A stretch of 34,870 bases of DNA, from contig CAIPKT010000149.1 in assembly GCA_903865705.1 (NCBI GenBank), positions 1 to 34,870 on the forward strand. Reading direction: 5' to 3'. Position numbers and translations under genes: made by a program. This document shows, in pieces, positions 1 through 34,870 of the stretch; the stretch's first letter is position 1; each line of letters opens with the position of its first letter. The notes below the pieces were generated by a model. It saw nothing but the letters and a program-made list of their open reading frames with translations. It was not told the origin of the DNA and did no database searches. The DNA comes from an uncultured Chlorobiaceae bacterium (GTDB lineage: Bacteria; Bacteroidota; Chlorobiia; Chlorobiales; Chlorobiaceae).

Positions 1-1854
1 TCCAGGACAAGGCGCTTTGATTGAGTATTCCATTTTCATGGCTTCTATGATCGCCACCTCTTGACCCTCCTTGACCTCTTCCCCAACTTTTACTGCGATG
101 GATACGACATGGCCGGGCATGGCTGCAGGGACCGGTGTGCCTGCGTGTGGCTGGGGAGCCGCAACGGCCTCGACCACTGGTGGAACAGCAACGGACCGGG
201 GATTGATGGCCGAGCCTTCGGCAAAAGTGACGGCAAAGGGTGCGCCATCAACAAAAACGGTAAAATTTCCGGCCATGGAGATGACTTTTGATACCGATGG
301 ACCCTGAACCGGGGCGGCGGGCGGAAGCTTTGAAAAGAGCTCTTCAAGCCGATGATTCACTTCTTTCTGATGGATGTCGTGCTTGTGCGCCTCGTGATAG
401 GCGGCAACCACCTCTGCTCTTGTTTTTGCCTTGATTTCAACGGCAATGTCGGCCTTGTAGCGGATGCCGTTAGCACAGTCGCCCTGGAGAAAAGCGATAC
501 CTTTTGCACCGCAGGTTGCTGCAATAAAAATGTTTTCGTCGGTCTGCGGAATATTAGCTTTCTGGAGCAGTGCCTTGTTGTAGGCTATGCCGAGTTCCGG
601 GTTCCGGTCGTTGATGTCGTGAACATCTTCGGTTGTTGGTGCCATGCCAAGCTGTTCGGATGCCAGTCTGACAACCTCTTCGTCTGGCTGGGCAGGGGGC
701 TTGCCAAAGTAGCCAAGCACCATTTTGCCGTAACCATCGGTAATCTTTGTCCAGTTGCCCTGGAGTGTATTGGCAAAAGCCTGTTGAATGTAAAACTGTG
801 AGACGGGTGTGACTGATGCGCCAAAGCCACCTTTAACAACCACTTCACGCATGTTCTTGATAACCTGGGGCAGCAGGTGAAGCGTGTTGTTGTCGCGCAT
901 CATCTGAGTGTTAGCCGTAAGGGCTCCACCGGGCATCGGCGAAAAAGAGATGACCGGATTGACTGCCGTGGCTTCGGGAGGCATGTAGTATTTGTACATC
1001 TGGTCAATAAAGAGCGCCTCGACTTCAAGGTATTTTTCATGATCGATGTCGAGGGTGTACCCGGTGCCTCTGAGCCTCTGCCACATGGTAAGAATATCGA
1101 CAGCAGCAGTTCCTCCGCTGACCGGGGCCATCGAGAGGTCGATAATGTCGGCTCCGCCCTCAATGGCGGAAAAGTTGCAGGCTACGCCCATTCCTGCCGT
1201 ATCGTGGGTATGAAACTCGATTTCGGTGCCTTCGGGCAGCATCTTTCTTGCTCCAAGAATGGTCTCATAGACAACCGCCGGAGTTGTTGTGCCTGAGGCA
1301 TCCTTGAAAGCGACACTGTCATAAGGAATTTCAGCATCCAGAATTTCCTGCAGTTTGTTGAGATAGAACCGGGGGGTATGACAACTGGTTTCGTTCTGGG
1401 CTGGCGGAAGACCCATCATGGCAATAACAACCTGGTGTTTAAGCCCTGCATTGTGGATACATTGTCCGGAATAAGAAAGATTGCGAACATCCATCAATGC
1501 GTCGAAATTACGAATCGTGGTTATGCCATGTTTTTTAAAGAGTCGGGCATGGAGATCAATAATATCGCGTGACTGTGAAACAAGGCCGACGACATTGGCC
1601 CCTCTCGAAAGTGTCTGAAGGTTAATATCCGGTCCCACTACTTTGCGTGCGGCATCCATCATAGCAAAAGCATCCTCTTCACAATAGAAGTAAAGACTCT
1701 GAAACCGTGCACCACCGCCTATTTCAAAATTTTCAGTACCAGCATGAACAGCGGCCGCAAGGGCAGGCAGAAAGTCTTCTGTCTTTACCCTTGCGCCAAA
1801 ACACGACTGAAATCCGTCCCGAAACGAGACGTCCATAAATTTGATTTTTTTCAT
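1..1854 (-). CDS. Pyruvate carboxylase subunit B / oxaloacetate decarboxylase alpha-type subunit, 3' partial
   Basis: The ORF track omits this gene because the frame has no stop before the window edge. I read it open for 618 codons from an ATG at 1854 to base 1. The N-terminal part is a carboxyltransferase TIM barrel: MDVSFRDGFQS is the metal/substrate loop, VAFKDASG carries the lysine that is carbamylated in this family, and FHTHDTAG supplies the metal-binding histidines. An Ala/Pro linker follows, then a biotinyl domain with EAMKME at the very edge, so only a few residues are missing. AAGGGA lies about 5 nt before the ATG. Family members transfer carboxyl groups between biotin and pyruvate/oxaloacetate. 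The gene lies 50 nt after the fumarase gene on the same strand, which suggests oxaloacetate formation feeding the reductive TCA branch. A Na+-pump decarboxylase role is possible, but no OadB/OadG genes are visible. The partner biotin carboxylase gene is not in the window. Confidence 0.9.
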   Translation of the reverse strand, partial: MKKIKFMDVSFRDGFQSCFGARVKTEDFLPALAAAVHAGTENFEIGGGARFQSLYFYCEEDAFAMMDAARKVVGPDINLQTLSRGANVVGLVSQSRDIIDLHARLFKKHGITTIRNFDALMDVRNLSYSGQCIHNAGLKHQVVIAMMGLPPAQNETSCHTPRFYLNKLQEILDAEIPYDSVAFKDASGTTTPAVVYETILGARKMLPEGTEIEFHTHDTAGMGVACNFSAIEGGADIIDLSMAPVSGGTAAVDILTMWQRLRGTGYTLDIDHEKYLEVEALFIDQMYKYYMPPEATAVNPVISFSPMPGGALTANTQMMRDNNTLHLLPQVIKNMREVVVKGGFGASVTPVSQFYIQQAFANTLQGNWTKITDGYGKMVLGYFGKPPAQPDEEVVRLASEQLGMAPTTEDVHDINDRNPELGIAYNKALLQKANIPQTDENIFIAATCGAKGIAFLQGDCANGIRYKADIAVEIKAKTRAEVVAAYHEAHKHDIHQKEVNHRLEELFSKLPPAAPVQGPSVSKVISMAGNFTVFVDGAPFAVTFAEGSAINPRSVAVPPVVEAVAAPQPHAGTPVPAAMPGHVVSIAVKVGEEVKEGQEVAIIEAMKMEYSIKAPCPG

Positions 1855-1904
1855 GAGTCCCTTTTTTTTCGGTTAACTGAGAATAGAAATCAGCCGGGTC
1901 AGGG

Positions 1905-3437
1905 TCAGTGCGTGTCGTCGGCGAAGGTGCCAAGTTGACGGAATGACGCCTCTTCGATACTGCTGTGCAGGCTGTTGCCGTTTGCATCCATGGTAACAAT
2001 GGCCGGGAAGGAACTTACTTCCAGATGCCACATGGCTTCGGGCACGCCCATTTCTTCGAGAAAATCAACACCGGTAACTTTATTGATACAGCGGGCGTAG
2101 TACTGCGCTGCCCCGCCGATAGCATTGAGATAGACCGCCCCGTGCTCTTGCAGCCCCTTAAGGGTTTTCGGGCCCATGCCACCTTTACCGATAATTGCTC
2201 TCAGTCCAAGTTTCTTGATAACATCGGCCTGAAAAGGCTCTTCACGAATTGATGTGGTCGGTCCGGCGGCGGTAACCCGATAGCTCCCGTCATCATTTTT
2301 CATGATAACCGGTCCGCAATGGAAAAGAATCCCGCCCGTCGTGTCGAGATGATCAGGCAGGTCGTGATGCATGATGTAGTGATGGAAAGCATCGCGGCCG
2401 GTATGCATCGTGCCGTTAATGAGTACAACATCGCCAACCTTCAGGCTTCGGATCTCTGCTTCACTGACCGGCGCCTGCAGGGTGACCTCTTTTCCGGTAA
2501 GAGGCATCCCCTCGCCTTTTGCCATACGTTTGATTTCGTCCGCATTCCTGTACTGCCAATGCTGAATAGCTCCGGTCTCGGGGTCAAGCAGCACGCCAAG
2601 GCGGCGGTATGCCCAACAGTTGTAGGCAACGGAAACAAAAAAGCTTGCCGGAACGCGGTGTGATTTGCCGATTTTGCAGCCAAAAAGAGTTGTTTTTCCG
2701 CCAAATCCCATCGGGCCGATATCCATCGTATTGGCTTTTTGCAGAATATCCTGCTCAAGACTGTCAAGTTCACTGTCGGGGTTCCGATCGTCAATGGTGC
2801 GGAAAAGTTGCTTTTTTGCAAGTTCAAATCCGCTCATGCGGTCGCCACCGATTCCAACGCCGATAACACCGGGGCTGCAACCCTGGCCCTGCGCCTGGTA
2901 CACGGCATGCAGCAGGCATTTGCGGACACCGTCAAGATCACGCGAAGCACTTCCAAGTCCGGGTATCTGGTCGGGCAGCGCGTACTGAATATTTTTGTTT
3001 TCGCATCCTCCCCCTTTCAGAATCAGCTTGACCTCAATCTCATCTTTTTCCCACGGTTCAAAATGGATCACCGGAAAATGGCATCCAAGATTATTGCCGG
3101 AGTTCTTTCCCGTGATGGCATCAACCGCATTGGGACGAAGTTTGCCGGTTCGCGAGGCTTCCGCTATGGCCTCTTCAATCTCCCGTTTCATGAGCAGTTG
3201 ATCGGCTCCCCGTGGGGTTTTGATGAAAAAGGTCGGCATGCCGGTATCCTGGCAGACCGGCGAAACATTGTCAACAGCCATGTCGATATTGACCGAAATG
3301 GTTGACATGGCAAGACCTGCCTGGGAAAGAGGATCTTCACGCTCAATCGCGGCTGCAAGGGCACACCGGACGTCGCTTGGCAGGTTTGCTGATGTTTCGG
3401 TAATGAGCGCAAGAATTGATTCCCTGAAATTTTCCAT
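1905..3437 (-). CDS. Fumarate hydratase class I (4Fe-4S), single-chain
   Basis: This enzyme interconverts fumarate and malate using a labile 4Fe-4S cluster. The protein has about 510 residues and joins the alpha and beta domains in one chain. Three plausible cluster cysteines are visible in the 515-residue ORF: C67 in VCQDTGMPTF, C192 in GCSPGVIGVGIGG, and C279 in YNCWAYRR. Their spacing resembles class I fumarases. The C-terminal beta domain shows GTMHTGRDAFHH and VTAAGPTTSIREEP. The ORF track starts at a GTG (3452), but I prefer the ATG five codons later (3437); neither has a convincing ribosome site. The gene follows usp by about 50 nt and precedes the carboxyltransferase gene by 50 nt, so the three probably form one transcript. 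In a green sulfur bacterium the enzyme would run toward fumarate in the reductive TCA cycle. Class I fumarases are oxygen-sensitive, which suits an anaerobe. Confidence 0.93.
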   Translation of the reverse strand: MENFRESILALITETSANLPSDVRCALAAAIEREDPLSQAGLAMSTISVNIDMAVDNVSPVCQDTGMPTFFIKTPRGADQLLMKREIEEAIAEASRTGKLRPNAVDAITGKNSGNNLGCHFPVIHFEPWEKDEIEVKLILKGGGCENKNIQYALPDQIPGLGSASRDLDGVRKCLLHAVYQAQGQGCSPGVIGVGIGGDRMSGFELAKKQLFRTIDDRNPDSELDSLEQDILQKANTMDIGPMGFGGKTTLFGCKIGKSHRVPASFFVSVAYNCWAYRRLGVLLDPETGAIQHWQYRNADEIKRMAKGEGMPLTGKEVTLQAPVSEAEIRSLKVGDVVLINGTMHTGRDAFHHYIMHHDLPDHLDTTGGILFHCGPVIMKNDDGSYRVTAAGPTTSIREEPFQADVIKKLGLRAIIGKGGMGPKTLKGLQEHGAVYLNAIGGAAQYYARCINKVTGVDFLEEMGVPEAMWHLEVSSFPAIVTMDANGNSLHSSIEEASFRQLGTFADDTH

Positions 3438-3488
3438 AGATATATTAAGCACTTAAGTTTGAATGTAACCTGGGTAAGGTATGAAACG

Positions 3489-3953
3489 TTAATCTGTAAT
3501 GATTTTGGCCGCAGCCTTTTCCTTGACCAGCAGTACAGGAATATCGGAAGAACGGAAAACCTCTTCAGCAACACTGCCCATCATGAGCCGATTCAGGCCA
3601 GTACGACCATGAGAACCCATAATGATAAGATCGGCCCCCCAGGAATTCGCCTGTTCAGCAATAACGCTGTGAGCTTCCCCTTTGAGAACGCGAAAATCGG
3701 CATTCAATCCCTTTTTTTTCTCAGCCATCAAAACACGGGAAAAATTATCAGGAAGGGAATCCTCCTCTTCTGGCTGAGCTGAAAGAAGTTCAGGGGCGAT
3801 CACCGGTTTTTCAGGAACAGTTCCGGGCGAAAGGATATGCACAAACCTGACATGAGCACCAACTTTCCGGGCAAATTCAACGGCATAGCGTACAGCGTTA
3901 TCCGATGTAGCAGAGTAATCAGTCGGACAAAGTATCCTTGCAAGATGTATCAT
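3489..3953 (-). CDS. Universal stress protein, UspA family, ATP-binding type
   Basis: This is a 154-residue single Usp domain. The N-terminus RILCPTDYSATSDNAVRYA is the usual first strand and helix. The C-terminal part has GSHGRTGLNRLMMGS, which fits the G-2x-G-9x-G(S/T) pattern of Usp proteins that bind ATP. No membrane segment or second domain is present. It is probably a cytoplasmic stress or energy-state sensor; the exact role cannot be read from sequence. It is the first gene of the apparent usp-fumarase-carboxylase transcript, with the fumarase start only about 50 nt downstream. The region upstream is a divergent promoter space shared with the plus-strand kinase gene. The ATG at 3953 gives the normal family start; no strong ribosome site precedes it. 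Confidence 0.9.
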   Translation of the reverse strand: MIHLARILCPTDYSATSDNAVRYAVEFARKVGAHVRFVHILSPGTVPEKPVIAPELLSAQPEEEDSLPDNFSRVLMAEKKKGLNADFRVLKGEAHSVIAEQANSWGADLIIMGSHGRTGLNRLMMGSVAEEVFRSSDIPVLLVKEKAAAKIITD

Positions 3954-4139
3954 AAACGTGTGTTGAGTGCATGAATGTAATGAATGGCATACCTTTTTTT
4001 ATAGAGCCGTAATTTACATTTTTTTCAAAGGAATCCATTTTCGTTATAGGCGATTCTTGTCTGCTTCTCTATACTCCCCTATATTAATTAATTGAACTTT
4101 TTTTTCAGTGCTTGCACTCATGAACGGAGAAAAAACGCT

Positions 4140-5708
4140 ATGGAGTCGATAGCTGAAGCATTGAGCCATCCGGAGGCATACCCTCATGCCACAGGCAACA
4201 TTGAAGTTGTTGAGACCCACATCTCCTGGATTTTCCTGACCGATTTCTGGGCCTACAAGGTAAAAAAAACGCTGAATCTTGGGTTTCTGGATTTTTCAAC
4301 TCTTCAGAAACGCCACCTTTACTGCAACGAAGAACTTCGCCTCAACCGAAGACTGTGCCCGGAACTTTACCTCTCTGTCGTCCCGGTTGTGCGCACGGCA
4401 AACAGTATCCTGATTGACGGAGAAGGCGAAATTGTAGATTATGCCGTAAAAATGGTACGCTTTGACCGGACAATGGAGCTTGACAGGATGCTTTCAGCAA
4501 AGGTGCTTAAAGAGGAGCATATCGATACGCTTGCCGGCATGATCGCCGGGTTCCATACGTCGCTGCCTCCAGCGCTTCCGGAAAGCGGGTTCGGCCATCC
4601 GGACAACCTCATCAAACCGATCCTGCACAATTTCACCTCCATGGAGCCGATTGCCGCGAGCGAAGATGAAACCAGTCGCCTTGAGTTTTTGAGGGTGTGG
4701 AGCATCACGGAGCATCAACGGCTCTATCCTCTTTTTCTCCAGAGAAAGAGCGGAGGATTTATCCGCCAATGCCACGGCGACCTGCATACCGGCAATATGG
4801 TCTTGTGGAAAGAGCGGATTTTTATCTTTGACTGTATTGAGTTTAATGAAAACCTCAGCATTATTGATGTCATCAGCGACCTTGCATTTCTCTTTATGGA
4901 TCTTGAGCATGGAGGAGAGCGAGGACTCGCATGGCGGCTTTTGAACAACTACTTGACTGAAACAGGAGATTACCAAGCTCTGCCGGTTTTCCGCTTTTAT
5001 GTTGTTTACCGGGCCATGGTCAGGGCAAAGGTGACCGCAATCCGTTATGCGCAAACAAGTGGGCAATGCCAGGCTAAGATTCTCGAAGAACACCGTTCAT
5101 TCGTCCAGCTTGCACTGGATTATACCGTAAATAAAAAAGCGTTGCTCATCCTCACCTTCGGTGTCTCGGGAAGCGGAAAAACATTTTTTTCCCGCGATAT
5201 TGCCCAAAGAACAGGGTGCGTGCATCTCCGGTCGGATATAGAAAGAAAACGGTTGGCTGGTCTTAAACCGCTTGAGCGGAGCAAAAGGAATGGTGCCCTT
5301 TATTCGGAGGAAATCAGCCGGCAAACCTACCGCAAACTGCTTGACCTGGCAAAACTTTGCATCAATGAAGGGGTAACGGTTATCGTGGATGCAACATTTC
5401 TGAAACGATGCCACCGGAAGCTCTTTATGGAGCTGGCCGAAAAGCAACAAGTTCCCTGCAGGATTCTGCACTTTTCTGCTTCTGAACCTGTGCTCAATGA
5501 AAGAGTGCGCAAGCGGTATCTGACAGGCAATGATGCCTCCGAAGCCGACATTGCCGTACTTAACTTACAACTGAGGAAGCTGGAGCCGCTTGAAGCCGGA
5601 GAGCACGCTATCAGTATAAATATCAATACAGAGCAGGCTATCGACGGAGCATCGGTTGCTGCGCTGCTGCAATCAATCACCCGGATCTGCTCTCCCATCC
5701 AGGGCTGA
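4140..5708 (+). CDS. APH-like phosphotransferase fused to a P-loop kinase-like ATPase
   Basis: This two-domain cytoplasmic protein has about 522 residues. The N-terminal part resembles the aminoglycoside/choline phosphotransferase fold, with the catalytic loop HGDLHTGN near residue 212 and FDCIEFN after it as the metal-binding segment. The C-terminal part is a small P-loop kinase-like ATPase with GVSGSGKT near residue 341. It resembles the gluconate-kinase/zeta-like proteins found in the same fusion family (COG2187 plus COG0645). The ORF track starts at a TTG (4092). The ATG at 4140 is better: ACGGAG lies about 10 nt upstream, and homology-like sequence begins there. The substrate is unknown, and annotation of this family as antibiotic resistance is usually unfounded. 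It is convergent with the ferritin-VIT gene, with only about 30 nt between the stops. Confidence 0.85.
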   Translation: MESIAEALSHPEAYPHATGNIEVVETHISWIFLTDFWAYKVKKTLNLGFLDFSTLQKRHLYCNEELRLNRRLCPELYLSVVPVVRTANSILIDGEGEIVDYAVKMVRFDRTMELDRMLSAKVLKEEHIDTLAGMIAGFHTSLPPALPESGFGHPDNLIKPILHNFTSMEPIAASEDETSRLEFLRVWSITEHQRLYPLFLQRKSGGFIRQCHGDLHTGNMVLWKERIFIFDCIEFNENLSIIDVISDLAFLFMDLEHGGERGLAWRLLNNYLTETGDYQALPVFRFYVVYRAMVRAKVTAIRYAQTSGQCQAKILEEHRSFVQLALDYTVNKKALLILTFGVSGSGKTFFSRDIAQRTGCVHLRSDIERKRLAGLKPLERSKRNGALYSEEISRQTYRKLLDLAKLCINEGVTVIVDATFLKRCHRKLFMELAEKQQVPCRILHFSASEPVLNERVRKRYLTGNDASEADIAVLNLQLRKLEPLEAGEHAISININTEQAIDGASVAALLQSITRICSPIQG

Positions 5709-5740
5709 AAGGGAAAGCGAAATGTTTTTCAAAGGGAAAG

Positions 5741-6592
5741 CTACATGATGACGCCAAACCCAAAGCGGATGGCATAGCCAGCCAAAGAACTCAATGCCAC
5801 TACGGTAAAACTCAATCCGACCATTTCAAGAAAACGGCTTTTGAAAGACAAGTCACGCGCAACGGAGATATAGTAATTAGAAAAACCTATAATCGTGAAT
5901 GCTATAACAAATGAAACCCCGAGTGAGAGCGAGTGATTGTTGAAAAAAAGATATGGAGTAATCAGCAACAGCGCGATAAGCATATATGCAATGCCGGTAT
6001 AGAGTGCGGCAATCAAAGGGCTTTTCCCTGTCGGAGCTGATTTTGTTGAGAGATAGCTTGATGCTGCCATTGAAAGGGCAGCGGCAATCCCGGTGACGGA
6101 GGCCGTCAAGGCGATAAACCGTGTATTCTGCAAGGCAAAGGTAAGCCCTGCCAGCACACCCATCAGTTGGACAAGCGCATCATTAAGACCAAGCATTAAA
6201 AAAGCCCTGTACTGCAGGCGTTCCTCATCAAGCAGCGTCAAAAGAGCCTGTTCATGCTCCTCCTCATCACGAATGATGCCAATGATCTCCTTGAATGAAC
6301 CAGGTAGACGGCTGTAAACGTAATGGGCGCGTTTTTCCCCGTTTTCCATCAGCTTGATACCAAATGCAAAACCAAACACCATACTGACGAGGGTGAAAAA
6401 CCATACCCTGATTTGGCTGGGGCCAATGTCTTTCCGGGTATAGTTTTGCCAGATGTTGTAGTGACGCATCTCGTCATCGGCAATCTGGGAGAGTATGCGA
6501 CGATTTTTCACGCCGCGTATTCTTCCGGAAAGATTTTTATAAATATGATGCTCGGTTATCTCATTCTTCTGAAAACCCGCAACTTCCCGCAT
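5741..6592 (-). CDS. Membrane-bound ferritin-like/VIT1 (CCC1) family protein
   Basis: The first 130 residues look like a rubrerythrin/ferritin-like four-helix domain with acidic and histidine residues spaced for a di-iron site: KNEITEHH, DDEMRHYN and RDEEEHEQ. The rest is a VIT1/CCC1-type membrane domain with the typical LGLNDALVQLMGVLAGL stretch and several hydrophobic segments. Proteins with this architecture (MbfA-like) export or sequester iron or manganese and protect against peroxide; that role is inferred from the family. The ORF track starts at a GTG (6616). An AAGGGA ribosome site lies inside that extension, 8 nt before the ATG at 6592, so I take the ATG and about 283 residues. The gene lies 56 nt downstream of htpG on the same strand and may share its transcript, which would fit a stress role. 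Confidence 0.85.
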   Translation of the reverse strand: MREVAGFQKNEITEHHIYKNLSGRIRGVKNRRILSQIADDEMRHYNIWQNYTRKDIGPSQIRVWFFTLVSMVFGFAFGIKLMENGEKRAHYVYSRLPGSFKEIIGIIRDEEEHEQALLTLLDEERLQYRAFLMLGLNDALVQLMGVLAGLTFALQNTRFIALTASVTGIAAALSMAASSYLSTKSAPTGKSPLIAALYTGIAYMLIALLLITPYLFFNNHSLSLGVSFVIAFTIIGFSNYYISVARDLSFKSRFLEMVGLSFTVVALSSLAGYAIRFGFGVIM

Positions 6593-6648
6593 ATCAAAAT
6601 CCCTTCCCTTTTTCACAAATTCACTGATTAAAAAGTTATTGAATCCTC

Positions 6649-8535
6649 CTATCTGGAGAGCGTTGCAGCCTCAATCAGCTCATTCATTCTCGACAAAAAT
6701 GCCGCTGTTGAATCAAGTCCACCCTCAAGAAGCAGCGCACCTTCATAAAGCTGTTTCATGGCTGTTTTGATCAACGGATTATGAGCATCCGCAATGATCA
6801 TACCTGAAAGATTCCGAATAATCGGATGAGATGTATTGACCTCAAGAATCTTTTTCCCGGCCGGCATGTCGGCCTGCATCATCTTCATCATCTTTTCCAT
6901 CTGGCTGTCGAGACTGTTTTTTCCGCTCACCAGAGTTACCGGTGAACTGACAAGCCGATGCGATTCAATGACATCCTCAATCCCTTCACCAAGAGTTTCG
7001 CGGAAAAGTTGCAGCACTGGTGCAAGAAGATTTTCTGCAAGAGGTTCTGCCGTCTCCTTTTTCTGCTTCGAGAAATCGATATCCGCTTTCTCAATAGATT
7101 TCAGCGGCTTTTTATCATACTCATGAATCGAAGGAATAACGAAAACATCAACAGGATCACTGAGCAGCAATACCTCAATACCCATATTCTGGAAATACTC
7201 AAGGTTTGGATGAGCCAGAAGCTGTCCCCGACTGGTACCGGAATGGTAGTAAATCTCTGTTTGATCGGCACCCATTCTTTCACGGTACTCCTTAAGCGTC
7301 ACATATTCACCATCAGCCGTTTTGGTACTTTCAAACCGCAACAGCTCAATCAGTTTGTCACGATTGGTATAGTCCGTATTCAGGCCGATTTTGATAATGG
7401 GGCCAAATGCCTTGTAAAAAGTTTTGAACTTCTCGGGCTGCTCCTTTGCAAGGGCTTCAAACCAGGCAAGGATCTTTCCGGTAAGTATCTGGCGAATTTT
7501 AGCCATCACCGGGCTCGACTGAACGACCTCTCTTGAAACATTGAGCGACAGATCTTCGGTATCAACAACACCTGCAATAAAACGAAGATACTCAGGCAGC
7601 AGATCGCGGCACTCATTCTGGATAAGCACCTTTTTCACATAAAGCTGCGGGCCATGGTTTTCGAGCTCGCCCTGACGGTAAAGCATCTCCGGCGGAGCCT
7701 CTTTCGGCAGAAAAAGCAGCGCTTTAAAGGTAACCATCCCTTCGACGGAAACAGGCAGATAATCAAGCGGATCCTGATAATCGTTTGCGATGAACTTGTA
7801 GAACTCATTGACCTCCTCATCCTTCAGCTCACTTTTTGAACGCTGCCAGAGTGCGGTGATACTGTTGAGCTGCTTGTCGCCGAGATAGATCGGGAAATCA
7901 ACAAAATTTGAATATTTTTTAACTATCTGCTCAATGCGGTACTCTTCAGCAAACTCTTTGTACTCTTCTTTAAGCTTGAAAGAAATTTTTGTTCCCCGCT
8001 CAGCCTTGTCGATTTTTTCAATCGTGTAGGTACCCTGGCCGCTTGAACGCCAGCGGTAACCTTCTGAACCAGGATGGGCGCTTCTGGTCTCTACGGTAAC
8101 ATCTTCGGTTACCATAAACACGGAGTAGAAGCCTACACCGAACTGGCCGATAAGGTTGCCGTCAAGTTGCTTCTGCTGCTCTTTCAAGGATTGCATGAAG
8201 CCTAAAGTCCCCGACTTTGCTACGGTACCAAGATTGGCAATCAACTCCTCTTCCGTCATTCCGACACCACTGTCTTCAATGGCGAAGGTCATCTCTTCAG
8301 AATTAATGCTCAGGCGAATGGCAAGATCGGTCTCCTTGTCGAGCATATCCTGATCGGTCAAGGCGTTGAAACGTGCCTTGCTCAGTGCATCAGAAGCGTT
8401 GGAAATCAGCTCTCTGAGATATATTTCGGGATGGGTATAGAGGGAGTGGACGATAAGATCCAGAAGCTGCTTCATTTCAGCCTTATATTCAAACTCCTGA
8501 ACCTGAGTAGTGCCGTTGTTATTAGTGTTGCTCAT
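6649..8535 (-). CDS. htpG: Chaperone HtpG (Hsp90)
   Basis: This is a full-length bacterial Hsp90 of 628 residues, close to the usual 620-630. The N-terminal GHKL ATPase domain shows [12 protein letters not shown] (the Asn that coordinates Mg-ATP), IEDSGVGMT, and the lid/glycine-rich [13 protein letters not shown]. The middle domain contains [10 protein letters not shown], and the C-terminal dimerisation region is complete. It is a cytoplasmic ATP-dependent chaperone for stress-damaged or metastable clients. The ATG at 8535 is the start; the first 13 residues are polar and probably disordered. It follows the NeuB-family gene by 72 nt and precedes the ferritin-VIT gene. No heat-shock CIRCE-type inverted repeat was recognised upstream. 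Confidence 0.97.
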
Positions 8536-8607
8536 AGTTGTGCATTATTTGTAAATGTTCCTGTCTGTCATATACCTGGTTATTAACTACAGTGCAAGGC
8601 TTAAGGA

Positions 8608-9477
8608 TCAAGAGCGTCGCAATTTCTTGCGGGCTGCCGCCTCGCCTGCATAGACATGCTTGATGCCGTCACCAAGAGCTTTCTCGATATCGCGAATGTT
8701 TGAAACAAGCCTTCCCATCCCGGACAGTTCGACCGAAGCCGCCTGATCAGATCCCCACATGGCACGGTCGAGAGTTACATGACGCTCAATAAAGGTCGCG
8801 CCAAGCGCTACGGCAGCCCACGTCGTGGAAAGCCCGACTTCATGGCCGGAATATCCTATTGGCGAATCAGGGTAACGGGCTTTGAGAGTTGTAATCATCC
8901 GAAGGTTCAACTCTTCAATCGGAGACGGATAGGTTGAGTTGGTATGAGCAATGAGAATATTTTGGCTTCCGAGTTCTTCGACAGTTTTTTCTACCTCTTC
9001 CATGGTAGACATGCCGGTAGAAATAATAAGCGGCCTTCCTGTTGCCGCAGTTTTTTTCAGCAGCGGAAGATCGGTGAGCGATGCTGAAGCACCCTTATAA
9101 CAAGGCGGTTCAAACTGTTCCATAAAATCGACCGAATCCTCATCCCAGCAGGACGCAAACCATAAAATTCCATGCTCTTTGCTGTAACGGTCTATTTCCT
9201 GATACTCGTCCCGCCCAAACTCAACCTTATACCGGTAATCGATATACTTCATCCGTCCCCAAGGAGTATCCCGCTCAATATCGCGCTGATCTTTCGGGAC
9301 GCAAAGCTCTGGCGTACGCTTCTGAAACTTTACAGCATCACATCCGGCAATAGCCGCGCCGGCTATAAGTTTTTTTGCGACATCCATCGAGCCGTTATGG
9401 TTGATGCCGATTTCAGCAATGACAAAAACTGGATGGCCATCCCCTACTTTTCTATTTCCTATGGTAACTTCCGCCAT
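8608..9477 (-). CDS. NeuB-family sialic/nonulosonic acid synthase, TIM barrel only
   Basis: NeuB enzymes condense phosphoenolpyruvate with a hexosamine-type sugar to make a nonulosonic acid. The TIM barrel is complete: FVIAEIGINHNGS, AVKFQKRTPE, IISTGMSTMEEVE, IGYSGHEVGL and ATFIERHVTLDR all match the family. The protein is only 289 residues and stops soon after the barrel. The C-terminal antifreeze-like (SAF) domain, which normally closes the partner active site in the dimer and takes the family to about 340-350 residues, is absent. It is therefore either a SAF-less subgroup or a truncated gene. The KdsC-like phosphatase gene ends 73 nt upstream on the same strand, so the two probably act in sequence on a surface sugar acid. 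The true product (neuraminate-like, legionaminate-like or another) cannot be told from sequence. Confidence 0.82.
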   Translation of the reverse strand: MAEVTIGNRKVGDGHPVFVIAEIGINHNGSMDVAKKLIAGAAIAGCDAVKFQKRTPELCVPKDQRDIERDTPWGRMKYIDYRYKVEFGRDEYQEIDRYSKEHGILWFASCWDEDSVDFMEQFEPPCYKGASASLTDLPLLKKTAATGRPLIISTGMSTMEEVEKTVEELGSQNILIAHTNSTYPSPIEELNLRMITTLKARYPDSPIGYSGHEVGLSTTWAAVALGATFIERHVTLDRAMWGSDQAASVELSGMGRLVSNIRDIEKALGDGIKHVYAGEAAARKKLRRS

Positions 9478-9550
9478 AATAATTACTCTTGGTAAAACGA
9501 ACCGTCCACAACTTTTTAAGTATGCACAGAATCGATGTTAATAAAAAAAG

Positions 9551-10069
9551 TCAGGAATTCCGGAGCATGATCAGCCACTCAGCAAAATCCCTGAATGCAC
9601 CGTACCCGCCATCGGCGTGGGCACGATAATGAATATATGGTTCAACAAAAACAGTTGCATCTCCAGGACACCCGGTCAATCCGGCTGAAGCTATCTCGTT
9701 CATAATGCCAATATCATTGACATCGTCGCCAATATAGGCAAGTTCATGCTTTTGAAGCCCGGTTTCAGCCATTACCGTTTCAAGCAACGACAACTTCTCT
9801 TTGACTCCCAAATAAAGCCTCGTTATCCCAAGCTTTTCAGCACGTCGTTTGATACTTGGAGAGAGTTCTCCAGTCATGATGGCGGTATCGATCCCAATAT
9901 TTCTTAACCGCTCAACACCCATTCCATCCCTGATGGAATAGCGCTTCATCTCCTCTCCCCTCTCTGAATAATAGACGCCGTTATCGGTAAAAACACCGTC
10001 ATTATCGGAAATGACCAGTTTTATCTTTTCAGCCCTTTTCGCAAGTTCGACAATCGTTAATGATACCAT
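9551..10069 (-). CDS. KdsC-like HAD phosphatase (sugar-acid phosphate phosphatase)
   Basis: This is a 172-residue C0-type HAD phosphatase of the KdsC/YrbI group. Motif I is DNDGVFTD with both catalytic aspartates kept (an Asn replaces the usual Val between them). Motif II is in AIMTGE, the conserved lysine lies in GVKEKL, and motif IV is IGDDVNDIGI. The C-terminal HADGGYGAFRDFAEWL tail is typical of the KDO-8-phosphate/acylneuraminate-9-phosphate phosphatases. Its place directly upstream of a NeuB-family gene favours a nonulosonic acid phosphate as substrate over KDO-8-phosphate, but KdsC activity cannot be excluded. The start ATG at 10069 leaves about 15 residues before motif I, slightly fewer than average. 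Confidence 0.85.
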   Translation of the reverse strand: MVSLTIVELAKRAEKIKLVISDNDGVFTDNGVYYSERGEEMKRYSIRDGMGVERLRNIGIDTAIMTGELSPSIKRRAEKLGITRLYLGVKEKLSLLETVMAETGLQKHELAYIGDDVNDIGIMNEIASAGLTGCPGDATVFVEPYIHYRAHADGGYGAFRDFAEWLIMLRNS

Positions 10070-10203
10070 AGTAAGCAGAACGTTTCATCAGTACAATAAT
10101 TTTTTCCCCGGCTAATATATGACTTTTCCGGCACTTCAAAAAAAACACTGCGGATGCCCAGGTATTATGCAAGTTCGTTATCAGCCTGACTTGCATCACA
10201 TGA

Positions 10204-10240
10204 CAAAAGGCGGCCGTTGTCGAAACAATGACCGCCTTTC
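10204..10240 (-). terminator. Rho-independent terminator after ppa
   Basis: AAAGGCGG and CCGCCTTT form an 8-bp outer stem. The inner arms GTTGT/ACAAT extend it around a short CGAA loop, with one mismatch. On the minus strand the hairpin ends in CCGCCTTTTG. It begins about 37 nt past the ppa stop and lies before the phosphatase gene, so it should separate ppa from the phosphatase-neuB unit. Confidence 0.7.
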
Positions 10241-10276
10241 ATAAATATTCATGACGCACAAAGCAAATAGCGCGAC

Positions 10277-10810
10277 TTATGCGTAAACCTTTCTGTAATT
10301 GTCAATGGCATGCACAATGCTCTGACGGGCAATTTCAGCACTCTGGAACTCCTCAACAAGCACCGTTTTCTCTTCAAGTGATTTGTACTCTTCAAAGAAG
10401 TGCTTCAATTCAGAGGCAAAGTAAGGTGGCAACTGATCAATATTTTGAATATTGTTCATGCTGACATCATCTTCAGCAACAGCAATAATCTTGTCGTCAC
10501 CCTCTCCATGATCGATCATGCGCATGACGCCTATGACCCTTGCCCTTACCATACACATAGGAACAATGTCACTCTGTGAAATCACCAGAATATCAAGGGG
10601 ATCATGATCATCACCAAGAGTTTTTGGAATGAATCCGTAATTGGCAGGATAAAAAACAGCGGAATAAAGCACCCGATCAAGCTTAAGCATGCCGGTTTTT
10701 TTGTCAAGTTCATACTTTGTCTTGCTGCCTTTTGAAATCTCGATAATAGCAGTGACAATATGAGGCTGACCTTCACCTATCTCAACATCGTGCCAGGGAT
10801 TAAAATTCAT
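10277..10810 (-). CDS. ppa: Inorganic pyrophosphatase, family I
   Basis: This cytoplasmic enzyme hydrolyses pyrophosphate to two phosphates and so pulls biosynthetic reactions forward. It has 177 residues, the normal size for the bacterial hexameric family I enzyme. The signature [10 protein letters not shown] holds the three metal-binding aspartates. KYELDKKTG and [11 protein letters not shown] match the conserved active-site loops, and [11 protein letters not shown] near residue 105 carries further acidic ligands. The start is ATG at 10810. The gene is flanked by 128 nt upstream and by a hairpin terminator downstream, so it is probably transcribed alone. Confidence 0.96.
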
Positions 10811-10938
10811 AACGTACTCGGGGCTTGTACTTCGTTAAAAAAAGCTATGTCATTATAGCGATTTTTTCAAAATCAGGCAACCTATAAAAGAGCAGGAAAA
10901 CGGTCAATGCTTCTGTCGAAAAGATCAAGCGCCGTGTT

Positions 10939-12024
10939 TCAGTTCAAAATCAGGGTCAATCTGTTCTTGTTGTTCACTCGCTGGTAATCAATACCCTGCG
11001 TCATGTTACGGATCAGACTCAAACCAGATTCATCTGCCACCTCAGTGCTGTCGAGCGGGTTAACAGCCTCTCCTGCGCTTTCCAATACCAGTTCAACGCG
11101 TCCCTGCTTTTCCGAATAGGCAAGAGTCATATCAAGAACAGTGGTCAAAAGAAGATGCCGGTATATCCTGAGCAGCTCCTCAATCGTCAAGAGCAAATTC
11201 TGTCGAGTCTTTAACGGCAGAATCTGCTTTTCACAAAAAACCTCTATCTCGGCATGCATGGTAAAAAGATCATATTTGGGGGATGCAATATGATAGTGAA
11301 TGCTTCTTACCCTGTTGATGAAAGCCCGTGTCTTTTCCTTTTGCGGATTGTCGAATATCTGCTTCGGAGAACCTTCTTCATAAATAATCCCCTCATCCAT
11401 ATACATGACACGGTTAGAGACATCTCTTGCAAATTCCATTTCATGGGTAACAATAACCATGGTCATCCCCTTTTTGCCCAGACGACGAATAACCGACAAC
11501 ACTTCACTGACCATGGTCGGATCAAGCGATGAGGTTGGCTCATCAAAAAGAATAATTTCAGGATCCATAGCCAGACACCGGGCAATAGCTACCCGCTGTT
11601 TTTGCCCGCCTGAAAGTTCATCCGGATAATTGTGAGCCTTTTCGGCAAGCCCCACCAAAGTGAGAATTTCCATGGCTTTCTGCTCAGCCTCTTGCTTACT
11701 CTTGCCCAACAGTTTAATGGGGGCGATGGTCAGATTGTCCATGACACAAAGATGAGCGAAAAGATTAAACGACTGAAAAACCATGTTCATTTTCTGTCGG
11801 ATTTTCGGCACATCTGTTTTTGAATCAAGAATATCAACCCCGTCAATATAAATAGAGCCGCCACTTGGCCTGTCAAGCAGATTGATGCAACGCAACAAGG
11901 TACTTTTGCCGGTTCCGGAAGGCCCGATTATTGAGATGACCTCTCCTTCCCTGATTTCAAGATTGACATCCTTGAGTACAGCGAGGTTCCCGAAATTTTT
12001 CGAAAGATGCTCTACCTTTATCAT
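10939..12024 (-). CDS. Polar amino acid ABC transporter ATPase (GlnQ type) with RsbW-like C-terminal tail
   Basis: Residues 1-242 are a standard GlnQ/HisP-type ATPase. Walker A is GPSGTGKST (34-42), the Q-loop lies in VFQSFNLF, the signature is LSGGQKQR, Walker B is IILFDEP, and the switch histidine is in IVTHEM. Normal family members end here at about 240-250 residues, but this one continues for some 119 more. The tail has the pattern of a HATPase_c_2/anti-sigma (RsbW-like) fold: LLLTIEELLRIYRHLLL at the N-box position, a strand-rich middle, and ESGLSLIRNMTQGIDYQ at the glycine-box position. The Asn expected in the N-box is not there, so ATP binding by the tail is doubtful; a regulatory role is inference. 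The gene overlaps the permease stop by 4 nt (ATGA), showing translational coupling. Confidence 0.92.
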   Translation of the reverse strand: MIKVEHLSKNFGNLAVLKDVNLEIREGEVISIIGPSGTGKSTLLRCINLLDRPSGGSIYIDGVDILDSKTDVPKIRQKMNMVFQSFNLFAHLCVMDNLTIAPIKLLGKSKQEAEQKAMEILTLVGLAEKAHNYPDELSGGQKQRVAIARCLAMDPEIILFDEPTSSLDPTMVSEVLSVIRRLGKKGMTMVIVTHEMEFARDVSNRVMYMDEGIIYEEGSPKQIFDNPQKEKTRAFINRVRSIHYHIASPKYDLFTMHAEIEVFCEKQILPLKTRQNLLLTIEELLRIYRHLLLTTVLDMTLAYSEKQGRVELVLESAGEAVNPLDSTEVADESGLSLIRNMTQGIDYQRVNNKNRLTLILN

Positions 12025-12914
12025 ACGCCTTCGATTTGCTTTCTTTTTGATTTAGGATCAACCAGTCGTTCGACATACTCAAGTGAAAGCATAAGAACCC
12101 AGGAGATGAAAAAATAGAGGATTGCAACCATGACCAGCGGGAAAAAAGCATCAAAAGTACGGCTTCTGATAATATCGCTGGCTTTCGTCAAATCTTGAAC
12201 AGCGATATAACCGACAACAGAGGTCATTTTGACCAGAGAAATAAATTCGCCCTTGTAAACCGGCAGAATGCGCTGGATAGTTTGAGGCAGGATAATAAAA
12301 ATAAAAGTATTGACTCTGGTAAAACCCATGGCAATACCGGCCTCAGTCTGCCCCTTGTCTATACTGTTAATGCCCGCCCGGTAAATCTCCGCAACATAAG
12401 CTGCAAAATTCATCCCGAATGCAATGACAGAGACAATGACGGGGTTAATATCTACTGAAGCAAAAACAACATAAAACATCAACATCAAAAAAACCAGCAC
12501 CGGCATCCCGCGCAATATTGATATATAGACTTTCGCCATGGCACTCAGCGCCCTGTTGGGTGACATTCGCATGAAACATACCAGCCCTCCAAGCAGGGTA
12601 CCGAAAAGAGTTGCGCAAACCGAGATAATAGCAGTGGTCTTCAATCCATCCAGAAGGATGAGATAACGGTCCTCCTGAATGATGTTGCTGTAAAAGCTCC
12701 CCGTAAAAGAAGCCAGTAATGACGATAATCCCCCATTATCCATGCCAGCTAAGTTCAGTTGGCCAAGTGGCAGGTTGTTGGGCAGGAGATAAAGCATACA
12801 CCCTATTGCAATCAAAAGCACGATATGCTTTACGGTAAACCTTTGCATTCCGAAATCGTTTTCTTTTAAAAAATTCACGTTGAATCTTATTCCCCCGATA
12901 TTCCGGGACGCCAC
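12021..12914 (-). CDS. Polar amino acid ABC transporter permease (HisM/GlnP family)
   Basis: This inner-membrane permease subunit is up to 297 residues long. After a first hydrophobic segment (IVLLIAIGCMLYLLP) come further membrane helices. The cytoplasmic EAA loop reads EAGIAMGFTRVNTFIFIILPQ, where the ATPase docks, and AAYVAEIYRAGINSI precedes it as in HisM/GlnP proteins. The ORF-track start is a GTG (12914); an in-frame GTG and an ATG at residue 23 are alternatives, and the ATG would still keep the first helix. The gene overlaps the ATPase gene by 4 nt and lies 85 nt after the binding protein gene, so the three make one importer operon. Confidence 0.9.
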   Translation of the reverse strand: MASRNIGGIRFNVNFLKENDFGMQRFTVKHIVLLIAIGCMLYLLPNNLPLGQLNLAGMDNGGLSSLLASFTGSFYSNIIQEDRYLILLDGLKTTAIISVCATLFGTLLGGLVCFMRMSPNRALSAMAKVYISILRGMPVLVFLMLMFYVVFASVDINPVIVSVIAFGMNFAAYVAEIYRAGINSIDKGQTEAGIAMGFTRVNTFIFIILPQTIQRILPVYKGEFISLVKMTSVVGYIAVQDLTKASDIIRSRTFDAFFPLVMVAILYFFISWVLMLSLEYVERLVDPKSKRKQIEGV

Positions 12915-12999
12915 CCGGCAAACAGCTCTTCACTAATTACCGTACCAATCTCCTTTTTTATAATATTTACCAAAAAAGGGAGCGGGAGTCAAAATCTGG

Positions 13000-13782
13000 T
13001 CATTCTTTAACAAGCGCAGCAATTCCCCCAACGTAATACGGAGTAGAAAAAAGGACCTGCTTCGACCGTTCGCTGGTTATCGTAATGCAGGCCGCAATCA
13101 TGTCAACCTTACCGGAAATCAATGCAGGAATCATTCCTCCAAAATCCATATTCACAATCACCAGTTTCTTGTCCAGTTTTTTTGCTATACGCTGGGCAAG
13201 CTCAATATCATACCCCACAATTTCTCGCGAGCCATCCACAAACGAAAATGGTTCAGTTACGCTTGAAGTGCCCATCCGCAAAACGCCATTGTTTCCACTT
13301 GAAGTAATTTGCGGCATTGGAGCAGGATTTCCTGATTTGGGGAACCAACGTTTCAACATCTGCTCAGTCGTTCCATCTTTCTTCAGATCACCTACCACCG
13401 CATCTATTGTTTTTTTTAGCTCAAGATCATCACGCCGCACGGCAAACCCATAGTTGTCAACCGTAATCATATCCTTAAGAACAACAAGGCCACTGTTTTT
13501 AGCGGCAATGTTTTTCAAGATAGGCTCATCATAAGCAGCCGCATCCGCCTTGCCGGATTTAACCGCAAGCGCAGCATCCATAACGCTGTTAAAATATTTG
13601 AACTTGGCATTTGGTAACTTTGAAAGCACTAACTGATCGGCTACGGTGCCGGTTGGAATGGCAAACTCTTTTCCGTTAAGTTGTTGAAGTTCACTTATTT
13701 TCTCTCTTTTGCTGCAGCCCGACAAAATCAGGCATGAGCAAAAAAATACCGTGATAACAAGGCCAAGCCTATTGCTTCTCAT
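13000..13782 (-). CDS. Amino acid ABC transporter substrate-binding lipoprotein, circularly permuted family 3 domain
   Basis: A lipoprotein signal peptide ends in the lipobox LILSGC (Cys23), so the mature protein is membrane-anchored. What follows is in unusual order. Residues 30-150 match lobe 2 and the C-terminal part of family 3 binding proteins: LNGKEFAIPTGTVAD, GKADAAAYDEP, YGFAVRRDD and a final DGTTEQMLKRWFP. Then comes a Pro/Ser/Gly linker and lobe 1, which normally comes first: LRMGTSSVTEPFSFVDG, the family signature GYDIELAQRIA, and ITITSERSKQVLFSTPYY. The protein ends at IAALVKE, the usual lobe 1 to lobe 2 crossover. Ligand residues R239 and D85 are both retained, so it should still bind an amino acid. 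The permease and ATPase genes follow on the same strand. Confidence 0.9.
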   Translation of the reverse strand: MRSNRLGLVITVFFCSCLILSGCSKREKISELQQLNGKEFAIPTGTVADQLVLSKLPNAKFKYFNSVMDAALAVKSGKADAAAYDEPILKNIAAKNSGLVVLKDMITVDNYGFAVRRDDLELKKTIDAVVGDLKKDGTTEQMLKRWFPKSGNPAPMPQITSSGNNGVLRMGTSSVTEPFSFVDGSREIVGYDIELAQRIAKKLDKKLVIVNMDFGGMIPALISGKVDMIAACITITSERSKQVLFSTPYYVGGIAALVKE

Positions 13783-14096
13783 AATAGCTCTGTTTTTTTT
13801 CGATTAATTTCTATCAGAAAAACGACCTGATCCACCATACCAAACATAGATCAGGTTGAAAAATACGGTATTGAATGGTAATCTCACGATGGAATTGTTC
13901 CAGAATCCAAAGATTCTGTTTATTCACGTGGTTCTTTGTATCTTTGCCGGCAAAAGGGCCGCGATCCCGCAAGCTATAGTTGGGTGTTGCCGAGGGCACA
14001 AAACCGCATTTTACTCGGAACCGCAACAGGCACCACAATTTTTTTCACAACATCCCGCGACCGCAGCACACGGGAAGAAGAGAGCCGATACGCACA
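13783..14096. other. Divergent intergenic region between the transporter operon and prfC
   Basis: These 314 bases must hold the promoters for the minus-strand binding-protein operon and plus-strand prfC. The clearest structure is the inverted repeat at 13823-13858. The ORF track extends prfC upstream into this space (to 13980), but the sequence there does not look like protein of the family. No small gene is convincing. Confidence 0.6.
13823..13858 (-). promoter_or_regulatory. Leader hairpin/operator upstream of the amino acid transporter operon
   Basis: ACCTGATC (13825-13832) and GATCAGGT (13849-13856) form an 8-bp perfect inverted repeat, extended to 10 bp with one G-U pair, around a 16-nt loop. 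On the minus strand the second arm is followed by CGTTTTTC. It lies about 40 nt before the start of the binding-protein gene. It could be a repressor operator or an attenuator-like terminator in the leader. No minus-strand gene lies directly upstream for it to terminate. Confidence 0.4.
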
Positions 14097-15686
14097 ATGG
14101 ATTTAATCAAGGAAACCGCAAGACGGAAAACATTTGCCATCATCAGCCATCCTGATGCCGGTAAAACCACACTGACAGAAAAATTCCTCCTCTTTGGAGG
14201 CGCTATCCAGACCGCCGGAGCTGTAAAAAGCAACAAAATCCGCAAAACCGCAACCAGCGACTTCATGGAGATCGAAAAACAGCGCGGAATTTCCGTTGCC
14301 ACATCGGTCATGGGGTTTGAATATGCCGGAAAACGGGTCAATATTCTCGACACACCCGGTCACAAAGACTTTGCCGAAGACACTTACCGGACACTGACCG
14401 CTGTCGACAGTGTCATCCTGGTCGTCGATTGCGTCAAAGGGGTAGAAGAACAGACCGAAAAGCTGATGGAGGTATGCCGGATGCGCCAGACTCCGGTCAT
14501 CATCTTTATCAACAAGATGGATCGTGAAGGCCGCAACCCCTTCGAACTGCTTGACGAACTTGAACACAAGCTGCAGATCAGCGTCAGGCCACTGACCTGG
14601 CCGATCAGTCAGGGCCAGACCTTCAAAGGGGTTTACAACCTGTACAACAAAGAGCTCAACCTTTTTGAAGCCAATACCACCCGCATCAGCGAAAGCAATA
14701 TCCGGGTCAATGACCTCAACGACCCTGAACTTGAGAAATGGATTCCCGAAAGTTTCTGCAAAAAACTCCGGGAAGATGTTGCCTTGATCGAAGGAGTCTA
14801 TGAGCCTTTCCATGAAGACATATACCGTGACGGCCTGCTCGCTCCCGTATTTTTTGGCAGCGCCATCAATAATTTCGGAGTCAGGGAGCTCCTCGAAACA
14901 TTCCTCACAGTTGCTCCAAGCCCCGATGAACGGGAAGCGGCTGAACGGATCGTCAAAGCTTCGGAACCGGCGATGAGCGGGTTTGTTTTTAAAATCCATG
15001 CCAATCTCGACCCGAACCACCGCGACCGCACCGCTTTTTTCAGGATCTGCTCAGGCAGTTTTGAACGCAACAAATTCTACTACCACACCAGACTGAAGAA
15101 AAAAATACGCTTTTCAAGCCCGACCCAGTTCATGGCCAATGAAAAAAGTGTTGTTGATGAGTCATGGCCTGGTGATGTCATCGGCCTCTATGACAACGGC
15201 TCCCTCAAAATCGGCGACTCGCTTACCGAAGGTGAAGATCTTCATTTCCGCGGCATCCCAAGCTTTTCGCCCGAAATCTTCAAGGCGCTCGAAAACCGTG
15301 ACCCAATGAAGGCAAAACAGCTCGACAAAGGTGTCCGCCAGCTTACCGAAGAAGGAGTCGCACAGCTATTCATTCAGCACGGTGCCCGCAAAATTATCGG
15401 TACCGTTGGAGAGCTGCAATTCGACGTCATCAAATTCCGTCTGGAACACGAATACGGTGCCCAGTGCGACTTCACTCCCCTACGCTTCCACAAAGCATTC
15501 TGGATTACCGGCAACAACAAAGAGATGCTCGAAGAATTTCTTCGCCGCAAATGGAACGCCATTGCTCACGATAAGGAAGATCATCCCGTCTTTTTTGCCG
15601 AAAGCGAATGGATGATGAAAACCGCCAGGGAAGACTACCCTGACCTTGAGTTCCATACCACCTCAGAGTTCAAAACTGAAGGGTAA
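14097..15686 (+). CDS. prfC: Peptide chain release factor 3
   Basis: RF3 is a translational GTPase that recycles RF1/RF2 from the ribosome after termination. With the ATG at 14097 the protein is 529 residues, the usual RF3 length. The ORF track adds 39 unrelated residues upstream. G1 is [13 protein letters not shown], switch I contains the [10 protein letters not shown] stretch, G3 is DTPGHKDF and G4 is NKMDRE. The RF3-specific middle and C-terminal domains follow, including the FQVI-equivalent [16 protein letters not shown]. It is transcribed away from the amino acid transporter operon and is not obviously cotranscribed with any neighbour. Confidence 0.96.
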
Positions 15687-15990
15687 AAAAAATCCATCAT
15701 GTCGTGGTTATTGGGGTGAGCTGGTCCAGGTCGAAGGCGGTATACCGCTTTCGATCCTGCTGTGGGGCGAAGAGGGCAGTGCGGGCCAGCGGCAGTTGGG
15801 CTGCGCGCCCGGTAGGCTGCGCAAACGGAGCGAAGCGGAGTGCGGTGCCTTGCTATATGAAGGGTATTGGCACCTGATTTTGAAAAAAATCATTTGTAAA
15901 AACAGTACGTTTCAGGTAAATTATGTCAAAGGATTGGGCTTTTCTCGGTCGACAATGGGGCTTTGGACTATTTCCGAGGCCTTTTTGTTT
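15687..15990. other. Non-coding spacer between prfC and the defence block
   Basis: This is about 300 bases between the stops of two convergent genes. The first half (about 15,720-15,860) is markedly GC-rich and the second half AT-rich, so this may be the left boundary of the acquired block. The small ORFs here on both strands show no family resemblance. I see no clear terminator, tRNA or direct-repeat attachment site. Confidence 0.5.
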
Positions 15991-16728
15991 TTATGGAAAG
16001 ATTTTTCTGTTCAGCTCTTTGCTTTTAAGAATTTCGTAGGTTCTGTTGGATTGAGTGGGTCGCAAGTACTGAAGTGCCAATGGCCGCGCGACGAGGTCGG
16101 CTATTTGCAGACCGGTTGAGTTGCTTGCTTTCGGCACGAAAACAGGTTCGAACTTCATTTTCTGAAAATCCATTGCTTTGTAATACCAATCGCACTGGTT
16201 GGCACAAATGCGCCGGAACTCAAGCTCAAGCTGTGCATCCTCAATTTTTCCTCGTGCTTCGAGAAGTACATGTAATCGTTTCCCGGCCTCTCCCCTACTG
16301 CTCAAGTAGTTCAAAACCCTTTCCATACAGAAACGTAATGCCAACTCGTAGGGGTTGATGGGATTGGTGTACTTGATCACCAGTTTAGGCTTGTCGATGA
16401 TTGATGTGATAAGCTGTATGGGTGCATCGGCAATGATTTGAGAGAGCCTTTCCAAAAACTGCTCTCGCAATGCTCTGTTCGTTCTCAGCGTAGCGAATAT
16501 GCCACTTTCTTTTCGGATGTCGCGTTCATGCAGTATTACCTGGTCGTGACCCCATACATCAAGTTTCAACTTTTGAACGCTCGGCACAAGAAAGTTCAGA
16601 TAATCGTGCTTGCTGATGATGCAAAACACCAGCGCAAATACGGGGAACTCCTTATCCAGCGTCACAAGGCCATGGTCGCCACTTTCATCGACAAATATGA
16701 GATAATCGCTATAAGGAATACCATCCAT
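15991..16728 (-). CDS. DUF3800 domain protein
   Basis: With a start at the ATG at 16728 the protein is about 246 residues and opens with DYLIFVDESGDHG, the hallmark of DUF3800. LHERDIRK and the C-terminal TGLQIADLVARPLA segment are the other two conserved blocks, and their acidic residues suggest an RNase H-like metal site. The ORF-track start at a TTG (16821) adds 31 residues that do not fit the family. DUF3800 proteins have no settled function but are common in and around defence islands. This one lies on the same strand as, and downstream of, a restriction-modification operon. No strong ribosome site is seen before the ATG. Confidence 0.8.
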   Translation of the reverse strand: MDGIPYSDYLIFVDESGDHGLVTLDKEFPVFALVFCIISKHDYLNFLVPSVQKLKLDVWGHDQVILHERDIRKESGIFATLRTNRALREQFLERLSQIIADAPIQLITSIIDKPKLVIKYTNPINPYELALRFCMERVLNYLSSRGEAGKRLHVLLEARGKIEDAQLELEFRRICANQCDWYYKAMDFQKMKFEPVFVPKASNSTGLQIADLVARPLALQYLRPTQSNRTYEILKSKELNRKIFP

Positions 16729-17013
16729 CGGTAAAAAGGTAAAAATTAAGACTACTGATCGTTCATGAAATTGACCTCTCAAGTAAACATTCAAGTTATC
16801 ACCATTACACTTGCCGACCAAGAGAATCTGCTGTAACCTGTCAACACGTCACCATCTCCAGATCTGTCGTAACTATCGATGCATGACTCGGGGCTATTAA
16901 GAATAGGCGACTCCTTTCATTCAGTGCTTTTACCTGCACTGCACTCTACCGGTTTTCTTTGCTTCTTAGCTTCTTACAGGAGATACCCAAGACTCCTGCG
17001 ATGTGACTTGTTC

Positions 17014-17484
17014 TCAACGCCCACGCGAGCGCTCCTGCTCTCTTATCCATTCACGATCTGAATCTGTCACTATTGGAGTAATATTTCCACATTCATCTTC
17101 ATAAAGCGTCGTGACTACACATAACGGATCATCGGGAAGGAACTGCTTTATCTCTACGAACTCATTACCCTGCATGACTAACTGCGGCGGCAACTCTGAT
17201 TCTATATTTAGAAACATATCCCCAAATATTACAGCATTCGGATCCCCTATAGCATTCAAATGAGTAACGTTTTTCTTTATCGAGCCATCTGTAGCGATGA
17301 CTTCAAAACGCGAAGGGATTTGATACCGTTTTGCAGTTACATAATCAGTGCGTGCTAATGATTTCAGAACATCAAGCTTGAACTGCTCATCACCTGATAC
17401 ATTATATACTTTACCAGATAAACCATACACTAAGCCGGTATCGGCATCGTATATAGCCCAAAGATTTACGATCAATTCAGTCAA
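17014..17484 (-). CDS. Hypothetical protein, uncertain start
   Basis: I do not recognise this 156-residue protein. It is soluble-looking, with no signal peptide or membrane segment, and has an acidic C-terminal half ending in a charged DREWIREQERSRGR tail. The only start codons near the beginning are TTGs, because an in-frame stop lies just upstream. It may therefore be the 3' part of a longer gene that has lost its beginning. It lies between the helicase and DUF3800 genes on the same strand, with about 220 and 290 bases of apparently non-coding sequence on its two sides. A phage or mobile-element origin is possible but unsupported. Confidence 0.5.
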   Translation of the reverse strand: MTELIVNLWAIYDADTGLVYGLSGKVYNVSGDEQFKLDVLKSLARTDYVTAKRYQIPSRFEVIATDGSIKKNVTHLNAIGDPNAVIFGDMFLNIESELPPQLVMQGNEFVEIKQFLPDDPLCVVTTLYEDECGNITPIVTDSDREWIREQERSRGR

Positions 17485-17704
17485 AGTGATTGATTCTAAT
17501 TGTTAAATATTGGTCAAGGGAGGCTTAACCCGTTTATTCCTAAAATGAACAATATGAATAGCGCCTGGTAATTTCAAAACTAAGCTATCAACAACAAGCC
17601 AAGTCGTAATTCTTGCCGAAACGAGCCTGTATTTGGTTGACTATCTGTTTTCTGTCTGTTTTTTTTATTGCCGAATCAATTTGTGTTGAGTGTTTGTCAG
17701 AAAA

Positions 17705-19777
17705 TCACATGAAATCGTCCAGGAATTCGGATGCTGGTTCAGAACCTGTTACCAGCAGGCAATCGCGAGCCCTTGTACACGCAACGTAAAGCAAATGTCG
17801 TTCGGTGTTGTATACCTCTTCAAGATCGGTTTCGTCAGTGACTTTTTCGATTCGTTCTTGATGCGGGATGACTTCGTCGTCACAGGCCATAACGGCAACT
17901 GCACGAAATTCGAGCCCTTTGGCAAGATGCATGGTTCCGATTGATATATGCCCGGAAGTTGTTTCGAGATGTTCGTCAAGCACTTTATATGGGATGCCTG
18001 ACGCTTCGATTGCTTTGCGGGCCCGGTTGATTTCGGCTGAAGAGCGAACAAATATTCCTATTTCATAAGGCATTAATCCTTCTTGTGTTCGTTCCAGTAT
18101 CCAGGTGCTCACAAGCTTGATCTCTTCTTCCGGGGTGTTGAGGACTTTTATTATTGGGGCTGGACCGTTGAAGAGTGAAATTGTTCCGCTCCGTTTTTCA
18201 ATGTTGCCATCGACATCTGAGAGTTCAGGTGATAATAAACGATCTGCCTGTGTTCTGATTTGGTGTGATGTTCGGTAATTGATATGGAGGGTTCGTGACC
18301 TGCCGCGAATATCAATGCCAAGTGCTTTCCATGAAAATGGCAACTGAAAAATCCGCTGGCCAAGGTCTCCAGCGAAAAAGAGGCTGTTGGGTTTGTTGGG
18401 TGCGAGTGCTGCCAGAAACCGCAACTGGGCAATGCTGATATCCTGCGCTTCATCAACTACGATATAGTCGAATGGCTTTTTCTCACTGGCTTCAAGTCTG
18501 GCTGCTAATCTGGAGAACATCGCTGATGCGGTCATTAGATTTTTAGCGTTAAGCCTGGAACGAACTTTTTCGAAGATTTCCCATAACAAAATTCGCTGTT
18601 GCTCGGGCAGCCGGGTTTTTCGACCCAATCTTCTTACATCACGATATTCTTCCCAGTTGTTGAGTTGCCAGGCATCGACGACGTCATCCCATTCGGCGAG
18701 AAGAAAATGCAGACTGAATTTCTGGCCTTCGGTCTCTTGTGCGGCGTCGTGCATGAGTTGCCTAAGCGTCTCTCTATCAGCGATAATGGGCGGTGTTTTT
18801 GGCACATCGGAAAGTCGTTTAGCTATGACATCAATGGCATGAACTTCGAGTCGTTCAGCAATACGAGGGTCATGGCTGATCAGCCGGCGAAGTTTTGTGT
18901 TCAGTGCATAAGCAAGTATTTCCGAAAAGGTGGTGAGCAATACCCTTGCCTCTGGGTTGGTTCGGGCAAGAAAGTATGCCCGGTGCAGTGCAACAATGGT
19001 TTTTCCTGTACCGGCAGAACCGGTGACTTTTGCAGGGCCATTATAGTCACGCTCGACCAGTTCTCGCTGGGATGGGTGGAGAAAGATAGTCCATTTATCC
19101 CATGGATAGTCGAGAGCAGATGCTAATTCATCGATGTTGTTCATGACCCTGAAACGTCTCAAGGCGTCTGGATGGTTGAATGGATTCGTACCAACTGGCA
19201 GCGCTCGGGCAAATTGTGGCTTCCCTCCGGTAGCAATTTCAAGCAGTGCTTCTGATGCTTCACCGGGAAGATGATCGGCCAATTCAAGAATGGAGTCCTC
19301 ATCTGCATTGTGAACGGCTTCTATCCACTCTTTTGGGACTCCGTAGGATAACAGGTCGGCCTCCGGGATTCCTGCAAAAAGAGGTAGTTTGGGCGGTGCA
19401 ACAGCCAAATCTGGAGCTGGATAGCTCTTGGTTCTTATTTCCCTGACCGTTTCCCGAACCTCAACGAGCTGCGCCGCTCCGGTTTTGGGGTGGGTTTCGA
19501 GTTTTCTCCGATTTGCCCAGCGATATGCTTCGTCATGGTGATCGACATAACAAAGCAGAATACTGGTTTCTGTTCTATGAACGATGATGCGAAGATCACC
19601 GCTGACCCTGACGGACCAGAAATTTTTGTCCCGTGCTCGGTCAAGCTTGTGGAAATTCATTCCTGGACTTGCAGAATTCAGTTGCAAATCAAATGCAGTG
19701 GTTTTAACGGTCTTTTGCTCATCGCCTGTCAGCCGGGCAAGGCTATCGGTAAAGGTATCGGCAATACGAAATTCCAT
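17705..19777 (-). CDS. UvrD/Rep-like superfamily 1 helicase with N-terminal RelE-like domain
   Basis: Residues 1-90 look like a RelE/ParE toxin fold: FTDSLARLTGDEQ, then KLDRARDKNFWSVRVSGDLRI, then VDHHDEAYRWA, in the order and spacing of that family. A linker leads into a superfamily 1A helicase with LHPSQRELVERD (Q-motif), GSAGTGKT (253-260, Walker A), IVVDEAQDIS (Walker B), a GDLGQRIF motif III region, NYRTSHQIR, HLAKGLEFRAV and the C-terminal YVACTRARD. It would unwind DNA or RNA with ATP; whether the N-terminal domain cleaves RNA is unknown. The gene begins 18 nt after the methyltransferase stop, so it is the third gene of the restriction operon. No antitoxin gene is adjacent. The function in defence is inferred from context. 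Confidence 0.88.
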   Translation of the reverse strand: MEFRIADTFTDSLARLTGDEQKTVKTTAFDLQLNSASPGMNFHKLDRARDKNFWSVRVSGDLRIIVHRTETSILLCYVDHHDEAYRWANRRKLETHPKTGAAQLVEVRETVREIRTKSYPAPDLAVAPPKLPLFAGIPEADLLSYGVPKEWIEAVHNADEDSILELADHLPGEASEALLEIATGGKPQFARALPVGTNPFNHPDALRRFRVMNNIDELASALDYPWDKWTIFLHPSQRELVERDYNGPAKVTGSAGTGKTIVALHRAYFLARTNPEARVLLTTFSEILAYALNTKLRRLISHDPRIAERLEVHAIDVIAKRLSDVPKTPPIIADRETLRQLMHDAAQETEGQKFSLHFLLAEWDDVVDAWQLNNWEEYRDVRRLGRKTRLPEQQRILLWEIFEKVRSRLNAKNLMTASAMFSRLAARLEASEKKPFDYIVVDEAQDISIAQLRFLAALAPNKPNSLFFAGDLGQRIFQLPFSWKALGIDIRGRSRTLHINYRTSHQIRTQADRLLSPELSDVDGNIEKRSGTISLFNGPAPIIKVLNTPEEEIKLVSTWILERTQEGLMPYEIGIFVRSSAEINRARKAIEASGIPYKVLDEHLETTSGHISIGTMHLAKGLEFRAVAVMACDDEVIPHQERIEKVTDETDLEEVYNTERHLLYVACTRARDCLLVTGSEPASEFLDDFM

Positions 19778-19795
19778 AACAGCGTCTTCAATAAA

Positions 19796-22579
19796 TTATT
19801 CTACTCGAAAGACCTTCATAACCTCGTCGCCAAGGTGGTTGATGACTTTTACTGCAATTCGACCGGTTTCCGGCTTATCGAACGGGCGGGAGATGTTGCT
19901 GTGGAGCGTTGCCCAGGCCTCTTCATTGATTTCAGCCTTGAGGGTGGTTTTGAGCGATTTGTAGGGGTCGTTGGCGCCAAGGAAATAGGCGTGCCGGACA
20001 AAGAATGATTCCATGTTGTAGTCGGTGTCGATGAACCAGCAGGCTATACCTTCGGCTCCATCACTGCGCACTTCGCCGGTGTTGGGGTGAAAAACGTCAA
20101 CGCCGTTGACTTGTACCTGTATCTGGCCATTATCTGATGGGATGATGTCGATATCTGGCTCACCAAAGATGACAAAGAGGTTACCTTTGCCGGTGTTTTT
20201 GAGGTCGTCGGCCATGTGCAGATCGGCGTTCATCCGTGCCTTCAGCACCGGGATACGACCCAGTTTGTTGAAGTCCGCGGAGTGGGCATCGTAGTTGAAG
20301 GCGCAGGTGATCAGCACGTCAAAGTCGGCATCACCCGCTTCACGGGCAGCGGCAACAAGGTCAGGACGTGAAACCGTGCCGAATTCGGGTCCGATGAAGA
20401 TAGCCGCCCTTCGTTCAACCCCTTCATGTGCTTCGATATACTTTCCTTCAGCACAAATAAGCTCTCCCGGCCAGGGAGTGAGGGAGGTAAAAGTGACTTT
20501 GTCATCCTTGTGCGCTTGCTGTACTCCGGCATTTTTGAGGTTTTCGAGAATCATCTGAACAAAACTGCGCTCTTCGCCATAGGCGTTGCCGGAATTGCCC
20601 AGCGTGTCGAGCAGTTCATCGTTTTCACCTACACCAAGCACCCGATGAGGGGAGATGCTTTCAACCGTAAAGGGGCCAGCGACACGGACTTTCTTTTTAT
20701 CGACGTAGGGCTTGTCGTAGAGATATTCAGAATCGGCTTTTGCCGCAATGGAGGCATCAATCTCCTGCTGCCGAGCTATGCGCTCTGCCCACCATGCGGC
20801 ATGAAGTGTTGTTGCTTCTTCCGACCATTGCTTGCCAGCTTCACGAGGGATTTCCCACTCCTGCCAGGTCTTGCCAAGCGCCTTGTTAAGCTTTTCACGA
20901 AGCGGTTCAAGGGTCAATTGATACTTGTCCCAAATGACATCAATTTCAGCATTGTTGGCAATTGACTTCAGGGTGACATGCGGAACCCGCTCATAGACAA
21001 AACCATGACGGATATCGCCTCTTGTCGGCTGGGATGATGGCGCTGCATCAGTCAATGCCGCTTCCTTTAATTGACCTTCACGGCTGTCGGCAAGCAGATA
21101 GTAAGCGTAGCGAGCACCCATAATGCGAGCACGAGCCAAGGCAAGCGCCACACGTGAGGTGTCGATGGTGATCCAGCGGCGACCCCATTGTTCTGCGACA
21201 TAAGCAGTGGTGCCGGAGCCGCAGGTTGGGTCGAGCACCAGGTCACCGGGATCGGTGGCCATGAGGATGCAGCGCTCAACAATTTTTGTCGCTGTTTGGA
21301 CAATATAATTTTTATCGACAAGTCGTGTGTCGTTCCAAATGTTTGTGAGCTTACGTAACGGAAAATCATCAAGATATTGTTTGTAGGCCAAACTTGCGCC
21401 ATATGGAAAAAGTCGCTTGTTTGCCAATAAGCTAAGAAGTTTTTCTTTCCTCGCAGTTATCCAACATTTACCTTTCGGCGGATTGTATACTTTTCCCTGC
21501 CATTCAACAGGGAATACCGATTTTTCGTCGAAAGAGGGGGCCTGTATTGGTACCGGATTGAATAATTTGCTTTTAGTTGGTATAGATGAAGGATTCTCTT
21601 TTTCTTCTTTTGTTGTCCCTCTGTTTGAGCCGTCCTCAAGTTCGAGTTGATCCCATCTTGTGAGAGTGCCGTCATCCTCTTTGTATAACTGCCTATATTT
21701 AGCAGATGAGATGTTCCGAGAATACCAAAGTATGTAGTCATACATATTTTCAAGATTCTTAGCCCCAAGAGTCATTGCCTTTTTTCTGAACGGTATAAGG
21801 CAGACAAAGCTTTGATCCCCAAACACCTCATCCATCAACGCCCTGACCCGATGCACGTTCTCATCCCCAATCTGCACAAAAATCGAACCTGACTCAGTCA
21901 ATAAATCCCGTGCCACCGTGAGCCGGTCGCGCAAGTAGGTGAGATAAGAGTGAATGCCATCACGCCAGGTATCACGAAACGCTTTGACCTGCTCAGGCTC
22001 GCGGGTGATATGGTCAGTGTTGCCATCCTTGACATCGCGGCTGGTAGTTGACCACTGGAAGTTGGAGTTGAATTTGATACCATAAGGCGGATCAAAATAG
22101 ATGCACTGCACTGCTCCTCGCAGCCCTTCACGCTCGGCAAGACTCGCCATGACCTGAAGGCTGTCGCCAAGGATCATGCGGTTAGCCCAGTGGGCATCGT
22201 GCTGGTAGAACTCCGTTTTGGCATTGTCATCAGGGAGACCGTTGAAATCAGCAAAAAGGTCGCACTGGGTATCGGCAGCCTTTGCATCGGCTTTGCTTCG
22301 GCGGAGCAGGTCGTCGATGAGCACTTTCGGGTGAACTTTTTCTTGGATATAGAGCGGTGGAGCCTGAACAACAAGGTCACTCCAGTCCTGCTCGTCTTTG
22401 CCGCGCCAGACAAGCTGAGGGTCGAGGTCACGGTTGCGACGGTCATAAGCAACACGAACAGGGCTCTGTTCATTTTTTTCCATGACCGACTGATGTTCGG
22501 CAGTTGGAATGTTTTTGCGTGTTGCCTCGTCGTGGCGGATGGTTTCGACTTCCAAATATGATGTTGGTTTTTTTGCCAT
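19796..22579 (-). CDS. Type III-like site-specific DNA methyltransferase (N6-adenine, beta class)
   Basis: This 927-residue Mod-type enzyme transfers a methyl group from S-adenosylmethionine to adenine. The catalytic motif IV, YFDPPYGIKF, comes first (DPPY near residue 163), and the SAM-binding motif I, LDPTCGSGTTAYVAEQ, comes later, which is the beta-class order. The segment between them, including VPIQAPSFDEKS, would be the target recognition domain and is noticeably more AT-rich than its flanks. A long C-terminal region of about 350 residues follows and ends in GDEVMKVFRVE. The start is ATG 22579, preceded by GAAGAG; the ORF-track TTG start adds 16 residues. It lies between the restriction subunit gene (58 nt upstream) and the helicase gene (18 nt downstream) in one operon. 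Confidence 0.92.
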   Translation of the reverse strand: MAKKPTSYLEVETIRHDEATRKNIPTAEHQSVMEKNEQSPVRVAYDRRNRDLDPQLVWRGKDEQDWSDLVVQAPPLYIQEKVHPKVLIDDLLRRSKADAKAADTQCDLFADFNGLPDDNAKTEFYQHDAHWANRMILGDSLQVMASLAEREGLRGAVQCIYFDPPYGIKFNSNFQWSTTSRDVKDGNTDHITREPEQVKAFRDTWRDGIHSYLTYLRDRLTVARDLLTESGSIFVQIGDENVHRVRALMDEVFGDQSFVCLIPFRKKAMTLGAKNLENMYDYILWYSRNISSAKYRQLYKEDDGTLTRWDQLELEDGSNRGTTKEEKENPSSIPTKSKLFNPVPIQAPSFDEKSVFPVEWQGKVYNPPKGKCWITARKEKLLSLLANKRLFPYGASLAYKQYLDDFPLRKLTNIWNDTRLVDKNYIVQTATKIVERCILMATDPGDLVLDPTCGSGTTAYVAEQWGRRWITIDTSRVALALARARIMGARYAYYLLADSREGQLKEAALTDAAPSSQPTRGDIRHGFVYERVPHVTLKSIANNAEIDVIWDKYQLTLEPLREKLNKALGKTWQEWEIPREAGKQWSEEATTLHAAWWAERIARQQEIDASIAAKADSEYLYDKPYVDKKKVRVAGPFTVESISPHRVLGVGENDELLDTLGNSGNAYGEERSFVQMILENLKNAGVQQAHKDDKVTFTSLTPWPGELICAEGKYIEAHEGVERRAAIFIGPEFGTVSRPDLVAAAREAGDADFDVLITCAFNYDAHSADFNKLGRIPVLKARMNADLHMADDLKNTGKGNLFVIFGEPDIDIIPSDNGQIQVQVNGVDVFHPNTGEVRSDGAEGIACWFIDTDYNMESFFVRHAYFLGANDPYKSLKTTLKAEINEEAWATLHSNISRPFDKPETGRIAVKVINHLGDEVMKVFRVE

Positions 22580-22637
22580 GGTTCTCTTCTTCTGGTCTGG
22601 TTTTCCTGTTTGTGTTCGCCACTGCAAGCTTTAGATT

Positions 22638-25600
22638 CTATGATGCCTCTGCTGCGACAGGTGGTGAACAGTGATCAATCATTGTGTTGAATGATTCGGC
22701 AACTTTTGTTTCGAAGTCTGGTTCAAACGAGTATATCTCGGTGAATTCTGCAAATGCCCATCGGCCATAGGTGCCGAGATTGTTCACTCCTGGAATCCAG
22801 TAGGTATCCATGGTGGATTTTTTCTCTTTGGCATCTTCCCGGCGGTATCCTTTGATTTCTACAACAAGATGCAGAAGGTCGTTTTCGCCGTGGCCGTCAT
22901 CGACGAGTACAATAAAGTCGGGGCGGTAGCGGCGCATTTCGGAGCCATATCGGTAAGGGACTTCAAAACCAAGACTGTGGTTTTTGACATAAGCCCGAAC
23001 TTTGGGGTGTGATTCGGCTATACGGCAGAATTCTGCTTCCCAGTCACTATCGAGAATGACCCAGTTGATATGGCATCGACGGTCATCGGTTTTCCAACGG
23101 TCAAGTTTGGATGTATTGAAGTTTACATGAATGGTTGAGCCGGTTGGATTATAGGGCTCGAGCACGGCTTTGATGGGTCGTTTGCCTATTTGAGCAAGGG
23201 TTATGGCCGTTGTTATCCGGTTGCAGGCCATGTCTGCAAGCTCTTGATACATAAGTTGTGCCGGCCAGGTGCCGCCTTTGCAGACAAGGCAGGTATCAAG
23301 CCATTGTTTGGTAATCCGTTTGAGTTGACCGAAAAGGTGCAGTTTTGGCGCTTCTTCAGGGTCTCTCCATTTTGTGTAGAGCAGGCGCTGGGTCAGATGA
23401 AAAAGCAGCGTGGAGCGCCGCATATCGCCGAGATGCTCAAGATTGAGGTTGACGGATTCGCCAATAATTCCGGAGTTTCTTGTGATTGACGGGCCGACAA
23501 GTTCCGGGGTGAGTTCAAGAATCGAGTCTTGTGTGAATTCAGCGGTGAGCTGTTCTTCAGGCAGTTCTACCCGGTAGCCGGCAACATTTGGAAATATGAT
23601 TTCAAGGTTGTCACGATCAGGACAAACGGCTTTGACGTTGATGGTGTTGCGGGGTGGTTGTGGTGGAGCAATCACCGGTTTTGCAGTAAAGTCGAATGGT
23701 ATGCCGAGTACGTCGGCATATTCAACGTTGAAGAGGCCTGTCACTTCGTTAAGCTCATAAGATTGACGACGAAGGGCGCGACCGATGACCTGTTCGCAAA
23801 GCAACTGAGTGCCAAATGCACGAACACCAAGCACGTGAGTAACGGTGTTGGCGTCCCAACCTTCGGTCAGCATGGATACGGAGACGACACATCGGATTGA
23901 TTGACCCAGCCGTCCCTCTTTTCCGACGGTATTCATGACTTCGCGAAGAAGCTCTTGATCGGAGATACTTTCTGCCTTTTGTCGGTCTCTGGTTCTTTCA
24001 ATGATGTCGCGGCGGAACCTTTCGATTTCGTCTCCAGCCATCTCACGAAAGTTTTTATCGAGAGCATCGCCGGATTCAAGCTGTTCGCTATCAATCAGCA
24101 GGGTTCTTGGTTGAGGAATCGGATCACCGTGTTCATTGAAATTTCTGAAGAGTTCAAGCCGACCGTTCATCAATTGTGTAGAGCCGTCTTCCTGCTCACG
24201 GTAAAAGCCTGAGATGTAGTCGTAGACAAGCTTTGAGGTTGAGGTGTTGTTGCAGACAACGATGAAACAGGGTGGCACTCTTAACCCATCTGATTCCCAC
24301 AGGTCAAAGGTTTTTTTGTAGTGGCCATAAAGCGCCTCAAGTGCCGTCTGCAATTCAACAGGTAAACTAAGCGGGTCGAGCGTTTTTGACTTGCCTCGCC
24401 CTTTTTTGGGCATTCTTGTGCGAATATGCTCCCAGAGGTTTCTGAATTTGGGCATTTCACCACCAGGAATATTGTCGGCAACCGGTACTCGTGGCAGTTT
24501 CACAATGCCGCATTCTATTGCATCCATCAGTGAAAAGTCGCTCAAAGTCCAGGGAAAAAGTGTTCCTTCAACATACCCTGATCCACTCAGAAAAAACGGG
24601 GTGGCAGAGAGGTCCATCACCCTTGTGACTCCAAGCTTCCGATTGACGGTTTCCAAGCCAGATATCCAGACTCGTGCGGCTTCGTTATTCTCTTCGGCCT
24701 CTTTTTTGTCGTCGCCTTTGAGGTCTATATCTTCTTCAGGGGTTGGCTTTTCTCGATAACAGTGATGTGCTTCGTCATTGATGACCATGATGTTTTTTAT
24801 GCCCATCAGGTCAGGTATAACACGTTGCAGCATCTGCCCTTCAGTTTCAACGGTGTTGAGTTTTTCACCTCGACCTTGAAGCAGCGCCCTGCCGCCTTTT
24901 GATATGTCAATTCGTTCGCGCAGTTTGAAGGCGTGGTAGTTTGTGATAACGATTTTGGCTCGTTCGATATCACTGATCATATCATTTGGAACAAGTTCAC
25001 GACTTTGGTAGTAGCTATAGGGATCATTAGGCTGCAAGACGCGAAGCCGGTCGCGAATGGTTATGCCGGGGGTGACAATCAGGAAGCCTCGAGTGAATTT
25101 TTTGCTTTGTGGTCTTCGTGTCGCATTTACCACCTGCCAGGCAATAATCATGGCCATCACGGTGGTTTTGCCTGCGCCGGTGGCAAGTTTCAGTGCAAGT
25201 CGGGTTATTTCCGGGTTGGCATTGTTGTTGGCATCTTCGAGGTGGTCGAGAAATCGTTTACCTGCCTTCCCTGCCTGTGGAGCTACCTCTGTGAGCCAGA
25301 TTGCTGTTTCGACCGCTTCGATTTGGCAGAAAAAAGGTTTGATACTGTTGAACTTGTGGTGCCGCCAGTGTTGCAGAAGCCTGGCTGTTTCAGGGGTTAC
25401 CTGCCAGTTGTTTGGATTTGGAATGGATCTCCATTTGTCAACTTCTTGGCGAACAGCATTGATAAGGGAGGTCTGATCGTATTGCTGTTTTTCACTTGAC
25501 AACCCCTTTCCTTCATCAAAAACAATCTGCTGTTGCTCCGAGCTGCTCCGCCGCTTTTTTGGCTTTGGAATGGGTGTTATAAATTCAGCGCGACGTCGTG

Positions 25601-25709
25601 TTTCGATGACCTTTTGTGTTGGTTGGCCATCTTTATCAAGTTCCCAGTGTCGAACAGGATAATCGTAAGGGGAGTTGAGAATGGGATGGTCAAAAAAGGG
25701 ATTGCTCAT
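22638..25709 (-). CDS. Type III-like restriction endonuclease subunit (DEAD/DEAH translocase plus nuclease)
   Basis: This is a large Res-type protein of about 1023 residues. The superfamily 2 motor has LATGAGKT (about residues 176-183), VINDEAHHCYRE (DEAH), DLSATPFFL (motif III), SMLTEGWDANTVTHV and QVIGRALRR (motif VI). The C-terminal part has a PD-(D/E)xK pattern in YRPDFIVL and LVVEIKGYRRED, the likely nuclease. It resembles the long Res proteins of the BPTD_3080 type rather than classical EcoP1I Res. The start is ATG 25709, with AAGGTGAT 9 nt upstream. It is the first gene of the operon, ahead of the methyltransferase gene, the reverse of the usual mod-res order. Methylation-dependent self-protection would therefore need the downstream gene to be made promptly. 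Confidence 0.92.
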   Translation of the reverse strand: MSNPFFDHPILNSPYDYPVRHWELDKDGQPTQKVIETRRRAEFITPIPKPKKRRSSSEQQQIVFDEGKGLSSEKQQYDQTSLINAVRQEVDKWRSIPNPNNWQVTPETARLLQHWRHHKFNSIKPFFCQIEAVETAIWLTEVAPQAGKAGKRFLDHLEDANNNANPEITRLALKLATGAGKTTVMAMIIAWQVVNATRRPQSKKFTRGFLIVTPGITIRDRLRVLQPNDPYSYYQSRELVPNDMISDIERAKIVITNYHAFKLRERIDISKGGRALLQGRGEKLNTVETEGQMLQRVIPDLMGIKNIMVINDEAHHCYREKPTPEEDIDLKGDDKKEAEENNEAARVWISGLETVNRKLGVTRVMDLSATPFFLSGSGYVEGTLFPWTLSDFSLMDAIECGIVKLPRVPVADNIPGGEMPKFRNLWEHIRTRMPKKGRGKSKTLDPLSLPVELQTALEALYGHYKKTFDLWESDGLRVPPCFIVVCNNTSTSKLVYDYISGFYREQEDGSTQLMNGRLELFRNFNEHGDPIPQPRTLLIDSEQLESGDALDKNFREMAGDEIERFRRDIIERTRDRQKAESISDQELLREVMNTVGKEGRLGQSIRCVVSVSMLTEGWDANTVTHVLGVRAFGTQLLCEQVIGRALRRQSYELNEVTGLFNVEYADVLGIPFDFTAKPVIAPPQPPRNTINVKAVCPDRDNLEIIFPNVAGYRVELPEEQLTAEFTQDSILELTPELVGPSITRNSGIIGESVNLNLEHLGDMRRSTLLFHLTQRLLYTKWRDPEEAPKLHLFGQLKRITKQWLDTCLVCKGGTWPAQLMYQELADMACNRITTAITLAQIGKRPIKAVLEPYNPTGSTIHVNFNTSKLDRWKTDDRRCHINWVILDSDWEAEFCRIAESHPKVRAYVKNHSLGFEVPYRYGSEMRRYRPDFIVLVDDGHGENDLLHLVVEIKGYRREDAKEKKSTMDTYWIPGVNNLGTYGRWAFAEFTEIYSFEPDFETKVAESFNTMIDHCSPPVAAEAS

Positions 25710-25914
25710 ATCAGATATCACCTTTGGTCAGTGTATTGAAAAGAAAAATATGATTGGCTCAATTCTATCCATCAAAACTCATGCAATATTGCTTTATTTA
25801 TCATTTATTCACATCAAACAAAAGAAATAAGGTGGGTTACATGCAAATTTATTGCTGGTAATATGTTGAATAAATAGCAGATAGTGGGAAATATGATGCC
25901 CAGCAATTCACAAG

Positions 25915-26595
25915 TCACTCTACTTTATCAATACAATTGCTGCCCTGATAGCGGGCATTGTTGACCTGCGTTGATACCGGGTACATTTCCAGAATACCCT
26001 TATCAGCAGGAACCAGCATCTTCGGAAGTGTTCCGGGATCGGCTTCCAGCCATGCTTTCCAGTTCTTGGGTTCGAGAACGACAGGCATCCGGTCGTGGAT
26101 TGCTGCTATCTGCTCATTAGCTTGCGTGGTGATGATGGTGCAGGTTGTTATGGCGGGTTCTTCGGTATTCTTCGGTTTCCAGGTGTCCCACAGTCCGGCA
26201 AATGCCATGGGCAGGCCATCCGCCCGGCGGATATAATAGGGCTGCTTCTTTTTACCTTCGATGCGCTTCCACTCATAAAAGCCGCTTGCTGGAATCAGAC
26301 AGTGGTTCCGCCCCACCAGATGCTTGTAATAGGGTTTTGAGACTAACGATTCAGCCCGTGCGTTTATTGGTCTGATTTTGGGCAGTTCTTTCGCCCAATG
26401 GGGAATCAATCCCCATCGTGCTGCGCTGAGCGTATAGGGTCCATGGTTGGCCTGCAAGGTTAGAATATCCGTTTCAGGAGGAATGTTGTATTGATTCGAC
26501 AGGGATAAGCCTTGATACTCTTCAAACGGCAGCTCCAGTTGGCGAAGAAGATCAAGAAAGTATTTCAGTTCGTAAAACCCGAATCGTCCGCACAT
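25915..26595 (-). CDS. SRAP-family abasic-site processing protein (YedK/HMCES)
   Basis: SRAP proteins form a covalent link through Cys2 to abasic sites in single-stranded DNA and shield them from cleavage. The start is ATG 26595, which gives MCGRFG at the very N-terminus, as needed for Cys2 to be exposed after Met removal. AGGGG precedes the ATG by about 7 nt. The ORF track begins 97 codons earlier, which would bury the catalytic cysteine and overlap umuD, so I reject that. The other conserved blocks are PINARAES, IPASGFYEWK (catalytic Glu) and AIHDRMPVV (His). The length of about 226 residues is normal. It is divergent from umuD, which fits a DNA-damage response role. Confidence 0.93.
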   Translation of the reverse strand: MCGRFGFYELKYFLDLLRQLELPFEEYQGLSLSNQYNIPPETDILTLQANHGPYTLSAARWGLIPHWAKELPKIRPINARAESLVSKPYYKHLVGRNHCLIPASGFYEWKRIEGKKKQPYYIRRADGLPMAFAGLWDTWKPKNTEEPAITTCTIITTQANEQIAAIHDRMPVVLEPKNWKAWLEADPGTLPKMLVPADKGILEMYPVSTQVNNARYQGSNCIDKVE

Positions 26596-26719
26596 CGCTT
26601 CCCCTCGTTTTCCGTTATCAAATACCCCTACAACATCCTCTTTACCGGTAATATAGAACGGCGATGAAAGATATGGAATGGCCGATGTATATTCCTGTAA
26701 TGAAAACCTTGGAAAAACG

Positions 26720-27172
26720 ATGAGACTCACCAGATTGCATTCCGGCTCGGTGCTGGACTTTTTTACTCCGGACTTGACAACGTTGCTGGAGTTGCCGCTT
26801 GCGGGCACGGCTATTGCTGCCGGCTTTCCCTCGCCTGCTGAAGAGTATATCGAGATTGCCCTTGATCTGAACAAAGAGCTGATCAAGCACCCTGCCGCTA
26901 CCTTTTATGCGAGAGTCAAAGGCAATTCCATGGTTGATGCGGGCATTCAGGATGGCGACTTGCTGGTTATCGACAAGGCCCTTGAGGCCAAAGAGGGCTC
27001 TATTGCGGTCTGTTTTCTTGATGGTGAGTTTACCGTCAAGCGTCTTTCGGTGCGTGAAGAGGGCGTCTACCTGATGCCAGCCAATGCTGAGTTCAAGCCA
27101 ATCAAAATCACGGAAGAAAATGATTTTCTGGTGTGGGGCATTGTTGCGTATGTGATTCATAAACCACGATAA
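26720..27172 (+). CDS. umuD: UmuD-family SOS mutagenesis protein (S24 peptidase-like)
   Basis: The 150-residue product matches UmuD closely in layout: an autocleavage site AAGFPSPAEEY (cut between A34 and G35), catalytic Ser70 in GNSMVDAG and Lys107 in EFTVKRL. The Ser-Lys spacing of 37 residues is the same as in E. coli UmuD. There is no DNA-binding domain, so it is not LexA. After RecA-stimulated cleavage UmuD' normally joins UmuC to form translesion polymerase V. Here only a fragment resembling a umuC tail follows, so its partner would have to be elsewhere. The ATG at 26720 is preferred to the ORF-track start 14 codons upstream (26678), because family-like sequence begins there and GGA lies just ahead. 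It is divergent from the SRAP gene. No clear SOS box was recognised between them. Confidence 0.9.
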   Translation: MRLTRLHSGSVLDFFTPDLTTLLELPLAGTAIAAGFPSPAEEYIEIALDLNKELIKHPAATFYARVKGNSMVDAGIQDGDLLVIDKALEAKEGSIAVCFLDGEFTVKRLSVREEGVYLMPANAEFKPIKITEENDFLVWGIVAYVIHKPR

Positions 27173-27179
27173 CGGAATT

Positions 27180-27362
27180 GTGCCGCAAGCAGCATGCAGC
27201 ACAACGCTTTCGCTCTTTGCGGATGAAGCGCCAGCTTCACCGGAACCCGACAAAAAGATCATGCAGGTCATGTGTGACGGAAATTTAAGCCCTGCCCAGC
27301 TGCTGCTCTTCCGTTCCCATACCTGCTATCTGCCAAGCCCCCCTTGCCTGCCAAGCGAATAA
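27180..27362 (+). pseudogene. Probable remnant of the 3' end of umuC
   Basis: This short frame begins 7 nt after umuD, where umuC normally starts. It encodes LSLFADEAPASPEPDKKIMQVM, shown here in two parts: LSLFADEAPASPEP and DKKIMQVM. This parallels the C-terminal segment of UmuC proteins (E. coli: LNLFDDNAPRPGSEQLMTVMD). The next residues drift away, though an LSP triplet follows as in the UmuC end. No polymerase domain, catalytic acidic residues or Y-family fingers are present. The simplest reading is that a deletion removed nearly all of umuC and left its last few dozen codons. The match is short, and a chance similarity is not excluded. Confidence 0.5.
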
Positions 27363-27443
27363 GGCTCACTTATACACAAATAATACGTATACTCAGAAGA
27401 GTTGAGGTATGAAATAAATTTTCACCCACCTAAATTCCCTGCT

Positions 27444-27983
27444 ATGAAAAAGTTACTCCTTATTTGTGCTACAATAATCGCTCTTTCTGGTTGTGCTGGA
27501 TATAGCGTTAAGAACCCTGTAAGTGGAGAACATTATAGAGTGTATAGACCTCAACCTTACTTACTCTTGATACCTAATGAGAAAGGAACAGAAACTCCGG
27601 AACCTTCTGGTAAAAATTCTGCTACGGATGTAACTGTAAATGGTATTAAATATATAGGACGTATTTTTTACTTACCAGATTATTCTAAACCTTATGAGAT
27701 TAAATCGTGGGGTCTTCTTGGAAAAGCGAATTTTACGTTTGATATAACGGATGGCTGGCAACTTGTTAAGATATCTGATCAAGCTGACAATTCTGGGCTA
27801 GCCACTTCAATACCAGGACTTATATCAACCGTATTACCCGGATTAAATATGGGGAATAAATCATTACTTAAGCATCCTTTAACATCCGATAGTAAGAATG
27901 ATTGCCTTCTGTACAGAATTATTATTAATGAAAACAGTGGCCAGTCAAGTTTACAACAAGTGCCAATCATACCTCCTCAATAA
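27444..27983 (+). CDS. Putative lipoprotein of unknown function
   Basis: The 179-residue protein starts at ATG 27444 with a lipoprotein signal MKKLLLICATIIALSGCAG, so the mature chain begins at Cys17 and is membrane-anchored outside the cytoplasm. The ORF-track start is 14 codons earlier and would spoil the signal peptide. The mature part is polar, with YRPQPYLLLIPNEKG and a Ser/Asp-rich middle, and ends in PIIPPQ. I recognise no domain. The codons are far richer in A and T than the flanking umuD and restriction genes, which suggests a foreign origin. It stands alone, with about 80 nt ahead and about 190 nt of featureless sequence behind. Confidence 0.75.
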   Translation: MKKLLLICATIIALSGCAGYSVKNPVSGEHYRVYRPQPYLLLIPNEKGTETPEPSGKNSATDVTVNGIKYIGRIFYLPDYSKPYEIKSWGLLGKANFTFDITDGWQLVKISDQADNSGLATSIPGLISTVLPGLNMGNKSLLKHPLTSDSKNDCLLYRIIINENSGQSSLQQVPIIPPQ

Positions 27984-28177
27984 TTGATTCTGCAACAAAA
28001 GCAAGCGAACTGCACAAAGAAAAAGATGCGTTGAAATTAGGGCACAAAGAGGCATGACAAGAAAAGTGAGGCAAAAGTAGAGGGACACCCTGCCAATTTA
28101 TTAAAAATTGATATTATTGAGGTGACGGTATAAAAAGTGCTGAGGTTTTAGTACAAAGAATTCATAAGCAAGTAATC

Positions 28178-29257
28178 TTATAGATTATCTTCTGATAAAG
28201 ATCTTCTTTTGAGTTTTACTCCATCGATGATTATCCAGTCTTCTTCAATAATCGGTTCACCCCCATTAGGGTCGATCTGAGCACTAATTTTTTTCATGTT
28301 TTCTATATAACTCTCCATTAAGTGCGCAGCGACGCTTAGGAGCTTGATTTTTGAGTCAGTGCGTCGAATAAACCCACTACCTTTATCATGGTCATCAATA
28401 CGTTTTAAGCTTAGCTCGCTTAGGCAGTATTCATTCTCCATTTTGGCATCGGAGTAGCCAAGTATGCGCGGTGGAAGGGTCGGGACTCCATCTTTCTCGT
28501 TATAAATATGATATGGATTAGCCAAGTCTTTGATTGTTGTGGTATTCCCGTAACGAGGCATACCAAAAGCATAACATACCAACGGTTTGATTAAATCATT
28601 TTTATAATTGAATTTATCATAAGCTTTCGCACTCGAAATTTCATCAAGCCAGCGTGCATATAATATTGCTGCCATGGCACCTCCGAGAGAGTGACCTGTT
28701 ATGTATATGGGTAGTTTTGGCATAACCGATACCATTTGCAGTACCTCATCATAGATGGATTCGACAGCTTGATAAAAACCTTTATGAAAAAGATCCTGCC
28801 TTCGGTTGGGATAATGAATCCTGCCTGCTTGAAGATTTGTCACCCAATCCTTGAGCATTGTAATGCCAGGAAAGAGGAAATAATGGAACTGTTTTTCAGT
28901 TCCACGTAAGGCAATGAATATTGCCTTTGGCGTAGAGGCAACGAGAGCTACAACCATCTCCCTCTCAATAAATTGAAATTTGAACGAACTTCCTTCCAAA
29001 TTGGAAATTTGATAGACCTGGCTTGCTTCGATGAACTGCACCGCTTGAACAATACTGCCATATCCCGAACATGGAACAATATTAAGGCGGTTGGCATCTC
29101 TTACTTCATATTCAGGAATATGATGGTAGGTTGCAAGCGATATAAGGGATGATAAATAAGCCTTTGGCCAAGAAAAAATACAAGATGACCAATCTGTTTC
29201 AGCTTGTTTATATACCTCACTCAGAATATCTGCAAGATTTTTCTTCGGCGTTATCAT
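28178..29257 (-). CDS. Class 3 lipase family protein (alpha/beta hydrolase)
   Basis: This 359-residue Lipase_3 family hydrolase has the nucleophile elbow YITGHSLGGAMA (Ser190), the strand IFIALRGTEKQ that forms the oxyanion side, a likely catalytic Asp256 in NEKDGVPTLPPR, and a candidate His312 in AAHLMESY. No signal peptide is present, so it is probably cytoplasmic or exported by another route. The substrate (acylglycerol, phospholipid or other ester) is not evident. The ATG at 29257 has an exceptionally good ribosome site, AAGGAGGTG, 5 nt upstream. The gene is AT-rich, like the neighbouring lipoprotein gene, and the pair may have arrived together. Lipase_3 proteins also occur as effectors, but nothing nearby (no immunity gene or secretion marker) supports that here. 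Confidence 0.87.
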   Translation of the reverse strand: MITPKKNLADILSEVYKQAETDWSSCIFSWPKAYLSSLISLATYHHIPEYEVRDANRLNIVPCSGYGSIVQAVQFIEASQVYQISNLEGSSFKFQFIEREMVVALVASTPKAIFIALRGTEKQFHYFLFPGITMLKDWVTNLQAGRIHYPNRRQDLFHKGFYQAVESIYDEVLQMVSVMPKLPIYITGHSLGGAMAAILYARWLDEISSAKAYDKFNYKNDLIKPLVCYAFGMPRYGNTTTIKDLANPYHIYNEKDGVPTLPPRILGYSDAKMENEYCLSELSLKRIDDHDKGSGFIRRTDSKIKLLSVAAHLMESYIENMKKISAQIDPNGGEPIIEEDWIIIDGVKLKRRSLSEDNL

Positions 29258-29688
29258 GATAACACCTCCTTGAAAAAACCATATTCGACCAATCCCAGAA
29301 ATACTATAATAATACTATACGCATTCAATAAGAAAAACACTACCACTCCGAGATTAGTTCACTTTGTCTGATTATTGTTCCCTCCGTTCATGCCTGCAGT
29401 TCGCCGACCAAATTCATACTCTGCTAAACGGGAGCTGGAGTTGCTTCAAGTACATAGGTAATTGCATTACCCCCCGCCCGCTGCTCCCCCGCTCCTGAAC
29501 CCTGACAACAAACCACCCTGCTTCATCACCGGGCGCGCCTGCGCTTGCCCTTGCCCTGCAGCTGCATTGCCTTTCCGCAGCATAAAGAGGTCAGGTTATC
29601 AACTTGGACTCAGCCTTTTTTTATCTACCGGTTGGGGTCTACTTTATTACGATGTTCGGCCAGCAAGACAAACAAAAGAAGAATGCAA
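29258..29688. other. Spacer between the lipase gene and nfeD
   Basis: This is about 430 bases between divergent genes. The part next to the lipase gene is AT-rich and holds a promoter-like pair at 29301-29328. The part next to nfeD has a C-rich stretch (about 29,465-29,560). Two ORFs overlap here, but neither looks like protein. No repeat or RNA gene was recognised. Confidence 0.5.
29301..29328 (-). promoter_or_regulatory. Possible sigma-70-type promoter for the lipase gene
   Basis: On the minus strand TTGAAT (-35-like) and TAGTAT (-10-like) are separated by 16 nt, about 45 nt before the lipase ATG. The region is AT-rich, so such matches are easy to find by chance. Confidence 0.3.
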
Positions 29689-30150
29689 ATGCTTGATGCG
29701 TGGCACCTGTGGGTCATCGCGGGTTTAGTGCTCTGGATTGTAGAAATTTTCACGTCCGGCTTCGTTGTCGGCCTTTTTGCTACTGCTTGCTTGGCTGTGG
29801 CTCCTTTTGCAGGTGCAAACGTTTCGTTCAAGATGCAGTTGCTGGTATTTGGTGTTGCAACGGTTATCATGACGTTGGGAGTCAGACCGCTGGTACTCAA
29901 GCATTTTTATGGCCAAGATCCGAAAATCAGGACGAACGTTGATGCACTTATCGGAAAGTCCGGCTTTGTTACCGAAACTATTGACCATCAGCGTGGGAGC
30001 GAAAGAGTAAAGATTGATGGAGAAATATGGCGTGCCATCACGCAAAACGAATCACCGGTTGAGATTGGCCGAAAGGTAACTGTGCGGGAAGTCGAGGGGA
30101 ACAAACTCGTAGTCGAAACAATAACCGAAAAGGAAGGGAACGCATCATGA
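29689..30150 (+). CDS. NfeD-family membrane protein
   Basis: This 153-residue short NfeD protein has an N-terminal WHLWVIAGLVLWIVEIF helix, two further hydrophobic segments up to about residue 70, and a C-terminal OB-fold with LIGKSGFVTETI, DGEIWRAIT and VEGNKLVVE. The OB-fold faces the inside of the cell or the membrane surface and acts with an SPFH-domain protein (slipin/QmcA type) in membrane microdomain or quality-control complexes. The start is ATG 29689, with AGAAG 7 nt upstream; the ORF-track start at 29545 adds 48 non-family residues. The stop overlaps the start of the downstream SPFH gene (ATGA), the normal coupled arrangement, but that partner is cut short. Confidence 0.88.
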   Translation: MLDAWHLWVIAGLVLWIVEIFTSGFVVGLFATACLAVAPFAGANVSFKMQLLVFGVATVIMTLGVRPLVLKHFYGQDPKIRTNVDALIGKSGFVTETIDHQRGSERVKIDGEIWRAITQNESPVEIGRKVTVREVEGNKLVVETITEKEGNAS

Positions 30151-30221
30151 GTATTCTATTGGTCTTTGTAGTGTTGATTGCCCTGATTATTACATTTGTG
30201 GTTAAAGGAGTTTCTGTAGTC
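30147..30221 (+). pseudogene. Truncated slipin/QmcA-type SPFH protein gene (5' end only)
   Basis: The frame starts with MSILLVFVVLIALIITFVVKGVSVV, seen as MSILLVFVVLIALI and TFVVKGVSVV. This is the membrane anchor and first residues of a stomatin-like/QmcA protein, and it is translationally coupled to nfeD. In intact members the next residues are a V-P-Q-G-type segment leading into the SPFH domain. Here the sequence changes to unrelated GCYQNISACGG just after codon 25, and the frame ends without any SPFH domain. The break lies about 110 bp from the 3' end of the first SUMF gene, which runs in the opposite direction. A rearrangement has therefore joined the nfeD locus to the kinase/SUMF array. 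Confidence 0.7.
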
Positions 30222-30333
30222 GGTTGTTACCAGAACATTTCGGCGTGCGGCGGTTCGTCCCTCACCTCTGCTCACCAAAATCTTGGTACTGCCCTCTCGC
30301 TCAAAAGCAAAGCCGGCATGAGCAGCCAACTGA

Positions 30334-31140
30334 CTACGGGACGAAAACCAGGCGGAAGCCAATGCCGCCGACCCGGCCGGCGGGGAAGTCGTCGGATCGA
30401 GAAGCCGACCGACAGTACTCGGCGTTGGTGAGCCGGCACCCGCCACGAATCACACAGTCCGAACCCGTTGATGGCCCAGTGGGATTTGTAACAACACCTT
30501 GCGCTTTACAGTCATCATAAAAGGTTCCACCGTACCAATCGCTGCACCACTCCCAGACATTACCGTGCATGTTGTACAAACCATAAGCGTTAGGCGCAAA
30601 ACTGTTTACCGCAACAGTATTCCGCCGATAAACCCCTGTCGGATTACCATTGTACGGATAATTGCCGTCATAATTTGCTTGGTTGGTCGTTAGGTTCTCT
30701 CCTGTATTGAACGGGGTTCTGCTGCCTGCCCGGCAGGCGTACTCCCACTCCGCTTCAGTAGGCAAGCGATACACTTTGCCTCTTTTTGCCGAAAGTGCTT
30801 TGCAATAGGCCGTAACATCATACCAACTCACATTAACCACGGGGTCGTTCGTTTCTCCCTGGTTGGCCCCTTCGTTCCACTGGTAACCTGTTGCTGCAAC
30901 AAATTTCCTGAACTCGGCAACCGTTACTTCATATTTAGCCATATAAAAGTTACTCACTTTTACCCGATGCAGAGTCTCATCGCTCTGGTGACCAACTTCA
31001 CCCTCGGGGCTTCCCATCGTAAAGGTGCCGCCGCGAATCAGCACAAACTCCATCGCGTTTGCTGACATTGCTCCGCTGAAAAACATGAACACAGCAAGAA
31101 AAAGAGCAAGAATGATGGAATAAATGCGTTTTGGTTTCAT
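30334..31140 (-). CDS. Secreted SUMF/FGE-fold protein, copy 1 (putative DGR target)
   Basis: The 268-residue product from ATG 31140 has a Sec signal peptide (MKPKRIYSIILALFLAVFMF, cleaved near ANA). It then has one SUMF (formylglycine-generating-enzyme-like, C-type-lectin fold) domain: FVLIRGGTFTMGSPEGE, YEVTVAEFRKF, YRLPTEAEWEYACR, YNMHGNVWEWCSDWYGG and the terminal IGFRLVFVP. The paired catalytic cysteines of true FGE are not evident, so it is more likely a binding protein than an enzyme. It is the exported partner of the kinase module upstream, but its own kinase gene is only a remnant whose stop overlaps this ATG. The last 40 codons differ sharply from copy 2, while the rest is closely similar. 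Confidence 0.85.
   Translation of the reverse strand: MKPKRIYSIILALFLAVFMFFSGAMSANAMEFVLIRGGTFTMGSPEGEVGHQSDETLHRVKVSNFYMAKYEVTVAEFRKFVAATGYQWNEGANQGETNDPVVNVSWYDVTAYCKALSAKRGKVYRLPTEAEWEYACRAGSRTPFNTGENLTTNQANYDGNYPYNGNPTGVYRRNTVAVNSFAPNAYGLYNMHGNVWEWCSDWYGGTFYDDCKAQGVVTNPTGPSTGSDCVIRGGCRLTNAEYCRSASRSDDFPAGRVGGIGFRLVFVP
30361..30459 (-). repeat. Putative DGR variable region of SUMF copy 1
   Basis: This is the 3'-terminal codon stretch between conserved TGS and GFRLVF. It encodes RGGCRLTNAEYCRSASR followed by SDDFPAGRVGG. Compared codon by codon with the region at 31411-31509, I count 33 differences in 99 bases. 27 of them are in first or second codon positions, and nearly all are compatible with A-rich (AAC-like) template codons. 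Confidence 0.6.
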
Positions 31141-31319
31141 CTTTTGGCCCAAAAGAAAATGGTTAAAACGTTGGTACGACCATGATTGGCCAAATGGGGC
31201 AGTAGCTCCTTGATGGCCACTTTCTGGCCCGTCTTCAAGTCGATACCAAGATAGACCCGGCTCATCCCACCCTCTCCAAGAAGGCGCTCTATCTGATAGT
31301 TCAGTATCTGTTGTTCCAT
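31137..31319 (-). pseudogene. Internally deleted Ser/Thr kinase gene remnant
   Basis: The first 46 codons match the intact kinase downstream almost perfectly, including the glycine loop LLGEGGMSRVYLG and the ATP lysine in VAIKEL. The sequence then jumps from LANH straight to bases that match the very end of the intact kinase gene (CGTACCAAC, then TTTAACCATTTTCTTTT), now in another frame, and stops after FFWAKR. About 1 kb, holding the catalytic loop, DFG, membrane segment and extracytoplasmic tail, is missing. The product of 60 residues cannot be a kinase. The remnant's stop overlaps the SUMF copy 1 ATG, so its translation might still feed ribosomes to that gene. Confidence 0.85.
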
Positions 31320-31383
31320 AGACTACGTTCCTTGAAGGATATCTTTTTATAAACTTAAAACGACAGAATGAACTGCCAACTGA

Positions 31384-32313
31384 CTAAGGGGCGAAGACCA
31401 GGCGGAAGCCAACGCGGTTGAACCGAGAGATTGGGGGGTAGTAGTTCCGAAAAGCCGACCGACAGTACTTCGCGTGTCCGCCCCAGCCCCCGCCACGAAG
31501 CAAACGCTCCGAACCCGTTGATGGCCCCTGAGGGTTGGTCACCGTGCCGTTCGCTTTACATTCGTCATAATAGGTTCCACCGTACCAGTCGCTGCACCAC
31601 TCCGCAACATTGCCGTGCATGTTGTACAATCCCCACGCATTGGGCGCAAAACTGTTTACCGCAACGGTATTCTGCCGGTAAACTCCATTCAGATTGCCAT
31701 TGTACGGATAATTGCCGTCATAATTTGCCTGTTTGGTCGTCAGGTTCTCTCCAGTATTGAACGGAGTTTTGCTTCCTGCACGGCAGGCATACTCCCACTC
31801 CGCTTCAGTAGGCAAACGATACAGCTTGCCTCTTTTTGCCGAGAGCGCTTTGCAATAAGCCATAGCATCATTCCAGCTCAAATGAACCACGGGATCGTTC
31901 TCTTCACTCTGAGGTCGAATATTCCCTGAAAATCCATGGCGCCAGTTTACTCCTGCTCTATTTTCCCAAGTGGTGCCATTCCAAATATAGCTGCCATCTC
32001 CTTTTTCGGCATCTGTCCGATACCCTGTTGCTGCAACAAATTTCCTGAACTCGGCAACCGTTACTTCATATTTGGCCATATAAAACTCACTCACTTTTAC
32101 CCGATGCTGAGTTTCACTGTACTCTATCCCATTTTCCTGCCAAAAAGCCATGATTTCAGCCCTGCCAGCTTCACCCTCAGGGCTTCCCATCGTAAAGGTG
32201 CCACCGCGAATCAGCACAAACTCCATAGCTTTCGCTGGCATTGCTCCGCTGAAAAACATGAACACAGCAAGAAAAAATGCGGGAATGATGGAACAAATGC
32301 GTTTTGGTTTCAT
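31384..32313 (-). CDS. Secreted SUMF/FGE-fold protein, copy 2 (putative DGR target)
   Basis: From ATG 32313 the protein is 309 residues. A Sec signal peptide (MKPKRICSIIPAFFLAVFMF, cleaved near AKA) is followed by a SUMF domain with the same blocks as copy 1. It carries an extra loop of about 40 residues before NDPVVHLSW. The ORF-track start 48 codons upstream overlaps the end of the kinase gene and would hide the signal peptide. The C-terminus reads RGGGWGGHAKYCRSAFR, then NYYPPISRFNRVGFRLVFAP, the hypervariable stretch. The gene begins 22 nt after the stop of the intact kinase gene, so the two are probably cotranscribed: a secreted ligand-binding protein with a membrane kinase. The ligand is unknown. 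Confidence 0.87.
   Translation of the reverse strand: MKPKRICSIIPAFFLAVFMFFSGAMPAKAMEFVLIRGGTFTMGSPEGEAGRAEIMAFWQENGIEYSETQHRVKVSEFYMAKYEVTVAEFRKFVAATGYRTDAEKGDGSYIWNGTTWENRAGVNWRHGFSGNIRPQSEENDPVVHLSWNDAMAYCKALSAKRGKLYRLPTEAEWEYACRAGSKTPFNTGENLTTKQANYDGNYPYNGNLNGVYRQNTVAVNSFAPNAWGLYNMHGNVAEWCSDWYGGTYYDECKANGTVTNPQGPSTGSERLLRGGGWGGHAKYCRSAFRNYYPPISRFNRVGFRLVFAP
31411..31509 (-). repeat. Putative DGR variable region of SUMF copy 2
   Basis: This is the counterpart of 30361-30459. Invariant stretches (CGTGGCGGG, TACTGTCGGTCGGCT and TTGGCTTCCGCCTG) alternate with codons such as AAC, TAC, GGC and CAC that pair with different residues in copy 1. A template repeat with AAC at these sites would generate both versions by A-to-N changes. 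No third copy (candidate template) is in the window. Confidence 0.6.
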
Positions 32314-32335
32314 CTTTTGACCTAAAAGAAAATGG

Positions 32336-33466
32336 TTAAAAAGTTGGTACGTTAATATTGGAAGGCTTTTCCGGAACAGACTCCGGACGGGCTGGTGCTG
32401 AAGCCGGATATTCAGCAGGGGTCTCAGCAGGTGCTGCTGGCGCCTCTGGTGCCTCAACCGAATATTCAGCGGCAGGCGCTGCGGGAGCCTCGACTGGCGC
32501 TTCTACAGGTGCCTCTTGTTTACTACGGCTATTCAAGCTCAATACCCCAATTAAAAACGCAAAAAACAAAATCAATGCGATAAGAAATTTCCCGAATGAA
32601 GCGAATGATTCTACAGGAGGAGGATTAGGTCGCGGTTGCGGTGGTGCCGGCGCATGTATCGCCCGCATAAAATCGTTGCAGTTCCGATACCGATCTCCCT
32701 TCTCTTTTGACGTTGCTTTGTCCACAATCCTCTGCATCTTTTCCGAGACATACTCATAAGTACTCTTCATCCTCGGTAACGGCTCTTTGACAATCTTGAC
32801 CTGCACCTCAAATTCCGATTCGGTTTCCATATCATAAGGGGCTTTGCCGGTCAGCATCTGATACAACAGCACTCCCAATGAGTAAATATCTGTCCTCTCA
32901 TCAACCTCTCGGCCATTCACCTGCTCAGGACTCATATAGGCCAGAGTTCCCATACGAATACCTGTCTTGGTATGCAGTGTACTGCTGCTTCCAGCGGCTA
33001 TTTTTGCAATACCGAAATCGACAACCTTGACTTGCTTGCCTTTGGTAATGATGATGTTTGAGGGTTTGATGTCACGGTGAATCACCTCATTGTCATGCGC
33101 ATAAGCAAATGCCTCCAGTAACTGGCAAAAGAGTTCTTTTGCTTCTTCTTCAGGAATCGGACCTTTTTCCTTTGCGATATACTCTTCAAGAGTCACCCCC
33201 TCAATGTATTCCTGAACAAGAAAGAGTCGTGTGCCGATCTCTTCGTAGCGGATAAGACGAACAATATGCTGATGGCTGAGTTTCGCCATAAATTGCGCCT
33301 CACGCCGAAACCGGTCACGCAGTTCATCATGATTGGCCAGTTGCGCCAGCAGCTCTTTGATGGCTACTTTCTGGCCAGTCTTCAAGTCGATACCAAGATA
33401 GACCCGACTCATCCCACCCTCTCCAAGAAGGCGCTCTATCTGATAGTTCAGTATCTGTTGTTCCAT
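32336..33466 (-). CDS. Membrane Ser/Thr protein kinase (Hanks type)
   Basis: This 376-residue kinase phosphorylates Ser/Thr. It has the glycine loop LLGEGGMSRVYLG (13-25), Lys37, HRDIKPSN (130-137), DFGIAK (150-155) and MSPEQVNGREVDERTDIYSLG. A single membrane helix FLIALILFFAFLIGVLSL (about 294-311) follows a proline-rich juxtamembrane stretch. The outer part is a low-complexity tail of Ala/Pro/Glu repeats (APVEAPVEAPAAPAAEY) without a recognisable fold, ending in NINVPTF. The gene is followed 22 nt later by SUMF copy 2, and the pair looks like one sensory unit, with the secreted protein in place of a fused sensor domain. The start ATG 33466 gives the normal kinase N-terminus. It is nearly identical to the third copy in the kinase domain but differs in the tail. 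Confidence 0.93.
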   Translation of the reverse strand: MEQQILNYQIERLLGEGGMSRVYLGIDLKTGQKVAIKELLAQLANHDELRDRFRREAQFMAKLSHQHIVRLIRYEEIGTRLFLVQEYIEGVTLEEYIAKEKGPIPEEEAKELFCQLLEAFAYAHDNEVIHRDIKPSNIIITKGKQVKVVDFGIAKIAAGSSSTLHTKTGIRMGTLAYMSPEQVNGREVDERTDIYSLGVLLYQMLTGKAPYDMETESEFEVQVKIVKEPLPRMKSTYEYVSEKMQRIVDKATSKEKGDRYRNCNDFMRAIHAPAPPQPRPNPPPVESFASFGKFLIALILFFAFLIGVLSLNSRSKQEAPVEAPVEAPAAPAAEYSVEAPEAPAAPAETPAEYPASAPARPESVPEKPSNINVPTF

Positions 33467-33705
33467 TGTTACGCTTGAGAGATCATGAAAAATGGGTCAG
33501 CCTTGTACCTGAAAAGCGATAATCATTACAGTAATGCGAAAAAAATAACGGCGAAGGAGTTGCCAATAACTTGCCTGATATTTCGGGAGACTCTGCCACT
33601 GTTGAGAGAAAAACGATATAACCACTTTCAAACAGTTTTCTGTATTTGTGCAGAGATCAATGTTACTGAAATAGTGCCCGACAAGTTGTTTCCCTTAAAT
33701 CAGTC

Positions 33706-34870
33706 TCAATCAATTCCATATATTTCTTTTATTTTCATATCACGATCAAAAACAAAAAATATCCTATTAAATTTGACACTAACTTTTTTCCGAATAGTGC
33801 CTAAATATTCAAATCTTGTAAATAAGATGTATGTTGATTCGTCTTGCCTTTCAATATTAATAATTTTGTTTTTCGAATAAGCAGTTATGCCCCAGACATA
33901 CTGAATTTTGTTATAGATTTGTTCAGAAGTAGGACTCAAAATATCCCAATATCTGCTCATGTTCGTGGATAAATATTTAGTTATACCAGCAATATCTCTG
34001 TTATCTTCAGCTTCTACAAAGCTTCTGATAATACTGGCGTATTCGTTACTGTCTTGATCAGGGATAGGGCTGTAAACTTCTGCAGGGGCCTCAGCAGGTG
34101 CTGCTGGCGCCTCTGGTGCCTCAACCGGATATTCAGCGGCAGGCGCTGCGGGTGCCTCGACTGGCGCTTCTACAGGTGCCTCTTGTTTACTGCGGCTATT
34201 CAAGCTCAATACCCCAATTAATAAAAACACAAGAAGCATGACAAGTAAAATTAGTCCTGAATGCAGAGAATGATCTTCAGGAGGAGTAATCTTAGGTCGC
34301 GGTTGCGGAGGTGACGGTGCATGTATCGCCCGCATAAAGTCGTTACAGTTCCGATACCGATCTCCCTTCTCTTTTGACGTTGCTTTGTCCACAATCCTCT
34401 GCATCTTTTCCGAGACATACTCATAAGTACTCTTCATCCTCGGTAACGGCTCTTTGACAATCTTGACCTGTACCTCAAATTCCGAATCCGTCTCCAAATC
34501 GTAGGGCGCTTTGCCGGTCAGCATCTGATATAACAGCACTCCCAATGAGTAAATATCTGTCCTCTCATCAACCTCCCGACCATTCACCTGCTCAGGGCTC
34601 ATATAGGCCAGGGTTCCCATACGAATACCTGTCTTGGTATGCAGTGTACTGCTGCTTCCAGCGGCTATTTTTGCAATACCGAAATCGACAACCTTGACTT
34701 GCTTCCCTTTGGTAATGAGGATGTTTGATGGCTTGATATCGCGGTGAATCACCTCATTGTCATGCGCATAAGCAAATGCCTCCAGCAACTGGCAAAAGAG
34801 TTCTTTAGCTTCCTCTTCCGGAATCGGGCCTTTTTCTTTTGCGATATACTCCTCAAGAGTTACTCCTTCA
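33706..34870 (-). CDS. Membrane Ser/Thr protein kinase, 5' end beyond window, distinct C-terminal domain
   Basis: The frame is open to the window edge. The ORF track starts at an internal TTG; the real start lies past 34870. From EGVTLEEYIAKEKG onward it matches the other kinase almost residue for residue: HRDIKPSN, DFGIAK, MSPEQVNG. A membrane helix (LILLVMLLVFLLIGVLSL) and the same APVEAPVEAPAAP repeats follow. The tail then diverges into a folded-looking domain of about 110 residues (YASIIRSFVEAEDNRDIAGI, later FNRIFFVFDRDMKIKEIYGI). Its helix-then-strands pattern with charged loops resembles an NTF2/SnoaL-like domain; that is a tentative reading. No SUMF gene follows, only about 240 bases to the next kinase gene. 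This copy may therefore carry its own sensor instead of a separate one. Confidence 0.88.
   Translation of the reverse strand, partial: EGVTLEEYIAKEKGPIPEEEAKELFCQLLEAFAYAHDNEVIHRDIKPSNILITKGKQVKVVDFGIAKIAAGSSSTLHTKTGIRMGTLAYMSPEQVNGREVDERTDIYSLGVLLYQMLTGKAPYDLETDSEFEVQVKIVKEPLPRMKSTYEYVSEKMQRIVDKATSKEKGDRYRNCNDFMRAIHAPSPPQPRPKITPPEDHSLHSGLILLVMLLVFLLIGVLSLNSRSKQEAPVEAPVEAPAAPAAEYPVEAPEAPAAPAEAPAEVYSPIPDQDSNEYASIIRSFVEAEDNRDIAGITKYLSTNMSRYWDILSPTSEQIYNKIQYVWGITAYSKNKIINIERQDESTYILFTRFEYLGTIRKKVSVKFNRIFFVFDRDMKIKEIYGID

Follow-up and report, generated by a model that had tools for sequence, protein, structure and literature searches.

Does the gene at positions 13000-13782 of the window (the whole stretch of 34,870 nucleotides analysed here, from an uncultured Chlorobiaceae bacterium) encode a working amino-acid-binding protein with the two lobes of its family in swapped order, and how would such an order have arisen? 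We are highly confident of the following answer to the first part: the predicted product is a natural circular permutant that works as the periplasmic amino-acid-binding lipoprotein of a HisMQ/GlnPQ-type ABC importer. The gene and its parts are as follows.

13000..13782, minus strand: circularly permuted family 3 solute-binding lipoprotein (SBP), 260 aa (sequence, profile matches, AlphaFold2)
13714..13782, minus strand: signal peptide and lipobox LSG-C23, residues 1-23 (sequence reading; low pLDDT at residues 1-7 and 18-22)
13333..13701, minus strand: lobe 2 and C-terminal helices, residues 28-150, canonical ~98-222 (phmmer, profiles)
13528-13530, minus strand: ligand Asp85, in lobe 2 (aligned with 6svf)
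13294..13332, minus strand: Gly/Ser/Pro linker, residues 151-163, bridging the former C- and N-termini (gap separating the two profile-matched blocks; modelled without secondary structure)
13003..13293, minus strand: lobe 1, residues 164-260, canonical 2-95, containing GYDIELAQRIA (phmmer, profiles)
13066-13068, minus strand: ligand Arg239, in lobe 1 (aligned with 6svf)

Chain order of the window protein

The protein was classed as a lipoprotein because its signal peptide ends in the lipobox LSG-C23. PF00497 matched it over both lobes at 1.2e-34, and TIGR01096, the best NCBIfam model (6e-39), matched it in separate stretches. The order read in the preliminary description (signal peptide, lobe 2, C-terminal helix, linker, lobe 1) was borne out by phmmer against PDB chains and by tests with rotated profiles. 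Query residues 33-148 aligned with 6svf 114-228 and residues 164-258 with 6svf 8-102 (whole-sequence E value 3e-39), and three further listed alignments were swapped likewise. When the sequence was rotated (residues 163-260 followed by 26-150), the two stretches that TIGR01096 matches in the native protein (133.9 bits) became a single one, covering profile positions 24-250 of 250 with 149.7 bits; the other models tried on the rotated sequence behaved in the same way. A canonical profile built in this analysis from 20 canonical domains (225 positions) matched the native protein first at positions 98-222 (74 bits) and then at positions 2-95 (101 bits), while a doubled copy of the sequence was matched once, over positions 2-222, with 193 bits. 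This two-piece match places the new ends at canonical 95|98, where the canonical chain first passes from lobe 1 into lobe 2, which agrees with the earlier proposal that they lie at the natural crossover between the lobes.

The canonical order (lobe 1, lobe 2, C-terminal helices) is thus replaced by lobe 2, C-terminal helices and lobe 1. As had also been reported, the usual blocks are present once each: GYDIELAQRIA, TITSER (with Arg239) and ADAAAYDEP (with Asp85). Both ligand residues are conserved among close homologues and align with those of the family in 6svf. Judged by its sequence, the protein is a family 3 SBP that appears to deviate in chain order only. Two artefactual origins of the order were rejected. 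A hidden frameshift, which the preliminary description had named as a possible refutation, or an adjacent normal lobe was ruled out by a six-frame scan of the window that found no other lobe 1 or lobe 2; an assembly artefact was ruled out because dozens of independent assemblies show the identical ORF arrangement.

The permuted clade and its permeases

The genes for a permease and an ATPase lie directly beside the SBP gene, downstream of it:

12021..12914, minus strand: HisMQ/GlnP-type permease, BPD_transp_1 (profile matches)
10939..12024, minus strand: GlnQ-like ABC ATPase (residues 1-236) with an extra C-terminal domain (profile matches)
10942..11316, minus strand: SpoIIAB/RsbW-like (GHKL) domain, ATPase residues 237-361 (HATPase_c_2, AlphaFold2, Foldseek)

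The GTG start listed for the permease probably lies too far upstream, the homologue in L002 beginning at residue 23, position 12848. Elsewhere in the window, the minus-strand stretch 17705-25721 looks as if it encodes a UvrD-like helicase and, after it, what we take to be a restriction-modification pair of type III (mod 19796-22627, res 22638-25721). In 30334-34788 (minus strand), genes for Ser/Thr protein kinases and for formylglycine-generating-enzyme-like proteins recur, with near-identical kinase stretches within 32336-33466 and 33706-34788 on that strand.

A search for related loci returned 45 loci. By sequence comparison the window SBP is placed within a clade of permuted domains found in Chlorobiaceae, Ignavibacteria, Geobacter, some Proteobacteria and Firmicutes. 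Permeases with N-terminal permuted binding domains (SBDs) accompany the free SBP or its operon in Chlorobiaceae, Ignavibacteria, Geobacter, Azonexus and Lachnospiraceae, with one SBD in L020, L040 and L046, two in L027, L028 and L034, and three in L016 (1015 aa, L016:5755-8802) and L025 (990 aa). A 1270-aa protein of a Burkholderiaceae MAG comprises four SBDs and a permease, and a Firmicute protein of 916 aa (L080:1609-4359) joins a permuted SBD, a permease, an ABC ATPase and a further C-terminal extension. The swapped order was seen in all complete SBD repeats of these fused relatives. The window itself has a free SBP and a separate permease, and no SBD-permease fusion. The clade contains four SBD types, two of which (e.g. 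repeats 1 and 3 of L016:5755-8802) lack the ligand Asp and may for that reason bind something other than ordinary amino acids; the window type keeps both residues.

The family was found in 31 of the 297 sampled genomes of the window's phylum, 25 of these 31 belonging to the window's genus (its own genome included), and at least 20 sampled genomes of that genus are without it. At 1e-30 it was absent from the other 197 sampled genomes of the phylum of genome G300 and from the other 248 of that of G299. This patchy distribution suggests horizontal transfer. One locus binned as Geobacter (L043) is 88% identical to the window SBP; it and some other 'Geobacter' loci may be misbinned Chlorobium contigs.

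In a permease tree made by a quick method, the stand-alone permease of the window was nested in the group of fused ones. Several relatives carry remnants of a lost SBD at the permease N-terminus, consisting of a signal peptide and a short lobe 2 fragment, or of a stretch of one:

L018:5901-6767, L024:5809-6675, L017:5934-6866, L021:5776-6687, L038:5738-6631: permeases with N-terminal remnants of a lost SBD

The L018 permease reads KYRLLFMVAVCVLCAGFVSK-TYHMSTISQYTSSSDLVQEMKSGHVDA, and its counterpart in the fused L016 protein reads KYRLIFIVAVCLLCSGFVSK...TYPHASILQYKSPSDLVLGVKSGKVDA (score 133, shuffle maximum 43). For all five of these permeases none of 300 shuffles scored as high, and L002 was marginal (1 of 300). 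A remnant was undetected in the N-terminus of the window permease, where 87 of 300 shuffles scored as high. The tree and the remnants in relatives indicate that in the window's lineage a fused SBD was probably deleted and the free SBP retained.

Origins of permutation in family 3

A search of Firmicutes with the permuted profile yielded further permuted family 3 SBPs, which occur in ordinary SBP-permease-ATPase operons. Overall, four breakpoints were found in permuted family 3 SBPs (canonical positions): 107|108 in L077-L079, L092 and L093; 126|128 in L089-L091; 169|166 in L086; and the window's own 95|98, also present in L082 and L088. The 126|128 form is present in 11 of the 20 genomes of its family, at 64-89% identity, with two of the copies ending at contig ends.

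A carefully built tree of 71 domains, rotated or canonical, recovered the window's family as one clade with support 100/100. L088 was sister to the canonical L118 (100/99), L089 and L091 fell among canonical proteins (100/99 for the group holding them), L082 and L086 were grouped with the canonical L117 (100/98), and L077-L079 were placed apart. The AU test rejected a common origin both for all permuted proteins (delta lnL 156, p 2e-39) and for the whole set sharing the window's breakpoint (delta lnL 117, p 3e-11); the groups for these tests were set by breakpoint, not by the tree. With one common origin rejected by the trees as well as by these tests, the sequences point to at least five permutation events, reversals disregarded, or to six if L082 and L086 are counted apart.

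One of these events can be followed at a single locus. The permuted SBP L088:3458-4261 (genome G387) and the canonical SBP L148:3764-4528 (genome G424) come from one order and are syntenic: gene order is common to both, two upstream proteins being 56% and 44% identical, the permease 75% and the next gene 85%. The two SBPs are 77% identical in lobe 2 and 79% in lobe 1. In the DNA alignment of the gene, identity is 81% over lobe 1 (260 bp) and 70% over lobe 2 (369 bp), and outside the gene it is 79% upstream (115 bp) and 84% in the intergenic stretch just after it (43 bp). L088 directly records a recent permutation at one locus, and the pair therefore demonstrates that a family 3 SBP gene can rotate in place.

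The preliminary description had derived the permuted form from a domain duplication followed by loss of the outer halves. This route is plausible. Canonical SBP genes do occur as tandem pairs, and permuted domains as tandem arrays, but no intermediate form came to light. Neighbouring canonical SBP genes with gaps of 11, 50 and 143 bp lie in pairs upstream of a permease and an ATPase at L149:918-2422, L150:2766-4309 and L151:2640-4417, so that the raw material for duplication and loss exists. A tandem ancestor of the form lobe1-lobe2-lobe1-lobe2 was sought near L088, and none was present in three genomes of that order.

An alternative is that the window's gene is a chimera, in which lobe 2 of one SBP gene was joined to lobe 1 of another rather than a single gene being rotated. 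Recombination between paralogues would be possible, since some operons hold several SBP genes or SBDs side by side, and the lack of a duplicated intermediate in the window's clade is compatible with it; the lobes of L088, however, are equally close to those of its syntenic canonical counterpart, so that this event, at least, rotated one gene. We consider a chimeric origin unlikely. Since permutations recur elsewhere in family 3, duplication and deletion within the gene would be the likely origin of the window's rotated form as well.

A joint reading of these results can be offered tentatively, at somewhat less than even confidence. Family 3 SBPs may have been permuted repeatedly in place (at least five origins, four breakpoints), and nearly neutrally, because an architecture of lobes and hinge tolerates new ends at little cost; in the window's clade the permuted form may have been kept because the tether, to the lipid or to the permease, then sits at the hinge and not on one lobe.

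Predicted function and comparison with known systems

The locus had been called an otherwise standard importer operon. It is not fully standard: the ATPase has an additional domain attached at its C-terminus, and the permease probably derives from SBD-permease fusions. The attached domain has about 125 residues and also occurs in relatives of several phyla and in Firmicutes operons with fused SBDs. HATPase_c_2 matched 16 of 19 homologues of it (best 1.7e-5), the window copy scoring below the Pfam curated cut-off. The AlphaFold2 model of the domain (pLDDT 90.4) matched SpoIIAB and UsfX in Foldseek with TM 0.71-0.77; by profile and fold match together, the domain has the GHKL fold. Its ATP-binding motifs, read by eye, look degenerate, and a clear Asn box is missing. 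Our guess is that the domain regulates the transporter.

Its conservation on the ATPase, also in fused-SBD operons of several phyla, together with the loss of the ligand Asp from two of the four SBD types, could be taken to mean that the system is a sensor, in which amino-acid occupancy is reported through the transporter to the SpoIIAB-like domain and uptake is secondary. We regard this as quite improbable: the SBD type of the window retains both ligand residues, outside the extra domain the ATPase is of the GlnQ-like transport kind, no obvious ATP-binding Asn box could be read in that domain, and an adjacent signalling gene was not noted.

The AlphaFold2 model of the window SBP, built with 21 permuted homologues as input, was a single fold (pLDDT 91.6, pTM 0.82) that was confident throughout outside the signal region, the linker included, and its helices and strands succeeded one another as in a rotated type II SBP. 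Foldseek matches in the PDB reached TM 0.33-0.49; the values are low because Foldseek needs sequence order, and for the same reason they are uninformative on canonical lobe packing. Among these matches was GlnPQ SBD1-SBD2 (6h30), where the permuted order presumably spans the two tandem domains. The confident prediction of a single chain as one fold bears on a further alternative, a domain-swapped dimer in which the lobes pair between two chains and the flytrap is formed only between molecules. Domain swapping is known from the solved structure of TmArgBP, but a linker of about 15 residues suffices for closure within one molecule, and such a dimer seems very improbable here.

When the window SBP was compared with eight relatives, dN/dS was 0.06-0.09 over the full gene and 0.03-0.09 in either lobe, with dS near 1 or higher, so that the values are rough. 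Strong purifying selection acts on both lobes, and both are therefore maintained by selection. Decay into a functionless remnant of a tandem SBD array, of the kind seen at the permease N-termini of relatives, is scarcely credible for the window SBP and largely refuted by this selection test, the ORF being intact in many genomes and the ligand residues retained. The earlier statement that the permutant is probably functional thus draws support from rotated profiles, structure prediction, conservation and selection (dN/dS 0.03-0.09).

The sequence itself shows a chain with its new ends at the first lobe crossover and a linker of about 15 residues bridging the former ones. In the preferred reading, that of a functional permuted importer component, the protein would fold as the usual two-lobed Venus-flytrap, hold an amino acid between Asp85 of lobe 2 and Arg239 of lobe 1, and pass this ligand on to the permease dimer; its lipid anchor, formerly on lobe 1, would now be on the lobe 2 or hinge side.

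As a rule, circular permutation is deduced by comparing distantly related proteins, when the event itself lies far in the past. With the L088/L148 pair (about 78% identical) and the further events described above, its mechanism, its cost and whether tethering favours it become testable by swapping natural pairs, and permutation in family 3 is open to study as an evolutionary event that repeats. In profile scans, permuted genes appear merely as an SBP with two partial domain matches, and how often permutation occurs is readily overlooked. The literature searched, which covered few subscription journals and preprints, contained no account of a permuted family 3 SBP.

Canonical family 3 SBPs (HisJ, GlnH, ArtJ, TmArgBP; PF00497, type II/cluster F) share with the window protein the blocks of the fold, the ligand Asp and Arg, export as a lipoprotein or to the periplasm and an operon with a HisMQ-type permease and a GlnQ-type ATPase; the window protein differs in its swapped lobes, in termini placed at the lobe crossover and in a linker that connects the former ends. 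The C-terminal domain of the ATPase has a predicted fold in common with the anti-sigma kinases SpoIIAB/RsbW (TM ~0.7), but is only 10-15% identical to them, is fused to an ABC ATPase and has ATP-binding motifs that look degenerate by eye. In GlnPQ, tandem SBD1-SBD2 domains of canonical architecture are fused to the permease (PMC8025302); GlnP SBDs keep the canonical order (L1 L2 L1 L2 in L094), whereas the SBDs of the window's clade, one to four in number, are permuted throughout. Nearest as a precedent comes Tp0684 (MglB-2) of Treponema pallidum, a type I SBP whose circular permutation is proven by a crystal structure and which has been shown to bind glucose (PMC4990184). Like the window SBP, it is a lipid-tethered natural circular permutant, and it has the bilobed fold that is predicted for the window SBP. 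Its permutation is unrelated to that of the window SBP: Tp0684 has the type I (cluster B) sugar fold, with three N-lobe strands moved and a crossover added, whereas all matches of the window SBP are to type II family 3 proteins and not to the type I glucose/galactose fold.
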